From Gemmatimonadaceae bacterium (GTDB lineage Bacteria > Gemmatimonadota > Gemmatimonadetes > Gemmatimonadales > Gemmatimonadaceae), in NCBI GenBank assembly GCA_016742275.1, contig JACVCD010000015.1, forward strand, positions 1 to 64,000: a DNA stretch of 64,000 nucleotides, given 5' to 3'. The notes under the pieces are model-generated. The model saw only the letters and a list, made by a program, of their open reading frames with translations. It had not been told where the DNA came from and did not search any database. A program made the translations under genes and the position numbers. This document shows, piece by piece, positions 1-64,000 of the stretch. How positions within the stretch are numbered: position 1 is the stretch's first letter; every line of letters begins with the position of its first letter.

Positions 1-794
1 GTGCCCGACACATCGTACGGACCGGACATGGCAGCTACCGCCTGTACCGGAAATTCCGTGGTGTAGTTGGCTTCGAGTTCGCGCAGCAGACCGAGTGCGA
101 CGGCACCACCCTGCGAATAGCCGGTCAGCGACAGACGGGTGCGATCCACCGGCAGCGCGCGTTGATTGGCCAACGTACGCGCTGCGCGGAGCAGATCGAT
201 CGCGGCCGATGCATGCGTTTGCTGATGCAGGTAAAGCTGCGTACCGGTGCTTCCGCCGAGGCCGAGATAGTCGGGGAGCACGACGATTGCGCCATCCGTG
301 GCATAGGCCGTACCAAACAGTCGCCCCTCGGTCGCCAGCGGATTGCTCGGCACGTTCGTGCGACTGGTCACCGTCCCATGCATGTAGGCAACCATAGGCG
401 CCGACGTCGGGCCACTGGCCGAAGTGGCCGGCATATAGACCGCACCAGTTGCCTCGGTCAGTTGCCCGTTCAGACCCGGAGTCCGGTAACGCACGACATA
501 GCCCACCACGTCGTAGCGCGGCACGAACGCTCCGGTGGCTCCGGATGCAGCAATCACGGCACCGGCTTCCGCTCGCGTGATCAGTGCAGGAAACGGCGTG
601 GCACTCACGATTTCACCGCGGCCCGCCATGTTCGGCGCTGCCACCGGCGGCTTCTGCAACGTGGGCTTGGGCGTTGGCGACGGACCACCGACCGCGTCTC
701 CACCGCAAGCCGCCGTCAACGCGGTCAGCACAATTGTGGCGGCAACGGCCAGGCGACGGCCGGTCATGGACACCTGGGGGGCAACACGTAGCAT
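1..794 (-). CDS. Secreted alpha/beta-hydrolase lipoprotein (3' end beyond the window)
   Basis: Reading the minus strand from an ATG at 794 gives an open frame that runs off the window edge, so only about 264 N-terminal residues are present. A GAGGA ribosome-binding site lies 7 bases upstream of this ATG. The N-terminus (after an in-frame second Met at 767: MTGRRLAVAATIVLTALTAA then Cys) is a lipoprotein signal with lipobox TAAC, so the product is probably anchored outside the cytoplasm. Downstream come a His-Gly oxyanion-type segment (AYMHGT), VLPDYLGLG and the nucleophile elbow GYSQGG, as in secretory lipase/cephalosporin esterase-like hydrolases. The acid and His of the triad would lie outside the window. 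Substrate unknown. It is divergent from the S9 peptidase gene, sharing a 151-base intergenic region. Confidence 0.8.
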   Translation of the reverse strand, partial: MLRVAPQVSMTGRRLAVAATIVLTALTAACGGDAVGGPSPTPKPTLQKPPVAAPNMAGRGEIVSATPFPALITRAEAGAVIAASGATGAFVPRYDVVGYVVRYRTPGLNGQLTEATGAVYMPATSASGPTSAPMVAYMHGTVTSRTNVPSNPLATEGRLFGTAYATDGAIVVLPDYLGLGGSTGTQLYLHQQTHASAAIDLLRAARTLANQRALPVDRTRLSLTGYSQGGAVALGLLRELEANYTTEFPVQAVAAMSGPYDVSG

Positions 795-945
795 GACATT
801 CCTCACGGGGGGAGCAGTGGCCCAGCAACAGTGGGCATCGAGGCAATGTATCTACGGGACGTATGCCCACGGTGTGTCAGCGCCGGGCATCGTCATCACC
901 GGCTCTTTCAGGGTAATTTGTGGCGTCCCTCTTCCCGGAGACCCG

Positions 946-3924
946 ATGTACCCGCCTGTCCGGCGTCGGCCCGCGACGCTGTCCCTCCCGCTCCTGCTTT
1001 CGGCAGCCCTTGTAGCGGCCCCTTCCCTTGCCGACGCACAGCGTCCCGCCTCCGGCCCGAATGCCGGTGCCGCGAATTCGGCCACGCCCCACGCGATGAC
1101 GCCGACGGACATCTCGGCATGGAAGACCCTGCGCGGCGCCACACTGTCCCACGATGGTCAGTGGTTTGCGTTCATTCAGGCACCCAATGAGGGCGATGCT
1201 GAAGTCATCGTCCGTCAGACAACCGAGGGCGGCAAGGTGCATCGCTTCCCGATCGGTGAAGCGCCAGCAGCCGGCGGCGGTCCTGGCGGCGGCGGAGGCA
1301 ATCCGGGTCTGCAGCTATCCGGCGACGGCAAGTGGGTCGCCATGCTCGTATATCCCCGCGCGGCCGAGGCCAAGCGCCTGCGCCAGCAGCGGCGGCCTGT
1401 GCAGAGCAGAGCGCTGGTGGTGAACCTCGTTACCGGCGAGCAAAAGGAATTCGAGCGCGTGCGTCGTATTCAGCTGGGCGGTGATGCCCCGCGTTGGTTG
1501 GCGATGCAGGCTTATGGTCCCGATGCGCCTGCCGGTGGTGGTGGCGGCGGTGGAGCTGGTGGTCCCGCTCCCGGCGCACCAGGCATGGGTGGCAATCTGT
1601 TTGGTGGCGGCGGTGGTGGTGCCGGGGCTGGTACGGACATGCTCCTGCACGAGCTGGGCACGAGCACGTTGTTCAATGTCGGCAACGTTGCGGATTTCGC
1701 CTTTGATGACAAAGGCCGTTGGCTCGCCTACACCATCGACGCCCGTGAGCGCATCGGCAATGGCGTGCAGCTTCGCGATCTCACGACCGGTGTCGTGCAG
1801 GCCATTGATGGAGATAAGGCGCTGTATCGTCGTCTGACGTGGAGCGATACGCTACCCGCGTTCTCCTATCTCAAGGGCAAGGTCGACAGCGCAGTAACGG
1901 ACACGACGTGGGCGGCTGTTGCACTCGCCGATGTGGGTCGTACGAATCGCCGGATCTCGGTTGGCAGCGGTGCGTCGGCCGCACTGCCCAACGGCATGGA
2001 GATCAGCCCCGACCGGTCACCGCGCTGGACCGAACGCATGGATGCTCTGGTCGTTGGGCTTCGCGTCGCCACAACACCGGTGCCGCGTGCCGAGCAGCTA
2101 GAAGACGATGAGCGTCCCACGCTGATTCTCTGGCACGGCAAGGATTCACGACTGCAGTCGCTGCAGCTCGTGCAGGAACAGGCGGATCGTGGCTTCTCAT
2201 TCATTGCCACCTATCTGCCAGAGACCAACAAGGTCGTGCAGCTCACCGACGACGTGGTGCGTACTGGCAACTTTGGTGCCCGCGATCGTTTCCTGCTTGG
2301 TACCGACAATCAGCCGTACGAGCGTCGCGCCAGCGTAGATGGCATTCAGAAGCGCGACCTCTATCTCGTCGATGCGCGCACCGGTGAGCGTACGCTCGTG
2401 AAGAAGGAGTTGCGTGGCACGTCGTCCGTATCTCCCGATGGCAGCCACGTGCTGTTCTGGGATGATGGCAACTTCCACAGCTACAACGTGGCGACCAAGG
2501 CCATCACCAACGTCACCACCGGTGCTCCGACGTCATTCATCGACACCGAAGACGACCACAATGTGGACCGTCCGTCCACTAACGTGATGGGCTGGAGCCG
2601 CGACGGACGCTCTGTGCTGATCAACGACAACTACGACGTATGGCGTGTGGGCATGGCCGGCAAGAGCTGGACCAATCTCACGGGCAACGGTCGTGCGGAG
2701 CGTATCCGCTATACACGTTTCATCAACACCGATCCGCGCGCACGCGATTTCGATCTGACCAAGCCGTTGTACATGGCGGCCATGCAGTCGCGCACGAAGA
2801 AGGAAGCCATCGTACGCCTCGATCCGGCCAAGCCGGGCGCGGTGGTGGTGACGGGATGGCGTGATGTGCGCCATGCACCGATGAAGGCGCGCGATGCCAA
2901 TGTCTGGGTGTCCAGCATTCAGAGCGCCACGCGCTTCCCAGACTTCTGGCGTGTGGGACTCGGGGTCAACGCCCTCACCGACTCGGTGCGATTGTCGGAC
3001 GCCAATCCGAACCACAACAACGTGCTGTGGTCGGCGGGTTCACGTCTGGTGAACTACGTGACAGAGAAGGGAGATTCGCTGCAGGGTATTCTCATCCTTC
3101 CGGCTGGCTACGAGGAAGGCAAGAAGTACCCCACGCTCACGTTCATCTATGAGCTGCAGTCGGACAATCTCAACAGCTTCTGGTCGCCGAATTTCTCGAG
3201 CTCACCCAACGCGCTGATCGGCACGCATACGTCGCGTGGCTACGCGGTGTTCCTGCCGGACATCGTGTACAAGATCAACGATCCGGGCATGAGTGCGGTG
3301 TGGAGCGTGATTCCCGCCGTGAAGGCCGCAATTCGCACGGGTGTGGTGGACAGCGCCAACGTCGGATTGCACGGCCATTCGTGGGGTGGATATCAGACAT
3401 CGTTCCTCGTCACGCAGACCGACATGTTCAAGAGTGCCGTAGCCGGTGCTCCGCTCACGGACATGGTAAGCATGTACAGCTCGGTGTACTGGAATTCGGG
3501 CAATACGAATCAGGGCATCTTCCAGAGCTCGCAGGGACGCTTCAAGGGCAACTTCCTGGACAACAAGGAAGCCTATGAGCGCAATTCGCCGAACCGGTTC
3601 GCCGATCGCATCAAGACGCCGCTCGTCATTCTGCACGACGACAAGGACGGCGCGGTGGATTTCAATCAGGGCATCACGTTCTACAACACGCTGCGTCAGC
3701 TCGACAAGGACGTGATTCTGCTCGAATACGTGGGTGAGAATCACGGCCTCGCGCAGATGAAGAACCGCAAGGACTACTCACTCCGCTTGATGGAGTACTG
3801 GGACAGCTATCTCAAGGGCCAGCCGGCACCGGAGTGGCTCAGCAAGGGTATCCCGCGGCTCAAGATGGAAGAGCATTTGCGAGAGATGAAAAAGAAGCTC
3901 GAAGGGAAGAAGATCGCGATGTAA
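946..3924 (+). CDS. S9 family (prolyl oligopeptidase-like) secreted peptidase
   Basis: This is a 992-residue exported serine peptidase. The start at 946 is preferred over upstream in-frame starts because it opens a signal peptide (MYPPVRRRPATLSLPLLLSA, then an Ala-rich cleavage region) and has a GGAG element just upstream. The N-terminal two thirds look like a WD/beta-propeller (repeated SPDG, SGDGKW and DGRSV strands). The C-terminal catalytic domain carries GHSWGG with Ser812, Asp901 in HDDKDGAV and His933 in ENHG, the complete triad. Residues of roughly 195-230 contain a long Gly-rich insert (bases about 1533-1635), which looks like a flexible, low-complexity loop in the propeller. The family cleaves oligopeptides; a role in periplasmic or extracellular peptide scavenging is inferred. 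Confidence 0.9.
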   Translation: MYPPVRRRPATLSLPLLLSAALVAAPSLADAQRPASGPNAGAANSATPHAMTPTDISAWKTLRGATLSHDGQWFAFIQAPNEGDAEVIVRQTTEGGKVHRFPIGEAPAAGGGPGGGGGNPGLQLSGDGKWVAMLVYPRAAEAKRLRQQRRPVQSRALVVNLVTGEQKEFERVRRIQLGGDAPRWLAMQAYGPDAPAGGGGGGGAGGPAPGAPGMGGNLFGGGGGGAGAGTDMLLHELGTSTLFNVGNVADFAFDDKGRWLAYTIDARERIGNGVQLRDLTTGVVQAIDGDKALYRRLTWSDTLPAFSYLKGKVDSAVTDTTWAAVALADVGRTNRRISVGSGASAALPNGMEISPDRSPRWTERMDALVVGLRVATTPVPRAEQLEDDERPTLILWHGKDSRLQSLQLVQEQADRGFSFIATYLPETNKVVQLTDDVVRTGNFGARDRFLLGTDNQPYERRASVDGIQKRDLYLVDARTGERTLVKKELRGTSSVSPDGSHVLFWDDGNFHSYNVATKAITNVTTGAPTSFIDTEDDHNVDRPSTNVMGWSRDGRSVLINDNYDVWRVGMAGKSWTNLTGNGRAERIRYTRFINTDPRARDFDLTKPLYMAAMQSRTKKEAIVRLDPAKPGAVVVTGWRDVRHAPMKARDANVWVSSIQSATRFPDFWRVGLGVNALTDSVRLSDANPNHNNVLWSAGSRLVNYVTEKGDSLQGILILPAGYEEGKKYPTLTFIYELQSDNLNSFWSPNFSSSPNALIGTHTSRGYAVFLPDIVYKINDPGMSAVWSVIPAVKAAIRTGVVDSANVGLHGHSWGGYQTSFLVTQTDMFKSAVAGAPLTDMVSMYSSVYWNSGNTNQGIFQSSQGRFKGNFLDNKEAYERNSPNRFADRIKTPLVILHDDKDGAVDFNQGITFYNTLRQLDKDVILLEYVGENHGLAQMKNRKDYSLRLMEYWDSYLKGQPAPEWLSKGIPRLKMEEHLREMKKKLEGKKIAM

Positions 3925-3955
3925 TGCGGTTGGTGTGAGTTGTGAGTTGTGAGTT

Positions 3956-4070
3956 GGCTCGCGACTTGCTCTGCGCTGTGAGCGATGGGCTGTGGGTTGG
4001 GGTTGTGCATAGGCGAGGCTTTACCGATGTCGGTAGAGCCTCGCTCTGGCACCACCCGAGCTCACAGCCC
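3956..4070. repeat. Long palindromic intergenic repeat, copy 1
   Basis: This stretch shares blocks with the copy at 5908-6054: GGCTCGCGACTTGC, GGGCTGTG, GAGCTCACAGCCC-like arm and the central hairpin AGGCTTTACCG-N4-CGGTAGAGCCT (here 4016-4041). The outer segments pair with each other as well, so the RNA or single strand would fold into one long imperfect stem. It follows the S9 peptidase gene and precedes the ECF sigma gene. It could serve as a terminator or be a small dispersed palindromic (REP/REPIN-like) element. Only the repeat itself is certain. Confidence 0.7.
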
Positions 4071-4109
4071 GTCGTGTAAGCTTTTCCTCCCCTCACGCAT
4101 TGAATAGTC

Positions 4110-4688
4110 ATGACAATGCTCAAGCCGACTATAGCACCCGCAATTGCGGCGGCCTCGCCACCTACTTCGCCACCTCCCTGGCCGCCTGAACTCATTCGTC
4201 TCCGGTCGGGAGACCCCGAGGCACTCGCCGAGTGCTACCGCCGCCACGCCGGCGCGCTGCTGCTGGTGGTGTATCGCCTCACCGCCAGTTGGGCCGATGC
4301 CGAGGATGTGGTACATGATGCCTTTGTCGCGCTGCCCGAAGCGTTGTCACGCTATGAGGAACGCGGACAATTCGCAGCCTGGCTGACCCGTGTGGCCATT
4401 CGCCTCGCACTCAGGCGACAACGGCGAGAGTTCCGGTTCTCCTCGATGGATACGGTCCCCCCGCCGACCGTTGGCACCACCACACCGGATCACATTGTGC
4501 CACCGCGGGTGCACGCGGCACTTGCGGCGCTCTCTCCCACACTGCGTCACGTATTCGTTCTGCGCACCGTGCATGACATGAGCCATGCCGACATCGGCGC
4601 ACTGCTCGGCATCTCTGCCGGCACTTCTGAAGTCCGCTACCATCGCGCCGTAAAAGCGCTGCGCCGAACGCTCGAGGTGTCCGTATGA
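4110..4688 (+). CDS. ECF-type RNA polymerase sigma factor
   Basis: The 192-residue product has sigma region 2 (residues about 30-100: ECYRRHAGALLLVVYRL, then WADAEDVVHDAFVALPEAL and FAAWLTRVAIRLALRRQRR) and region 4 (about 135-190: LSPTLRHVFVLRTVHDMSHA, then DIGALLGISAGTSEVRYHRA), the standard two-domain architecture of extracytoplasmic-function sigma factors. A Pro/Ala-rich tail of some 25 residues precedes region 2. The stop codon overlaps the ATG of the next gene (ATGA-type, 4685), so the two are translationally coupled and the neighbour is probably its regulator. The target promoters cannot be read from the window. The pair is bracketed by two copies of the palindromic repeat. Confidence 0.9.
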   Translation: MTMLKPTIAPAIAAASPPTSPPPWPPELIRLRSGDPEALAECYRRHAGALLLVVYRLTASWADAEDVVHDAFVALPEALSRYEERGQFAAWLTRVAIRLALRRQRREFRFSSMDTVPPPTVGTTTPDHIVPPRVHAALAALSPTLRHVFVLRTVHDMSHADIGALLGISAGTSEVRYHRAVKALRRTLEVSV

Positions 4689-5899
4689 TGGTCCGCTCCG
4701 ACAACAACACTCCGCTGCCACTTGATATCGCACGGCTTGCTCAGCAGCTGCGTGAAGCCACGTCGCCTGAACCCACGGATGCCTTGCTCGATCGAATCAC
4801 GAGTAGTCGAGCAAATGGCGTGAGGGTATTGATCACCGACACGATCGAACCTGGTGCCGCACGGCGCCGGCGTTGGCCGTGGATGGTTCTGGCGGCGTGT
4901 GCGGCGGGCGGGGCATTTCTTGTGTGGCGGGAGCAGCCGCGCAATACACCATCAATTGCAGCCAAAGCCAAACCGCCTGCTAACGCCGCCGACAGCGCCC
5001 CATCACCGCGAGCGCCCATGGCCGCGTTGTTGAGTCCATGGCCGCAGGTGGCGTATGCGCAGGGAGCAGGGAATGCACCTTTCACGCCGCTTGGCGCCGT
5101 GAACTCCGGTCGCCTCACATTCGGAGAGCGTATGTACCTGCGCACTTCAGCCAACTCGTATCACGACTTTGTCCCGCACGAGTTGTGGAGTACGCGCTTG
5201 TCGTCGGGGACACGCAACGGCATCGCCACCATTCAATTGGTGCGAGAGCGCGTGAGCAAATACCGCATCGACGATTCTGGCGAATTGTCTGCCTCGTTCG
5301 ACACGCTGTGGCTTCGCGCGAGTGATCTTCGGCCGTTGTATCACCACCGGGGACAATTGCCATTCGATGTACGTACGACCTACACCGATTCGTCAGCGGT
5401 GGAGCGCACCACGATGGACAACGCCATGATTCAACGCCTCGCTGAATCCGCAAAGCCCAGCAAGGCGACGACTCCGCGGCTTCGCACGTACGAATGGAGC
5501 ACCACTACCCGCATCGACAAAGCGCGACACTATGTCGATCGAGAAGACGTACTGCGACTTCTCCTTCGCGCCGCCACACTCGACGCGAACTGGCGAGCGA
5601 GCATTACAGTACCAGCTGTCGGCTTCAACGATCTCTATAGTCGCGACGGCAAGACCCGCTTCCTGAATCTGCGCGTTACCGGCATCGACACCGTGCAACT
5701 CTTCAGCGGCCGGGTGGAATGCTGGCGGGTCGAACTCGATACGGGACCCCAGCCCGAAGTGTGGCACGTCGACCGAGCGACGGGGGAGACACTCACGACC
5801 AGCGGGAGATACGATCGCAACTATCCAGAAACGCGGACGGTATTGGTTGGCGGATTGGAATTGAAACAGCGATTGGTGCCGGAGAAGCGGAAAGAATAG
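4685..5899 (+). CDS. Putative anti-sigma factor / single-span membrane protein
   Basis: The 404-residue product begins with about 60 hydrophilic residues, followed by an RRRRWP positive cluster and one membrane span (WMVLAACAAGGAFLVW), then a long extracytoplasmic part of some 310 residues with no catalytic motif I recognise. Position and topology (4-base overlap with an ECF sigma gene, cytoplasmic N-terminus, single span, large outer domain) match a membrane anti-sigma factor, but I do not see the classical zinc-binding HxxxCxxC motif. The outer domain is rich in beta-type segments (for example FLNLRVTGIDTVQLFSGRVE). Function is inferred from context; the sequence family is not recognised. 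Confidence 0.65.
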   Translation: MMVRSDNNTPLPLDIARLAQQLREATSPEPTDALLDRITSSRANGVRVLITDTIEPGAARRRRWPWMVLAACAAGGAFLVWREQPRNTPSIAAKAKPPANAADSAPSPRAPMAALLSPWPQVAYAQGAGNAPFTPLGAVNSGRLTFGERMYLRTSANSYHDFVPHELWSTRLSSGTRNGIATIQLVRERVSKYRIDDSGELSASFDTLWLRASDLRPLYHHRGQLPFDVRTTYTDSSAVERTTMDNAMIQRLAESAKPSKATTPRLRTYEWSTTTRIDKARHYVDREDVLRLLLRAATLDANWRASITVPAVGFNDLYSRDGKTRFLNLRVTGIDTVQLFSGRVECWRVELDTGPQPEVWHVDRATGETLTTSGRYDRNYPETRTVLVGGLELKQRLVPEKRKE

Positions 5900-5907
5900 G
5901 AGCGAGA

Positions 5908-6054
5908 GGCTCGCGACTTGCACTGAGCTGTGCGCCGTGGGCTGTGAGCTCGGGTAGTGCGGAGGGAAAGGCCTTACCGCTAGCGGTAGAGCCTGGCAGA
6001 TGCACAACCCGGGCTCACAGCCCACGGCTCAGAGCCCACAGCGAGTCGCGAGTC
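5908..6054. repeat. Long palindromic intergenic repeat, copy 2
   Basis: This is the more complete copy of the element at 3956-4070. The left arm (GGCTCGCGACTTGC, GTGGGCTGTGAGCTCGGGT) pairs with the right arm (ACCCGGGCTCACAGCCCAC, GAGTCGCGAG), around the central hairpin AGGCCTTACCG-ctag-CGGTAGAGCCT (5969-5994). The whole 147 bases could fold as one hairpin. It starts 9 bases after the putative anti-sigma gene, so it may end that transcript. Confidence 0.75.
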
Positions 6055-6200
6055 CCCACCGCATTTCATCTTTACGCTTCCCCGGTCAAAGTGTCTCTTG
6101 ACTCCCCACCTGAAATGCCGGAGTATTCCCCCTCGCTTGTTTGCTCGCGTTCACGTGTGCGGCCGGGCAAGCGGACACAACTGCAGTTGAACACCAACAT

Positions 6201-6384
6201 GCATCAGGTCGATCAGGCGTTGCTTGCAACGTCCTGACCGTGAAAAGGGAACTCCGGTGCAATGCCGGGGCGGCCCCGCCGCTGTAAGGGAAGACGGTAA
6301 GACTCGCTGTGCCACTGCGTCGCTTCTGACGCGGGAAGGCGGAGCTCACCGGTAAAAGCCCGAGCCAGAAGACCTGCCTGATGC
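6201..6384 (+). ncRNA. Cobalamin (AdoCbl) riboswitch
   Basis: The conserved core of the B12 riboswitch is visible: AAAAGGGAA (6243-6251), CCGGTGCAATGCCGG, GCGGCCCCGCCGCTGTAA (around 6270-6286) and the B12 box AGCCAGAAGACCTGCC (6363-6378). A perfect 8-bp P1 stem closes it: GCATCAGG (6201-6208) with CCTGATGC (6377-6384). It lies 228 bases upstream of the class II ribonucleotide reductase start on the same strand, a known association, since that enzyme needs adenosylcobalamin. A terminator candidate follows at 6478-6509. Confidence 0.95.
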
Positions 6385-6477
6385 CGAGTCCGCGCGCCCC
6401 CTCGAGGGAGGGTTCGCCGGGGATCCGCCACCTGCCATCGCGCCGACGCCGGCTCGCTGTCCCGTGGCCCCGTTCGG

Positions 6478-6509
6478 GCTCCCGTCTGGCATCATCGTCG
6501 GGAGCTTTT
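6478..6509 (+). terminator. Candidate expression-platform terminator of the cobalamin riboswitch
   Basis: GCTCCCG (6478-6484) pairs with CGGGAGC (6499-6505) and is followed directly by TTTT. It sits between the riboswitch aptamer and the nrdJ start at 6613, so it could stop transcription when cobalamin is bound. The competing antiterminator was not traced, so mechanism is inferred. Confidence 0.55.
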
Positions 6510-6612
6510 GCGTCGCCGTGGTTCACCGGCCCTGGCCTCTGAACCACTGGCGTGCACGACGGCCGTCCTCGGGGGGTGTGCTTCATCGCAGGTCACCCTC
6601 TGGAGTCTGCCA

Positions 6613-9045
6613 ATGGCCACGTCCGTCGCCCCGCGTTCCGCCCCATCCCGTTCACCCTTCGGCAGCTACGATGCCGTTGGCGTGCGCGTGGTGACTGAAG
6701 TCATCAAGCGCGATGGTCGGCGGGCACCGTGGGATCCGGAACGCATCACCCGCGCCATCGCGCTCGCGTTCTATGCCTCGCGTCATGACGACGCCCAGAA
6801 CCCGCACGCCAACGACGCGGCCCACCGCTTTGGCCTCGGCTTCAATGATTTCGCCGTCGTCTGCGAAATCACGCAGCTCGTGGTCAACACGGTGGAGCGC
6901 AAGGCGCAGGACGGCCACGATCCATCAGTAGAAGAAGTCCAGGACATTGTCGAAATGATGATCGCCGCGCGCGGTCATTGGGACGTGGCCAAGCGCTACG
7001 TGATCTATCGCGCCCAGCGCGCGCAGATTCGTCTTGCCGCCCACAAGGACAATGGCCTCCAGGACTACATCTTCCTTTCGCGCTATTCGCGCTACCGTGA
7101 AGATCTGGGCCGCCGCGAAACCCCCAATGAGGCGTTCACGCGCGTGATTGACATGCACCGCGCCCACTTCGCCGATCGCCTTGACTTGCCGGTGGCCGGA
7201 TTTGGTGGTCGTACGCTGCGTGAACTCATCGACGAGACGGAATCCGCCCTGCACCGCAAGGCCATTCTGCCCTCCATGCGCTCGCTGCAGTTCGGCGGTC
7301 AGGCCATCGAAGCCAACAACGCCCGCATGTTCAACTGCGCCTTCACGCACATGAATCGCGTGGATGCATTCAAGGAATCGTTCTTCCTGCTGATGTCGGG
7401 CACGGGCGTAGGCTTCAGCGTACAGAAGCATCATGTGGCGCAACTGCCGTCGTTCCCGGTTCGTGGCGCCGAGAACGAACTCGAAGTGGTGCACTTCCAT
7501 GTGGAAGACACGCTCGAGGGCTGGGCCAACGCACTCGACGCCCTCATGCATAGCTATCTCGATCACAAGAAGATCGAGTTCGACTACTCGCAGATCCGCC
7601 GCCGTGGTGTGCCGCTCAAGACGTCGGGTGGCCGCGCACCAGGACACCTGCCGCTCAAGAAGGCGCTGAGCGCTGTTGAGCGCATGCTTGACCAGGTGTC
7701 AGGTCGCTCCATGCGCCCCATCGAAGTGTACGATGTGCTCATGCACGTGGCCGTCGCCGTGCTCTCGGGCGGTATCCGTCGCTCGGCTACCATCTGCCTC
7801 TTCTCGGCGGATGACGACGAAATGGCAGCGGCCAAGACGGGCAACTGGTTCGAAACCAACCCGCAGCGTGGCAAGTCAAACAACTCGGCCGTGCTGGTAC
7901 GTAATCAGCACAGTGAAAGCGACTTCCATAAGTTGTTCGAGCTGCAGAAGGAGTTCGGTGAGCCCGGCTTCTACTTCGTGGATGATGTGGAGTACGGCGC
8001 CAATCCCTGCGTGGAAATCGGTCTCGCGCCGTTTGCCGTGGTCGATGAAGCAGCACAGGCGAAGTTGGCCGAGTATGGACGTCCTGATGTAGCGCTGGGC
8101 AGCACGGTGAGTGGTTGGCAGATGTGCAACCTCACCACCATCAATGCCAACGCCTGCGAGGATGAAGCTGGATTCCTTGCTTGCTGCCGTGCGGCTGCGC
8201 TGCTTGGCACACTGCAGGCGGCGTACACCAACATTCCGTATCTCGGCGCCGCCACGCGCTACATCAATGAGCGCGAGTCACTGCTCGGCGTCAGCATCTG
8301 CGGCATTCTCGATCGTCCGTCACTGCTGCTCAATCCGAGTGTGCTCGAGCGCGGTGCGCAGGAATGCCTCGATACCAACGCGGCGGTGGCTGCACACATC
8401 GGCATTCCGGCGGCGGCACGCATCACCTGCGTCAAGCCGGAAGGAACGGCGAGCCTCGTGCTTGGTGCGGGTTCTGGCATTCATCCGCACCACGCGCGTC
8501 ATTACTTCCGTCGTGTGCAGGCCGCGCGCACGGAGCCGTTGTTCCAGTGGTTCAAGCTGAACAATCCGCACATGACGGAATCGTCGGCATGGGATCCCGA
8601 TACCACCGACGTGATCACGTTCCCGGTGACAGCGCCGGCCGATGCGATTCTCCGTGAAGACGTGAGCGGTCTCAAGTTCCTCGAGTACGTGCGCCTCGTG
8701 CAGCAGCACTGGGTTGTGGCCGGTCGTCGTCATGAGACATACAACCCGGGTCTGCACCACAACGTGTCCAACACGGTCACCGTACGCGACGATGAGTGGG
8801 ATGGCGTGCAGCAGTTCATCTGGGACAATCGCCACTACTTCACTGGTATTGCCCTGCTGCGTGAGACGGGCGACAAGGTGTACGCCCAGGCTCCGCGCGA
8901 AGAAGTCACGACGGAAACCGACATGGCCAAGTGGAATTCCCTGCAGTACTCCAAGGTGGATTACACGGCACTGTGGGAAGGCACCGACATGACGACGCTG
9001 AGCGATACCGTCGCGTGTGCTGGTGGGGCCTGCGAGATCATCTAG
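6613..9045 (+). CDS. nrdJ: Adenosylcobalamin-dependent (class II) ribonucleotide reductase
   Basis: The 810-residue enzyme reduces ribonucleotides to deoxyribonucleotides with a B12-generated thiyl radical. The ATG at 6613 is chosen because GGAG lies 8 bases upstream and the N-terminal ATP-cone begins right after (VIKRDGRRAPWDPERITRAI). The substrate-binding region holds FNCAFTHMN with Cys242 as the likely reducible cysteine, followed by LLMSGTGVGFSVQ. GGIRRSATICLF, MCNLTTINANAC and the PEGTASLVLGAGSGIHPHHA segment are typical of B12-dependent enzymes. The C-terminus ends ACAGGACEII, giving the paired cysteines (802 and 807) for re-reduction. No small-subunit gene is adjacent, as expected for class II. 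Control by the upstream cobalamin riboswitch is well supported. Confidence 0.95.
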   Translation: MATSVAPRSAPSRSPFGSYDAVGVRVVTEVIKRDGRRAPWDPERITRAIALAFYASRHDDAQNPHANDAAHRFGLGFNDFAVVCEITQLVVNTVERKAQDGHDPSVEEVQDIVEMMIAARGHWDVAKRYVIYRAQRAQIRLAAHKDNGLQDYIFLSRYSRYREDLGRRETPNEAFTRVIDMHRAHFADRLDLPVAGFGGRTLRELIDETESALHRKAILPSMRSLQFGGQAIEANNARMFNCAFTHMNRVDAFKESFFLLMSGTGVGFSVQKHHVAQLPSFPVRGAENELEVVHFHVEDTLEGWANALDALMHSYLDHKKIEFDYSQIRRRGVPLKTSGGRAPGHLPLKKALSAVERMLDQVSGRSMRPIEVYDVLMHVAVAVLSGGIRRSATICLFSADDDEMAAAKTGNWFETNPQRGKSNNSAVLVRNQHSESDFHKLFELQKEFGEPGFYFVDDVEYGANPCVEIGLAPFAVVDEAAQAKLAEYGRPDVALGSTVSGWQMCNLTTINANACEDEAGFLACCRAAALLGTLQAAYTNIPYLGAATRYINERESLLGVSICGILDRPSLLLNPSVLERGAQECLDTNAAVAAHIGIPAAARITCVKPEGTASLVLGAGSGIHPHHARHYFRRVQAARTEPLFQWFKLNNPHMTESSAWDPDTTDVITFPVTAPADAILREDVSGLKFLEYVRLVQQHWVVAGRRHETYNPGLHHNVSNTVTVRDDEWDGVQQFIWDNRHYFTGIALLRETGDKVYAQAPREEVTTETDMAKWNSLQYSKVDYTALWEGTDMTTLSDTVACAGGACEII

Positions 9046-9073
9046 CCCGGCACCACTCGAAACTCCAAACGTG

Positions 9074-9123
9074 AAAACTCAAAACGCACAACCGTAATTC
9101 CGGTTGTGCGTTTTGAGTTTTTG
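9074..9123. terminator. Bidirectional intrinsic terminator
   Basis: A 21-base arm (AAAACTCAAAACGCACAACC, then G) is repeated in inverse after a 6-base loop and ends in TTTT. A runs on the left and T runs on the right make it usable from both sides. It lies between the convergent ends of nrdJ and the minus-strand gene at 9153. Confidence 0.85.
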
Positions 9124-9152
9124 AGTCTTGAGTTCCGAGTGAATCGAAACCG

Positions 9153-9611
9153 TTAGTGCTTCATGCCAGTGTTGCACCCTTCTTCAAGCACTTCGAACTT
9201 GTCGTGCAGGCCCTTGAGCGCTTCCTTGAGCGTCGCATCATCGGCCTTCTTGCCAACCATTGCCGCGACCTTTTCGGTTTCCGTCGCGAGCGAAGCCTGC
9301 GCCTTGAGCAGCTCGGGATTCTGACACGCAGCGGGCGCCTTCGACGCCGCAACAGCCTTGGCCGCCGTCGACATCTCGGCAAGCTTGGCACGCGCCGGCG
9401 CGAGATCGTTGTTCTGCTTGGCCGGATGCCATGTGGCCATCATGAGCATGTGGTAGGCATCGAGCTCCTTCCACTTGGAGGCCGCATGATCGCCATGCTG
9501 CATGTGCGCGGCGTGATCATCCTTCTTGGCGGGCGGCTGCGAAGCCTGCGCCGATGCCGTGCTCGCGGCAAAGCCAAGAGCCGCGATGACAACGGAAGTA
9601 CGAAACGTCAT
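9153..9611 (-). CDS. Small exported His-rich protein of unknown function
   Basis: The start at 9611 is preferred over the upstream extension because it gives a clean signal peptide (MTFRTSVVIAALGFAASTAS, then AQA) and CGGAG lies 9 bases upstream. The mature part of some 130 residues opens with a His-rich stretch (DDHAAHMQHGDHAASKW) and continues as mostly helical, Lys/Ala/Glu-rich sequence (around LATETEKVAAMVGKKADDAT) with two cysteines (CQNP, EEGCNTG). The His cluster could bind metal, but no family is recognised. It is convergent with nrdJ. Confidence 0.75.
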   Translation of the reverse strand: MTFRTSVVIAALGFAASTASAQASQPPAKKDDHAAHMQHGDHAASKWKELDAYHMLMMATWHPAKQNNDLAPARAKLAEMSTAAKAVAASKAPAACQNPELLKAQASLATETEKVAAMVGKKADDATLKEALKGLHDKFEVLEEGCNTGMKH

Positions 9612-9793
9612 GGAATGAACTCCGAAAGTGTGAAGACGAATTTGAGCGCTGGAAGCTAGTGCTTCTGACCCGGCCCCGCATTCGGAGATCCCACAGCGAT
9701 CCCCTCGGGGCCCCTGGCCCGCGAGGCTCCCGGACCATGGTCCGTACAAATCCGAGTTGATTGCTCCCTTTTATCAACTATGTTGCTCTCTAC

Positions 9794-10177
9794 ATGAAAC
9801 TCCTTTTCAAGAAAGAGGGCAAGGTGATCGGCGACGAATTTGGGCATCAACACGAAGAAATGCTGTTCGAATCCAACCGCGGATTCGTACGCTGCTGCCG
9901 CTCCTGCGGTGCCTTCGAGCTCCGATTTGGCAACGCCATCATCGGGATGCGGCTCGAAGAGCTTCGCCTCCTCACGGACACCGTTTCCCGTCTCGAATCG
10001 GAGTTCACTGACGAGTCTAGGCCGGCCAACGATCACGCCGTGATCTGGCTCGGGCATGACGGGAGTGGCTTCCGCTTCCGTCGCGAAGAGATCGCGGAGT
10101 TGCATCGCCTGCTCGCCGGAGCCCGCCTCTTTGCCATGATGTCCGTCGATCCGTCGGACCTCGATTCCCCCTGCTGA
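9794..10177 (+). CDS. Small uncharacterised protein with a CCxxC motif
   Basis: 127 residues, starting at ATG 9794 (MKLLFKKEGKVIGDEF). The segment FVRCCRSCGAFELRFGN at about residues 34-50 resembles small proteins of the DUF6686 kind seen in Bacteroidetes and relatives (zinc-ribbon-like half followed by a beta hairpin), but this is a weak recollection. The remainder is helical with charged residues. The opposite strand holds a slightly longer open frame (9656-10213), but this frame has the coherent protein composition. There is no good ribosome-binding site, so the start is uncertain. It ends 29 bases before rpsD and may share its transcript. Confidence 0.65.
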   Translation: MKLLFKKEGKVIGDEFGHQHEEMLFESNRGFVRCCRSCGAFELRFGNAIIGMRLEELRLLTDTVSRLESEFTDESRPANDHAVIWLGHDGSGFRFRREEIAELHRLLAGARLFAMMSVDPSDLDSPC

Positions 10178-10206
10178 CGGGCTCACGCCCACCTGACTCT
10201 CGACAG

Positions 10207-10824
10207 ATGTCACGAATCGGCCCCCGCCTCAAGATTGTCCGCCGTCTGGGAATTCAGCTTCCTGGCCTCACGTCCAAGGACGCAGAACGGCGCCCCTACC
10301 CCCCCGGACAGCATGGCCAGTCCACGGGGCGACGGAAGAAGATCAGCCTCTATCGCAAGCGCCTGGAAGCCAAGCAGGCCGTCCGGTTTCACTATGGTGT
10401 GAGTGAAGCGCAGTTGCGTCGCTCGTTTGCATCGGCCAGCCGTTTGCCGGGTCGCACGGCCGACTCGCTGTTCATGTTGCTCGAGTCCCGTCTCGACAAT
10501 GTGATCTTCCGTCTGGGATTCTCCCGCACCATTCCGGCGGCACGCCAGCTGGTTGTGCACGGCCATGTTCGCATCAATGGCATGCGTGTGGACCGACCGG
10601 GATTTCGGGTCCGTACCGGGCAGATCATTTCGGTCGACCCGCGTCTGGCGGAAAACGTTCACGTCCAGCAGCAGGTAGCCAAGGGACCGCAGGTGCGCAT
10701 GCCGGATTGGCTGGCACTCGATCCCGATGCGCCACTCACTGGTCGCATGATTGCTCCGCCTACCCGCGCTTCGGTTCCTCTGACCGTCGATGACTCGGCA
10801 ATCGTGGAATACTACGCGATGTAA
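10207..10824 (+). CDS. rpsD: 30S ribosomal protein S4 (zinc-ligand-free form)
   Basis: The 205-residue protein contains the S4 RNA-binding domain (RLDNVIFRLGFSRTIPAARQ, then LVVHGHVRINGMRVDRPGFR) and the N-terminal YPPGQHGQ motif typical of S4. It binds 16S rRNA early in 30S assembly. The N-terminus (MSRIGPRLKIVRRLGIQLPG) lacks the cysteines that bind zinc in many S4 proteins (C-minus type). It is not in an alpha-type operon (no rpsK, rpsM or rpoA beside it), so it may be a stand-alone or a second S4 copy. Confidence 0.95.
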   Translation: MSRIGPRLKIVRRLGIQLPGLTSKDAERRPYPPGQHGQSTGRRKKISLYRKRLEAKQAVRFHYGVSEAQLRRSFASASRLPGRTADSLFMLLESRLDNVIFRLGFSRTIPAARQLVVHGHVRINGMRVDRPGFRVRTGQIISVDPRLAENVHVQQQVAKGPQVRMPDWLALDPDAPLTGRMIAPPTRASVPLTVDDSAIVEYYAM

Positions 10825-10963
10825 GCAGTAACAGCATTAAAGAATGGAAGGATGAATTAATGAAAGACAGAGGGTCGCCGGAGGAGGGCTCCCAGATTTG
10901 GCGGAGCATCACGGGTGGTGGTGCTTCCCCAACGCCCTCCCCGGCACCATCGTAACCATAGGT

Positions 10964-10981
10964 CCCCGGCAATTGCCGGGG
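10964..10981. other. Perfect 18-bp palindrome upstream of the M14 peptidase
   Basis: CCCCGGCAATTGCCGGGG is a perfect inverted repeat located 52 bases before the M14 start. It could be a binding site for a dimeric regulator or a short hairpin; no T tract follows, so a terminator is unlikely. Confidence 0.5.
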
Positions 10982-11033
10982 TGTCCGATGGCCATCTCTG
11001 GCCGTCCCCGCCTCAATTCCACCCGTCCCCAGC

Positions 11034-13826
11034 ATGCCTCGCCTGCGTCGCGCCACCCGGCTATCTGCCGCCTTGTTACTGGCAGCCGCCGTACCGCTTA
11101 CGCTCCCGGCCCAGCAGCGCACGTCGCCCAAGCAGTTCTTCGGGCACGACATCGGCGCCGACTACGAGCTCCCCAACTACACCAAGCTTCATCAGTACTG
11201 GATCAAGGTCGCTCAGGAGAGTGACCGCGTGTCGCTCGATACCATTGGCCTCACGGAAGAAGGTCGCCCACAGATCATGGCGATCGTGACCAGTCCGGCC
11301 AATCATCGCAATCTCGCGCGCTACAAGGAGATCGCGACCAAGCTTGGTAAGGCAGAAGGTCTGGACTCCGCCGCTGCCGCCGCACTCGCGCGTGAAGGCA
11401 AGGTGGTGTTCTGGATCGATGGTGGTCTCCACGCCACCGAGGTGCTCGGTGCACAGCAGCTCATCGAAACGCTGTGGCAGCTTTCGAGCCGCACCGATAC
11501 GGAAACGATGCGCATTCTCGATGACGTGGTCATCCTGATGACGCACGCCAATCCGGACGGCATGGAGCTCGTGTCCGACTGGTACATGAAGGAGCCGGAC
11601 AAACTGCGTCGCACGTCGGGCACCATTCCGCGCCTCTATGAGAAGTATGCGGGCCACGACAACAACCGTGACTCGTACATGAATGCGTTGGCAGAAACGC
11701 GCAACATGTCGCAGCAGCTGTTCATCGAGTGGCATCCGCAGATCATGTACAACCACCACCAGACCGGCCCCACGGGCACGGTCATGGCGGCGCCGCCTTA
11801 TCGCGATCCAGCCAACTTCTGGTTCCACCCGGCCATGATCACCGGCCTCGATCTCGTGGGCGCGGCACTCAATCACCGCTTCGTGCTCGAGCACAAGCCT
11901 GGCCTCACGTTCCGCCAGGGCTCCAACTACAGCACGTGGTGGAATGGTGGTCTCCGCACCACGGGGTACTACCACAATCAGATCGGTATCCTCACCGAAA
12001 CCATCGGCAATCCGACACCGATGCGCATTGCGCTCGTACCGGAACGTCAGGTGCGTTCAGCCGGTTTGCCGATGCCGATCGAACCGCAGGAATGGCACTT
12101 CCGTCAGTCAGTCGACTACTCGGTGTCGGCCAACTACGCCTTCCTCGATCTGGCGTCACGCTACCGCGAAACCTTCCTGTTCAACCGCTGGGTCATGGGC
12201 AACGACCAGATCAAGGCGGGTCAGAAGGACAACTGGACGATCTCGCCCAAGTGGGTGGCGGCGATGACCGATCAGATCGTGAAGGATCGTGGTGGCAATG
12301 GTGGTGAACAGGGTCGCGCTGGCGGTCCGCGTGGCGGCGGTGCGGCCAACCCTGGCAGCGCCGTGGCCAACGATCGCTACATGGCCATGCTCAAGAAGCC
12401 GGAGAATCGCGATCCGCGTGCGTACATCCTGAGCAGCGCGCAGAACGACTTCCCCACTGCCAGCAAGTTTGTTCGTGCGCTGCAGTACAGCGGCATCGAT
12501 GTGCACCGTGCTACCGCGTCGTTCAGCGCCAATGGCAAGCAGTTCCCTGCCGGCTCGTGGGTGATTCACACGTCGCAGGCTTTCCGCGCACACGTGCTCG
12601 ACATGTTCGAGCCGCAGGATCACCCGAATGACTTCCGCTATCCGGGTGGCCCGCCGATTCCGCCGTATGACAACGCCGGCTGGACACTCGCCTATCAGAT
12701 GGGTGTGCAGTTCGAGCGTGTGCTCGATGGTCTCACGGGTCCGTTCGAAAAGGTCAACGGTATCTCGGCCATCCCGGCCGGCACCGTCGCCAAGGGCAAG
12801 GCCGGTTACTTCATTCACGCACAGGTGAATGACGGCAACACGGTGGCCAATCGTCTGCAGAAGGCTGGTGTGAAGGCGTCGCGCATCCCCACCGAATTCA
12901 AGGACGGCAGCACCACGTGGCCGGCCGGTTCGTGGTTCATTCCTGCTGGTGGTGCGGCGGACAAGGTCGTGGCGCAGGCCTCGAAGGATCTCGGTGTCAA
13001 CTTCGCGGCGGCCAACGCCAAGCCGTCAGCGGTGCAGACGGTGCAGCCACTGCGCATCGGTCTCATCGATCGCTACGGCGGCAACATGCCGAGTGGTTGG
13101 ACGCGCCTGATTCTCGAGAAGTTCGAGTTCCCGTACACGAACGTGTTCCCTGAGGAAATCGACAAGGGCAATCTCAAGGCCAAGTACGACGTCCTCGTCT
13201 TCACGGATGGCATGTTCAGCGAAGCGGGTGCCGGCCGTGGCTTCGGCGGTTCGCCTGACACCACGCTGATTCCGGCCGAGTATCGCCGTCAGCTGGGTCG
13301 TGTGTCGAGTGAAACGTCGGTGCCGCAGATCAAGCAGTTCATTGAAGCGGGTGGTCGTGTCGTAGCCATCGGCTCTTCAATCGGACTCGGCAAGGCGATG
13401 GGTCTTCCGATCGAGAATCATTTGACGGAAGCCAACGGCCGTCCGCTTCCAGGTGAGAAGTACTACATCCCGGGTTCGGTGCTCGAAGTGGCACTCGATA
13501 CGTCGACCACGATTGCTGCCGGCATGGATCCGCGTCCGGCCGTGATGTTCGACAACAGCCCGGTCATGAAGTTCGGCGCGGATGCATCGGCCAAGGGCCT
13601 CAAGGCACTCGCCACGTTCGACAACACGACTCCGTTGCGCTCGGGTTGGGCGTGGGGTCAGGAACTGCTCAAGGGCGGTGTGGCGATGGCCGAAGCGAAC
13701 ATGGGCAAGGGCACCATCTGGCTGTTCGGTCCCGAGATCCTGTTCCGTTCGCAGCCGCACGGCACGTACAAGCTGTTCCTGAACGCGCTCGACGGCGGCT
13801 TCAAGCGTCCGCAGCGCGCGATGTAA
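11034..13826 (+). CDS. M14 family zinc carboxypeptidase-like secreted protein
   Basis: The 930-residue protein has a signal peptide (MPRLRRATRLSAALLLAAAV, then LPAQ). The M14 catalytic domain spans about residues 35-390: the zinc motif HATE (His133, Glu136), HANPDG, and WHPQIMYNHHQTGP supplying the third ligand region. A Gly-rich linker (GGNGGEQGRAGGPRGGGAAN) at about residue 422 separates it from a C-terminal part of some 490 residues, in which a class I glutamine amidotransferase-like fold is hinted at by the repeated short beta-alpha segments, but no catalytic Cys is evident. It likely trims peptides in the periplasm or outside. No strong ribosome-binding site precedes the ATG. It is monocistronic, ending at the hairpin 13848-13888. 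Confidence 0.88.
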   Translation: MPRLRRATRLSAALLLAAAVPLTLPAQQRTSPKQFFGHDIGADYELPNYTKLHQYWIKVAQESDRVSLDTIGLTEEGRPQIMAIVTSPANHRNLARYKEIATKLGKAEGLDSAAAAALAREGKVVFWIDGGLHATEVLGAQQLIETLWQLSSRTDTETMRILDDVVILMTHANPDGMELVSDWYMKEPDKLRRTSGTIPRLYEKYAGHDNNRDSYMNALAETRNMSQQLFIEWHPQIMYNHHQTGPTGTVMAAPPYRDPANFWFHPAMITGLDLVGAALNHRFVLEHKPGLTFRQGSNYSTWWNGGLRTTGYYHNQIGILTETIGNPTPMRIALVPERQVRSAGLPMPIEPQEWHFRQSVDYSVSANYAFLDLASRYRETFLFNRWVMGNDQIKAGQKDNWTISPKWVAAMTDQIVKDRGGNGGEQGRAGGPRGGGAANPGSAVANDRYMAMLKKPENRDPRAYILSSAQNDFPTASKFVRALQYSGIDVHRATASFSANGKQFPAGSWVIHTSQAFRAHVLDMFEPQDHPNDFRYPGGPPIPPYDNAGWTLAYQMGVQFERVLDGLTGPFEKVNGISAIPAGTVAKGKAGYFIHAQVNDGNTVANRLQKAGVKASRIPTEFKDGSTTWPAGSWFIPAGGAADKVVAQASKDLGVNFAAANAKPSAVQTVQPLRIGLIDRYGGNMPSGWTRLILEKFEFPYTNVFPEEIDKGNLKAKYDVLVFTDGMFSEAGAGRGFGGSPDTTLIPAEYRRQLGRVSSETSVPQIKQFIEAGGRVVAIGSSIGLGKAMGLPIENHLTEANGRPLPGEKYYIPGSVLEVALDTSTTIAAGMDPRPAVMFDNSPVMKFGADASAKGLKALATFDNTTPLRSGWAWGQELLKGGVAMAEANMGKGTIWLFGPEILFRSQPHGTYKLFLNALDGGFKRPQRAM

Positions 13827-13847
13827 TCAGCAGGAGTTGCTGCTAGA

Positions 13848-13888
13848 GACAGGCGCAGGGGACAGGACATCGTCTCCTGCGCCTGTTT
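13848..13888 (+). terminator. Hairpin terminator after the M14 peptidase
   Basis: GACAGGCGCAGG pairs with CCTGCGCCTGT, with a further GAC/GTC inner stem, followed by TTTC. It lies 22 bases after the M14 stop and 35 bases before the next start. Confidence 0.75.
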
Positions 13889-13923
13889 CGTGAAGACTCG
13901 CGAAGGCTCCTATATTGCACGTC

Positions 13924-14655
13924 ATGGCATTGACCGCGCGCACCGTGTTGACGAACGCCACGAAAGTGGTGGGGATGCTGTTGCCGATTGGGGTCGGCCT
14001 GGGACTTGGCAAATTGGCCACGCCCTATCTGCCGCAACTCACGGTGTGGGTGGAAGGTCTTGGCGCCTGGGCGCCGATCGCATTCATCGTGGCGTACATC
14101 GGTGCATCGGTGTTCATGCTGCCGGCGTTTCTCCTGATCATTGCCGCTGGCGCCATCTTCGGCATGGCGCGTGGATCGCTGTATGTGTTCATCGGCGCGT
14201 CACTCGGCGCATGCACCGCGTTCCTCTTGGGCCGCACCATTCTGCGTCGCTGGGTGGCGGCGCAGATCGCGAAGAATGACACGCTCACTGTCGTGGATCG
14301 TGTGATTGGTCAGGAGGGCCTCAAGCTGATGTTTCTGCTGCGACTCTCCGGTGTGGTGCCATTTGTACTGACCAACTATGCGATGGGTGTGAGCGCGGTA
14401 TCGCTGCGAGACTTCGCGATCGCGCTGATTGGCATGGCACCGACCATCGTGACCTACACCATGATTGGCCAGGCAGGCGTGCAGAATCCCGAGGACGGGA
14501 GCATTCCGCGCTGGGTGTTGTTCATGGGTATTGGTGCCACGGTCCTGCTGGCCGTCATGCTGACCAGGATCGCCCAGCGGGCCATCAAGGAGGCCGATGC
14601 GCGTCACCAGATGCAGGCGCTGACCAATGCGCCGGGAGCGTCCGGTCCCAACTAA
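13924..14655 (+). CDS. TVP38/TMEM64 (VTT domain) membrane protein
   Basis: 243 residues with about five to six hydrophobic segments. The central VTT/SNARE-associated domain is recognisable: FMLPAFLLIIAAGAIFGMAR, then GASLGACTAFLLGRTILRRW, and the later RLSGVVPFVLTNYAMGVSAV. The first ATG with protein sense is 13924; a TTG nine bases earlier is in frame but less likely. DedA/TVP38 family proteins act in lipid or membrane homeostasis; the substrate here is unknown. A C-terminal hydrophilic tail of about 30 residues faces the cytoplasm. There is no operon partner. Confidence 0.88.
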   Translation: MALTARTVLTNATKVVGMLLPIGVGLGLGKLATPYLPQLTVWVEGLGAWAPIAFIVAYIGASVFMLPAFLLIIAAGAIFGMARGSLYVFIGASLGACTAFLLGRTILRRWVAAQIAKNDTLTVVDRVIGQEGLKLMFLLRLSGVVPFVLTNYAMGVSAVSLRDFAIALIGMAPTIVTYTMIGQAGVQNPEDGSIPRWVLFMGIGATVLLAVMLTRIAQRAIKEADARHQMQALTNAPGASGPN

Positions 14656-14757
14656 GTGGGGCCCGGGGCGCCATTGCACCGACAGACTCTTTACAAATCG
14701 GACTGGACATCACACTTTGTCGCATGGCCCTCAGATGGGGCTGTTTTTGAACCACTT

Positions 14758-14776
14758 TAGTTCTTCAAACGAACAA
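14758..14776. promoter_or_regulatory. Candidate operator 1 upstream of susC
   Basis: TAGTTC-N7-GAACAA, an imperfect inverted repeat with the same half-site and 7-base spacer as the sites before uxaC and the ROK gene. Assignment to the ROK regulator is inferred. Confidence 0.45.
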
Positions 14777-14844
14777 TATGGCTTTCCCGGCAGCCAGAGC
14801 CCGGGGAGAACGGCGAGCAGGCTTCGCCGTTTTTGAAGTCAAGA

Positions 14845-14863
14845 TTGTTCGTTCGCTGAACAA
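14845..14863. promoter_or_regulatory. Candidate operator 2 upstream of susC
   Basis: TTGTTC-N7-GAACAA, a perfect 6-base inverted repeat with 7-base spacer located 110 bases before the susC start. It matches the geometry of the repeats at 40312-40332 and 40345-40365 near the ROK gene, so it may be bound by the same protein. Confidence 0.55.
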
Positions 14864-14972
14864 ACATCCCCCACCTGCGACGCCTCCTCCCCACGTCGCC
14901 TCCCGCCCGCCGACGGTTCCGCGCAGTTCCTCCCTTCCGACGGCGTTCGACCCACCCACCAGGAATTGCCTC

Positions 14973-17900
14973 ATGCGTTCGAAAAAGAGGCTCGGCGCCA
15001 CGCTTCTCGCGGCGTTCGTACTCTCAGCCGACCTGCTCGGCGCGCAAGCGGCCACCGGCGCTGCCGGTACAGGCCGCATCACCGGCACCGTCCGCAGTGA
15101 CGCCGGTGCACCGCTGGCCAATGTCGGCGTCTCGTTGCTTGGCTCTCAAATCGGTACACGATCAGGCACCGATGGTCGCTACACCATCGGTAGCGTCGCG
15201 CCAGGTCGCTATGCGATCCGTACAGCCCTGATTGGCTATGCGCCGCGCACGGACAGTGTTACGGTGGTTGCCGGCCAGACCCTCACGCTCGATGTCACGC
15301 TGCGTGTGGTGAGTACGACGCTTGATCAGATGGTTGTCATCGGGTACGGCGCACAGCGACGCTCCGACATCACCGGTTCTGTCACCTCAGTGACCCCCGA
15401 TGTCGAACGCACACCAATCACGTCGCTCGAACAGACGTTGCAGGGCACGGCGCCTGGTGTGCAGGTCACACAGGCGTCATCAGCGCCCGGCGGAGGTATG
15501 TCGATCCGTATTCGTGGCGGCTCGTCGGTGAACGGCAGCAATGAACCGCTCTACGTCATCGATGGTTTCCCCGTCGAAAATGATTTCTCCACGTCGAGTT
15601 CACTCGATGGTGGACGAGCGGGTACCACGCCGGCAAATCCGCTCGCTGCGCTCAATCCGAATGACATCGCGTCCATCGAAATTCTGAAGGACGCATCGGC
15701 GACCGCCATCTATGGTTCACGCGGCGCCAACGGTGTTGTGCTTATCACTACCAAGCGTGGTGAAGGTGCCAAGCCCAAGGTTGCGATCGATCTCTATCGC
15801 GGTCAGCAAGTGGTGGCGAAGCGTTATGACCTCCTCAATGCCACCGAGTTTGGTCAGTTCGCCAATGCGTGGGCGGCCACGCAGAATCTCGGTCAGCCCT
15901 TCGCCAATCCGTCGGAGCTGGGCATGGGTACCGATTGGCAGGATCTGATCTTCCGTCAGGCCGCCATTCAGAATGCGCAGCTCAGCGTGTCGGGTGGTTC
16001 GCAGAACAACAACGCCACGCGCTATGCGCTGTCCGGCGGTGTGTTTGAACAGCAGGGTGTCGTCGACAACTCGAACTTCCGCCGCCTTTCGCTGCGCGGC
16101 AATGTCGATCAGATGATCGGCGAGAAGTTCAAGATTGGTTCGAATGTGTTGCTCTCGCGCGTTACGACTTCGCAGGTTCCGACCGACGGTTCGCTCAATG
16201 CTGGCGCTGGTGCCGTGGGTGCGGCGCTTCAGTATCCGAGCATCATGACGCCGTTCCGCACGGATGGCGCCTACACGCTGCTCAACACCGACTTCCCGCA
16301 GAAGCTGCTCGACCTCGGCATTGCGGCCGGCAACGTGCCCAATCCGGTGGCGTCGGCGCTCGAAGTGCGTGACCGTCTATTCGATACACGCATCCTGGCC
16401 AACGTGGCCGGCGAGTACAAGGTCATGAAGGGTCTCACCTTCCGCACGACGGTGGGTACCGATCTCTCGTTCCGGGGTCGCGACACATACTATCCGCGCA
16501 CCACGCTGCAGGGTTTTGGACAGAATGGTCGCGCCATTCGTGGCAACACGAACAACACCAGCTTCCTCAACGAAAACACGCTCAACTGGAACGCCAATAT
16601 CGGTTCCGCGCATGTGTTTTCGGCTGTGGCAGGCTACACGCGTCAGAAGCTCAACTCGACGCGCACCGATATGCGGAATAGCAACTACGTCAGCGATATC
16701 ACCGGCTATGAGAGCATCGGTGCCGGTGCACAGGCTGGCGGTCCGACAGTGTCATCGGGTCGTACGCAGTGGACCCTGGCGTCGTATCTCGGACGTGTGA
16801 ACTACACGCTGCTCGATCGTTACCTCTTCTCGGCCAGTGCACGTCGCGACGGCTCGTCGCGTTTTGGTGAGGAGAACCGCTGGGGCGTGTTCCCCGCCGG
16901 TGCCGTGGCATGGAGGTTGTCGGAAGAGCCGTTCATGCGTCGGTTCTCGTCGATCAACAACCTCAAGCTGCGCTACACATTCGGTGTGGTGGGTAATCCG
17001 TCCATCTCGCCGTATCAGTCGCTCACGCGACTCAGCCCGCAGCAATACACGTTCAATGGAACGCTGGCACCGGGTTACTACCCCGCGGCGATCGGCAACC
17101 CGACGCTGAGCTGGGAGTCCACCACACAGCATGATATCGGTCTCGACCTCAGCATGTTCAAGGGTCGTGTCGACCTCGTCGTTGATCAGTACACCAAGCG
17201 CACGGATGATCTGCTGCTGCAGATTGACCTGCCGTCAGAAGTCGGCTATCCGAGTGCGTTCGTCAACGCTGGCTCGATCGAGAACAAGGGCTTCGAAGCC
17301 GGTATCACGCTTCGCATGCTCGAAGGTGGAGCTGATCGCAAAGGCTTCTCCTGGTCGACCACGTTCAATTACACGCGCAATCGCAACAAGGTGCTCGAGC
17401 TCGGTGGCGTGAGTCGCATCTTCCCCACGCAGCAGACGGCTTCGGATATCAACGCCACGTCGAGTGTGGTGCAGGTCGGTCAGCCCATCGGCGCGTTCTT
17501 CGGATTCCGCACCGGTGATCTGTTCCGTGATTCCACCACGCTCAACGATTGGAAGGCCAAGACACGCTTCGCCAGCGGCACGGTGCCCGGACTCGGCAAC
17601 CGCATGTACATCGACAACAACGGCGACGGTGTGATCGATGGTGAAGACCGCACGATCATTGGCGATCCGAACCCGGACTATGTCCTTGGCTGGTCGAACA
17701 ACGTGTCGTGGAAGGGCTTTGAGTTCAGCGCGCTGTTTGATGGGGTGCGCGGCAACCAGATCCTGAACCTCAATAACCTCCGCTTGTATGGTGCCTCGCC
17801 GGCTCTCAACGTGACGCGCGAGCGCTTCCTCGATGCATGGAGCCCGGAGAATCCGGACGGCAAGTATCAGCGCATTGGCGCCGGCGCCGGCTTCCTCAAC

Positions 17901-18173
17901 GCGGACATCACCGAAGAACTGCTGGAAGATGGTTCGTTCATCCGTCTCCGCACGATCAGCCTGTCGCGGCAGATCCCGCCATCATGGCTGCGCATGAATG
18001 GCATCACGGCTCGTGCGTACGTGACCGGTCAGAACATCGCGACGTGGACCAAGTACTCCGGATTCAATCCCGACGTGAGCTCGATCAGCGTGGGCAATCT
18101 GAATCGCGGTGTCGACGTGGGTGCGTATCCGCTCGCCCGCACGTGGACGTTCGGCATGAACATCAACTACTGA
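14973..18173 (+). CDS. SusC/RagA-family TonB-dependent outer-membrane transporter
   Basis: 1066 residues. The ATG at 14973 has AGGA 10 bases upstream and starts a signal peptide (MRSKKRLGATLLAAFVLSAD). Next comes a carboxypeptidase-regulatory-like beta domain (ITGTVRSDAGAPLANVGVSL, to about residue 115), a TonB box/signature region (MVVIGYGAQRRSDITGSVTS), the plug (IRIRGGSSVNGSNEPLYVID, then SIEILKDASATAIYGSRGAN) and a C-terminal beta-barrel ending in ...FGMNINY with a terminal aromatic. It should move pectin oligomers across the outer membrane with its SusD partner just downstream (15-base gap). The substrate is inferred from the pectinolytic operon that converges on it. Confidence 0.95.
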   Translation: MRSKKRLGATLLAAFVLSADLLGAQAATGAAGTGRITGTVRSDAGAPLANVGVSLLGSQIGTRSGTDGRYTIGSVAPGRYAIRTALIGYAPRTDSVTVVAGQTLTLDVTLRVVSTTLDQMVVIGYGAQRRSDITGSVTSVTPDVERTPITSLEQTLQGTAPGVQVTQASSAPGGGMSIRIRGGSSVNGSNEPLYVIDGFPVENDFSTSSSLDGGRAGTTPANPLAALNPNDIASIEILKDASATAIYGSRGANGVVLITTKRGEGAKPKVAIDLYRGQQVVAKRYDLLNATEFGQFANAWAATQNLGQPFANPSELGMGTDWQDLIFRQAAIQNAQLSVSGGSQNNNATRYALSGGVFEQQGVVDNSNFRRLSLRGNVDQMIGEKFKIGSNVLLSRVTTSQVPTDGSLNAGAGAVGAALQYPSIMTPFRTDGAYTLLNTDFPQKLLDLGIAAGNVPNPVASALEVRDRLFDTRILANVAGEYKVMKGLTFRTTVGTDLSFRGRDTYYPRTTLQGFGQNGRAIRGNTNNTSFLNENTLNWNANIGSAHVFSAVAGYTRQKLNSTRTDMRNSNYVSDITGYESIGAGAQAGGPTVSSGRTQWTLASYLGRVNYTLLDRYLFSASARRDGSSRFGEENRWGVFPAGAVAWRLSEEPFMRRFSSINNLKLRYTFGVVGNPSISPYQSLTRLSPQQYTFNGTLAPGYYPAAIGNPTLSWESTTQHDIGLDLSMFKGRVDLVVDQYTKRTDDLLLQIDLPSEVGYPSAFVNAGSIENKGFEAGITLRMLEGGADRKGFSWSTTFNYTRNRNKVLELGGVSRIFPTQQTASDINATSSVVQVGQPIGAFFGFRTGDLFRDSTTLNDWKAKTRFASGTVPGLGNRMYIDNNGDGVIDGEDRTIIGDPNPDYVLGWSNNVSWKGFEFSALFDGVRGNQILNLNNLRLYGASPALNVTRERFLDAWSPENPDGKYQRIGAGAGFLNADITEELLEDGSFIRLRTISLSRQIPPSWLRMNGITARAYVTGQNIATWTKYSGFNPDVSSISVGNLNRGVDVGAYPLARTWTFGMNINY

Positions 18174-18188
18174 GGCTTGGATACCGTC

Positions 18189-19769
18189 ATGATCAAGCGC
18201 ACTCTGCTTGGCGCCGGCGTCCTGCTGGCTCTTACCGGTCTTGCGGCCTGCAACGACGAGGCCTTCCTCACGGAAGTGCCATACGATTTCGTGGGCCCGG
18301 GCAACTTCTATCAAAATGCTGGCGACGCCCTGGCGGCGGTGGCCGGTGCATACGCGACCGCCACGCATACCACGGGTGACGGCTACTACGGTCGCAATTT
18401 CATCATGCTGAGTGAGTTCATGACGGAGATGCAGACCGTCTACCTCAGCGCCACCAACGAACGGTCGCTGGTGGACAACTACACCTTCACCGCCTCGCAC
18501 GCGTACATCTACACGACGTGGCAGGGCGCGTATCAGGGCATCAATCGCGCGAACTCGGTCATCGACCGCGTGCCGCCGATCGACATGGATCAGACGCTGC
18601 GCTCACGCATTGTGGCCGAAGCCAAGTTCCTCCGCGCGTTGCACTACTTCAACCTGGTGCGGTTGTTCGGCGCGGTGCCGCTGCTGACGCAGGAAACGGT
18701 TTCCATCGAAAATCTCCAGCGCCCCCGCGCGCCGGAAGATTCGGTATGGAATCTCATCTTCACCGACCTGACGCAGGCCGCTGCAGTGCTCCCGCGCAAC
18801 TACACGGGTGCCGACATCGGACGGGCAACGCGTGGCGCGGCCAAGACGCTGCTCGCCAAGGCCTATCTGCATCGTGGCAGCATCAACGCCGCGACCAAGG
18901 CGGCGGATTTTGCCAAGGCACTCGAAGCAATTCGTGACGTGAAGGCCAACGACGGATACGCGCTGGTTCCCAACTTCGCTACGCTGTTCGACATGGTGAA
19001 CGAGAACAACACGGAGGTCATTTACGATCTCCAGTGCTCGCGCACCAATGGTGTGGGATGTCGCCTTTCCAATCAGGTGGCACCCCGTCTCTCGAACTAC
19101 GGCGCAAGCCAGAATGGTTCGTTCAACGCCGAGCAGCCGTTCTTCGAGGAGTACGTGGTGGCGGACCGCCGGCGTGAAGCCACATGGCAGTTGTCGTACA
19201 CCACGAAGCAGAACACCATCGCCACCTGGCAGGTGACCACGGCCAATCCGCGTGGTGCGTTCTTTGTGGGCACGACGCGCACGGATTCGACCATCGCGCC
19301 AAACATGAACAAGTTCATGGATCGCCTGTCGGTCACGGCAGGCAACGACGAACCGAACTACATCATCCTGCGCTACGGCGACAACCTGCTGATGGAAGCG
19401 GAGCTGATCAATGAGATCTCCGGTCCAACCGGTGATGCGTACGCGGCCATGAATCTGGTGCGCGCACGTGCGGGAATTCCGAATCTGGTTACCGGCCTGT
19501 CGCAGGCTGCGTTCCGTGACTCGGTGTTCCTGCAGCGACGCCTTGAGTTGGCCATGGAAGGCCCGAATGGCTACTTCGACTCGCAGCGTAACTGGGCGTG
19601 GTCGAAGGCGCGTATCGAGGCCAACATGGCGTATGCCCGCACCATCTCTTTCCGGTCGAGCCGGTTCCCGAAGGCGCAGGTGGCGCTGACGGACCGGTTC
19701 AAGCTGATGCCGATTCCGCAGCGGGCGCGGGATCTCAATCCGTTGCTGACGCAGAATACTGGTTGGTGA
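18189..19769 (+). CDS. SusD/RagB-family glycan-binding lipoprotein
   Basis: 526 residues. ATG 18189 gives a lipoprotein signal (MIKRTLLGAGVLLALTGLAA, then Cys22), preferred over an in-frame TTG at 18177. The SusD fold is supported by WQGAYQGINRANSVIDRVP, AEAKFLRALHYFNLVRLFGA, then VPLL, and the C-terminal RRLELAMEG and RFKLMPIPQRARDLNPLLTQ motifs. SusD lids the SusC pore on the outer surface and binds the oligosaccharide. Co-transcribed with susC. The terminator nested in the palindromic region 19778-19985 follows. Confidence 0.95.
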   Translation: MIKRTLLGAGVLLALTGLAACNDEAFLTEVPYDFVGPGNFYQNAGDALAAVAGAYATATHTTGDGYYGRNFIMLSEFMTEMQTVYLSATNERSLVDNYTFTASHAYIYTTWQGAYQGINRANSVIDRVPPIDMDQTLRSRIVAEAKFLRALHYFNLVRLFGAVPLLTQETVSIENLQRPRAPEDSVWNLIFTDLTQAAAVLPRNYTGADIGRATRGAAKTLLAKAYLHRGSINAATKAADFAKALEAIRDVKANDGYALVPNFATLFDMVNENNTEVIYDLQCSRTNGVGCRLSNQVAPRLSNYGASQNGSFNAEQPFFEEYVVADRRREATWQLSYTTKQNTIATWQVTTANPRGAFFVGTTRTDSTIAPNMNKFMDRLSVTAGNDEPNYIILRYGDNLLMEAELINEISGPTGDAYAAMNLVRARAGIPNLVTGLSQAAFRDSVFLQRRLELAMEGPNGYFDSQRNWAWSKARIEANMAYARTISFRSSRFPKAQVALTDRFKLMPIPQRARDLNPLLTQNTGW

Positions 19770-19777
19770 GGCTGCGG

Positions 19778-19985
19778 AGAGTTCTCTGCGTGGGTGAGTT
19801 GGGTTGAACTGCTCACGCAGAGAACTACCGAGGACGCGGAGTCGCAGAGGAACTGCTACTGCGGTTGAAAAATAGAGAGGGCCATTCCTTGGACTTTGGG
19901 AATGGCCCTCTTTTGTTTCTTGGCTGTTGGCTGCAGTGGCAGTTCCTCTGCGACTCCGCGTCCTCCGCAGTTCTCTGCGTGCGCA
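19778..19985. repeat. Composite palindromic intergenic region
   Basis: This gap between convergent susD and the acetylesterase gene is made of nested inverted repeats. CTCTGCGTG (about 19792) pairs with CACGCAGAG (about 19816). The left arm GGACGCGGAGTCGCAGAGGA (inside 19820-19860) pairs with the right arm TCCTCTGCGACTCCGCGTCC (inside 19932-19973). An intrinsic terminator sits in the loop of the outer palindrome. Similar CTCTGCG-type intergenic strings are common in environmental genomes, from general recollection. Confidence 0.75.
19877..19918. terminator. Intrinsic terminator of susC-susD
   Basis: GAGGGCCATTCC (19877-19888) pairs with GGAATGGCCCTC (19899-19910), followed by TTTTGTTT. Because A-rich sequence lies on the left, it may also stop the opposing pectin operon. 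Confidence 0.85.
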
Positions 19986-20013
19986 GGTAGGACCAGCTAT
20001 CCGAAACACTGAT

Positions 20014-20763
20014 CTACCGGAATAGCCCTCCAATATCTCCACCACTCCGCTTCATCTCCTCCACCGCCAACCGCGCCACCTCCGCCGCTCCCAGCGGAGA
20101 CAGGTGTGTATTGTCCGTCCGTGCGGCCGGAAATTTCGGGAACTGCCCTTCCGTCGTGTGCACGTAGAAACGAATGCTGCCAACCGGGCCCGCGCGTCGC
20201 ACGAAGTCCTCTGTCAGCCACTGCAAATCAACCAACGGCACACCGAGATCGCGCGCTACATCGCGTACAATCAACGGATACATCCCATGTGTGTCTTCGA
20301 GCGTGCCGCTGGCATTGAACTGTCGACGTACGATGCTCGTGAACAACACCGGATAGGCACCCGCATCCCGCGCTTCCTGCACGAATCGCTCGAGGTTTCG
20401 CCGATATGCCGTAAGTGGGGCCGCGTAGCGCGCCGAGTCTTCGACCTTCTGATCGTTGTGCCCAAATTGTATGAACAACCAATCACCGGTCTTGAGATCT
20501 GCCCGAACCTTTGCCCAGCGGCCTTCATTGATAAAACTGCGAGTGCTGCGCCCATTGACGGCGTAGTTGATCAGACGCACACCTGGCTTCACCAGCGCTG
20601 GAAGCGCCTGGCCCCACCCTCGTTCGGGATTGTTGTCCGGGTCCGGCTTGTCAGCCATGGTGGAGTCGCCGATCAGATGCACTACTGGCAATGGCTGCGG
20701 GCGCGTTGCGGCCATCAGCGCGACCGTCGCTGCGGCAATGACTGCAAGGCGACGCACGCTCAT
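20014..20763 (-). CDS. Rhamnogalacturonan acetylesterase-like SGNH hydrolase (CE12 type)
   Basis: 249 residues with an N-terminal signal (MSVRRLAVIAAATVALMAAT). SGNH motifs are in order: block I HLIGDSTMAD (Ser), Gly in NYAVNGRSTRSF, FGHND (Asn) and the C-terminal DNTHLSPLGA with the catalytic Asp/His. These match rhamnogalacturonan acetylesterases, which remove acetyl groups from the galacturonate residues of RG-I. It is the last gene of the 15-gene pectin operon, 10 bases after the GH28-GH43 gene, and is convergent with susD. Confidence 0.9.
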   Translation of the reverse strand: MSVRRLAVIAAATVALMAATRPQPLPVVHLIGDSTMADKPDPDNNPERGWGQALPALVKPGVRLINYAVNGRSTRSFINEGRWAKVRADLKTGDWLFIQFGHNDQKVEDSARYAAPLTAYRRNLERFVQEARDAGAYPVLFTSIVRRQFNASGTLEDTHGMYPLIVRDVARDLGVPLVDLQWLTEDFVRRAGPVGSIRFYVHTTEGQFPKFPAARTDNTHLSPLGAAEVARLAVEEMKRSGGDIGGLFR

Positions 20764-20773
20764 CGCTGCACGC

Positions 20774-23761
20774 TCACCGCTGCACGACTCGCACGAAGTT
20801 GAATCGTGCCTCGGCCGGAGTACCGGAAGTGCTGGACACGCTGCTGGCGAAGACGCCGAACTTGGCGCCTACCCACTTGCCTTCGCGCGCGGTGAATGAC
20901 TCTGCGACATCGGCAAACGCACCATCACCCACGCGCCACGAGAATCGTACGATGCCACCAGTTGCGACACGCAGCCGAAGCTGCAGTGCACCGATTGGCA
21001 TGGCGGCCAGCACCTTGGGTGTATCGGCGGTGCCCTTATCGGCATCCTTCACCTGAGACGCCACGAGTTGCCAGCCGTCCGCACGTCGTTCGAGGCCAAT
21101 CCACGCGTAGTCGAGCCCAAACACCATAAGTCCGGCGCGGTCTCCCACAGCTCCGTCGCGTACACTGAGTTGGGTCGTAACCGTGAAGCTGTCAGCAGCG
21201 AATTTCTGCAATAGCAGGTTTGGAGCGTCCCACAGATTGCGCGCCGGCGCTGCGAGCGGATGTGCCACGAGAGCGAGCACGCCATCGGTCGTGGAGCGCT
21301 TCCACGAGGACTGTGGATTGGCCTGCCACTGCCACTGGATGCCCGGGTTCCCAGTGTCGAACTCGTCGGTCATCTGCAGACCCGCACTGGCCGCACCAGC
21401 GGTCACTAGCGGCACTGAGGACACGAGCACAGGTCGGCCTGTGGTATCTGCAGCAGTGGCCTCTCCAATGACCGGCCATCCATCGGCGCGCCATGTCATG
21501 GGCTGCAGATGCACAATGCGGCCATATGCGCCGCGATCCTGAAAGTGCAGAAACCAGTCTTCGCCGCTCTCGAGTGCAACCCATGCACCCTGGTGCGGTC
21601 CGTTGACAGTCGTGTTCTGCTGTGCCAACACCGTGCGTGCGCGATAGGGACCGCGCGGATGCAACGCGCGCAGCGCCACCTGCCATCCCGTCGCTACACC
21701 ACCAGCTGGAGCGAGAATCCAGGTTTCGTTGCCACGCTGATAGAACTTGGGACCTTCCATGGTGGGATGCCGCACGGAGTCCTCAAACACCAGCGTGCCA
21801 GTATCAAGCAGAGCTGATCCGTCGGGCTTCATCTCGTGCACGACCAGCCGATGCTTGATGCCCGATCGACTGCGCGCGTAGGCATGTACCAGCCACGCCT
21901 TCCCATCAGCGGTCCAGAGCGGCGAGGGATCGATCAGCCCCTTCCCCGCTTGAACCAGGTGCGGCGCACTCCAGCTGCCCCGGGGATCGCGTGTCCGCGT
22001 CATGTAGATGCCGCGATCGGGATCACCGTAGAAGATCCAGTACCAGCCATCATGCATTCGCAGTGTTGGCGCCCACACGCCATTGCCATGCTGCGGCGTA
22101 TCGAACGCGGCATCGTACAACTTCGGCAGCGCGTGATTCACCAGCGACCAATGCACCAAGTCCCGCGAATGTAGAATCGGTAGCCCCGGCACATGCGAGA
22201 AACTCGATGCGGTCATCCAGAAGTCTTCGCCATCGCGAATGACATCGGGATCAGAGAAGTCAGCTGGCAGGATTGGATTGCGATAAGTGGCGCGCTCAGC
22301 GGCCGAACCAGACGCGCTCGAACCACCGTCGGTCGGCGGCGCCAGCTTACGCACCGTGATTGGCGTGGCGGCGCCACCAGGGAACGGCGTCAGTCGGCTG
22401 CTGCAAGCACCAAGCGTCGCTGGCATGGCTCCGGGTTTGCGCGCGCCCGTTACACGGGCCACGCTATCCGGAATGACCACGCTCGACCCATGCGCGCCGA
22501 TGGTGAGCTGCGCGTGTTGGCCTCGCGAAGCGATGCGCGCCGGCTCATCGGCATACACACCGTCGAAGGTGATGTCGAGCGTACGAGCAGCATCATATCC
22601 ATCCAGCACCACGGTGCCACGTCCCATGATGCGCACATCGCGCACGACGACGCCGGTGAAGTGCGGGATCTTGTTTCCATCCTGCTCGGGGCTCGCCGAG
22701 TAGTGTGAGTCCATGTAGATGGGATATCTCACATCGCGTATGCATGCGTTTTCGTATGTCACACCCTGGACCACGCCACCTCGGCTGGCATTGGACTTGA
22801 TGCGCAGCGCATTGTCTGTTCCCTGAAAGGTCACGTCGCGCACCAGAATGTTTCCGGCACCACCATCAGTTTCACTGCCAACGGAGACACCATGGCCATT
22901 GTAGAAGTGACTATGGGCTACAGTGATATTTCGCGCCGCACCGGTACTGCCAGCCTTGATGGCGATATTGTCATCACCCGTGTGGATGTAGCTGTGCAGG
23001 ATGGACACATTGCTCGATCCTGATGGATCAATGCCATCCGTGTTTCGTGCGCCCTTGGGCGTATTGATGGTCACGCCCCACGCAGTGAATCCGTCGGCGC
23101 GTTCCACCACGACGTGAAAATTCGGACTATTGCGTAGCGTGAGATTGTACAGCGTGAAGTCGTTGCTGCGCTGTGTCTGAATGAGGCGTGGGTTGTTCTG
23201 GGAGTACTTGGTATCACGGGCCTGCTCGGCCATCTCCCACCACGTCTCGTTCCGGCCAACCAGTGTGGCCCATCCACGACCATCAATGACACCGGGTCCC
23301 ATCACCGCACTGCCGTTGGCTCGCTCGGCGGTAATGAGCGCGCGGCATCCACGACCACCCTCGGCCCGAAGGCGACCGCAGGCGTTTGGCGTGATGTCGA
23401 ACAACGACGCGTTGCGCGAAGCATACAGCACGACACCACGATCGAGCACCAGTGTTACACCAGTACGGAGCTGCAGTGGACCGGACACAAACGCGCGGCG
23501 GTTTCCTGCAGCACGCAACACGACTGCGCGTCCGGCTGCACAGCCATCGATGGCCTGCTGAATACGCGGCGAATCGACCTTGCTTTCATCGGCATCTGAA
23601 ACGGTGCTATCGCCGACAGGCACCAGTACCGCATCCAATGTGGCACATGCCGCTGGTACGACGGGCTCACGCACCGTTCGCGTATCCTGCGCCCAAAGAA
23701 TGGCGCCCATGAACGGAGCTGCAGCCACCGCAGACAGCGTCCTACGAACCATCGCGTTCAT
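20774..23761 (-). CDS. Two-enzyme fusion: GH28 polygalacturonase-like + GH43 glycosidase
   Basis: 995 residues with a signal peptide. The ATG at 23761 overlaps the stop of the upstream gene (ATGA). The N-terminal GH28 domain (about 60-450) is a right-handed beta-helix with NTDG (residues 240-243), GDDNIAIK (262-269), NGHGVSVGSE and LRIKS, the catalytic Asp set, His and Arg-Lys of the family. A Gly/Ser/Ala linker follows (about 455-490). The GH43 domain opens YRNPILPADFSDPDVIRDGE (catalytic Asp), then LIDPSPLW and TMEGPKFY (acid Glu); the last 190 residues look like the concanavalin-like sandwich of GH43 beta-xylosidases. It could cut xylose- or arabinose-bearing galacturonans with one polypeptide. 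Exact GH43 substrate is not determined. Confidence 0.92.
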   Translation of the reverse strand: MNAMVRRTLSAVAAAPFMGAILWAQDTRTVREPVVPAACATLDAVLVPVGDSTVSDADESKVDSPRIQQAIDGCAAGRAVVLRAAGNRRAFVSGPLQLRTGVTLVLDRGVVLYASRNASLFDITPNACGRLRAEGGRGCRALITAERANGSAVMGPGVIDGRGWATLVGRNETWWEMAEQARDTKYSQNNPRLIQTQRSNDFTLYNLTLRNSPNFHVVVERADGFTAWGVTINTPKGARNTDGIDPSGSSNVSILHSYIHTGDDNIAIKAGSTGAARNITVAHSHFYNGHGVSVGSETDGGAGNILVRDVTFQGTDNALRIKSNASRGGVVQGVTYENACIRDVRYPIYMDSHYSASPEQDGNKIPHFTGVVVRDVRIMGRGTVVLDGYDAARTLDITFDGVYADEPARIASRGQHAQLTIGAHGSSVVIPDSVARVTGARKPGAMPATLGACSSRLTPFPGGAATPITVRKLAPPTDGGSSASGSAAERATYRNPILPADFSDPDVIRDGEDFWMTASSFSHVPGLPILHSRDLVHWSLVNHALPKLYDAAFDTPQHGNGVWAPTLRMHDGWYWIFYGDPDRGIYMTRTRDPRGSWSAPHLVQAGKGLIDPSPLWTADGKAWLVHAYARSRSGIKHRLVVHEMKPDGSALLDTGTLVFEDSVRHPTMEGPKFYQRGNETWILAPAGGVATGWQVALRALHPRGPYRARTVLAQQNTTVNGPHQGAWVALESGEDWFLHFQDRGAYGRIVHLQPMTWRADGWPVIGEATAADTTGRPVLVSSVPLVTAGAASAGLQMTDEFDTGNPGIQWQWQANPQSSWKRSTTDGVLALVAHPLAAPARNLWDAPNLLLQKFAADSFTVTTQLSVRDGAVGDRAGLMVFGLDYAWIGLERRADGWQLVASQVKDADKGTADTPKVLAAMPIGALQLRLRVATGGIVRFSWRVGDGAFADVAESFTAREGKWVGAKFGVFASSVSSTSGTPAEARFNFVRVVQR

Positions 23762-25716
23762 CGGGTCACTCCCGGCTTCCATCCATCAAGCACGAGATCG
23801 ATGCTGTAGGTCAGTGCATCACCATCCGAGAGCACGCGGCGTGATGGGCTGGCCACGGCACCAGGGCCTTTGCTCCCATACTCGGCAAACCGCGCGTGTT
23901 GCGGTTCAAACCAGATGCGTTCACCATTGGCCGTGGGACCCGCGCTCATCCGATCCCATCCCTTGCTGCTGATGTGATCATCCATCCACGTGTCGACGAA
24001 GATGGCCATGCCTACCGCGCGCGGATTTCCACCAGGATGCCACGGACGGCCCAGCGAGACCGTGTTCGGCGCCATGGAGGGCGATGCCTTCTTGAGGCGT
24101 GAGCGAATGAACAGCATGCCGTACGTGGAAACGTCGGTGCTTGGTGCCGCAATATATCCATTGTTGCTCGTGCTGCCGCGATCGAGCGAAATGATATCGC
24201 AGTCGTCGAACACCACACGTCCAGCGCCGAAGATGAAATCGACATTGCCGTCGATCCGGCTTCGCGTGACATAGGTACGACCGGCATCCGCAAAGAACGT
24301 GTCTTGATGGCCGAGCAGGACCACATCGTTGAGTACGGCCCGGTCGCTGCGATCGGTCAGCGCCAACGCCAGTCCCTGTGCATCGCGAATCTTGGTGGTG
24401 TCTTCGTTCGCCTTGCGTGCGTTGCTGTTGTAGTCGAACGCATTCTCGACCGTGAGATGTTCGAGCCGGAAGTCCGGCTGTGTGGCGCGCAGTGTCCACG
24501 AGCCGCGTGTGCCGAGCGTTCCACCACCGGGCGCTGGAGTACCGGCAATGTCACTCCAGGTAATCACCGTGCTGTCGCGTCCCGCTCCGACCATGCGAAT
24601 ATTGGGCTTGTCGACCGAAATCTTCTCGGCATAGCGACCGGCACGAATGCGAATGAGGTACGGCGTGAGCGGGAAGTTGGGGGCCGCGGCTACCGCCGCA
24701 TTGATGGTGCGATAGACCGGCACGCCGCGAACACTGTCACCGTTGGCTCCGCGGTGTCGTGCATCAACCACGGCATGCGTAGTGGTGTCGGCCGTTGGCG
24801 TCGTGGCAATGCGCGGTTCGCGCAAGGTGCGTGACAACCAATCCGCAGCATGCCCGGTCCACGTCGACAGCACCGCATCATCCGGCGCCAGACCGAAACC
24901 ATGACGGCCGCGCTCATACACATGCAGTTCCACTGGTACCTGTGCCGCACGCAGTGCGCTGTAGAGCGCCAGGCTGTTTTCCACCGGTACCGAACGATCC
25001 TCGGTGCTGGCGACCAGAAATGTTGGCGGCGTCTGCGTCGATACCTGTGTTTCGAGACTCATCTCCCGCAGCACTGCAGGCAATGGCTGGACACCCAACA
25101 GATTGGTCCGTGATCCCGTGTGTGCATGCGGTGCTTGCATGGTGACCACGGGATACACCAGAATAGCCGCATCCGGGCGCGCACTCATGCGCTCCACCGG
25201 ATCACTGGCCGTGCTATTACCCGACGTGCCTCGCGTAGCAACCGTGCCCGCGAGGTGACCGCCAGCGGAGAATCCAACGACGGCAATGCGCGACGGATTG
25301 ATGCCGTAGCGGGCGGCGCGCGCACGAACCAGTCGAACAGCGCGCTGCCCATCCTGCTCCATGATGGGGTGCTGATAGCGCGGTCCGAGGCGATAGGTAA
25401 CCACGAATGCTGTCACCCCCTGCCCGTTGAGCCACTGCGCGACTTTCACTCCTTCCTTCTCGGTGGCGAGATGCTGATACCCACCACCAGGGAAAATCAC
25501 GGCGGCAGCACCGGTGGCCCGATCACCGGTCGCGCGGTACACCGCCATAGTCGGTACGTCAGCTGGCGCCGTACCCAACGCTCCAGGCGCTACGCCGTCC
25601 CAGAGCGGTAGCACATCCTGTGTGTACGAGACCGGTGTGTTGGTTCGCGCGTGCAGCGGCAGCGGAGCAAGGACCAGTGTCGCGGCGAAAGTGATGAGTG
25701 TCGGCGAAGACTTCAT
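23758..25716 (-). CDS. Two-enzyme fusion: alpha/beta-hydrolase esterase + CE8 pectin methylesterase
   Basis: 652 residues; ATG 25716 begins a signal peptide (MKSSPTLITFAATLVLAPLP). The first half (about 35-305) is a BD-FAE/acetyl-xylan-esterase-like hydrolase: FPGGGYQHLA oxyanion motif, GFSAGG (Ser150), ASTEDRSVPV (Asp240) and RGRHGFG (His272), a full triad. The second half (about 315-650) is a CE8 pectinesterase: GHQDTFFADAGRTYV, GNVDFIFGAGRVVF and LGRPWH carry the two Asp and the Arg of the family. The product would remove acyl and methyl esters from pectin before depolymerisation. The stop overlaps the next gene by 4 bases. Confidence 0.93.
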   Translation of the reverse strand: MKSSPTLITFAATLVLAPLPLHARTNTPVSYTQDVLPLWDGVAPGALGTAPADVPTMAVYRATGDRATGAAAVIFPGGGYQHLATEKEGVKVAQWLNGQGVTAFVVTYRLGPRYQHPIMEQDGQRAVRLVRARAARYGINPSRIAVVGFSAGGHLAGTVATRGTSGNSTASDPVERMSARPDAAILVYPVVTMQAPHAHTGSRTNLLGVQPLPAVLREMSLETQVSTQTPPTFLVASTEDRSVPVENSLALYSALRAAQVPVELHVYERGRHGFGLAPDDAVLSTWTGHAADWLSRTLREPRIATTPTADTTTHAVVDARHRGANGDSVRGVPVYRTINAAVAAAPNFPLTPYLIRIRAGRYAEKISVDKPNIRMVGAGRDSTVITWSDIAGTPAPGGGTLGTRGSWTLRATQPDFRLEHLTVENAFDYNSNARKANEDTTKIRDAQGLALALTDRSDRAVLNDVVLLGHQDTFFADAGRTYVTRSRIDGNVDFIFGAGRVVFDDCDIISLDRGSTSNNGYIAAPSTDVSTYGMLFIRSRLKKASPSMAPNTVSLGRPWHPGGNPRAVGMAIFVDTWMDDHISSKGWDRMSAGPTANGERIWFEPQHARFAEYGSKGPGAVASPSRRVLSDGDALTYSIDLVLDGWKPGVTR

Positions 25717-25733
25717 GTGCAACTCTCGGAGAG

Positions 25734-26966
25734 TCAGGGAACAGACGCAGTGTTCACGGCGCTGATGGCGATCGGCGCCGCCAGTCGCTGCGCATACTCA
25801 TCGAGGTAGCGCCACCAATCCCGGACATCCCGGAAGTCACCGCTCATTGTCCATCCCGCGCCCGTGTAGTGCACCACCGGTACACCCGGCGTAGCGCGCG
25901 TGACTGCGAAGTAGTGATTGCCGGTCTCTTTCCAATCCGTCACGCGATCGCGCGGCAGTAGCACGGCCGTTCCGATCTCACCATCGCCGCCTTTCTTTGG
26001 AGCAGCTGGCCCCCAGCCGGTGAGCCACGCCCAGTTGTACGTACGGCTGGTAGTGCCCACCATACCGGGGCGCTTCACTTCTCCAATCACGTACGGGATT
26101 TCACGCGTACCGGCCGGTGCACGAAACACACTCTCTTCGCGATAGAGATTGGAACCCGCGTCGATGATGATGCGCTTGGTCTGCGTGACCGCGAGCGTGC
26201 CCGCCTTCCATTCGGGATACTCCACTTCGAAAATCGTGCGAAGCGGACCAGAGGCGACCACGCGCCAGGTGGTAAAGTTGTCCGCGCGAACCAGCGAATC
26301 GGCAAACCAAAGCGCGGTGCCACCTGCCCCAAGCGTTTCACCGACGTCGTAAAAGTCAGCGCCTTCGCCATCGTCGACGTGATACGCATCGTGTCCCTTG
26401 GCGTACCACTTCTCGACGACCAGGCCCTTGGTCTTCTTGACCCAGATGTCTACGCCGCTGCTGGACATGGCACTCGATGTTTTCTTGAGTCCTTGTCCAT
26501 AGATACGCCACGCCAGCCGATCGCTCTCCCAGGCCATGTCGTCGCGCGGATCGTCGTGGCGCACCGCCGTTCGTGCGGGCCACTTGGCGGACGCGACCGC
26601 CTCCACGACAAACCGGCGCGCTTCCTTTGCTCGGAAATCCGCGACAAACAACAGTGAGTCTGGCGTGCCGTCGGCATTGGCATCGAGTACCTGCGAAGCC
26701 ACCTCACGCCCGCTGCCGACATCGCGAACCCGCACGGCAGCCGGCGAAACTCCGCGCACCTGCGCCACGACTCGTGTCCAGGGGAGCGACAGCACTTCAT
26801 CCGTGCGCGTGAAAGCCAACGAATTCTCCGCTTGCACGATGAACTCACGAGCCGCTGGTGCCGTCTGTGCATGCAACGGAGACAATACCACACCGACTGC
26901 GGTCAATGCGACAACCCCCAGGACACCACGCCGCCGAACACGAGTCGAATACACGGGACGCATCAT
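25734..26966 (-). CDS. DUF4861 domain secreted protein of the pectin locus
   Basis: 410 residues with an N-terminal signal (MMRPVYSTRVRRRGVLGVVA, then VLSPLHAQ). The sequence resembles DUF4861 proteins: WESDRLAWRIYGQGL, GVDIWVKKTKGLVVEKWYAK, then GEGADFYDVGETLGAGGTAL and NHYFAVTRATPG. DUF4861 genes are found with pectin and other uronate-glycan loci; a role as an accessory lyase or hydrolase is plausible but not shown. The ATG overlaps the kduI stop (ATGA), so it is translationally coupled to uronate catabolism. A 17-base gap follows before the esterase fusion. Confidence 0.8.
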   Translation of the reverse strand: MMRPVYSTRVRRRGVLGVVALTAVGVVLSPLHAQTAPAAREFIVQAENSLAFTRTDEVLSLPWTRVVAQVRGVSPAAVRVRDVGSGREVASQVLDANADGTPDSLLFVADFRAKEARRFVVEAVASAKWPARTAVRHDDPRDDMAWESDRLAWRIYGQGLKKTSSAMSSSGVDIWVKKTKGLVVEKWYAKGHDAYHVDDGEGADFYDVGETLGAGGTALWFADSLVRADNFTTWRVVASGPLRTIFEVEYPEWKAGTLAVTQTKRIIIDAGSNLYREESVFRAPAGTREIPYVIGEVKRPGMVGTTSRTYNWAWLTGWGPAAPKKGGDGEIGTAVLLPRDRVTDWKETGNHYFAVTRATPGVPVVHYTGAGWTMSGDFRDVRDWWRYLDEYAQRLAAPIAISAVNTASVP

Positions 26967-27787
26967 CGGATTTCCTCCATGCCGACCATTTGCATATCGG
27001 CGTAGTCCTGGTTTTCACCGCCCATGGCCCAGCAGAACGCATAGGCCTCGGTTCCGCATCCCGAGTGAATGGACCACCCAGGCGACAACGCCACATCACC
27101 GTCGCGTACGATCAATGAACGCGTTTCAGTCGGTTCACCCATGAGATGCACGACCATCGCATCACGCGGCAGACCGAAATAGAGGTAGACCTCGGTGCGC
27201 CGAGCATGCGTATGTGTAGGCATGGTGTTCCATACACTGCCCGGTTCGAGTGTCGTTACACCCATCACCAGCTGACAACTCGCAGCACCGCCCGCATGGA
27301 TGTAGCGACGCACCAGGCGCTTGTTCGCACGTTCAGTGGAACCCAGTTCGAGCACATCGGCGTCTTGCGCCCGCATGAGTCGCGTGGGATACGAGGCGTG
27401 TGCCGGATAGCTCACGAGGTAGTAGCGCGCAGGTGCACTGGCATCGGCACTCGCAAACGCGACCTCGGTAGTACCACGCCCAACGTAGAGCACTTCATGA
27501 GCCAGCATGTCATGGCGCGTGCCATCGACCATCACATGCCCTGCTCCACCGGTATTGAGCACGCCGAGCTCGCGTCGTTCGCAGAACGCATTCGCCCGCA
27601 ATGCTTCCGGCGCCTCAAGACGTAGCGGTTCGGTGAGCGGCACGACGCCGCCAAGCACCACACGATCAAGGTCGACCAGACGCAGCGCAATTGCTCCGGA
27701 AACGAACAAATCCGACACAAGAAAATGTGCGCGCAGTTCGTCGGTGGTCATGCGCTGTGCAGCAGCGGCGTGCGGGAGATAGAGCAT
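26963..27787 (-). CDS. kduI: 5-keto-4-deoxyuronate isomerase
   Basis: The 274-residue protein isomerises 5-keto-4-deoxyuronate (from unsaturated uronates) to 2,5-diketo-3-deoxygluconate. Its length fits the family (about 278). The cupin zinc site is visible: PTHTHARRTEVYLYF (His192, His194, Glu199) and SIHSGCGTEAYAF (His241). The start at 27787 is chosen because upstream in-frame sequence overlaps kduD; there is no good ribosome-binding site, so coupling to kduD (25-base gap) is likely. The N-terminal TTDELRAHFLVSDLF is the usual KduI opening. Cytoplasmic. Confidence 0.93.
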   Translation of the reverse strand: MLYLPHAAAAQRMTTDELRAHFLVSDLFVSGAIALRLVDLDRVVLGGVVPLTEPLRLEAPEALRANAFCERRELGVLNTGGAGHVMVDGTRHDMLAHEVLYVGRGTTEVAFASADASAPARYYLVSYPAHASYPTRLMRAQDADVLELGSTERANKRLVRRYIHAGGAASCQLVMGVTTLEPGSVWNTMPTHTHARRTEVYLYFGLPRDAMVVHLMGEPTETRSLIVRDGDVALSPGWSIHSGCGTEAYAFCWAMGGENQDYADMQMVGMEEIR

Positions 27788-27812
27788 GGCAGTCGGGAAA
27801 TTCAGAATGAAC

Positions 27813-28574
27813 TCAACGCGCAAGCCATCCGCCGTCGACGACGAGCAGATGACCGTTGACGTAGTCGGAAGCGGAACTCGCCAGAAATACGGCGGCACCA
27901 ATGAGATCGGCCGGTGATCCCCAGCGTCCTGCAGGAATGCGCGACAGAATTTGCGGGGCACGTTGCGCATCATCACGGAGCGGGGCCGTGTTGTCGGTGG
28001 CGAAGTAGCCCGGCGCAATGGCGTTGACCTGCACCTGATGCGCGCCCCATTCGTTCGCCAGCGCCTTTGTCAGTCCAGCGACCGCGTGCTTGCTGGCGGT
28101 ATAGCCCGGCACCGTAATACCGCCCTGAAACGACAGCAGTGACGCAATGTTGATGATCTTTCCGGATGTACGCGTCACCATGGCCGCGCCAAAATGCTGG
28201 CAGAGATACCAGGTGGCGTCGAGATTGGTGCGCAACACGGTGTCCCAGTCGTCCATCGGATGCGTGGCCGCAGGAGCACGTCGGATGGTTCCGGCATTGT
28301 TGACCAGAATATGCACGTCCCCGACGGCTTCGCCGACCTGTTCTATCATCGCATGCAATGACGCACGATCCGACACATCGGCCGCCACACCCCAGGCACG
28401 ACGACCCATCGCCTGAATCGCGTGAATGGTTTCGCGCGCTCCTCCAGATTGGGAGCTATGGCAAATCACATCCGCACCGTGCGCGGCGAGACCTTCAGCC
28501 AGCGCGCGACCGATGCCACGACTGGCACCCGTCACCAGTGCGGTACGTCCATCGAGTGAGAACAATGTGCTCAT
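27813..28574 (-). CDS. kduD: 2-deoxy-D-gluconate 3-dehydrogenase / KDG-forming reductase
   Basis: 253 residues, short-chain dehydrogenase fold. Cofactor motif TGASRGIGRAL near residue 16, NNAGT at about 93, catalytic Ser in NIASLLSFQG and the YTASK pair (Tyr/Lys) at about 156-160, plus VNAIAPGYFATDNT. Next to kduI it is best read as KduD, reducing 2,5-diketo-3-deoxygluconate to 2-keto-3-deoxygluconate. ATG overlaps the GH105 stop (ATGA). Cytoplasmic. Confidence 0.93.
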   Translation of the reverse strand: MSTLFSLDGRTALVTGASRGIGRALAEGLAAHGADVICHSSQSGGARETIHAIQAMGRRAWGVAADVSDRASLHAMIEQVGEAVGDVHILVNNAGTIRRAPAATHPMDDWDTVLRTNLDATWYLCQHFGAAMVTRTSGKIINIASLLSFQGGITVPGYTASKHAVAGLTKALANEWGAHQVQVNAIAPGYFATDNTAPLRDDAQRAPQILSRIPAGRWGSPADLIGAAVFLASSASDYVNGHLLVVDGGWLAR

Positions 28575-29872
28575 CGACCCAACTCCAGTGCCGCAAGAAT
28601 CATCGGACCGACACCTTTGTAGTCATCACTGACCACGGGCTCCGAGATGTAGTAGGCGTAGCTGCCGTCGCGGTATGACCCATCTTTCCGGAGATTTCCA
28701 CCGAGACCGGATACCTGGCACACGTTGATGAGTGATGCGCCATACGGTGCTTCGCGCACGAGATTCGCGATCATGCCATCAAATCCGCGTTCAGCCGCCT
28801 GGCGATACTTCGAATCGAGGTACCCCAATCGCGCGCCCTTGGCCAACGCGTACACGAACATCGCGCTGGCACTGGCCTCGAGATAGTTCCCTTCGCGATT
28901 TGGGGCGTCCATCACGTCCCACCAGAGGCCAGTGAGCGGATCCTGCACACGCGCGATCCCATCCGCCGCATCCTGCAGGGTACGGATGATCATAGTACGA
29001 TCGGGGTGCGTGATCGGTAGATGATCGAGTGTCTCCACCACGCCCATCACATACCACCCCATCGCGCGGGCCCAGAAGTTTCGTGAAAGACCGGTAGCGC
29101 TGTCTGCCCATGGTTGGGCACGCACCGCATCCCATCCGTGATACATGAGATTGCTTTGCGCGTCGCGCGTATGCCGAGCGACCAGCAGAAACTGCTTGGC
29201 CACATCATCAAAAATCGTGGCGCGTTCTGTCGGAGTCGCAAACGTCGCCGCATACTCGGCATAGAACGGTTGTGCCATGTACAGACCATCCAGCCACATC
29301 TGCTGCGGATAGATCTGCTTGTGCCAGAAGCCGCCTTCCGCTGTGCGGGGGTGTGTGGCCAGCTGCTTCCTCAGAATATCGGCGGCCTTCCGATAACGCA
29401 CATCGCGCGACCTGGCATAGAGCGGGAACAACACACGGCCCTGCGATACGCCATCGATATTGTACTCTTCAATCGAGTAGTTCCCGCCAATTGCCCCATC
29501 GGCTGCGATGTAGCGATCCATGTTGCGCTGCACGTACTGCAGCATGGCGCTGTCGCGGCGCGTACGTCCCACCTTGTCAATGGCGCCAAGGACCACACCG
29601 GCGGTGTAGTCCCAACGACGATGATTCTGCGGATTACGGGTCATCACCGAGCGAGCGAATCGCACCGACCATGGAATGGTCGTCGCAATACGACGTGGCA
29701 CAGCGTTGGGAATGACCAACGGTCTGCCACCAGGCTGCATCACGCCTTCACCAAGCTGCAGTGGTGCCTCCTGAGCCCCAAGCGCCTGCAGCGCACTCAC
29801 CAGCAGCGCCGTGAGTGTCGCGAGCATCACCGCAGTGTGGCAGGAAGGCCACCACATGGCAACGCGCTTCAC
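28571..29872 (-). CDS. GH105 unsaturated rhamnogalacturonyl hydrolase
   Basis: 433 residues with a hydrophobic N-terminus (WPSCHTAVMLATLTALLVSA) that probably exports it. The (alpha/alpha)6 barrel motifs of GH88/GH105 are present: HRRWDYTAGVVLGAIDKVGR, the active-site IYPQQMWLDGLYMAQPFYAE (Asp), HGWDAVR, NFWARAMGWYVMGVVETLDH and NYLEASASAMFVYALAKGAR. It removes the unsaturated uronate that pectate or RG lyases leave at the non-reducing end, feeding KduI/KduD. A GTG start at 29872 overlaps the GH28 stop (GTGA); an in-frame ATG at 29857 is the alternative. Confidence 0.92.
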   Translation of the reverse strand: MKRVAMWWPSCHTAVMLATLTALLVSALQALGAQEAPLQLGEGVMQPGGRPLVIPNAVPRRIATTIPWSVRFARSVMTRNPQNHRRWDYTAGVVLGAIDKVGRTRRDSAMLQYVQRNMDRYIAADGAIGGNYSIEEYNIDGVSQGRVLFPLYARSRDVRYRKAADILRKQLATHPRTAEGGFWHKQIYPQQMWLDGLYMAQPFYAEYAATFATPTERATIFDDVAKQFLLVARHTRDAQSNLMYHGWDAVRAQPWADSATGLSRNFWARAMGWYVMGVVETLDHLPITHPDRTMIIRTLQDAADGIARVQDPLTGLWWDVMDAPNREGNYLEASASAMFVYALAKGARLGYLDSKYRQAAERGFDGMIANLVREAPYGASLINVCQVSGLGGNLRKDGSYRDGSYAYYISEPVVSDDYKGVGPMILAALELGR

Positions 29873-31332
29873 GAATTACTCACCGGCTGACCGTTGATGC
29901 GCGTATTGCGCCAAACGAGCCGCTGCACGCCCTCGGTCACGCTGCCCTTGGCCACGCCATCAAACTTGCAATCGATGACGCGGATGTCGGAGATCTCCGA
30001 CTTGGGGTATGCACGCATGTAGAGCGCATACTCGCTCTTCTTGCTGGTCACATTGCGCAATTCGACATCACGCACGATCGGCGTGAACGGCCCCTTTTCA
30101 CCCTCTTCATAGAAGAGATCGATGGACAGCACCCCTTCCATGACCTCACCAATGGTGCAGTCGCGCATGTACACGTGTTCGAGTACGCCGCCGCGCAAGG
30201 CGTTGTTCTTGAACCGCAGTGCTCTTTCAAGCAACGGACTGTCCATGGTGCAGCGCTCCACGAACACATACTTCACGCCGCCCGAGATCTCGCTACCGAT
30301 AGTGACACCACCGTGCCCATCTTTCATGGTGCAATCGCGAACGATAACGTTCTGCGTCGGAATATTGAGACGACGCCCGTCGGCGTTGCGTCCTGACTTG
30401 ATGGCGATGCAATCGTCGCCCGTATCGAACAGGCAACGTTCGATCAGCACATCGGTGCAGGACTCGGGATTGCAACCATCGTTGTTGGGGCCATGGGTAC
30501 GAATAACCAGATCGCGAACGGTGACGTTTGTGCACTCCACTGGATGCACTTCCCACATCGGTGAATTGAGGATGGTTACCCCCTCAACCAGGATGTTCCG
30601 GCTGCGATAGAACTGAATGAACTGTGGGCGCAAATAGCTGCCATCGGCAAACACACGCTGTGCGACTGGTGCACCGGAATCCACGAGTTCCTGCAGCTTG
30701 TTTCGCGCGGCGATCTGATTGGGCAGCGGGCGATTCTTGCCACCCTTCCACGCCCACCAGTTCGACTCACTCGCCTGCCCATCGAGCGTGCCAGCGCCCG
30801 AAATAGCCACATCCTGCACATCGTTGGCGTAAACGAGTGGCGAGTAGCCCATCATCTCCATGCCTTCCCATCGCGTGAGCACCGCCGGGAGATAGCGCGC
30901 CGGATCCGTATGGAACACGAGCGTGGCTTGTGCGCTGACATGCAGATTGACACGCGACTTGAGGTGCACAGGGCCGGTGAGGAATCGACCGGCCGGTACA
31001 ACAACGCGTCCACCACCAGCCTCGGCGCATGCGGCAATCGTCTTGGCAATCGCCTCCGTGTTGTCGACCTTCCCATCGCCTTTGGCACCGTATTGCGTGA
31101 TATCGAAATCGCGCTCAGGGAAAGTTGGAGGAACAATACGTGCGAGGATTTGCGGAACCTGCGCCCACGGGTCCTTCGCGCCAGCGGCTGTGCCAGACAG
31201 GAGACCGGCGGCCGAGTCGCCCGGGACCGCACGAGAAGGCGAGCACGCCATTGCGACGTCGCCAACAACCAGCACACCGACTGCCAACGAAGACGTGCGG
31301 ACGAATGAACGACGTGAGAGGGATTCCGACAT
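29869..31332 (-). CDS. GH28 polygalacturonase-like enzyme, Tat-exported
   Basis: 487 residues. ATG 31332 gives a twin-arginine signal (SLSRRSFVRTSSLAVGVLVV) ending in MAC, so a Tat-exported lipoprotein is possible. GH28 beta-helix motifs: NNDGCNPESC (Asp), TGDDCIAIKSG (Asp pair), DGHGGVTIGSE (His) and RALRFKNN in the usual RIK position. The NNDGCNP variant is common in exo-acting or RG-type GH28. It lies 8 bases downstream of the PL10 gene. Exact cleavage mode is not readable from sequence. Confidence 0.92.
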   Translation of the reverse strand: MSESLSRRSFVRTSSLAVGVLVVGDVAMACSPSRAVPGDSAAGLLSGTAAGAKDPWAQVPQILARIVPPTFPERDFDITQYGAKGDGKVDNTEAIAKTIAACAEAGGGRVVVPAGRFLTGPVHLKSRVNLHVSAQATLVFHTDPARYLPAVLTRWEGMEMMGYSPLVYANDVQDVAISGAGTLDGQASESNWWAWKGGKNRPLPNQIAARNKLQELVDSGAPVAQRVFADGSYLRPQFIQFYRSRNILVEGVTILNSPMWEVHPVECTNVTVRDLVIRTHGPNNDGCNPESCTDVLIERCLFDTGDDCIAIKSGRNADGRRLNIPTQNVIVRDCTMKDGHGGVTIGSEISGGVKYVFVERCTMDSPLLERALRFKNNALRGGVLEHVYMRDCTIGEVMEGVLSIDLFYEEGEKGPFTPIVRDVELRNVTSKKSEYALYMRAYPKSEISDIRVIDCKFDGVAKGSVTEGVQRLVWRNTRINGQPVSNS

Positions 31333-31340
31333 GACGGATG

Positions 31341-32618
31341 TCAGCGTGGGAGAGGGTTGGTACGTGACCAAGTGTCAAACGTGCGCAGACTCGACGATGG
31401 CCAATTGCCATACCACGCGTAGCCCGTGCGGCGATCGGTGAGCTGTGCGTGGTCGTAGAGCTTGATCCCATCACGATTGGCGAAGAACGGGCGATTGGTA
31501 CCGATTTCCATGAGCCGAGCCCACACGGGTGCCGCACCCTGCGTTGGTACCAATCCCGTTCCGCTCACGTAAACGGCATTGGGGATGGCTGTTGCGCGAT
31601 AGAACGTGGCAGCCGCATGAACGGCGGCTACCAACGCTGGCGACGGCGCCGGTTCTTCCATCAGCACTGACATCACACGGGCGCCTTCGCTTCCTGTCAG
31701 TCCGGGCAGTTCGTATGCGCGTCCCTGCGCCGGTTCATGCGTCAACGGGTCGTGCTGTTGCGCCCAGGTTGTTCGCACACCATCGGTGTTGACTTGCTGC
31801 GCCACAAAACACGCAATCGCCCGAGACACGGCAGCACCGGCGTCTGTGCGCAGTGATGCGTCGGCGGCACTCCACGCGCCTCTGGCTACATCGCGCAGCA
31901 AACGCACCACGTTGACCATGGCGTCGTCATTGTGTGTTGCCGCGTCGTTGTACGCACCCATGAGCGGAAACACCTGAGGCCAGCATCCGCTCGGGAATTG
32001 CGCTTGCAACAGATAGCGGACGCCGCGGGCGAAGGCCCGCCGAACTGTGGTATCAGCACTCGTTGAGGCGGCGACGCCAAGCAATCGGAGTTCGTTGACA
32101 GTGGCGCCGTTGTCTATGGTGCCGATATACGACCAGGCATCACTCTCGGAATTCCAACGTGTACCTGCCGCGCGAGCGCCCTGCGCGTAGTCCACGTGCT
32201 TGCCCCACCCACCACTCGGCGTCTGATACGACACCACCGTATTTACCAGCGTGCGACCAGCAGCGGATTGTGTCCATGCCGGCGTCCAGCTCGACGAGGC
32301 ATCAAAGTTCTGCGCCGTATTCGGTGCGCGCCGTGCGCCACTCAGGCCGGCGCGCCGTACCTCGTCGGCGAGCACGGCCTGATCCACGGCCATCTGCCTG
32401 CGTGATGTCAGCACATAGCCCTCCCAAGCCGCGCGCTGCTCCGCCGGAAGCGCGGCAATGCGCGTCGCCGCCAACAACATGCCGGTGTAGGGCGCGGGCT
32501 GTACGACAGAGTCCGGAAGCGTGCCGGTATTTGACGCACCTGGACCAACGACCGACTGCGCTGCGCAGCCACCGGCCATGATTGCCAACACGCTCACGCC
32601 CTGCACGATTCGCTTCAC
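31341..32618 (-). CDS. PL10 family pectate lyase
   Basis: 425 residues starting at GTG 32618, which overlaps the exuT stop (GTGA). The N-terminus is a lipoprotein-like signal (VKRIVQGVSVLAIMAGG then Cys). PL10 motifs are clear: SYQTPSGGWGKHVDY, TIDNGATVNELRLL, FPSGCWPQVFPLMGAYNDAA, then THNDDAMVNVVRLL and QQHDPLTHEPAQGRAYE. It cleaves polygalacturonate by beta-elimination, making the unsaturated ends that GH105, KduI and KduD process. An in-frame longer start at 32699 lies inside exuT and is rejected. Confidence 0.9.
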   Translation of the reverse strand: MKRIVQGVSVLAIMAGGCAAQSVVGPGASNTGTLPDSVVQPAPYTGMLLAATRIAALPAEQRAAWEGYVLTSRRQMAVDQAVLADEVRRAGLSGARRAPNTAQNFDASSSWTPAWTQSAAGRTLVNTVVSYQTPSGGWGKHVDYAQGARAAGTRWNSESDAWSYIGTIDNGATVNELRLLGVAASTSADTTVRRAFARGVRYLLQAQFPSGCWPQVFPLMGAYNDAATHNDDAMVNVVRLLRDVARGAWSAADASLRTDAGAAVSRAIACFVAQQVNTDGVRTTWAQQHDPLTHEPAQGRAYELPGLTGSEGARVMSVLMEEPAPSPALVAAVHAAATFYRATAIPNAVYVSGTGLVPTQGAAPVWARLMEIGTNRPFFANRDGIKLYDHAQLTDRRTGYAWYGNWPSSSLRTFDTWSRTNPLPR

Positions 32619-33889
32619 ACACCCTCGAGCTGCACCGGCTCCATCTTCGGCGACATGAAGTGGATGATCACCAGCGCCGAGATGTAGGCACCACCACACA
32701 CGAGAAAGATCGGTGTGTAGTTGCTACCGTTTGCTTCCAACAGACGGCCGGTGAGGCGCTGAAAGACCACGCCACCAGCGGCGCCAGCAAATCCACCGAG
32801 TCCCACAACCGACGCGATGGCACGGCGCGGAAACATGTCGCTTGTCAATGTGAAGAGATTGGCCGACCACCACTGATGGGCTGCAGCGGCGAGACTGACC
32901 AGTGATACAGCAACCCACAAACTGGCCGACAGCGGCGCAGCAGCGGTGGGGAGAATGAGCAGTGCCGCGATGAGCAGCGTCACCTTGCGCGCCCGCGCCA
33001 CATCCCAACCCCGCTTGATGAGAGCACCGGACAACCACCCACCACCAATCGATCCAACATCTGCTACGAGATAGATGACGATGATGGGGAGCGCAAGCTT
33101 GCCCAGCGTGATCCCGTAGCGCGCGTCGAGAAACTTCGGCAACCAGAAGAGATAGAACCACCACACGCCATCGGTCATGAACTTGCCGATGATGAACGTC
33201 CAGGTCTGGCGATATTTGAGCAGGCTTATCCAGGACACACGGGCCGAAGGAGCTTCTTCTTCCTGTCCGTCCTGAATGAACGCGAGTTCTTCTTTCGACA
33301 GACGCGGATGTTCACTCGGGCGCCTGTACATGGGCCACCAAAACAGCAGCCAGACGAAGCCGAAGGCACCTGTGACAATGAAGGCTTCGCGCCATCCCCA
33401 CGTCAGTGTGATCCAGGGAACAATGATGGCCGTGATGATGGCCGCGACATTTGAACCCGAATTGAAGATACCCGTCGAAAAGGCACGCTCATGCTTTGGG
33501 AACCACTCGGCTGTAGCCTTGATGGCCGCTGGAAAGTTGCCGGCTTCCCCAAGGCCCAACACGAATCGCGCGAGCCCGAAACCGAAAATGCTGTAGACGA
33601 GGCCGTGCGCCATCGCCGCGATGCTCCACACTACCACGGCCACCGCAAAGCCCAAACGCACACCCACACGATCGATGAAGCGCCCGATGAACAGGAAGCC
33701 GAGGGCGTATGCAAATGTCCAATAGGATGTGATATCTGCGTACTGCGTTTCCGTCCAACCGAACTCCGCCTGCAACGTCGGGGCGAGAATGCCCGTGATC
33801 TGTCGATCGATGTAGTTGATCGTCGTTGCGAAGAACAGCAACGCGCAGATGGTCCAGCGATAGCGTCCAACCCCGCGCGTGGCGTTCAT
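32615..33889 (-). CDS. exuT: MFS hexuronate transporter
   Basis: 424 residues with about 12 membrane spans. The opening RYRWTICALLFFATTINYID RQ and later GFGLARFVLGLGEAGNFPAA, IKATAEWFPKHERAF are the signature of the anion:cation symporter branch that includes ExuT/GudP. In this operon galacturonate (and possibly other hexuronates) across the inner membrane is the likely cargo. The ATG overlaps the kdgK stop (ATGA). Confidence 0.88.
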   Translation of the reverse strand: MNATRGVGRYRWTICALLFFATTINYIDRQITGILAPTLQAEFGWTETQYADITSYWTFAYALGFLFIGRFIDRVGVRLGFAVAVVVWSIAAMAHGLVYSIFGFGLARFVLGLGEAGNFPAAIKATAEWFPKHERAFSTGIFNSGSNVAAIITAIIVPWITLTWGWREAFIVTGAFGFVWLLFWWPMYRRPSEHPRLSKEELAFIQDGQEEEAPSARVSWISLLKYRQTWTFIIGKFMTDGVWWFYLFWLPKFLDARYGITLGKLALPIIVIYLVADVGSIGGGWLSGALIKRGWDVARARKVTLLIAALLILPTAAAPLSASLWVAVSLVSLAAAAHQWWSANLFTLTSDMFPRRAIASVVGLGGFAGAAGGVVFQRLTGRLLEANGSNYTPIFLVCGGAYISALVIIHFMSPKMEPVQLEGV

Positions 33890-34896
33890 CGCATCGAATG
33901 GAGAAAGGTGGTCACATCGGTCGCCGTCACTCGGTTGACGTCGCCGGCAATCGTCAGCTTCAGTGCTCCGGCCGCAGTGGCGAAGTGCAGTGCCTGCTCC
34001 GGTGTGCTGCCAGTACGCAATGCATGCAACAGAGCGGCTGCGAAACTGTCGCCGCCGCCCACACGATCCACTAGTTGCACCTGATAGCGGCGTGCTGTCC
34101 AGAATTTACCGCTCACGCTGTCGAACAGGTGGGCCTGCCAACCATGCTCGCTGGCACTGATGATCTCGCGCTGCGTGATGGCCACGCGCGCGCAACCATA
34201 GGTCGCGTGCACGGCACGCGCTGTTTCACGTACCGCTTCCGGTGTCTCCGGCCAGGTACCGGCCGTTGCGATGCCCAACATGCGTTCGATCGCACCCGGA
34301 TTGCCGATGAGCATCGAAGCACCGGCCGCGAGCGGTTGCATGAGCGGGCGCGCATCACGTGCCCCCCAAAGCGCCGGTCGATAGTTGAGATCCAGACTGA
34401 CCGGCACATTAGCGGCTTGAGCTGCGGCCATCGCCGCGCGCATGGCAGCATACGGAGCATCGCCCAACGCAGCGGAGACCCCGGACAGGTGCAGGCCTGC
34501 CGCACCAGCAAGAATGCGCGACCAATCGAATTCCGTACCACTCTGACTCGCGAACACGGAACCCGCGCGATCGTACGTGACCTGAAGCGGACGTTGTCCC
34601 GCTCCACTCTCGAGGAAATACAGACCGAGTCGGCCCGGTCGACGCTGCACGTGCGACATGTCCACGCCATCAGCGCGCAGCGCTCGCAGCGCGGCATCGC
34701 CGGGTGGATTCTCCGGCAACAACGTCACATGCGCCGATGGTGTGCCAAGCCAGGCCAATCCCGCAGCGACGTTGGCCTCGGCGCCGCCCCACCATGTCCG
34801 CAATTCGGGAGACTGAAACAGTCGCTCCACACCCGGCGGCGACAGTCGGAGCAGGATCTCACCGAATGTTACGATTGGTGCGGACGTTGCTGTCAC
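33886..34896 (-). CDS. kdgK: 2-keto-3-deoxygluconate kinase (PfkB family)
   Basis: 336 residues from a GTG at 34896 that overlaps the eda stop (GTGA). PfkB features: FGEILLRLSPPG at the N-terminus, WWGGAEANVAAGLAWLG for substrate binding, LDLNYRPALW, and the C-terminal DRVGGGDSFAAALLHAL with the catalytic Asp and anion hole. It phosphorylates KDG to KDPG, the joint product of both uronate branches encoded here, immediately upstream of the aldolase step. Cytoplasmic. Confidence 0.92.
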   Translation of the reverse strand: MTATSAPIVTFGEILLRLSPPGVERLFQSPELRTWWGGAEANVAAGLAWLGTPSAHVTLLPENPPGDAALRALRADGVDMSHVQRRPGRLGLYFLESGAGQRPLQVTYDRAGSVFASQSGTEFDWSRILAGAAGLHLSGVSAALGDAPYAAMRAAMAAAQAANVPVSLDLNYRPALWGARDARPLMQPLAAGASMLIGNPGAIERMLGIATAGTWPETPEAVRETARAVHATYGCARVAITQREIISASEHGWQAHLFDSVSGKFWTARRYQVQLVDRVGGGDSFAAALLHALRTGSTPEQALHFATAAGALKLTIAGDVNRVTATDVTTFLHSMR

Positions 34897-35594
34897 GGTG
34901 CACTCTCCGCAGGACGTGCTGCGGCAACCGCCTCTGACACACGACGAGCACGCGCTGTCAACGCCGCCCAATCACGGGCCGCCACCAACTTGGCGTCCAC
35001 CAGCGATCCGCCCAGTCCAACGGCGACCGCACCAGCACCAAGCCACGTCCCGACATTGTCCGGCGTCACACCGCCTGTTGGCATCAGCTCAAGAAACGGC
35101 ATCGGTGCGAGCACAGCCTTGAGATACGATGGGCCAAGCGTGTCTGCCGGAAAGACCTTGACCAGGTCAGCACCGGCGAGATAGGCGCGCATCATTTCGG
35201 TTGGTGTATACGCACCCGGTAAAGCGGGCACATCGTAGGTATGTGCGGTAGCCAACACATCAGCATCGAAGACGGGGCTGACCACGTAACGTGCGCCAGC
35301 GTCGACTGCCTGCCTAGCTTGTTCTGCCGTGAGCACCGAACCGGCGCCGACCAGCAACCCTTCGCGCCCAGCGAGCGCCGTAATCAACGACAAGGCGCCC
35401 GGCGTTGTGAGCGTAACTTCGATTGCCGACACCCCACCTTCAGCCAGCGCCGAGACCGCATCGCGCGCCTGCTCGACCGAATTGAGTCGAACCACAGCCA
35501 CGGCACCGCGCCGACACATGTCGTCCACAATCTGCCGGCGCACAGCGGCCCGGGCAGGAGATACACCTCGCATGATGTTCAATGCTTCGATCAT
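34893..35594 (-). CDS. eda: 2-keto-3-deoxy-6-phosphogluconate aldolase
   Basis: 233 residues from ATG 35594, which overlaps the uxaB stop (ATGA). Class I aldolase signatures: GAVAVVRLNSVEQARDAVSA, IEVTLTTPGAL (Glu), GAGSVLTAEQA, and ADLVKVFPADTLGP carrying the Schiff-base Lys, then LMPTGGVTPDNV. It splits KDPG into pyruvate and glyceraldehyde-3-phosphate. Some DUF-like relatives act on other keto acids, but operon position favours KDPG. Confidence 0.93.
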   Translation of the reverse strand: MIEALNIMRGVSPARAAVRRQIVDDMCRRGAVAVVRLNSVEQARDAVSALAEGGVSAIEVTLTTPGALSLITALAGREGLLVGAGSVLTAEQARQAVDAGARYVVSPVFDADVLATAHTYDVPALPGAYTPTEMMRAYLAGADLVKVFPADTLGPSYLKAVLAPMPFLELMPTGGVTPDNVGTWLGAGAVAVGLGGSLVDAKLVAARDWAALTARARRVSEAVAAARPAESAP

Positions 35595-37120
35595 GCCACA
35601 CCAACCGAGAGCAGTGCATCGAGCGCACGCAGCGCGCCCTGCGAACAGATTCGCGACACGTGCGTCACCACCGTGTGTTGAAGTTGTGGAAGCACACTGA
35701 GATCCACGCCCCACAGCGACGTATCCTCCAGCACACGCTTCACAAAGGACTGGAGCGAAGTCGTTGAACGATCATCCACGCCCTGCCAGGCAGCGCGTAT
35801 GACATCGCCCAATTCATCGGCCGGCACCGACAATCCAGCGGACTTGCGTGCCGCGGCGATCTCACCCCGCGCAAACACCAGGTGCGCCGCAAGACCGAAC
35901 GCGATGCCATCGGGTACCCGGCCCGTGCGTTCGACGGCACGCACCAGCGTCGGCACCACCCGCACACGCCATTTGGTGGTTCCATGCAGGGTGATGTCAA
36001 TCAGCGCATGCTGCACATGCGGATTGGCAAAGCGCTCCAGCACCGAGCGGGCAAACGCGTCCGCGTTCGGTGCATCGACAACGGGCAGAATTTCGTCGAG
36101 CAGTACCCGCTGCAGGTATGTACCAACCGCCGGATGCTGCATGGCTTGCAACACGGTGTCACATCCAGTCAGGAGAGCTGTCGCTACACTGACGGTATGT
36201 GCGCCGTTCAACAGACTCACCTTGCGCGTGCGGTATGCCGCAATATCGGGCGTTACCACGATGCCGGCGTCTGCGTCAGCAAAACCCAGTCGTGCCTTCA
36301 ACACATCGTCGCCAGCAATCACGAACAAGCGGAAGCACTCGGCGGTCGTGAGCAGCGAGTCCTGGTAGCCGAGTGTACGCTGCAGCTGCGCCGCATCTTC
36401 ACCGCGCGGTGCGCCTGGCACGATGCGATCAACAAGCGTATCGCAGAAAGTGACAGACTCCTGCACCCAACGCGCAAATCCCGGTTCGCATTCCCAGAGT
36501 TCGGCCACCTGAAGCACCAGCCGCCGCAACTGCGCTCCATTCTGCTCCAGTAGTTCGCAAGGCAGAACAATGAGTCCCTTGGATGGCGCAAAGGCGAATG
36601 TACGCGCACGCTCAAGAAGAAACCGTGTCAACTTGCCCGGAAAGGAACGCGGCGGGGCGGCGTCGAGGGCATCGCCTTCGTCCAACGTGAATCCAACTTC
36701 GGTCGTGTTGGAAAACACCAACGACAAATGCGGGCTGCGCGCACACGCCAGCACGTCAGCCCACTCATCCTGTGCCGACAACGCTCGACTCACCGCACCA
36801 ACGATCCGACGCTCCTCGATCAGTGCACCATTCTCGAGTCCGCGGGACACCAACGTGTACAGACCATCCTGCTCACCGAAAGCGCGATCGCGTCCGCTGC
36901 CAGTGGAACCGACAGCAACGACACGACCATTGAACTGACCGGCGGCATTAGCCACATCCAGGAAATAGTCCACAAAACCGCGCAGGAATGCGCCAGTGCC
37001 GAACTGAATCGCTCGCTCTGGAAGATCCCGCACAGAGGCTGCCGGCACGATCACCTGCGCTGCATCAGGGAGTGCCGGTAGTACATCCCATCCTAGCGTT
37101 GGCAGCACCGACGCGTTCAC
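35591..37120 (-). CDS. uxaB: Tagaturonate reductase
   Basis: 509 residues from GTG 37120 overlapping the uxaA stop (GTGA). A polyol/mannitol dehydrogenase-family protein: AIQFGTGAFLRGFVDYFLDV cofactor region, VFSNTTEVGFT, FAPSKGLIVLPCELLEQNGA, VDRIVPGAP and the catalytic segment RTRKVSLLNGAHTVSVATAL (Lys, His). It reduces tagaturonate to altronate with NADH. Fructuronate reductase (UxuB) is the alternative family member, but the neighbouring altronate dehydratase argues for UxaB. Confidence 0.9.
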   Translation of the reverse strand: MNASVLPTLGWDVLPALPDAAQVIVPAASVRDLPERAIQFGTGAFLRGFVDYFLDVANAAGQFNGRVVAVGSTGSGRDRAFGEQDGLYTLVSRGLENGALIEERRIVGAVSRALSAQDEWADVLACARSPHLSLVFSNTTEVGFTLDEGDALDAAPPRSFPGKLTRFLLERARTFAFAPSKGLIVLPCELLEQNGAQLRRLVLQVAELWECEPGFARWVQESVTFCDTLVDRIVPGAPRGEDAAQLQRTLGYQDSLLTTAECFRLFVIAGDDVLKARLGFADADAGIVVTPDIAAYRTRKVSLLNGAHTVSVATALLTGCDTVLQAMQHPAVGTYLQRVLLDEILPVVDAPNADAFARSVLERFANPHVQHALIDITLHGTTKWRVRVVPTLVRAVERTGRVPDGIAFGLAAHLVFARGEIAAARKSAGLSVPADELGDVIRAAWQGVDDRSTTSLQSFVKRVLEDTSLWGVDLSVLPQLQHTVVTHVSRICSQGALRALDALLSVGVA

Positions 37121-38715
37121 AGCGTTACTCCGTCCTTCCAGATGGCAATCTCACGATAGCCGTGGCGTTCGTTGTTGGTTTGTGTCCGCCCCGATGCCAC
37201 GTCGATGACGTACTGCAACAGTTCGTCCGTGAGTGAATCGAAGGAGCCCGAACCATCGAGCAATCGACCAGCATCGAAATCGATCCAGTGCGGCTTCTTG
37301 GCTGCGATCGTGCGATTGGAACTCACCTTGATGGTGGGTACCGGAAATCCGAGAGGTGTTCCGCGTCCGGTGGTGAACAGCAGCACCGTAGCGCCACTGG
37401 CCACGAGTGCCGTTGATGACACACCATCGTTTCCCGGCGCTTCAAGCAGTGTCAGACCCTGCGCTGCTGCGCGCTGCCCATAGCGCACCACCGCAGTGAC
37501 CGGCGCACGTCCACCCTTCTGAATGGCGCCCAGGGATTTCTCTTCGAGCGTCGTGAGCCCTCCAGCCTTGTTGCCTGGGGAGGGATTCTCGTACACCGGC
37601 TGGCCATGACGCAGGAAGTACGACTTGAAATCGTTGACCATGGCGACGAGGTCGTTGAACACCTCTTCACTGGTCGCACGCGCAAGCAACACATCTTCAG
37701 CGCCGAACATCTCCGGTACTTCGGTCAGTACCACACCACCACCCATGTCGCTGACGCGATCAGCGAGACGCCCAAGCAGTGCGTTGGCCGAGATTCCGCT
37801 GAACCCGTCGGAGCCACCGCACTTGTGGCCGAGGATGAGACGCGTGATGGGTACCGGTGTGCGAACATCGCTGGCCATGCGGGCCACGAGTTCTCCAACG
37901 GCATCCACGCCGGCTTCGACTTCGTCGTCCACATCCTGGGTATTGAAGTAGCGCAGGCGCTCGGGATCGATGGCGCCACCAACCACATCAAGGAGCGCAG
38001 CCATCTGATTGTTTTCGCAGCCCAGGCCGAGCACCAGCACCCCGCCCGCGTTGGGATGACGCATGAGCCCCGCCAGCACCTGCCGCGTGTGATGCAGATC
38101 GTCCCCCAACTGACTGCAGCCGTACGGGTGGGAGAAGGCATGAATGCCATCGACATCCACGCCGTAGCGCGCACGAGCCTGCTGTGCGATGCGCTCCGCT
38201 GCGGTGTTCACACAACCGACGGTGTTGATGATCCACACCTCGTTGCGCGTTCCGACCTGCCCCGATGCACGCACATATCCGTCGAAGGTCGGTACGACCG
38301 CACCTTCGGACGAGGTCAATGCCGCGCTCGCGTGATACGTGTAGTGCTGTGTCCCCGACAGGCGCGTGGCAAGGTTGTGGCTGTGCACCCACTCGCCTTC
38401 GGCGATGGATACGGTTGCCGCACCGATCGGCATACCATACTTGGTCACGACATCACCGACGGCGTGTGCGCGTAGCGCCACTTTGTGTCCAGCTGGCACC
38501 TGATCGCGAACGACAAGCACATGTCCATCAATTTCGATGCTCTGACCGGCTGCTGCACCACGTACGAGAACCGCAACCGAGTCATCGGGATGCACACGGA
38601 TGGCATCGGGAGCAGTGGATGACACGTCACCCGCTGCAGACGGTGCACCGTCCATGGCGTCCAAGTCACTTCCCCGACGTTCGAGCGACACGGGACGTGC
38701 CTGATCAGCAGTCAT
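37117..38715 (-). CDS. uxaA: Altronate dehydratase
   Basis: 532 residues. The first ~130 residues hold a SAF-like domain (HKVALRAHAVGDVVTKYGMP, then IGAA and HSHN), followed by the dehydratase core: GYVRASGQVGTRNEVWIINT, GIHAFSHPYGCSQLGDDLHH, LGLGCENNQ, LGHKCGGSDGFSG and TEVPEMFGAEDVLL. It dehydrates altronate to KDG. The ATG shares one base with the uxaC stop (TGATG). N-terminal extension of about 40 residues before the SAF domain is unusual and may reflect a late true start. Confidence 0.92.
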   Translation of the reverse strand: MTADQARPVSLERRGSDLDAMDGAPSAAGDVSSTAPDAIRVHPDDSVAVLVRGAAAGQSIEIDGHVLVVRDQVPAGHKVALRAHAVGDVVTKYGMPIGAATVSIAEGEWVHSHNLATRLSGTQHYTYHASAALTSSEGAVVPTFDGYVRASGQVGTRNEVWIINTVGCVNTAAERIAQQARARYGVDVDGIHAFSHPYGCSQLGDDLHHTRQVLAGLMRHPNAGGVLVLGLGCENNQMAALLDVVGGAIDPERLRYFNTQDVDDEVEAGVDAVGELVARMASDVRTPVPITRLILGHKCGGSDGFSGISANALLGRLADRVSDMGGGVVLTEVPEMFGAEDVLLARATSEEVFNDLVAMVNDFKSYFLRHGQPVYENPSPGNKAGGLTTLEEKSLGAIQKGGRAPVTAVVRYGQRAAAQGLTLLEAPGNDGVSSTALVASGATVLLFTTGRGTPLGFPVPTIKVSSNRTIAAKKPHWIDFDAGRLLDGSGSFDSLTDELLQYVIDVASGRTQTNNERHGYREIAIWKDGVTL

Positions 38716-40247
38716 CAGTTTGCCGAAGCTGAGCCGCCGAAGCGGTACGTGCTGCGCGCCAGATCGTAGGCCAATGCACGCGCCATCACGCGTGCGTCGC
38801 TCATGTCGATCTGATGGCGCGCGACTAGTTGGGCCAGGAAGTTGGCGTCCATACGTCGGGCGAGATCGTGCCGCGCGGGAATCGAACAGAACGCTCGCGT
38901 ATCATCGATGAAGCCCGTCGTGTTCCAGAGACCTGCGGTCTCGGTGACCTGCGAGCGGAATCGCTTCATGCCATCGATGGAATCGTGGAACCACCAAGGC
39001 GGACCCAATCGCACGGCCGGATAGTGTCCGGCAATCGGTGCGAGCTCACGGGCGTATGTGGTCTCGTCGAGCGTGAACAACACCAGCGTGAACGCGGGAT
39101 GAGCACCGTAGGCATTCAGCAGCGCTTGCAGGTTGCGTGTGTATTCCGTTGCAACCGGTATGTCGGCGCCCTTGTCCGGTCCGAAACGACGCACCACATG
39201 CTCATGGTGGTCACGCAGTGAACCCGGATGCAGTTGCATCACGAGACCGTCTTCCGTGCTGAGACGCGCCATCTCCATCAGCATGTGCGCTTCAAACTGA
39301 CGCTGGTCGGCGGTCGTGGCCTGTCCGGCCAGCGCGCGCGCAAAGATGTGCTCCAGTGTTTCCGCGTCGCACCATGCGGTGTAGGGGTCCACCACCGCAT
39401 GATCAGTTGCCGTGGCGCCCATCGACGCAAAGAACCGGCGACGTTCCGCCAGCACTTGAACGAAGGACGCACAGTTGGGAATCGTGCGACCGATGATGGA
39501 TTCCAGCGACGTCAGCGCGGCGCGCCAGGCGGGCTGTGCGACACGCAGTACGGCGTCTGGGCGGAACGTCGGTACCACGCGACTGCCCAAACCATCCGCA
39601 CGCAGCGTGGCGTGGTGTGCGAGATCGTCACTGGCGGCATCTGTCGTGGCCAGCACTTCAATATTGAAGCGCTCGAACAGTGCACGCGGGCGATACTCAG
39701 GCGACGCCAATCGTTCGGCGATCTGATCGTAGATCACGTCGGCCGTATCCCCATTGAGTTTGACGCGAACTCCGAACAGCTCATGCAGTTCGTGATCGAG
39801 CCAGATCCCGGTAGGCGTGCCGCGGAACAGATGATAGTGCGATGCGAATCGCTGCCAGGCTTTTCGCGGATCGCTCTCGACGGGTGTGCCGTCGCGTGTG
39901 GGGATGCCCAACGACTCCATCGAGATGCCCTGGGAATAGAGCATCCGGAAGATGTAGTGATCTGGGGTCAGCAGGAGCGCCGCCGGCTCCGGAAACGGGT
40001 CGTTGAGCGCCAGCAGCGCCGGCTCGACATGTCCGTGCGGGGAGATGATGGGCAGTCCTGCCACATCCTCATAGAGTGCGCGGGCGGTACTGCGCACGGC
40101 CGAATCAGGGTCAAAGAAGCGATCTGCATGCAGCGCCAACGGCTCGCGCCCACGGGAAGCGTGGACGGCGGGCGCCTGGTCAGCAGATGTCGCAACGGGA
40201 GGCACATGGCCGGTGGCCACGGGCTTGGCAGCTGGGGGGAGTGTCAC
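38715..40247 (-). CDS. uxaC: Uronate isomerase
   Basis: 510 residues; first gene of the pectin operon, converting galacturonate to tagaturonate (and glucuronate to fructuronate). Amidohydrolase-fold markers: LPIISPHGHVEPALLA metal motif, LGPPWWFHDSIDGMKRFRSQ, and TGFIDDTRAFCSIPARHDLA, all typical of UxaC. The start is a GTG at 40247 with no clear ribosome-binding site, and the first 35 residues are Pro/Ala-rich, so a later start is possible. Its promoter region carries operator-like repeats. Confidence 0.9.
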   Translation of the reverse strand: MTLPPAAKPVATGHVPPVATSADQAPAVHASRGREPLALHADRFFDPDSAVRSTARALYEDVAGLPIISPHGHVEPALLALNDPFPEPAALLLTPDHYIFRMLYSQGISMESLGIPTRDGTPVESDPRKAWQRFASHYHLFRGTPTGIWLDHELHELFGVRVKLNGDTADVIYDQIAERLASPEYRPRALFERFNIEVLATTDAASDDLAHHATLRADGLGSRVVPTFRPDAVLRVAQPAWRAALTSLESIIGRTIPNCASFVQVLAERRRFFASMGATATDHAVVDPYTAWCDAETLEHIFARALAGQATTADQRQFEAHMLMEMARLSTEDGLVMQLHPGSLRDHHEHVVRRFGPDKGADIPVATEYTRNLQALLNAYGAHPAFTLVLFTLDETTYARELAPIAGHYPAVRLGPPWWFHDSIDGMKRFRSQVTETAGLWNTTGFIDDTRAFCSIPARHDLARRMDANFLAQLVARHQIDMSDARVMARALAYDLARSTYRFGGSASAN

Positions 40248-40308
40248 GTAAAACGCGGCAGGTGGGCCAGCGAGGGCCGCAGGAAAGGAGGGGGTCGAGC
40301 GAGTCGGC

Positions 40309-40335
40309 TATTTTGTATCGTCAGCGAACAAAATA
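40309..40335. promoter_or_regulatory. Candidate ROK operator 1
   Basis: TATTTTGT and ACAAAATA form an 8-base inverted repeat. In the same window TTTGTAT-N7-GAACAAA (40312-40332) fits the half-site spacing of the susC sites. AT-rich TTTNNTAAA-like palindromes are the known target type of ROK repressors such as NagC and XylR. Confidence 0.6.
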
Positions 40336-40342
40336 GATCCGA

Positions 40343-40367
40343 AATTTGTTTTGTATCGAAACAAATT
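40343..40367. promoter_or_regulatory. Candidate ROK operator 2
   Basis: AATTTGTTT-N7-AAACAAATT is a perfect 9-base inverted repeat centred at 40355, 108 bases from the uxaC start and 119 from the ROK start. Same N7 spacing as operator 1 and the two susC sites. Confidence 0.65.
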
Positions 40368-40485
40368 CCATTGCATACTACGATCGGGCTCCGGGAAACG
40401 CAATACGGCCCTTCCGGCCACTCAAAGCCGGCACTTCGGCGGGGCGGCAGTTCCCGGTACCGCGCCTACCATCGAGATTCCCCGC

Positions 40486-41706
40486 ATGCGCAAGATCGAC
40501 ACCCGCCGCTTTGTCCGAGCCACCCGTTCCACTCCGCGGGAAATCAATCGCCAGATCATCCTCAATCTGGTGCGGGAGCATCAGCCGCTGTCTCGGGCCG
40601 ATCTGGCGCGGCGCATGGATATCGGACGCGGGATGGTTACCTCACTCGTGGATGAGTTGCTGGCCGAAGAGGCCATCTATGAGGGCGCCACAGTGGATGC
40701 CCCACGCGGGCGACGTCCCAAAATGTTGTATGTGCGCACCCGTGACCGGCTGGTGATCGGTGTCGACGTGCGCTTCAGTCACACATACATCATGCTGGCG
40801 GACTTCAGCGGTACGCCGGTGGCACTCGAGCGCTTTGATACCATCACCGAACCGATGGCCCTCGTGAGTGAGCTCGCGACGCGTGTTTCTCGTCTGCTGC
40901 AGTCACACCAGGGTGCGGGTGTGTGCGAAGGCATTGGCCTGGTGGTGCCCGGTATGACGGACCAGCGCACGGGCCGAGTGCTGTTTGCGCCGCAGCTCGC
41001 GTGGCGTGACGTGCCACTGCGTGAAGCATTGTCGGAGGCGACGGGGCTTTCCGTGCACATCGAAAACGCGCCGATTGCCTGTGCGCTGGCGCAGATGTGG
41101 TTGGCACAGCGCGGCAGCGAAGTGCCGACCGACTTTGTGTATGTCACCGTGTCCGACGGTGTGGGTGCCGGCATCGTCGTGAACGGTGAGGTCGTGCGTG
41201 GTGCGACGCAGACCGCCGGTGAATTTGGCCACGTGCCACTCGCCATCGATGGACCGCCCTGTCTCTGTGGCGCCACCGGCTGTCTCGAGGCATACACATC
41301 CAACCTCGCCACACTCTCCCGCTATCTGGGACAGCCTCTCAGTGCGACCGGTACGCGCAAATTGCTGCAGGAAAGTGGTCTCACGATCGTGGATGTGATC
41401 GCACGCGCTCGTGCCGGTGAAGACCGGGCGCGGCAAGCCATTCAGGAGACGGCGCGCTATCTGGGCATTGGACTGGCAACGATCATCAACGCGCTCAATC
41501 CGGCCAAGCTCTTCGTGGGTGGTGAAATCGCGGCGGCCTGGAGTGATATCGAGCCGGTGATTCGTGAAGCCATCACGGCGCGAGCCCTCACGTCGACGGG
41601 AGCGGCGACACCAATCATTCCCGATCCGGCGAGTGATCATCCGCGCCTGCGTGGCGCAGCGGCGCTGGTGGCCGCACCGACCTTTGCGGCGCCGCGATTG
41701 GCATAA
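40486..41706 (+). CDS. ROK-family transcriptional regulator (NagC/XylR type)
   Basis: 406 residues. ATG 40486 starts the canonical ROK repressor: a winged HTH (about 15-75: REINRQIILNLVREHQPLSR, ADLARRMDIGRGMVTSLVDE), then the ROK kinase-like sensor domain with IGVDVRFSHTYIMLADFSGT, VSDGVGAGIVVNG and the zinc motif GEFGH...CLCGATGCLEAY (His249, Cys259, Cys261, Cys266). HTH plus ROK means repressor rather than sugar kinase. Divergent from uxaC, it is the obvious local regulator of the pectin operon; the inducer is probably a uronate intermediate (inferred). Confidence 0.93.
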   Translation: MRKIDTRRFVRATRSTPREINRQIILNLVREHQPLSRADLARRMDIGRGMVTSLVDELLAEEAIYEGATVDAPRGRRPKMLYVRTRDRLVIGVDVRFSHTYIMLADFSGTPVALERFDTITEPMALVSELATRVSRLLQSHQGAGVCEGIGLVVPGMTDQRTGRVLFAPQLAWRDVPLREALSEATGLSVHIENAPIACALAQMWLAQRGSEVPTDFVYVTVSDGVGAGIVVNGEVVRGATQTAGEFGHVPLAIDGPPCLCGATGCLEAYTSNLATLSRYLGQPLSATGTRKLLQESGLTIVDVIARARAGEDRARQAIQETARYLGIGLATIINALNPAKLFVGGEIAAAWSDIEPVIREAITARALTSTGAATPIIPDPASDHPRLRGAAALVAAPTFAAPRLA

Positions 41707-41726
41707 CCCCCAGATGGGCAAAGCAG

Positions 41727-41830
41727 CAACAGATTAACACGGATTGCACGGACAACCGCAGAAACGACAGGGATTGAACGAGTTGAGGATCCTGTGGTTT
41801 CCTTTGTGTCCGTGTTATCCGTGATAGTCA
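41727..41830. repeat. Imperfect intergenic palindrome
   Basis: The left arm (AACACGGATTGCACGGACAA, then CCGCAGAAACGACAGGGAT) is largely complementary to the right arm (ATCCTGTGGTTTCC, TTTGTGTCCGTGTTATCCGT). It lies between the ROK gene and the CocE-type hydrolase, both plus strand, and may act as a terminator. Strings such as ACACGGATT...TCCGTGTTATCCGTG recur in many environmental genomes (general recollection). Confidence 0.65.
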
Positions 41831-41884
41831 GTTTGAGCCGGCGCGGACGCTCGCACCTTTCCGCTCCGGGCGTAGTATTTCCCA

Positions 41885-43756
41885 ATGCGCCTCTCCCGAG
41901 CTCTTGTCATTGCCGGACTGCTGAGCGCAGTCCCTGCCCTGTCCGCCTCCGTACAACAGCCGACGTACACGCTGACGGAAGCCATGATCCCGATGCGCGA
42001 TGGCGTGAAGCTGTACACGCGCATCATCAAGCCGAACAGCGCGCGTGGACCGCTGCCGATCATGCTCGTACGCACACCATACGGCATCGACGGCAACACA
42101 CCACAGGGTGTCGCCAATGGTTGGAGTTTCATGCGCGGCGGCGCGTCCGATGGCTCCGGTGCGCGCGACTACGTGTACGTGTTCCAGGACATTCGCGGCA
42201 AGTTCAAATCGGAAGGTGAGTTCGTCATGCTGCGTCCACTGCGCAGCAATCGCGCCGACCGCACACAAATCGACGAAAGCACCGACACCTACGACACCAT
42301 CGATTGGCTGCTAGCCAATGTGCCGCAGAATAACGGCCGCGTGGGAATGACCGGTGTGTCGTATCCCGGATGGCTGACGGTTATGGCGATGCTCGATCCA
42401 CACCCTGCGCTCAAGGCCGCGTCACCCCAGGCATCGCCGGCCGACATGTGGAAGGGCGATGACTTCCGTCACAATGGCGCGTTCCGACTGAGCTACGGTT
42501 TTGAGTACGCCACCATGATGGAGTCGGGTAAGGACGTGCAGCAGTTCCGCATGGACAGCTACGACACCTTCGATTGGTACCTCAAGCTTGGTCCGCTCTC
42601 CACCGTGAATGCGAAGTATCTGAATGGTCGCATTCCGACGTGGAACGATTTCACCAAGCATCCCGACTACGACGCCTTCTGGAAGCGACAGGCCGTTACC
42701 GATCGTCTCACGCAGGTCAAGGTTCCGACACTCAACGTAGCCGGCTGGTGGGATCAGGAAGATTTCTACGGCCCCATCACCATCTATCGCGCACTCGAAG
42801 CGCACGACACCGAACGCAAGAATCGTCTGGTGGTCGGCCCATGGAATCATGGCGGCTGGATGCGCGGCACCGGTGACTCACTTGGCCCCATTCAGTTTGG
42901 ACAGCCCACATCACGCTGGTTCCGCGACTCCGTTATGGCACCATTTTTCGCCATGCATTTGCATGATGCACCGGACCCGCGTTTGCCCGAAGCACTGATC
43001 TTTGAAGCCGGCAGCAACGTATGGAAGCGTTACGATGCGTGGCCGCCAAAGACGGCCGTCTCGCCGCGCAGTCTCTATCTGCGTGAGAACAGCCGGCTCG
43101 CGTGGGAGCCGCCGGCCGCCAACGCGCGCAATACGGTGGACAGCTATGTCAGCGATCCGGCCAAACCCGTGCCGTATCGACCGCGCCCCATTCCCATGAC
43201 ATATGGACCGGGCTCCACCTGGTCCACCTGGCTCACGGACGACCAACGATTCGCGCATGGTCGACCCGACGTATTGAGCTACGAACTACCCGCGCTCACG
43301 GAAGACCTGACCATTGCCGGTGACCTCACGGTCACCTTGCACGCGGCTACCAGCGGCACCGATGCCGACTGGGTCGTGAAGCTGATCGACGTGTATCCCG
43401 ACTCCGGCCAGCAACCGGCACGCATGAACGGCTATCAGTTCATGGTGGCCAACGAAGTGTTTCGTGGTCGCTATCGTCAGAGTGTCGAGAAGCCCACGCC
43501 ACTCCGCCCCGGCGTAACAGAAGCCTTCACGATCGATCTGCACACGCAGGCGTACACCTTCCGCAAAGGACACCGCGTGATGATTCAGGTGCAGAGCAGC
43601 TGGTTCCCGCTCATCGACCGAAATCCGCAGACCTTCATGCCGAATATCTTCGAAGCCAAGGCATCGGATTTCCGCGCTGCCACGCATCAGGTGCACCGGA
43701 GCGCCGCGCGCGCATCCCGTATCGTGTTGCCGGTGGTGACCAACATCCGGCCATAG
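41885..43756 (+). CDS. CocE/NonD family secreted hydrolase (X-Pro dipeptidyl-peptidase-like)
   Basis: 623 residues with signal peptide (MRLSRALVIAGLLSAVPALS). Alpha/beta-hydrolase core: IPMRDGVKLYTRIIKP, IMLVRTPYGID, then YVFQDIRGKFKSEGEF, and nucleophile GVSYPGW near residue 160; NVAGWWDQEDFYGP supplies the acid and VVGPWNHGGW the His. The C-terminal ~200 residues form the jelly-roll typical of CocE and S15 peptidases (MTYGPGSTWSTWLTDDQRFA, then LTVTLHAATSGTDADWVVKL). Substrates of this group are acyl esters or N-acyl peptides. No operon partner. Confidence 0.9.
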   Translation: MRLSRALVIAGLLSAVPALSASVQQPTYTLTEAMIPMRDGVKLYTRIIKPNSARGPLPIMLVRTPYGIDGNTPQGVANGWSFMRGGASDGSGARDYVYVFQDIRGKFKSEGEFVMLRPLRSNRADRTQIDESTDTYDTIDWLLANVPQNNGRVGMTGVSYPGWLTVMAMLDPHPALKAASPQASPADMWKGDDFRHNGAFRLSYGFEYATMMESGKDVQQFRMDSYDTFDWYLKLGPLSTVNAKYLNGRIPTWNDFTKHPDYDAFWKRQAVTDRLTQVKVPTLNVAGWWDQEDFYGPITIYRALEAHDTERKNRLVVGPWNHGGWMRGTGDSLGPIQFGQPTSRWFRDSVMAPFFAMHLHDAPDPRLPEALIFEAGSNVWKRYDAWPPKTAVSPRSLYLRENSRLAWEPPAANARNTVDSYVSDPAKPVPYRPRPIPMTYGPGSTWSTWLTDDQRFAHGRPDVLSYELPALTEDLTIAGDLTVTLHAATSGTDADWVVKLIDVYPDSGQQPARMNGYQFMVANEVFRGRYRQSVEKPTPLRPGVTEAFTIDLHTQAYTFRKGHRVMIQVQSSWFPLIDRNPQTFMPNIFEAKASDFRAATHQVHRSAARASRIVLPVVTNIRP

Positions 43757-43899
43757 CGATAAGCCAGCGCGGCTTCATCAAATTGTCATGCGACGCTCAG
43801 CGATTCATCACGAAGCGCTGAGCGTTTGCTCATCTGGCGCCCATGAGCGCGTAATCGAGCGATCGTACTGTCGCACATCACCTTGAACGGAGGATGTGC

Positions 43900-44616
43900 A
43901 TGTTGAACACGTTGCTCGAATCGCGTGCGGCCCGCACCCGTCGTACCAGTGGCAGTTTGGCGTCTCTGGGCGTGCATGGTCTGATCATTGGGACCCTGGT
44001 CGTTGCAACCGCCAAGGGCGCCATGCCCGTAGAGGATGAACCACGTGAAGTGACCGTACAGATGACGGAATTGCCCAAGCCAGCGCCGATGCCACCAACG
44101 CCCTCGTCAGCGGCGACGCCAGTATTCAGTGCATCACCGCCAGCACTTGGTGCACCGGCCCTTTCGGTGGTGATCGACATCCCCACGTCGATACCGCCCA
44201 TCGATCTTTCGCGGCCGGTCACCAACGCCGAAGACTTTGCCACGGGCCGTCGTGGCGTGTCGAGTGCGGAAGGCGGTGTGCCGGGAGGTACCGGCACGGT
44301 GCCCGCAGCGGGCTACTTCTTTGAAGGTCAGGTGGAGAAGCCAGCCATGTCATTGCCCGGACAGTCTGGCCCCGCTTATCCCGATGCATTGCGTTCGGCT
44401 GGCATGGAGGGTCAGGTACTCGCGCAATTCGTGGTGGATAGCAGCGGACGCGCCCAACTCACGTCGTTCACCGCCTTGCACAGTGATCATCCGCTTTTCA
44501 CGGCGTCGGTGAAATCCACTCTGGCGCGTCTCCGATTTCTTCCGGCGGAAGTTGGCAACCGTCGTGTACCGCAGCTGGTGCAACAGACATTTCAGTTCAC
44601 GCTGAATCGCGAGTAG
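43900..44616 (+). CDS. TonB-family energy-transducing protein
   Basis: 238 residues. The GGAGG at 43889-43893 is 6 bases before ATG 43900, so this is preferred to the ATG at 43894. A cytoplasmic Arg-rich start is followed by one span (LASLGVHGLIIGTLVVATAK), a Pro-rich periplasmic linker (LPKPAPMPPTPSSAATP), and a C-terminal TonB domain (YPDALRSAGMEGQVLAQFVV, DSSGRAQLTSF). It may energise SusC-type receptors such as the one in this window, though no ExbB/ExbD genes are adjacent. Ends 12 bases from the convergent hipA. Confidence 0.85.
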   Translation: MLNTLLESRAARTRRTSGSLASLGVHGLIIGTLVVATAKGAMPVEDEPREVTVQMTELPKPAPMPPTPSSAATPVFSASPPALGAPALSVVIDIPTSIPPIDLSRPVTNAEDFATGRRGVSSAEGGVPGGTGTVPAAGYFFEGQVEKPAMSLPGQSGPAYPDALRSAGMEGQVLAQFVVDSSGRAQLTSFTALHSDHPLFTASVKSTLARLRFLPAEVGNRRVPQLVQQTFQFTLNRE

Positions 44617-44628
44617 CGCAGAGCACTT

Positions 44629-45924
44629 TTACGCGAAGTGCCGGAACAGCGATTGAATCTGGTCGATCCACCGACGGTCGAGGCCAGCGCTCTTTGCTTC
44701 GGGCTCCCACACACCGAGCGCAGCCTCGACGTCGGCAAGAATATCGGCTCCATTGTTCGGCACATCGAATGTGCTGCCCAGCGTCAGCAGATCATCGCGC
44801 GTGAAATGATCATCCTTTCCGCGTGCAGTCATCTGATGGGTGCCGGCCCATTTGCCACCATGCGCCCACGTCACATCAAACGCTGGGGCGAGACGCCACT
44901 TCCCATTGGGGCTCATGAGGAAGGCCACGTTCTTGACGTGATCATCCTGATTGCGCGCCGCCATGTTGAACACCATACGACGAAACGCCTGATCGATCGC
45001 AGGCTGCCCCATGCCCAGCAATCGAATCGTGCGGAAATGGTCCTCGTATGACAGAATCTGCCGCACGTTATAGTCGGCGTGATGCAATCCGCCGAGGCTG
45101 TGCATATGGAGACGCGTCTCCTCGCGATCGAAGCGTCTCGTCATGAAGTGTGCGAAGTCCCGCTCGTGCAGCAGATGTGTGTCCGCCATGTCGATGCCGG
45201 CCGCACTCGCCATAACGGAGTACGCATACTCGATGCGTCCGTATGGTCCTGGTACGAAGGCCTTGTTCGCCACATGTCCGCCAACGCCGCCCGTGACGCC
45301 ATCGAACTTGATGAGCCAGGGTTCGTCTCCCTGATGCTGCGGGGCAAACGCGGATTTCACACGACCAAGCTCTCGATTCCACAGGACCAGTGCCTTGGCT
45401 CGTGCACCACCAGCGGATGCACCCACACGCATCATTTCGGGCACGGCCACATCGGGGTCGCCCTCGATGACACGGCGGGCCGCTTCGACGAGATGCGCAA
45501 TAGCCAGTGCTTCATCGGCATCACGACTCGAACGTCCTTCAAGTGGTGGACTGAATTCGAGTGCGCCCATCGCACGTTTGCCGATGTAGAGCAATCGCTG
45601 TACGGGGCTCATTGCGGCGTTGGGCGTGCCACGCTGTTCGAAGTAACGCTTGATGACGGCGTTGCCGAAGGCGTCGGGTAGGCAGTCAGCGAGCAGCCCC
45701 GGCAGACCGGCAAAGGACTCCACGCGCTGCAACTCGGGAAAGCGCTGCGGCCCGCGCCGCGAGAGCGGCAGATGAACAGGCGAGATCTCGAGCCCCGACT
45801 GACGGAACGCTTCGTTGTATTCGAACGTGATCTGCCCCAGCGTGTCCTCTGCGACAGCACCAACTTCATGGCCCCACAAATGAATGCGGGCCACGGTATA
45901 CGACGAAACGCCGTGTTTTGTCAT
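44629..45924 (-). CDS. hipA: HipA-family serine/threonine kinase toxin
   Basis: 431 residues. HipA landmarks: N-terminal couple domain (LPGLLADCLPDAFGNAVIKR), P-loop-like MRVGASAGGARAKALV, LIKFDG (Lys), catalytic loop AARNQDDHVKNVAFL (Asp/Asn) and LAPAFDVTWA (metal Asp). In E. coli HipA phosphorylates GltX and induces persistence; here only the family role is certain. The start overlaps the upstream antitoxin stop by 4 bases (ATGA), so they are translated together. Confidence 0.92.
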   Translation of the reverse strand: MTKHGVSSYTVARIHLWGHEVGAVAEDTLGQITFEYNEAFRQSGLEISPVHLPLSRRGPQRFPELQRVESFAGLPGLLADCLPDAFGNAVIKRYFEQRGTPNAAMSPVQRLLYIGKRAMGALEFSPPLEGRSSRDADEALAIAHLVEAARRVIEGDPDVAVPEMMRVGASAGGARAKALVLWNRELGRVKSAFAPQHQGDEPWLIKFDGVTGGVGGHVANKAFVPGPYGRIEYAYSVMASAAGIDMADTHLLHERDFAHFMTRRFDREETRLHMHSLGGLHHADYNVRQILSYEDHFRTIRLLGMGQPAIDQAFRRMVFNMAARNQDDHVKNVAFLMSPNGKWRLAPAFDVTWAHGGKWAGTHQMTARGKDDHFTRDDLLTLGSTFDVPNNGADILADVEAALGVWEPEAKSAGLDRRWIDQIQSLFRHFA

Positions 45925-46274
45925 GGACGCTGTGCGTTACGCGGCTCGCTACGCGGCGAGCCACGCTTGCGTGGTGTTCCCGCACGGCGGCGCTCCTGCC
46001 CGCTCAACTCGGCCAACTGCAACGGGGAGACCAATGGTGCTGGCAGAAAAGCTTCGAATGCATCGAGCCGTCCAAGCGCCCGAAGGATCTGGATGAAGGT
46101 TGCCAGCGTCGGTCGCTCACCGGCCTCCGCCCGCTCCAGTGTGCGAAGCCCGATCCCGGCGTCCCGCGCCACGTCCACAGCCGTGCGATTCTGCTGCAGC
46201 CGGTATCGCTGCAGGCGCTGACCGAGTTCACGCAGGATCTCGTCCGTGGTGGCCGTAGACAGAATGTGGGGCAT
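45921..46274 (-). CDS. hipB: HipB-like XRE-family antitoxin
   Basis: 117 residues from ATG 46274. A helix-turn-helix sits at about residues 17-60 (QRLQRYRLQQNRTAVDVARD, AGIGLRTLERAEAGERPTLA), followed by a segment LRALGRLDAFEAFLPAP and an Arg-rich tail. It should bind HipA and repress the operon through the repeats at 46300-46459. A longer in-frame start at 46367 would run across these operators and is rejected. Confidence 0.88.
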   Translation of the reverse strand: MPHILSTATTDEILRELGQRLQRYRLQQNRTAVDVARDAGIGLRTLERAEAGERPTLATFIQILRALGRLDAFEAFLPAPLVSPLQLAELSGQERRRAGTPRKRGSPRSEPRNAQRP

Positions 46275-46299
46275 CGGGGTCCAGGGAAGTTTCAAAACC

Positions 46300-46317
46300 C
46301 GCCGTATACTGCGGTTT
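46300..46317. promoter_or_regulatory. HipB operator-like repeat 1
   Basis: Minus-strand AAACCGCAGTATACGGCG, 26 bases before the hipB start. It matches the plus-strand sites at 46402 and 46442 in 16-17 of 18 bases, so these repeated motifs are the likely autoregulatory sites. Confidence 0.65.
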
Positions 46318-46401
46318 AATGACTGTTTATACGATAACCCGCCGAATATGACGGACAATAATAACACATCGCAATAAACACCATAGGATTTTATGTGCTA
46401 C

Positions 46402-46419
46402 AAACCGCCATATACGGCG
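46402..46419. promoter_or_regulatory. HipB operator-like repeat 2
   Basis: AAACCGCCATATACGGCG, with inner inverted repeat CGCC-N6-GGCG. A weaker relative (AACCCGCCGAATATGACG) lies at 46336-46353. Confidence 0.65.
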
Positions 46420-46441
46420 CATAAAACCACAGGAACACCAC

Positions 46442-46459
46442 AAACCGCCATATACGACG
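46442..46459. promoter_or_regulatory. HipB operator-like repeat 3
   Basis: AAACCGCCATATACGACG, 40 bases after repeat 2 in the same orientation (nearly four helical turns apart). It is far (168 bases) from hipB, which is unusual for a simple autoregulated pair. Confidence 0.6.
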
Positions 46460-46546
46460 CTTTAAAAAGGCAACTCCCATGCAAAACAGCCCCCGCGTCA
46501 CCGCGGAGGCTGCAGCAAATACTCAAAAGACCGGAGGACGCTGCGC

Positions 46547-46858
46547 TTAGCGCTTCTCCATCGCGTCACGCACATCGAGCAGGATCTCGAAGTACAGCTG
46601 CTCACGACGATACGAGAAGTCGAGTGCCGTCATCTGCGCCGGGTCGCCCGACTCCTTGGCACGGTCGAAGGCTTCGCGGTACATCTCTTCCAGGTTATTC
46701 AGGATTCGTTCGCGGGAGCGGGACATGCGCAGGGCCTCAAGGGCTTTGAAGGTCAGACGGGGCGGCGCGTCGTCCACCGTTTCGACACTTTCTTCGGTGT
46801 CGAAGAACTTCGTGAGTCGCTCCAGCACCAGGCGACGGCCGCGATCAGGAAGGTTCAC
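46547..46858 (-). CDS. Small hypothetical protein, mostly helical
   Basis: 103 residues if read from GTG 46858 (VNLPDRGRRLVLERLTKFFD). The sequence is charged and helical (FKALEALRMSRSRERILNNL, EEMYREAFDRAKESGDPAQM) with no recognised domain. Codon pattern and composition look coding; the open frame extends upstream to 47053 but that part overlaps the HNH gene and reads as Arg/Cys-rich noise. The start is uncertain and no good ribosome-binding site was found. Confidence 0.55.
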   Translation of the reverse strand: MNLPDRGRRLVLERLTKFFDTEESVETVDDAPPRLTFKALEALRMSRSRERILNNLEEMYREAFDRAKESGDPAQMTALDFSYRREQLYFEILLDVRDAMEKR

Positions 46859-46890
46859 GGGGAGACGAGGGACAGTCAGGTGAATTGCAG

Positions 46891-47307
46891 ATGAACCGCT
46901 CGGCACTCTTTGCCCGTGACGGGTATCGCTGCGTGTACTGCGGCGAGGTGCAGGACGAGGAGCATCTGAGCGTCGACCACGTGCAACCGCGCATGCGCGG
47001 CGGGGACGGGTCACAAGGCAACCTAGTAACCGCCTGCAGGGGCTGCAACACACGGAAAGCCGGCCGTTCGCTGGCGGACTTTCTGGCCGAAGAACCGGAA
47101 ACCCGACGGAACTTCTTTACTCTGGCGCGGTATGTATGGCCACGACATCTGCGTTCGGTGGCCGAGGAGCTTGCGCGCCGGGGTGCGGTGGCATCTCCAG
47201 CGGAACTCGTGGAGGGGGTCCGCGGGCTGCGCAGCTCCGAGGCCATCGCGGACGTCGTACAAATCCATGATCGGGTAGCACCCGAAAAGGGTTCCGAGGG
47301 GGAGTAG
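46891..47307 (+). CDS. HNH endonuclease domain protein
   Basis: 138 residues from ATG 46891 (AGGTGA 10 bases upstream). HNH signature: YRCVYCGEVQ (CxxC), LSVDHVQPRMRGG (DH), NLVTACRGCNTRKAG (second CxxC and N/K) around residues 10-55, followed by a helical C-terminal region of about 80 residues. Such stand-alone HNH proteins may act in DNA repair or as restriction-type nucleases; no methylase is nearby. Divergent from the hypothetical gene at 46547. Confidence 0.85.
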   Translation: MNRSALFARDGYRCVYCGEVQDEEHLSVDHVQPRMRGGDGSQGNLVTACRGCNTRKAGRSLADFLAEEPETRRNFFTLARYVWPRHLRSVAEELARRGAVASPAELVEGVRGLRSSEAIADVVQIHDRVAPEKGSEGE

Positions 47308-47399
47308 CCACGCATCGAGCAGATGCGCGGCGGCATCGTCAAGACTGTCGGCAATCATGTTGCCGGCACGGTGCCGCGGGAACGGTCGCAAGACCTGAC

Positions 47400-47474
47400 A
47401 GGCGAGACCTTCGCAGCATCGTACATGTTTGTCCACTGCATGTGGACGCATGTGCGTGCATGCGAAGGCTCGCC
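47400..47474. terminator. Long hairpin between the HNH gene and htpX
   Basis: GGCGAGACCTTCGCA (from 47401) pairs with TGCGAAGGCTCGCC (to 47474), with an inner perfect stem GTCCAC-tgcat-GTGGAC (47431-47447). TTTCGTGTTT follows. It can end the HNH transcript or form a structured leader for htpX, 69 bases downstream. Confidence 0.6.
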
Positions 47475-47543
47475 TTTCGTGTTTCCGTATCAACGCAGTA
47501 CCTGCAACAACACAGACAACGAGGATGAGGGATAGAGGGTCCG

Positions 47544-48383
47544 ATGAACAACGTTAAAGTCTTCATGCTGATGGCCGGTTTGACCGCTCTGGTGGTGGCG
47601 ATCGGCCAGGTGGTGGGTGGCGGCACCGGTGCGGTCATGGGCCTGCTCATGGCGGCGGGCATGAACCTGTTCATGTATTGGGGTTCGTCGAGCATGGTGC
47701 TTCGCTCGTATCGCGCGCAGGTCGTGACGGCACGTGAAGCGCCAGAGCTCTACGAAATGGTGGACCGCCTGCGTCAGCGCGCCGGACTGCCCATGCCCAC
47801 AGTGGCCATCGCGCCGCATGATCAACCCAACGCTTTCGCGACGGGCCGCAATCCGGCCAACTCGGTGGTGTGCGTGACCGAAGGTCTGCTCAAGCTCATG
47901 ACCAAGGATGAGCTCGAGGGCGTGATCGCGCACGAACTCGCGCACATCAAGAACCGTGACATGCTGCTGCAGACCATCGCAGCCACGATGGCGGGTGCCA
48001 TCGCCAACATTGCACAGTTCGCCTTCTTCTTCGGTGGACGTGACGATGAGGAGGGTGCGAACCCGTTCGTTGCGATCGCCATCATGATCATTGGCCCGAT
48101 CGTGGCCATGGTCATCCAGTTTGCGATCAGTCGTCAGCGTGAGTTCAAGGCGGATGCCGTCGGCGCGGAAATCAGCGGACGTCCACTCTCTCTGGCCAAC
48201 GCACTCACGCGCCTCGATCACTCGGCGCGCCGCATTCCGATGCAGGTATCACCCAATGCGGCGCCGCTGGCGATCGTGAATCCGCTGGCCGCATTCAACC
48301 TGCGTGGCGTAAGCAAGTGGATGAGTACGCACCCGCCGACGGAGGAGCGGGTAGCGGCCCTCAAGGCGATGGCAGCTTGGTAA
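47544..48383 (+). CDS. htpX: Membrane zinc metalloprotease HtpX
   Basis: 279 residues with GAGGG upstream of ATG 47544. Two N-terminal spans (VFMLMAGLTALVVAIGQVVG, and GAVMGLLMAAGMNLFMYWGS), the M48 zinc motif HELAH (His130, Glu131, His134), two further spans (TIAATMAGAIANIAQFAFFF, and PFVAIAIMIIGPIVAMVIQF), and the third ligand region SRQREFKADA (Glu). The ending HPPTEERVAALKAM is typical. It degrades misfolded inner-membrane proteins with FtsH. The -10/-35 could not be assigned. Confidence 0.95.
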   Translation: MNNVKVFMLMAGLTALVVAIGQVVGGGTGAVMGLLMAAGMNLFMYWGSSSMVLRSYRAQVVTAREAPELYEMVDRLRQRAGLPMPTVAIAPHDQPNAFATGRNPANSVVCVTEGLLKLMTKDELEGVIAHELAHIKNRDMLLQTIAATMAGAIANIAQFAFFFGGRDDEEGANPFVAIAIMIIGPIVAMVIQFAISRQREFKADAVGAEISGRPLSLANALTRLDHSARRIPMQVSPNAAPLAIVNPLAAFNLRGVSKWMSTHPPTEERVAALKAMAAW

Positions 48384-48390
48384 GCGCACC

Positions 48391-48478
48391 CACTTTCACT
48401 CGAAACTGAGCACCCATCACTCGGAACTGTTTTTTGATGAACAACAGTTCTGAGTGATCAGTGTTCAGTCTAGAGTGG
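48391..48478. repeat. Convergent intergenic palindrome (CAGT-rich family)
   Basis: CACTCGGAACTGTT pairs with AACAGTTCTGAGTG, with outer partial arms (AAACTGAGCAC with GTGTTCAGT). Right arm CAGTTCTGAGTGATCAGTG resembles those at 52759 and 60246. It lies between htpX and the convergent ferredoxin gene and probably terminates both. Confidence 0.7.
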
Positions 48479-48823
48479 GAGTGGGTTCGGGTTGCCAGTT
48501 GGGTGATTGGACTGGCGCTCCAACCGATGAAACACCCACTCCTCAATCACCCGACCATCACGCAAATGCTCTACCACAATGCGCTCGAGCAGCGCGGGCG
48601 TGACCGAATGATACCAAATGCCTTCCGGGTACACGACCACAATCGGACCTTTCATGCACACGCCGAGGCACGGCGCTTCGCTGCGTTTGACACGAGTTGG
48701 ACCGAACAGCAGACCATGCTGCTGCAGGAGTGACGCAAGCCGCGAATAGATGGCGCGCCCCGAACGATTGGGTGAACAAAACCCGCCCGTGCAGACCAGC
48801 ACGTGGCGGGTATAGGGCTCCAT
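48470..48823 (-). CDS. Thioredoxin-like [2Fe-2S] ferredoxin
   Basis: 117 residues from ATG 48823. It has YTRHVLVCTGGFCSPNRSG at the N-terminus and SEAPCLGVCMKGPIVVVYPE in the middle, giving the four cysteines that bind a [2Fe-2S] cluster in the thioredoxin-like ferredoxin fold. A frequent annotation is (2Fe-2S) ferredoxin domain-containing protein; an electron-transfer role is assumed, partner unknown. The longer in-frame start at 48991 lies inside the next gene and is not used. Confidence 0.88.
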   Translation of the reverse strand: MEPYTRHVLVCTGGFCSPNRSGRAIYSRLASLLQQHGLLFGPTRVKRSEAPCLGVCMKGPIVVVYPEGIWYHSVTPALLERIVVEHLRDGRVIEEWVFHRLERQSNHPTGNPNPLPL

Positions 48824-48875
48824 CTCGGGTCCGCCTTGTACTGGCAGGCTCACACCGACTGCCTCACGGACAACG

Positions 48876-49169
48876 TTACTCGCGCGGACGCGTGGACTTG
48901 CTGGCAAGCCGTTCGCGCACCAGCAGAAACATGCCGCGCATCGCGAGGCCGGTGCCAAACAGCGACACGGCAATTCCGCGCACACCCTCACTCTGCAGAT
49001 AGTGCGCAGCGGCCGCAGTCATCAGAAATCCGCTGCCAGCCATGACCAGCCCTTTGAGCTGTGTAGCATTCCAATGCCCACTACGCGAATGCAGCGCGGC
49101 CGCGCCCAACATCCAGGCGCCCCCCGTTCCCACAATGGCCGTAGCCACAGTATCGCGATCAAACTCCAT
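48876..49169 (-). CDS. Small membrane protein of unknown function
   Basis: 97 residues with CGGAG 7 bases before ATG 49169. It has two to three hydrophobic segments (TAIVGTGGAWMLGAAALHS, LKGLVMAGSGFLMTAAAAHY, and GIAVSLFGTGLAMRGMFLLV) and a basic C-terminal tail. No family recognised. It lies 52 bases upstream of the ferredoxin gene on the same strand and may share its transcript. Confidence 0.7.
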   Translation of the reverse strand: MEFDRDTVATAIVGTGGAWMLGAAALHSRSGHWNATQLKGLVMAGSGFLMTAAAAHYLQSEGVRGIAVSLFGTGLAMRGMFLLVRERLASKSTRPRE

Positions 49170-49259
49170 GCAGCGCTCCGATTCGGGAATTCGCTCTGGC
49201 AGACTGCTACTTCAAAGCTACCGGGAAATGGGCACCGGGGAAACGGGTGCAGCGTCTCA

Positions 49260-51224
49260 TCAACGACCAAATGTCGTACGTTCGTCCCACAATCCGGGAT
49301 TACTCACCGACAAACGCTCGATCGCCCAGACTTTCCCAAACTGTCGCGCCATCGACAGCGCGGTTTCTCCGCGCGCTGACACCGCATCGCGTGGTGCACC
49401 GGCGGCGAGCAGAGCATCCAGAATAACCGGAGTACCGCGGTCCGGCGCACCGGCCGCGTAGTGCAACGCAGTGCGTCCCTGATCATCGACCGCGCGCACA
49501 TTGGCACCCCGCGCAATGAGCAATCGTGCAATGCCAGACACACCGTCCTCCGAAGCAATCATGAGCGGTGTCATCTGCAGACTGTCAGCGGGACGCGGCA
49601 AATCATCCACCGCTGCACCGCGCCGCAGCAACCAGGATGCAGCGGCAGAGTCGCCGTTCCATGTCGCCAGCATCAACGGAGACTCCACCCTGGGGTCGAC
49701 CGCGCTGATTCGCGCGCCGCGATCGAGCAGTTGCTGTGCGAGCAGTGTATCACCACGCAACAAGGCCTGCGTGAACGGCGTCTGTCGCCCCGCATTGGAC
49801 ACGGTAAGCGGACGATCATGCCACGCGCCGCGCGCCAGCAGCAATGCAGCCACACCGTTGCGACCAGCATCGGCACGCATGTATGCCGTGGCCAACAGGA
49901 GCGCCGTGTGGCCCTGCCGTGCGGCGGCGGTGATATTGGCGCCGGCATCGAGCAATGCGTGTGTCTTGACCGAATCGTGCGCCGCCGCCATGAGCGGAGT
50001 CACACCACCGGGTGACGCCGCATTTACATCCGCGCCATTCGCGATCATCACACGCAATTCAGCGAGCGTGCCGAACATGGCTGTCCGATGCAGCGGGGTG
50101 AGTCCATCGGGCATGGTGTCATTCGCCACCGCAAATGTGCGCGCCGGCCTGCCCATCAGCGCCCGTGTTGGCGCGCCGTCGTCGGGTGAGACGAGAGCCA
50201 TGAGCGCCCACACCGTGCCTGCGTATGAAATGAACTGATCCTTGCCGTGCGGGAATCCGCTTTCGAAGTACGGCAATCCTGCCTGCAGTGTGCGCGTGGT
50301 GGGCACATGCCAACTGCCGTCCGATTTCACCGTACTCAGGAGATACGCGCGTCCCTTCTGAATACGCGCATCTGAGGCGGGCATGCCGGCAACCTGTTGC
50401 AGCACGGTGAGCGCCTGCCCCGTGGCGTAGGCATCACTCGCGCGCGTTGACACCTGTGCCCAGCCGCCATCAGCGCGCTGCTCGCGAAGCAGTGCACGTA
50501 CATGCGGCAGCAATGCCTGCTTTGGCGTACCCGCCCAGCCAAGACCAAGCAATTGCATGACACGTTCTTCGGTGGACACTGGTCGGACAGCCGTCAGGTA
50601 TTTCTGCGCCCGCGCAATACGTGTGGCAAACTCCCGTTCGCGACCGGAGAGCGGCGTTAGCCGCAGTGCACGCAACGACAACGCAGTCGCTGTCACCTCG
50701 GAATCTTCGAGCGGTGGTCGCCGCGAATAGGACACCCATTTGCCACTCGTGTGCTGCTCACCTGCCAACATGAATGCGATGGCCCGTGTCATCGCATTGT
50801 TGGGATGCCCAGCCGCTACCGAACCAAGCACACGATAGCTCTGCCCGATCGCTTGATTGATGCTTGGTTCGTGAATGATGAAACGTTCCTGCCAATTGGC
50901 CGTGGCGCGCAACGACCGTTCAGCCTGACCACGCAATCGTGCGGTATCTACCACATGATGGCGCTCCTGCAGCATGGCCATGGCAAGAGTGCCAATGCCT
51001 TGATGATGGCACGAACCGCAGCTGCGCTTTTCGAACCAGGTGTCGGCAGACTGCTGCAGCAGCGGGATGGCGCGCGCCACAACCCGATTGATCGAGTCGG
51101 TCGACGACACCAGAACCTCGTGCGATCGGTATTCCACGATCGCCGGCGACTTGGCCGAATGCCCGGAACTTGAGAGAATGGCCAAGGTCAACTGCCAGGC
51201 AGCCCACGCACACCCTGCAAACAC
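49260..51224 (-). CDS. Exported protein with CXXCH motif, cyclase-like repeats and ankyrin repeats
   Basis: 654 residues (GTG start at 51224; N-terminus hydrophobic, [19 protein letters not shown]). Residues 67-75 read KRSCGSCHH (Cys69, Cys72, His73), a single c-type heme motif. Residues about 80-345 hold repeated [32 protein letters not shown] and [16 protein letters not shown] segments like the prenyltransferase/squalene-cyclase alpha-barrel repeats. From about 385 there are six to seven ankyrin repeats ([20 protein letters not shown], then [32 protein letters not shown]). No enzyme active-site Asp-rich motif (DxDD) was seen, so it is unlikely to be a true cyclase. Function unknown; a periplasmic sensor or scaffold is possible. 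Confidence 0.8.
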
Positions 51225-51348
51225 GGCGACTCCGGAAAAGGCGATTCCGGGAGCCTACGGTGACTTTCACCCTTCCGCTACCTTTCGAAGCACGGCCATC
51301 GGCGGTCGCTGGTCGATCAGTCCTTTCGTCTTCGTGAGTCGGAACATC

Positions 51349-52254
51349 ATGTCGCCTGTTTCCGCACTGCCCGGTCTCCCTGATCCGGCCATTGTTGCCA
51401 AGGGATACACGCATCCAGAGAAGCTGGTGAGCACCGAGTGGCTCGCCGCCAATCTGTCGTCGCCATTGCTCCGCCTGCTCGAGTGTAACGAGGACGTGCT
51501 GTTGTACGATGTGGAGCACATCCCCGGTGCGCAGAAGCTGGACTGGCACATCGACCTCAACGATCAGACAGAGCGCGACTACATCGCGCGCGCAGCGTTC
51601 GAGCAGTTGCTGCGCAGCAAGGGCATCGACAACAACACGCCCGTCGTGCTCTACGGTGACAAGAACAACTGGTGGGCATGTTATGCACTCTGGGTGTTCG
51701 AGCTGTTTGGCTTTGACAACGCACGCATTCTCGACGGTGGTCGCGCCAAGTGGCTGGCGGAAGGCCGAGCGACGACCGAAGAAAAACCTTCGTTTGCCGC
51801 AACGTCGTACGTTGCACACGAGCGCGATGACGCACGCATTCGCGCCTACTTTGCAGATACAAAAGCGCACATGGATGCGGGATTGCCCATGGTCGATGTG
51901 CGGTCGCCGCAGGAATACACGGGTGAAAAACTGCACATGCCCGACTACCCGCAGGAAGGCACACTGCGCGGCGGCCACATTCCCGGAGCGCACAGCATGC
52001 CCTGGGCCAAGGCAGCAGACGCCGATGGCAGCTTCAAGAACGCGGATGCACTGCGCGGACTATACGAAGGAGAGCTGGGATTGTCGGCCAACAGCCCAGT
52101 GGTGACGTACTGCCGCATTGGTGAGCGGTCGAGCCACACCTGGTTCGTACTGACCTATCTGCTGGGATACAAGAACGTGCGCAATTACGATGGTTCGTGG
52201 ACGGAGTGGGGCAACGCCGTGCGCGCACCCATTCGCAAGGGAGAGACACCGTGA
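51349..52254 (+). CDS. Thiosulfate/3-mercaptopyruvate sulfurtransferase (two rhodanese domains)
   Basis: 301 residues from ATG 51349. The inactive N-terminal rhodanese domain (about 20-150: [47 protein letters not shown]) is followed by the active C-terminal domain with Cys255 in [20 protein letters not shown]. The loop CRIGERS favours thiosulfate as sulfur donor over CG[S/T]GVT-type mercaptopyruvate enzymes. Its stop overlaps the OsmC start by 4 bases (GTGA), so it is probably part of a small sulfur/redox operon. Confidence 0.93.
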
Positions 52255-52721
52255 GCAACGAATCGCTGAAGGACACCACCGTGACGCCGGTTGTTGGCGG
52301 CGCCCCCGCCGTCAAGCCACCCAACAAGGTGGCCGTCAAATGGGATGGTGAACATCGCTTCGACGGGCGTCGGCAGAGCGGCGGACCGAGCATTCACATC
52401 GATGCCAGTGGCAAGACCGGTCCGGGCCCAGTGGATACGCTGCTGATCGCACTGGCCAGTTGCACCGGTGTGGACGTGGTCGACATTCTCGCCAAGCGTC
52501 GTACGCCGGTGGAATCGTTCGACATCGAAGTGGTGGGTGACCGGCACAACGGCATTCCCGCGCGCCTCACCAAGATTCATCTCGTTTACACGATTGCCGG
52601 CGCTGGCATTCAGCGTGAGCACGCCGAGCGGGCGATCGAGCTGGCCGTGACCAAGTATTGCTCGGTCCGGGATTCGCTCGATGCGAATATGCCGGTGACG
52701 TGGGAGTTGGTCCTCAGCTGA
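52251..52721 (+). CDS. OsmC-family protein
   Basis: 156 residues from GTG 52251 (GTGA overlap). The OsmC fold is supported by [20 protein letters not shown] (Cys71) and [17 protein letters not shown] (Cys137), the two redox cysteines of hydroperoxide-reducing OsmC/Ohr proteins. Pairing with a sulfurtransferase suggests a thiol/peroxide stress function. The N-terminal 25 residues are flexible. Confidence 0.9.
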
Positions 52722-52758
52722 ATGCGCTTTAAACAACTTTGACGCGCAAGCACCAAAA

Positions 52759-52844
52759 CAGTTCTGAGTTGTCAGTGTACAGTGCGGTGTTTGAGTGGTT
52801 GCAACCACTCGCACTCGGGACTGTTCACTGACAACTCGAAACTG
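52759..52844. repeat. Convergent intergenic palindrome (CAGT-rich family)
   Basis: CAGTTCTGAGTTGTCAGTG at the left pairs with CACTGACAACTCGAAACTG at the right, with loop stem GAGTGGTTGCAACCACTC. It lies between osmC and the convergent M24 gene and probably terminates both. Confidence 0.75.
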
Positions 52845-52860
52845 ATTTGCTCCACCGCTC

Positions 52861-54201
52861 CTACTTGATCAACCCAATCCGCTGAATCACCGGATACAAC
52901 CACTCTACACCGCGATCGGTGACCACTGCGTCATCTTCGAGCGGAATACGCACCTTGGCACCACCCCATTCAGGATTCGGCGTCCACGCGAACAGCTCGA
53001 TACTGAAGGGATTGAACGGCTTGATGTTGAATGTCATCTGACGCGGATTGAACCACGCAATGCTCGGCCCGCTGCCATGTCCGCGATCGCCAACCGAGTG
53101 ACAGCCGATCATCACTTCCACGAGATTGTCGTTCGTGACCTGATTGAACGTGCCTTGCATGCGGAATCCACCAGCCGTGATCGCGCCCGACAGCTGCTCG
53201 ATCATGGCACCAGCCGTTGGCCCGGGCTTGATGGTACGGTGGATGATATCACGTACTTTGACAGCATTGTCGAACGCCGTCTGTAGTCCCTTGGGTAGTG
53301 CCGTTTCGCCTGGCTTGAGCACATAGGCGATGCGCTTTACGTCGGTCCAGGTGCCGAGGTATCCGACCCCCCAGTCGATCATGAGCAGGTCACCGCGCTG
53401 AATGATGCGATCATTGCTGGTTGCCTCCACACCGCGCGGCCCCGTGATATACACGCTGGGCATGTCGAAGCTCGAGCCTAACGCGCGCTGCTGGAGCTGA
53501 TCCATCATCCACCAGGCCACATCGGCCAATGTGGTCACACCTGGCGTGATGATCTCGTTGCTGAGTGCACGTTCAGCAATGCGGCGTGAAATTTCGCCCG
53601 CTTCACCCAGCGCCACGATCTGCGACAGCGGAAAGCCGGAGCGGTAGTCGCTAACGACCTTCTCCGCACTGGTAAGTCGTGAGGCGAACTCAGGCCCCAA
53701 CTCCTTGACCAGTCGATCATAGGATGTCTTGGAAAGTCCGTCGGCTGTACCAACTTCCTCCGACATATTGATGGCAATGCGCTTGGGATTGCGTTCGGCC
53801 ACAAATGCCTTGAGTGGTGCAAAGCCACGCACCGCGTCGTACACCCCGCATGCTTCAAGCAGCGCGCCGCTTGCCCCAATCGCCACGCGTTCAATCCGGT
53901 CGCCACCACGATCGGTGAAGATGTAGTAGCCGACACTGCCCACGTATCCGCGACCAAAGTCCTCGTACATGGGATCGAACTGATTCTCTTTCATCATCGT
54001 GATCCACATGTCCACACCATTGTCGCGCATGGCGCGTGGCAGGATGCGATCAAACTTGTCGCGACGGATCTGACATTGACGCTCCCACCGGACCTTGGCG
54101 GATTCTGCCGGTGGCTGCGCGTGCGCAGTGGACACCGAAGCGGATACCGCAGCGGTCAGGGTACCGAGGAGCAGTCCGACGACAAACGAAGAGGGGCGCA
54201 T
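52861..54201 (-). CDS. M24 family secreted metallopeptidase (Xaa-Pro aminopeptidase-like)
   Basis: 446 residues from ATG 54201 (signal MRPSSFVVGLLLGTLTAAVS). The pita-bread metal ligands are present: LLMIDWGVGYLGTWTDVKRI (two Asp), IGCHSVGDRGHGSG (His), and GGAKVRIPLEDDAVVTDRGV, then EWLYP, supplying the Glu residues; SIELFAWT adds a further acidic ligand. Export and the creatinase-like N-terminal domain fit peptide scavenging. No ribosome-binding site is clear. Confidence 0.88.
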   Translation of the reverse strand: MRPSSFVVGLLLGTLTAAVSASVSTAHAQPPAESAKVRWERQCQIRRDKFDRILPRAMRDNGVDMWITMMKENQFDPMYEDFGRGYVGSVGYYIFTDRGGDRIERVAIGASGALLEACGVYDAVRGFAPLKAFVAERNPKRIAINMSEEVGTADGLSKTSYDRLVKELGPEFASRLTSAEKVVSDYRSGFPLSQIVALGEAGEISRRIAERALSNEIITPGVTTLADVAWWMMDQLQQRALGSSFDMPSVYITGPRGVEATSNDRIIQRGDLLMIDWGVGYLGTWTDVKRIAYVLKPGETALPKGLQTAFDNAVKVRDIIHRTIKPGPTAGAMIEQLSGAITAGGFRMQGTFNQVTNDNLVEVMIGCHSVGDRGHGSGPSIAWFNPRQMTFNIKPFNPFSIELFAWTPNPEWGGAKVRIPLEDDAVVTDRGVEWLYPVIQRIGLIK

Positions 54202-54287
54202 GAGCAGATCAGGTGAAGGATCTGCCCAACATCGCCCCTGTTCGTCAATTGGCAAGCCACCCGCACAAACTGCGGCCGCCAGTCGTG

Positions 54288-55127
54288 CTACCGCGAAGCG
54301 TTCATCCGCTTTTCGAGCCAGGCGATGGCCAGCGTGTCGCGCGTCTGGGCCAGCGCCATGATCGCGGTTCTCCGCAACTCCCGGTCCGGCAACGACTCCG
54401 CCCACTTTTGCAGCGCCGGGATAGCCTCTTCCTTCGGTCGACGCGACATGGCCATGATGGCTGCCCGCCGGATTTCACGATCGCCGGACTCATACGCGAT
54501 CGAGTCCAGTGTAGCCGTCACCCGATCGCCTACGACCTCGCCAAGCCAATGCACCGCGCTGTTACGGACATCGCGCGAACGCGAATCGTCCTTCACCATG
54601 CGAAGCAACGTTGGTCCCGGTGCTGTTGAATCCACCAGGATGGCCGCGTTCATCGCCGTCCGCGCCACCTTGTCCGTGGCCTGCTCCGCCTGACGCAGCA
54701 GCCAGGTGCCGCCCTCGATCGCGCCAATGGCGCCAAAGTCCTTGACGGTATCGTTGGCAACCCACTTGCCGCCGACATAGTGCCGAAGTGACTTGGTGTC
54801 CCCGTCTTCGCGGACCACTACAATGCGAACCGGTCCCCGGTCGCAGGTTGTTTCAACTTCTCTCGTACTGATCGAGTTCCAGTTCCCGTAGAACGAACCC
54901 GATCTGCCATCACGAGAACGATACCAACTCGACCCTGTACCGCATACGAATGGCGATGCCGCCAGCGTGAACCGAATCGTGCCGTTTCGTACTGCCTGGA
55001 TGCGTGCGTCGAGCGAACCTTGCGCACCCATGGGCTGTGTGGCTGCCTGCGTGGTGCTCGCGCCGATCACCGCCGCGAGCGCCCACATCGCATGAAGCGA
55101 TTTGGTGAGCGCTAGCGGTCTGGTCAT
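54288..55127 (-). CDS. Exported HEAT-repeat protein (short)
   Basis: 279 residues with signal peptide (LTKSLHAMWALAAVIGASTT). A beta-rich N-terminal part (IRFTLAASPFVCGTGSSWYR) is followed by three or four HEAT-like repeats (SRDVRNSAVHWLGEVVGDRV, GDREIRRAAIMAMSRRPKEE, DRELRRTAIMALAQTRDTLA). The start overlaps the stop of the long HEAT gene (ATGA). HEAT repeats are protein-binding scaffolds; partner unknown. It is the last gene of the sigma-led operon. Confidence 0.82.
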   Translation of the reverse strand: MTRPLALTKSLHAMWALAAVIGASTTQAATQPMGAQGSLDARIQAVRNGTIRFTLAASPFVCGTGSSWYRSRDGRSGSFYGNWNSISTREVETTCDRGPVRIVVVREDGDTKSLRHYVGGKWVANDTVKDFGAIGAIEGGTWLLRQAEQATDKVARTAMNAAILVDSTAPGPTLLRMVKDDSRSRDVRNSAVHWLGEVVGDRVTATLDSIAYESGDREIRRAAIMAMSRRPKEEAIPALQKWAESLPDRELRRTAIMALAQTRDTLAIAWLEKRMNASR

Positions 55128-56893
55128 CGGTCGATGATCTCCTGCAGCAGTTGCACGGCACGCGGATCCTTCGTGCGGGTGAGATAGCTCACCGCGTTCT
55201 TGCGCAGTTCGAGATTCTTCTCGTTGCGCGCCACGTCCAGCAGCTTGTCGATCCCGGCGCCATTGCGGGAAGATGCCAGCGTGCTCAGCGCCGTGCGACG
55301 AAGATCCATATCCACGGCCTTGTCATAGATCTGGCCAAGCGCCTTGACTGCATCCGACTGTTCCGGCGTCACGGTGGTCGTCACGTTCTGTCCGCTCGTC
55401 GTCCTGACGTTCACATTCACGGCGGTGGACGGGATCATCGAGACAGCGGAGCGACGCACGTCCATGGACTCGCGTTCGTCGAGCGCAACGGTGACCAGGA
55501 AGTTGCGGGCTTCTTCGTTACGACGGCTGGTCACGGTGCTGAGAAGACGCATGCGATACGGCGTCGACTCGGCGCGATTGAACGCGTCCTTGAGGAAAGG
55601 CAGCCCTTCTTCCTTGCCGGCCTCAGTACGCACGTAGTAGTTCATGGCCTCGGCGCGCACTTCGTCGGTATTGCGTGCATCGAGTGACAATTCACGCAGC
55701 GTGCTCACGGCCTTGGGCGACTTGGAGCGCGACAGCGCCTGCACCGCACGCTTACGCATTTCGATATCGTCACCGGACTTGGCCATACCGATCAGCATGT
55801 CCGCCGCTTCGTCGGTCGGAATATTGGCGATCCAGAATACCGCCTGCTCACGCACATCCTTGTCCGGGTCACTCTTGACCACGTTCATGAGAATGCCCGC
55901 AGCTTCCGGCTGCTTGCGCGATGCGACCAACCACACCGCCGTACGACGCAACTGCTGCGTGCAGGGCTCACGACGCGCCAGCACCTTCTTGAGAATGGGC
56001 ATGGCCTGCTCGGGATCCATCTGCATCACGGCATTCAGCGCATCCACGCGCTCGTCTTCCTTGCCTTCCGGACATCCCGTGCCAGTCGCGCGATCCCGGA
56101 GATTAGTCGCCACTCGTTGATCGTTTCGACCAAGGATGCCATCGATGCGCGTACCAAGAGCCGTTGCATCACCACGGGTAGCCGCACGCGGATACTCACG
56201 CTGCTGCAGGGCCAACGCTTCACGTGCGGCGCGCAGGTTGGCATCACCGCCCAGGCGCTGCAGGGCAAACGCTTCCCAGTACGGCGCATCCGGCGTGTAG
56301 GTGCTGCGCGGATACTTCTCGCGAATGGTGCGGAACAGATCGGCCGCCTTGCGATAAGCTTCACTCGACAGCGCCTTGCGGGCATCGCGATACAGCGAAT
56401 CGGCTGGATCATCCTGTGCCCAGGGCTGCGGCACTTCGGTGCGATAGCCGCGCGAACCGGACGATGAGGTGCTGAAGCTGTAGGCAAAATCGTTGGCCAA
56501 GTTCATGGCCACCGGTGCGATGGCTTCCGACACGTTCACCGCGACATCGTGTGCCATCTGTGCGAAAGGCGCAGCCGCCGCAGCAGCACGTGCGCCGTCA
56601 GCAGCCATGCGGGCCGATGCACGCGCCATCTCGGCGATGGCCGTACGATCGATGCTCAGTTCGGCCGTGGCGCGCGCCAACTCATGCGCCGCGCGATCCA
56701 TTTCGTATTCGAAGCCGTTCCACGACTTGGCGGTCGGCGTCGGACGCGGTGCTGGTGCTACGACCGGCGCCTTGGCGGGAGCCGGCGGACGGGGCGGCGT
56801 ACGAGTCTCACCAGCCTGTGCAGCGAGTGGTGCAACAATGGTGAACGCGGCCGCACCGGCCAACGTCGTCACCAGATTCTTCACGTTGAACAT
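55124..56893 (-). CDS. Exported HEAT-repeat protein (long)
   Basis: 589 residues with signal peptide (KNLVTTLAGAAAFTIVAPLA). A Pro-rich linker and an Ala-rich helical region (to about 140) precede a TPR-like stretch (YRDARKALSSEAYRKAADLF) and then about eight HEAT repeats (PDKDVREQAVFWIANIPTDE, GDDIEMRKRAVQALSRSKSP, VDMDLRRTALSTLASSRNGA, EKNLELRKNAVSYLTRTKDP). The start shares one base with the upstream stop (TGATG). No enzymatic motif. Probably a periplasmic scaffold controlled by the operon's own ECF sigma factor. Confidence 0.85.
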   Translation of the reverse strand: MFNVKNLVTTLAGAAAFTIVAPLAAQAGETRTPPRPPAPAKAPVVAPAPRPTPTAKSWNGFEYEMDRAAHELARATAELSIDRTAIAEMARASARMAADGARAAAAAAPFAQMAHDVAVNVSEAIAPVAMNLANDFAYSFSTSSSGSRGYRTEVPQPWAQDDPADSLYRDARKALSSEAYRKAADLFRTIREKYPRSTYTPDAPYWEAFALQRLGGDANLRAAREALALQQREYPRAATRGDATALGTRIDGILGRNDQRVATNLRDRATGTGCPEGKEDERVDALNAVMQMDPEQAMPILKKVLARREPCTQQLRRTAVWLVASRKQPEAAGILMNVVKSDPDKDVREQAVFWIANIPTDEAADMLIGMAKSGDDIEMRKRAVQALSRSKSPKAVSTLRELSLDARNTDEVRAEAMNYYVRTEAGKEEGLPFLKDAFNRAESTPYRMRLLSTVTSRRNEEARNFLVTVALDERESMDVRRSAVSMIPSTAVNVNVRTTSGQNVTTTVTPEQSDAVKALGQIYDKAVDMDLRRTALSTLASSRNGAGIDKLLDVARNEKNLELRKNAVSYLTRTKDPRAVQLLQEIIDR

Positions 56894-57726
56894 CAGTCTC
56901 CTCCGTAGATGGCATCGGCGGGACCCGCCGACGCCGTGACGACCGCGCGAACGCGGGTCAGAAGATCAGTTTCCTGTAGTGTTTCCTGCGGTGCCCGCTG
57001 CGTTTCCGGCGCACTGCCGCGCGCCTGAATGACTTGCACGAGCACGAGTTCAAGATCCTGCAGCAGTCGCCGCGTGCGTTCATCGCGCAACTGCGGTTGA
57101 TCAAGCAGCAGACGGGTTGTGGACAGCAGCTCCTTGGCCAGCGGCGTCAGATTGGCCGCAGCGTTTGGCGCTCCACCATCACCAACCGTCGTCAGGAGAG
57201 ATACGGTGCGCGCGAGATGCTCCTGCATGGCGACATGCGCCGGATCATCGCGCCGCGACTGTGCCAGTGAATCGGCCAAGGCAACAGTGGCCGAGCTGTC
57301 GACACCGAGTGGCTTCCCGGCCGGTGCCGACGGCAGGCTGAGGCGACCAATCGCCACACCTGCTACCAGCACGGCTGCCAGTCCTGCTGCCTGGCGGGAC
57401 CAGCGCGACCACCGCGACACGGGCAGCGCAATGATCTGCGCGCCTTCAGTCTGGGCTATCGCCTGCGAATGCGACGTCGCATCCGCAACAGAGGCACTCG
57501 ATGGACCGCCCACCACATTTGATGCACCCGACGAGTTGCGAGCCCGCGCAATGCGCGCCCACATCATGTCTCGCGGCACTTCGATCGATGCATCGAGTTC
57601 GTCGGCCGCATCCCGTGCCAACTCGAGCATCCAGGGCTCGAGTGTGACTTCGGTTGGAGGGTTCGACTCGTCGTGCATCGGATCGTGTGGTGGTTGTGGC
57701 TGAGAATTTTCCGGATGATAGATCAT
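56893..57726 (-). CDS. Putative anti-sigma / single-span membrane protein
   Basis: 277 residues. A cytoplasmic acidic N-terminus (MLELARDAADELDASIEVPR), one span (AAGLAAVLVAGVAIGRLSLP) at about 115-135, and a helical periplasmic tail (LAKELLSTTRLLLDQPQLRD). It overlaps the ECF gene by 4 bases (ATGA). Position and topology indicate an anti-sigma factor, though the zinc motif is absent. Family not recognised. Confidence 0.7.
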   Translation of the reverse strand: MIYHPENSQPQPPHDPMHDESNPPTEVTLEPWMLELARDAADELDASIEVPRDMMWARIARARNSSGASNVVGGPSSASVADATSHSQAIAQTEGAQIIALPVSRWSRWSRQAAGLAAVLVAGVAIGRLSLPSAPAGKPLGVDSSATVALADSLAQSRRDDPAHVAMQEHLARTVSLLTTVGDGGAPNAAANLTPLAKELLSTTRLLLDQPQLRDERTRRLLQDLELVLVQVIQARGSAPETQRAPQETLQETDLLTRVRAVVTASAGPADAIYGGD

Positions 57727-58355
57727 GCTGACTCCTTGCCGAGCGACGCGGCTGCGTGGGACTGTGGAGCAAACGCTGCCAACGCGCTACGCAACTTCTC
57801 TCTGGCACGAAAGAGCTGGGATTTGCTGGTGCCGACGGCACACCCAAGCGCCTCACTGATCTCTTCGTGCGTGAATCCTTCGACATCATGCATCACGAAC
57901 ACTCGCCGGGTTCCTTCCGGTAGCGCAGCAATCGCCGATTTCAATCGCGACTTGAGATCAGGATCGCTGTGTTCGGAGGAACGCACCGCCACCGTCGTGG
58001 CGTCATCGAGCGGCGCGGCAAACGCTTCACGGCGTTTGTGGGTGCGAAGCCCGTTCAGCGTGATCGATACGGCGATCGCATGGAGCCAGCTCGACAACGC
58101 CGCATCACCGCGGAATTGATCGAGTCGACTGAAGGCCCGCAGGAACGTGTCCTGGGTCCACTCCTGAGCAAGCTCGGGGCGACCGCACATCCGGAGGATG
58201 AGGCGGTAGACCCGGTCCACGTGCCGATCGTAGAAGAGCCGTTCCGCTGCAGGGTCGCCCGACCGGAGTCGGTCGAGCATTTCTGCATCGGTCAGCGGCG
58301 CTGTCACTGGCGCGGCCACGTGCCGGAGGCTGTCGTCATATCGTTGCGCATGCAT
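57723..58355 (-). CDS. ECF-type RNA polymerase sigma factor
   Basis: 210 residues. Region 2: ERLFYDRHVDRVYRLILRMC, EWTQDTFLRAFSRLDQFRGD, then LSSWLHAIAVSITLNGLRTH. Region 4: LPEGTRRVFVMHDVEGFTHE, EISEALGCAVGTSKSQLFRA. It heads a four-gene operon (sigma, membrane partner, two exported HEAT proteins) with overlapping stops and starts, so it likely controls an envelope response that includes those HEAT proteins. Confidence 0.92.
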   Translation of the reverse strand: MHAQRYDDSLRHVAAPVTAPLTDAEMLDRLRSGDPAAERLFYDRHVDRVYRLILRMCGRPELAQEWTQDTFLRAFSRLDQFRGDAALSSWLHAIAVSITLNGLRTHKRREAFAAPLDDATTVAVRSSEHSDPDLKSRLKSAIAALPEGTRRVFVMHDVEGFTHEEISEALGCAVGTSKSQLFRAREKLRSALAAFAPQSHAAASLGKESA

Positions 58356-58422
58356 GTGCGCCCTAATGACAGCGGGTCATTCCGAAAGGGTTGCATTGAG
58401 TTCTGAGATTTGAGTTCTGAGG

Positions 58423-58462
58423 TTTGAGTCGTGCGGAGTACGGCAACAAATCACGACTCAAA
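58423..58462. terminator. Hairpin upstream of the ECF operon
   Basis: TTTGAGTCGTG pairs with CACGACTCAAA around an 18-base loop. It lies just after the coiled-coil gene (minus strand) and ahead of the ECF sigma gene, so it may end the former transcript. Confidence 0.6.
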
Positions 58463-58478
58463 CCACTTCAGAGCCCCT

Positions 58479-59183
58479 TCAAACCTCGTCGCGCCGCTCA
58501 ACGGTCTCGCGAGTGTACACCGGAACCGGGATGGGCTGCGCTGCGCCCTGGCCCAGCTGCCGACTCTGGTCCCCCATGACGCGGGTCAGAAAGCGCTGTC
58601 CTTCACCAATCCGCTCGACCTCGAGAGCGATGGACTCCACCGCCTGCCCCATCTGCTCGAGGCGATCGGTGACTTCACGTGGAACAGGCGCGACCACAGT
58701 GGCCCCACGCTTCCAGATACGCCGGGCAAATGCCACTGCGATGGGCATCAGCACGAAGATGGTGAACACGATCGGAATCATGAACACTTCTTCCGGTGGT
58801 CCTGAGCGCCGCGGCGGTGGCGGCGGCGGTACAATGGCACCGGGAATGGCGGCGGCTCGGGCGACGGCCAAATCGGCCTGCGCGATTTGCGTTTCCAGCG
58901 AGCTGATACGCGCATCGGTCTCTTTCAGTCGCGCTTCAATACCCGGTCGCTCGGCCCCGGTCATCTCCTCTGAACGCAGGTCGCGAGAGAGATCCTGACG
59001 CTGGTCTTCGAGTCGATCGAGCTGGTTACGCAGTTCCTTGCGCTGATTGACCAGCCCCTCATAGATGGCGGAGGCTGATGCCGGCGACTCACCTGTCTGG
59101 GTTAGCGTCGATACGTCGACAACCGTTGCAGGCGGAGCCGGAGGGGCGGGCGGAGCGGGTGGCTGAATCACGTCTGGCAGCAT
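58479..59183 (-). CDS. Coiled-coil single-span membrane protein
   Basis: 234 residues with AGGGG before ATG 59183. A Pro-rich start (QPPAPPAPPAPPA) is followed by a long coiled coil (about 45-110: YEGLVNQRKELRNQLDRLED, IEARLKETDARISSLETQIA), a Pro cluster and one span (MIPIVFTIFVLMPIAVAFAR), then a helical cytoplasmic tail. No known family; a structural or sensory membrane protein. Ends before the hairpin at 58423. Confidence 0.75.
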   Translation of the reverse strand: MLPDVIQPPAPPAPPAPPATVVDVSTLTQTGESPASASAIYEGLVNQRKELRNQLDRLEDQRQDLSRDLRSEEMTGAERPGIEARLKETDARISSLETQIAQADLAVARAAAIPGAIVPPPPPPRRSGPPEEVFMIPIVFTIFVLMPIAVAFARRIWKRGATVVAPVPREVTDRLEQMGQAVESIALEVERIGEGQRFLTRVMGDQSRQLGQGAAQPIPVPVYTRETVERRDEV

Positions 59184-59266
59184 GGTGCCCCTACGTTCGG
59201 AGCGTGAGGCGGTTTCGGCAACCGCAGATCGGAATCAGATGTGGATCAGATCCCAATCGGATCTGA

Positions 59267-59671
59267 TCAGGCGCTCGTGGCGATGAGGCGGGAGTTCCTC
59301 CAATGTGCCCGAATTACCGCGGCCGCCCCAACCATGACGATCCCCGCCTCGATGAGTGCCGACGGTGCCATTGGACGAACAACCAGCAGAACCAGCATGC
59401 CGGCGGAAAACCAGAGCAATGGGGCGTACGATCGATGTCGTCGGAGCGCCGAGCCGAGACTGAACACGCCCAGCAGTACGGCCAGTCCGAGAAAGACCTG
59501 CTCCACGATAGGAGCTGCGAAGCCGGCCACGCCGAGCGCCGACAGGACACCCATGAAAAGGGCTGACACGGCGCAGTGCAAGGCACAAAGGGTGCTGGTG
59601 GCAATCCCAATCCGGTCCAGCCAGCTCGCGCCGGACGATTCCTGGTGATTGGCGAAGTGGGCGCAGTGCAT
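59267..59671 (-). CDS. MerC-domain membrane protein
   Basis: 134 residues with four hydrophobic segments. The conserved opening LDRIGIATSTLCALHCAVSA carries the paired cysteines (CALHC) typical of MerC-like proteins, followed by VFLGLAVLLGVFSLGSALRR. MerC proteins move mercury or other soft metals; chromosomal homologues often sit beside zinc-responsive genes. Here the gene is divergent from the zinc-independent L31 gene, with a Fur/Zur-like repeat at 59681-59699 between them, so zinc homeostasis is a fair guess. Confidence 0.8.
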   Translation of the reverse strand: MHCAHFANHQESSGASWLDRIGIATSTLCALHCAVSALFMGVLSALGVAGFAAPIVEQVFLGLAVLLGVFSLGSALRRHRSYAPLLWFSAGMLVLLVVRPMAPSALIEAGIVMVGAAAVIRAHWRNSRLIATSA

Positions 59672-59680
59672 GGCGTTTAT

Positions 59681-59699
59681 GATATTGTGTTCTCATATC
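59681..59699. promoter_or_regulatory. Candidate Zur/Fur-type box
   Basis: GATATTGTGTTCTCATATC is 19 bases with GATAT/ATATC ends, the length and end pattern of Fur-family boxes. It is 10 bases from the MerC start and about 194 from the L31 start. The inner part is not palindromic, so support is moderate. Confidence 0.4.
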
Positions 59700-59892
59700 C
59701 ATTTCAAGCGGGATATTCAATCAGCGGCTGGGACGCTTGACCTTGGTACCGGTCTCTGGCAGATATAGAGGCTCGCCGATAGTGGCGAGCGGTGCTTGAA
59801 TCGCAGTGGTCCGGGGTCCGGACCCAGAGCAAGCATCTTTCCATTCAAGAACGCGCTCACCGCCGGCAATGGTGGCGCATGCTGGAGCTACC

Positions 59893-60138
59893 ATGGCCCG
59901 AGAAGGCATTCATCCGCCGTACCACCCGGTCGTGTTCAAGGACGCGTCCACGGGTGCGCTGGTCCTGACGCGTTCGACGATGACGAGCGAAACGAAGATC
60001 AAGCTCGAAGACGGCAACGAGTATCCGCTCATCCTGCTCGAAATCACGAGCGACTCGCATCCGTTCTACACGGGCACGCAGCGTCTCATCGACACGCAGG
60101 GTCGCGTCGACAAGTTCAAGAAGCGCTACGGCCGCTGA
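59893..60138 (+). CDS. rpmE2: 50S ribosomal protein L31 type B (zinc-free form)
   Basis: 81 residues from ATG 59893 with GGAG 5 bases upstream. [20 protein letters not shown], then [20 protein letters not shown] and [14 protein letters not shown] are typical of L31 type B. It has no zinc-binding cysteine pair, so it can replace the zinc form under zinc limitation. Upstream in-frame start at 59806 reads as random sequence and is not used. Its own terminator follows at 60165. Confidence 0.95.
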
Positions 60139-60164
60139 GTTCAGGCGCCAGGTTTGTAATACGA

Positions 60165-60197
60165 ACGCCCCGGACGATGTCCGGGGCGTTTTGTTTT
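60165..60197 (+). terminator. Intrinsic terminator of rpmE2
   Basis: ACGCCCCGGAC-gat-GTCCGGGGCGT is an 11-bp perfect stem, followed by TTTGTTTT. Confidence 0.93.
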
Positions 60198-60211
60198 CTT
60201 TCGCAAACTTT

Positions 60212-60270
60212 CACTGTTGACTGAAAACTGAATTACTGGCCACTGCAGTTTTCAGTTGTCAGTGCACAGT
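60212..60270. repeat. Convergent intergenic palindrome (CAGT-rich family)
   Basis: CACTGTTGACTGAAAACTG pairs with CAGTTTTCAGTTGTCAGTG. The right arm is very like those at 52759 and in 48391-48478. It lies between rpmE2 and the convergent copD gene. Confidence 0.75.
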
Positions 60271-60297
60271 GTCGAGTGCAAGTGCGCTAACCGCAGT

Positions 60298-61146
60298 TCA
60301 CTCCCCCGGCGGCGCAGTTCCCGTCAATGTCGCAGTAACCAACAGCACCCAAGCAGCCATGCCAAGTTCAATGACCACGCTGCGACCCGCTGCCAACTGT
60401 CCGCGTGCGATACGCGTGCGCTGACGTGCGCCGATGGCGAGGACGATGGCCACCATGATCGACTTCACGATCAGCATCTGTCCGTATGGGCTGTTCACAA
60501 TCACGGCCGGCGCGTGCCCAACAAGAATGCGTGCACCGCTGGCCAGACCAGTCAGCACAGCGAGCGGTGCCATGATCGTGGCGAGTCCACTGAAATCACG
60601 CCACGCCGCTTCAGGCGAGTAGAAGCCAGGCTGACGAGTGGCCAGCCACGTCACCAACAGTCCACCAATCCACGCACCAATGGACAACACGTGTGCCGCA
60701 TCGAGCACACGAGCACCAATCGGCCAGCGCATATCACTCGCGGCGTGACCGAGACCGCCCATGGCGATGGCAACCGCTGCTGCCAGCACGGTGAGCAACC
60801 AGGCATTGCGCCGCGTCATGCGTAGCGGCAACACGATGGCGGTGGCAACGGTGCTCACCGCCAGTATACGAAAACCACGTCCCCACCCAGTCTCGTTGAT
60901 GAGCGACGGCAGATCGCGCCACGTCATCTCGAGCGCCATCATCTGAGACCGCAGCAACAGGGTCGGCGCCGCGATCAACGCAATGATGCCGAACCAGGCG
61001 AGCGCACGAATGGCGCGCGTTTGATGAATCGTTCCCGCCGCCGAACGCCAGTGCTCGTGACGAAGGGCTTGTAGTGCCCGTCCCATCGCCACGAGTGCAC
61101 CGACATACAACAGCGCACGTGTCCAGACCAGCGCGCCCTCCGACAT
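60298..61146 (-). CDS. copD: CopD-family copper transport membrane protein
   Basis: 282 residues with eight hydrophobic segments. CopD markers: LDAAHVLSIGAWIGGLLVTW with a membrane His, LATIMAPLAVLTGLASGAR and VKSIMVAIVLAIGARQRTRI. It partners the periplasmic CopC just upstream (3-base gap) for copper uptake or tolerance. Last gene of the copper operon. Confidence 0.88.
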   Translation of the reverse strand: MSEGALVWTRALLYVGALVAMGRALQALRHEHWRSAAGTIHQTRAIRALAWFGIIALIAAPTLLLRSQMMALEMTWRDLPSLINETGWGRGFRILAVSTVATAIVLPLRMTRRNAWLLTVLAAAVAIAMGGLGHAASDMRWPIGARVLDAAHVLSIGAWIGGLLVTWLATRQPGFYSPEAAWRDFSGLATIMAPLAVLTGLASGARILVGHAPAVIVNSPYGQMLIVKSIMVAIVLAIGARQRTRIARGQLAAGRSVVIELGMAAWVLLVTATLTGTAPPGE

Positions 61147-61149
61147 GGA

Positions 61150-61536
61150 TCAGTGGCCCTTGTGTACGCTGAACGCAAACACGCCATCGACCACATGTCC
61201 GTCCTTGGACATCGCCTTCCAGGTCACCGTGTACTTGCCGTCGCCCGGCGGCGTAGTGAAGGTGCCAACCACGGGATCATCGGCCTTCGCTCCACGCGTG
61301 AGCTTGGCCACACCAACGGCAGCTCCCTTGGCGTCGACGACGCTGATCTTCGTAGCGGGCAAGTCCGCCGGTTCGCTCAACCAGAGACGCACGGCATCCG
61401 GCGAGGTGGTCAGTGTGGTGTCCTTGCCCGGGAACGACGCCTTGAGACGCAAATGCGGAATGCGCGCCGCGCCAGCCAGGGCCGGAAGTGCAACAGCAGC
61501 AGCGATTACAGGAATAAGAAAACGTGAGCGGCTCAT
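61150..61536 (-). CDS. copC: CopC-domain periplasmic copper-binding protein
   Basis: 128 residues with signal peptide (SRSRFLIPVIAAAVALPALA). The mature protein opens with PHLRLKASFPGKDTTLTTSP and ends KYTVTWKAMSKDGHVVDGVF, then AFSVHKGH, the beta-sandwich ends of CopC. The His residues at both ends (ARIPHLRL; KDGHVVDG, HKGH) could form a copper site, with few Met residues, suggesting Cu(II) binding. Overlaps mbnH by 4 bases (ATGA). Confidence 0.9.
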   Translation of the reverse strand: MSRSRFLIPVIAAAVALPALAGAARIPHLRLKASFPGKDTTLTTSPDAVRLWLSEPADLPATKISVVDAKGAAVGVAKLTRGAKADDPVVGTFTTPPGDGKYTVTWKAMSKDGHVVDGVFAFSVHKGH

Positions 61537-62696
61537 CGAACGGGTCTCCAGGGGTTGGTGAAGCGTGGATCGCGAAGAAACGTGCTGTCAGTGAGACTGC
61601 GAAGGAAGGCCACGAGATCACGTTTCTCCTGCGCCGTGAGTCCCATGGGCTTGATGAATTCACTCTTGAGCGGACTGTCCGCTCCTATCCCGGCGTTCGG
61701 TCCCGTTTTCACGGTACGTCCGCCGGCATCATAGTGCTCGAGAACGTCCTCGAGCGTCGCCACCGACCCGTCATGCATGTACGGTGCGGTGACCGCGATG
61801 TTCCGAAGTGAGGGCGCCTTGAAGCGTCCCATGTCTTCGTCGCTATGTGTGACCGAGTGCACACCAGTGTTTGGTGCGGGATACCCGCCCTGCCCGTCGA
61901 TGTTGTAGAGCGCCGTGTTGTGGAACTCGACTTCGACAAAGCCCTTGCCGACGTAGTTCACAGTGCCGGTAAAGTTGAACCCGCCGTGACAGTGAAAGCA
62001 CTCGGTCTTCTCGCTGAAGAACAGCTCTTCACCACGACGCGCCGATGCCGTGATGGCCGTGCTTCGACCGTTCTTGTACGTGTCGTATGGCGAACGTCCG
62101 CTGATGAGTGTGCGCTGGAAACTGGCAATCGCTTTCACGATGTGATCCAGTGACACGGCATCGCTGGCGCCGGGGTACGCGGCTGCAAACAGCGTGGCGT
62201 AGCGTGGTTCCTTTCGCACACGCTGCAGCATGCCGACTTCATCGCCGGACAATCCGAGCTCGACCGGATCTTCGCCAAACATCGGAACCAACGCCTGCTT
62301 CTCCAGCGTGGTCATGAGTGGGTTGGCCCATGTGAGCGCCGGACTGTACGCCACATTCGCCAGCGACATGCTGCCACGCGGATGCACCTCTCCGGTGGAA
62401 CCCACACCACGCGGCAACGCGTCGGCAAACGCACGCGACTGCACATGGCAACTGGCACAGCTGAATGTGCCGTTGCCCGACAATCGTGTGTCGTAGAACA
62501 GGTGCCGCCCCAGTTCGACCTTGGCATCGGTCATAGGATTGTCCGCCGGTACGACAGGCTCGGGAAATCCTTGCGGCAGATTCCAGCGATACCGTGCCGC
62601 CGGTGGCTGTGCGTTGATGGATGTCACCTTGTGCATGGCTGCCAGGACCAGCAGCGGCGCAAAGCCCCACAGCCACGGTCTCACCGGCCTCTTCAC
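61533..62696 (-). CDS. mbnH: MbnH-family di-heme cytochrome c peroxidase-like enzyme
   Basis: 387 residues with a signal/anchor (PWLWGFAPLLVLAAMH). Two heme motifs: CASCH (Cys80, Cys83, His84) and CFHCH (Cys233, Cys236, His237), in the di-heme CcpA/MauG arrangement; YDTRLSGNGTFSCASCHVQS and KAPSLRNIAVTAPYMHDGSV are diagnostic. In the metallo-mystery pair, MbnH uses a high-valent di-heme state to oxidise a Trp of MbnP to kynurenine. It starts with a GTG that overlaps the mbnP stop (GTGA). Confidence 0.92.
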   Translation of the reverse strand: MKRPVRPWLWGFAPLLVLAAMHKVTSINAQPPAARYRWNLPQGFPEPVVPADNPMTDAKVELGRHLFYDTRLSGNGTFSCASCHVQSRAFADALPRGVGSTGEVHPRGSMSLANVAYSPALTWANPLMTTLEKQALVPMFGEDPVELGLSGDEVGMLQRVRKEPRYATLFAAAYPGASDAVSLDHIVKAIASFQRTLISGRSPYDTYKNGRSTAITASARRGEELFFSEKTECFHCHGGFNFTGTVNYVGKGFVEVEFHNTALYNIDGQGGYPAPNTGVHSVTHSDEDMGRFKAPSLRNIAVTAPYMHDGSVATLEDVLEHYDAGGRTVKTGPNAGIGADSPLKSEFIKPMGLTAQEKRDLVAFLRSLTDSTFLRDPRFTNPWRPVR

Positions 62697-63628
62697 GGCG
62701 CGCCGCCCTGCACTGCGGATGTCAGCCTGCCAACACGAAAGAACGGCGGCGTATCGGCGCCGGTGCTGCTCGGATGCGAAAGTCCAAGTGATGCAAAGAG
62801 ACCGCCACAGTCCGCATCATTCGGGGCGGACATGCAGCCTTGAGCTGTTTGCGGCTGATTCCGGCGCACATCGCTCCGCGAGAGCAATGCAGCGAGATCC
62901 GCGATCACCACATCACGACTCGGATCAAAATTCGAGAGGCGCACATCCGCGCGATTGGGCTGAGCGCAGCTCTTGGGGGACTTGGCACCGGCTTCTCCCG
63001 TGCAGCCGGCGCTACCCAGATGCACCATCCATCCAGTTGCAGCGGAGTCGCCCTGCGTGGTGCGCATATCGACGCGCAGAAACTTGTAGCCACCGTTCCA
63101 CGACCAGAACAACCGTGACAACGAGAGCGGTGCGGGCTGCGCGGCCAGATCGCCGTGATTGCGTGCGAAGGGCACACCGAGCGAAAAGGCTACGCCCTTA
63201 TAGTTGCCCGCAGGCGCAAGCACGGTGATTTCCTGTCGCAATTCAGGCGTGCCATTGGCGCAGGTGGCGGCACCGTTCTCAAAATCGAGTAACGCGACAT
63301 CGGTGTCCTGCCATGGCGCGATGGGTTGCATACGTGCACTCACCGTGTCGCCGTTGGCGCGCACCAGGCGGACGTTATGCACGTAGAAGCGGAAATCGCT
63401 GGCGGTGATGGTGGCGCGCGATGTGCCCACGCCCGCATAGCTCTTGCCGCATTCGAACGGCGTGTCACCAACCATGCCGCGCACACGCACTGTAACAGGA
63501 ACCAACGAGTCTGCCGAAGCGGACGGCGTTTTCGGATGGCTCAATGTCATGCTGGAGGCCACATGCATGGCCGCGAAAAACAACGAGGCGGATGCCATTG
63601 CTGATCGGAATGAGTATGTGGTATGCAT
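62693..63628 (-). CDS. mbnP: MbnP-family periplasmic copper-binding protein
   Basis: 311 residues from ATG 63628 (an in-frame ATG at 63598 is the alternative); signal peptide ASASLFFAAMHVASS. The four-Cys architecture of the metallo-mystery pair protein is visible: FECGKSYAGVG (Cys60), AATCANGTPE (Cys123), GSAGCTGEAG (Cys209), PKSCAQPN (Cys221), plus a C-terminal CMSAPNDADC pair. FWSWNGGYKFLRVDM (Trp175, Trp177) holds the Trp that family members convert to kynurenine for Cu(I) binding. First gene of the copper operon. Confidence 0.88.
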   Translation of the reverse strand: MHTTYSFRSAMASASLFFAAMHVASSMTLSHPKTPSASADSLVPVTVRVRGMVGDTPFECGKSYAGVGTSRATITASDFRFYVHNVRLVRANGDTVSARMQPIAPWQDTDVALLDFENGAATCANGTPELRQEITVLAPAGNYKGVAFSLGVPFARNHGDLAAQPAPLSLSRLFWSWNGGYKFLRVDMRTTQGDSAATGWMVHLGSAGCTGEAGAKSPKSCAQPNRADVRLSNFDPSRDVVIADLAALLSRSDVRRNQPQTAQGCMSAPNDADCGGLFASLGLSHPSSTGADTPPFFRVGRLTSAVQGGAP

Positions 63629-63715
63629 CGACCGATCCGCGGAACTCGTGGAGTCGGTGATCCGGTGCGCGGCGGTGTAAAGACCTACACGCACATGTTT
63701 CGCGATGCATGAGGA

Positions 63716-63741
63716 GCCGAGTGCGATAGGCCGCACTCGGC
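63716..63741. terminator. Hairpin upstream of mbnP
   Basis: GCCGAGTGCG pairs with CGCACTCGGC around a 6-base loop. It sits between the truncated Cys/His-rich gene and mbnP, both minus strand. No T tract was seen. Confidence 0.55.
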
Positions 63742-63750
63742 GAACACGTA

Positions 63751-63999
63751 TCAGGCGGTCAGCGCAGCGGGTGGCGCATTCGACGGAGGCTGGCGCAAAT
63801 CAGTGCGGGCATTCGGCACCTGATCGTTGGTCGCCAACGGTGCAGCAGTGGCGAGTTTCGCCACTGGCGTGTCATGGATCTGCTCACAATGTGGCAGGTC
63901 GATGGTGGCCGCAGCACAGCAGTGTGCGGCACACTCACACTCAACGCTCGAAGGTGACGAGGAACCGTCATCGGCGGGAGCACGTGAATCATCGGCATG
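63751..63999 (-). CDS. Cys/His-rich protein, C-terminal part (5' end beyond the window)
   Basis: The minus strand is open from the window edge to a TGA at 63751-63753 in the frame that gives 82 residues containing ...SSVECECAAHCCAAATIDLP, HCEQIHDT and a final RQPPSNAPPAALTA. The clustered Cys and His (ECECAAHCC, PHC) and the Pro-rich end resemble small exported metal-binding proteins such as the CopL/DUF2946 kind that precede copper genes, so a copper role is inferred from the neighbouring mbnP-mbnH-copC-copD. Start is not visible. Confidence 0.6.
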   Translation of the reverse strand, partial: HADDSRAPADDGSSSPSSVECECAAHCCAAATIDLPHCEQIHDTPVAKLATAAPLATNDQVPNARTDLRQPPSNAPPAALTA

Positions 64000-64000
64000 A

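Follow-up and report, generated by a model that had tools for sequence, protein, structure and literature searches.

Class II terpene cyclases are defined by a DxDD acid motif, and squalene-hopene cyclase (SHC) has two toroids. The planctomycete cytochrome C domain (PSCyt1, PF07635) is also found fused to other domains in Verrucomicrobia, where its function is reported as unknown (PMC5615132). Ankyrin proteins of other bacteria are reported in a review to interact with and promote catalase, with orientation or heme binding as their proposed roles (PMC10294975).

The window, the whole 64,000-nucleotide stretch of DNA analyzed here, encodes a protein of 654 amino acids that combines, in one chain, CGSCHH at residues 69-74, repeats of the QW type and ankyrin repeats (Table 1). 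This combination of a heme motif, a cyclase-like barrel and ankyrin repeats had been pointed out in the preliminary description of the locus, and Pfam, AlphaFold2 and profile searches show that it is real and recurs in relatives. Toroids with this heme motif, often joined to ankyrin repeats, are a real and conserved family that has probably gone undescribed so far, with members in Gemmatimonadota, Acidobacteriota, Armatimonadota and Planctomycetota.

Gene and Domain Architecture

Relatives in A4 are collinear with the open reading frame over its full length. A Pfam scan of the protein returns Ank families above the cut-off, with E-values down to 9e-26, and weak matches to SQHop_cyclase N/C (E 7e-4 and 9e-4) that are below the Pfam gathering scores (19.3 bits vs 26.2 for PF13249 and 18.7 vs 26.1 for PF13243); some relatives score above gathering, for example L124:6632-7645, a standalone planctomycete form of 338 aa, with 37 bits to PF13243. 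PSCyt1 (PF07635) was not detected in the window protein, and no Pfam family matches the CxxCH segment of its toroid.

Table 1. Features of the heme-toroid gene and its predicted product, in window coordinates.
Feature	Residues	Position	Strand	Basis or remark
Shine-Dalgarno-like GGAG		51230..51233	-	5 nt upstream of GTG
Whole CDS		49260..51224	-	GTG start, 654 aa
N-terminal hydrophobic helix, atypical signal peptide	1-24	51153..51224	-	model helix 2-20
Predicted (alpha/alpha)6 toroid, squalene-hopene-cyclase-like	42-345	50190..51101	-	AlphaFold2, Foldseek, VIA
CxxCH motif for heme c attachment, CGSCH	69-73	51006..51020	-	turn joining toroid helices 1 and 2
QW-type turn, QRADGGW	249-255	50460..50480	-	G253 72/72, D252 70/72, W255 71/72; aligns with SHC QW repeats
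Long repeat-6 loop	306-333	50226..50309	-	H326, Q330, S333; low pLDDT at 309-328
Eight ankyrin repeats	372-640	49305..50111	-	Pfam, AlphaFold2 helix pairs, VIA DARPin Z 23.5

Several other genes of the window were recorded in passing. Directly downstream, 48876-49169 (minus strand) encodes a small protein (97 aa), predicted to be of membrane type and with no Pfam match, an open reading frame that is also found downstream in the same-genus relative L006. The product of 48470-48991 (minus strand), near the heme-toroid gene, shows a weak similarity to [2Fe-2S] ferredoxins of the thioredoxin type (23.2 bits vs a cut-off of 24.8), and 54288-56893 (minus strand) encodes two neighboring proteins that look exported and seem by eye to contain HEAT-like repeats.

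Predicted Structure of the Toroid

The AlphaFold2 model of the whole protein, built with four relatives (pLDDT 78.3, pTM 0.77), shows a helical barrel and, C-terminal to it, an ankyrin array of eight helix pairs (residues 377-639), which raises the six to seven ankyrin repeats counted at first to about eight. As ankyrin structures filled the fold search with the full-length model, the toroid was also folded alone (residues 38-352, with five relatives), giving a model of pLDDT 84.1 and pTM 0.87. By our own assignment, the twelve main helices of this model divide into six outer and six inner ones, and there is one further, short helix. The model's best Foldseek matches are 8pak, a squalene-hopene cyclase with a single toroid (E 8.8e-7), and drimenyl diphosphate synthase. 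A VIA comparison with 2sqc gives Z 23.9, with 261 residues across model residues 5-314 aligned at an rmsd of 3.1.

In the numbering of the toroid model, CxxCH occupies residues 32-36, between a helix at 5-30 and a helix at 36-50. The first of these helices is needed for the barrel, and the heme motif therefore lies in the turn of the first hairpin, within the toroid. The preliminary description had treated the motif as a separate module ahead of a barrel at 80-345, and had counted a heme plus two scaffold domains; structure prediction and VIA instead place the motif inside a barrel that begins at residue 42, leaving the ankyrin repeats as the only scaffold. With the heme motif in its first hairpin, the barrel is better read as a heme-carrying, and probably substrate-binding, domain.

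The QW turns at 249-255 and 299-305 and the long loop at 306-333 are outer-to-inner turns of the toroid, like the CxxCH turn. From the topology of the model, such turns would share one rim, and the heme should accordingly sit on the conserved rim. The repeat-6 loop, with position 326, would adjoin repeat 1 in a closed barrel; AlphaFold2 confidence in this loop is low.

Distribution and Conservation of the CxxCH Motif

Genome counts are lower bounds throughout, as scoring covered the first few candidates of each genome: 7 in the Gemmatimonadota, 5 in the Acidobacteriota and Planctomycetota and 11 in the Armatimonadota with the module profile, and 10 with the barrel-only profile described below. 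With the module profile, relatives at E <= 1e-3 were found in at least 17 of 298 Gemmatimonadota genomes (4 strong, 13 weak), and at E <= 1e-15 in at least 21 of 396 genomes of the Acidobacteriota sample, at least 21 of 201 of the Armatimonadota sample and at least 37 of 392 of the Planctomycetota sample. The patchiness of the family, with 4 strong members in 298 Gemmatimonadota genomes, suggests a niche function. No relatives were found on viral contigs, or on plasmids by tblastn.

After deduplication the set comprises 102 open reading frames, of which 72 score at least 150 bits (the strong relatives), 22 score 60-150 and 8 score lower. CxxCH is aligned at the same place in 70 of the 72 strong, 21 of the 22 mid-scoring and one of the 8 lowest-scoring relatives, and the misses in the strong group (L051, L052) and the mid group (L062) are broken or partial open reading frames. 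The heme assignment had been made to depend on conservation of the motif in homologues, and C69, C72 and H73 prove to be identical in all 70 aligned strong relatives that cover the site, so that CxxCH is more than chance.

As the module profile includes the heme region, it was checked for bias with a barrel-only profile from which the heme columns had been removed. This profile finds loci in at least 18 of 267 Acidobacteriota and at least 33 of 269 Gemmatimonadota genomes, and CxxCH is in place in 41 of these 51 loci (40 by script, together with L144, which lies just outside the interval the script inspected). The ten loci lacking the motif consist of seven cyclase-like proteins, two fragments (L163 and L164) and one real exception. 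In six of the cyclase-like proteins (L184, L187, L188, L191, L192 and L194) the SQHop N and C domains are both complete, with E-values of 1e-49 to 1e-137, and the seventh (L190) has a partial SQHop match at 1e-13. The search thus recovers mostly loci with CxxCH, and cyclases without it, indicating that the motif marks the heme-toroid branch and not the cyclases. The real exception, L182:745-2043, is a shorter toroid close to the family; its sample neighbor L181, of the same genus code (g78), has CxxCH, making loss in L182 possible.

In addition to the residues of the QW-type turn in Table 1, near-invariant positions include R169 (70/71), D264 (70/72), Y266 (69/72), T268 (72/72), W305 (71/71), Q330 (70/71) and S333 (71/71). 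Outside CxxCH, the relatives have no Met, His or Lys in common at any position. Position 326, with 58 His and 9 Tyr among 71 relatives, is the sole other conserved candidate for a His, Met or Lys ligand of the heme, and as only those 58 have His a fixed distal ligand is not assured.

A group of remoter toroids, about 380-580 aa long and carrying CVSCH or CVTCH, was also observed in other Gemmatimonadota families (L017, L020, L025, L026 and L169-L178). These proteins have no ankyrin repeats where tested and may be a sister family.

Export and Heme Maturation

By a crude rule, signal-like N-termini are found in 56 of 67 family members, as compared with 64 of 186 neighboring control open reading frames. 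The 67 include the window protein and exclude five truncated or broken sequences (L044, L051, L052, L072 and L090); an earlier and laxer rule had passed 67 of 72, some of them doubtfully (for example L079, L051 and L094), and the stricter rule with its control was used instead. These counts make a cytoplasmic location unlikely for the family, in agreement with the earlier suggestion of an exported protein, however the window protein itself does not pass the rule, its N-terminus being hydrophobic with no basic residues. Export is the weakest part of the case for the window protein itself.

CcmF and CcmC were found in the window protein's own genome. The cytochrome c assembly family is present in all 19 family-bearing genomes examined, as compared with 9 of 14 in a control set that does not provide a base rate for these phyla. 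Covalent heme attachment and, at the level of the family, export are well-supported predictions.

Domain Partners and Gene Neighborhoods

Ankyrin repeats are N-terminal to the module in 26 of the 72 strong relatives, C-terminal, as in the window protein, in 14, and absent from 32; none of the 22 weaker relatives has them. A second CxxCH outside the module occurs in 11 of the 72, and all 11 are above the Pfam cut-off for PSCyt1, which is located at the N-terminus in eight and at the C-terminus in three.

The N-side and C-side ankyrin orders are grouped by the tree of relatives. A first AU test rejected a single ankyrin clade (p 1e-6) using a row set that included L072, a sequence whose ankyrin side is off the contig end. 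When L072 was removed together with L044 and the two long branches L012 and L091, the p values were 0.0585 with every ankyrin-bearing row considered and 0.030 with the N-side group alone. The value of 1e-6 is at least partly due to the truncated row, and separate gains of the ankyrin repeats are therefore not claimed; the difference in order stands.

Gene neighborhoods were clustered for 20 regions of 12-14 kb together with the window, L008, L009, L011 and L012. No pathway is shared across them, and a conserved cluster was found in one Planctomycetota clade only (six genomes; L124-L128 and L130), comprising genes for an LPG synthase, an isoamylase-type protein, a FAD_binding_3 monooxygenase, a standalone heme-toroid, DUF6159, GDPD and beta-lactamase/BTRD1. 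GDPD is present in five of the six, and the cluster, whose genes share no theme, is not repeated elsewhere. The window and G010 share neighbors on the HtpX side and the aminopeptidase side that are unremarkable.

Uncharacterized C-terminal tails were also seen. Two Armatimonadota proteins, L069:172-1500 and L088:514-1491, have tails of 443 and 326 aa, respectively, with no Pfam match. These had appeared glycosidase-like by eye, an assignment that was dropped when Pfam returned nothing and the PDB yielded a single match for L069, at E 0.097, and none for L088. A distant heme-toroid relative, L085:283-2529, has a C-terminal tail of 387 aa.

Proposed Function and Alternative Explanations

On balance, we think it reasonably likely that the window protein is a periplasmic mono-heme c-type protein that carries its heme on the first outer-to-inner turn of a terpene-cyclase-type toroid. 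The heme would then be located at the mouth of the barrel, among R169, D252-G-G-W255, D264, Y266, W305, H326 or Tyr, Q330 and S333, with H326 (His or Tyr, from the repeat-6 loop) as a candidate distal ligand. Electrons could pass between the heme and a small ligand in the barrel, or the ligand could alter the heme. The ankyrin array may hold a partner protein, most simply a redox partner or a protein that carries the ligand, and in relatives the fused PSCyt1 domain may hold the partner or relay electrons.

Extending this proposal to the family is more tentative. The members in the four phyla might form a class of exported heme enzymes whose toroid rim has a c-type heme in place of a QW turn, with the His or Tyr of the repeat-6 loop as distal ligand and a small hydrophobic or sugar-like ligand acted on in the barrel, the toroid having been repeatedly coupled to ankyrin repeats for docking and to PSCyt1 for electron exit.

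The main rival to a redox function is that the heme-toroid is a sensor or adaptor, as had been proposed at first, in which the heme senses a gas, peroxide or the redox state and the ankyrin array signals to a partner with no turnover of substrate. The ankyrin repeats in 40 of the 72 relatives would suit such a role, as would the review passage in which ankyrin proteins elsewhere interact with and promote catalase (PMC10294975), and a His or Tyr at position 326 leaves an exchangeable distal site possible. However, 32 of the 72 relatives have no ankyrin repeats, a Pfam scan of 10 relatives recognized no signaling domain, the clustered neighborhoods include no conserved kinase or regulator gene, and the near-invariant polar residues on the barrel rim resemble a binding or active site. 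A role as a redox enzyme or in electron transfer also fits the PSCyt1-fused relatives better, and we regard a sensor or adaptor as possible, yet unlikely.

It is a good deal less probable that the protein carries no heme and that CxxCHH instead forms a disulfide or a metal site, or is the relic of a thioester turn of the complement type (TED), whose toroids share the fold. TED-bearing chains of C4 do appear among the matches in the fold and profile searches, and CHHQ puts a Gln three residues after the second Cys in many relatives, however that Gln varies within the family, in contrast to the invariant C, C and H. CxEQ occurs anywhere in the module in only one of 72 relatives (L077) and is absent from the window protein; the true cytochrome domains of 11 relatives and the presence of cytochrome c assembly in every genome tested likewise argue for heme. 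An isoprenoid or hopanoid cyclase with an incidental cytochrome tail would account for the match of fold and QW repeats to SHC, however it is largely refuted and highly improbable, as DxDD is found in none of the 72 modules of strong relatives, the single toroid of about 300 aa stands against the two of SHC, CxxCH is inside the toroid and not in a tail, and true SHC-type proteins of the same phylum have no CxxCH.

If heme binding is confirmed, the protein would present an (alpha/alpha)6 toroid with a covalent heme at its rim, and we know of no described cytochrome with its heme site at a toroid rim. Confirmation would also provide a first biochemical handle on exported PSCyt1-bearing heme proteins, a group reported to be of unknown function, and would mean that ankyrin repeats can serve outside the cytoplasm as part of the same polypeptide as a heme.

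Comparison with Known Systems

A search of one open-access library found no description of an architecture joining a heme-toroid to ankyrin repeats. A phmmer match between the N-terminal region and a cytochrome c555 construct was rejected as too weak, its E-value of 7e-8 applying to the whole sequence with no stretch significant alone.

As reported in one review, the periplasmic ankyrin proteins found beside catalase, AnkB and Cj1386, the latter linked to hemin trafficking, resemble the window protein in having non-cytoplasmic ankyrin repeats that work with a heme protein (PMC10294975). In those systems the heme enzyme is a separate protein, whereas in the window protein the motif is in the same chain and of the c type. 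PSCyt1 proteins share an exported c-type heme motif, a large multidomain organization and the same phyla; PSCyt1 is fused to the heme-toroid module in 11 of 72 relatives, however the window toroid's own CxxCH segment has no match in Pfam. The complement-type thioester toroids are alike in fold and differ in that the heme-toroid has CxxCH and no CxEQ thioester. The likeness to squalene-hopene cyclase and the class II terpene cyclases (PF13243/PF13249) lies in the (alpha/alpha)6 toroid and its QW turns, with a profile match to SHC at E 1e-30 and a fold Z of 23.9; as compared with SHC, the heme-toroid is a single toroid with CxxCH in its first hairpin and no DxDD, belonging to a family that is predicted to be exported.
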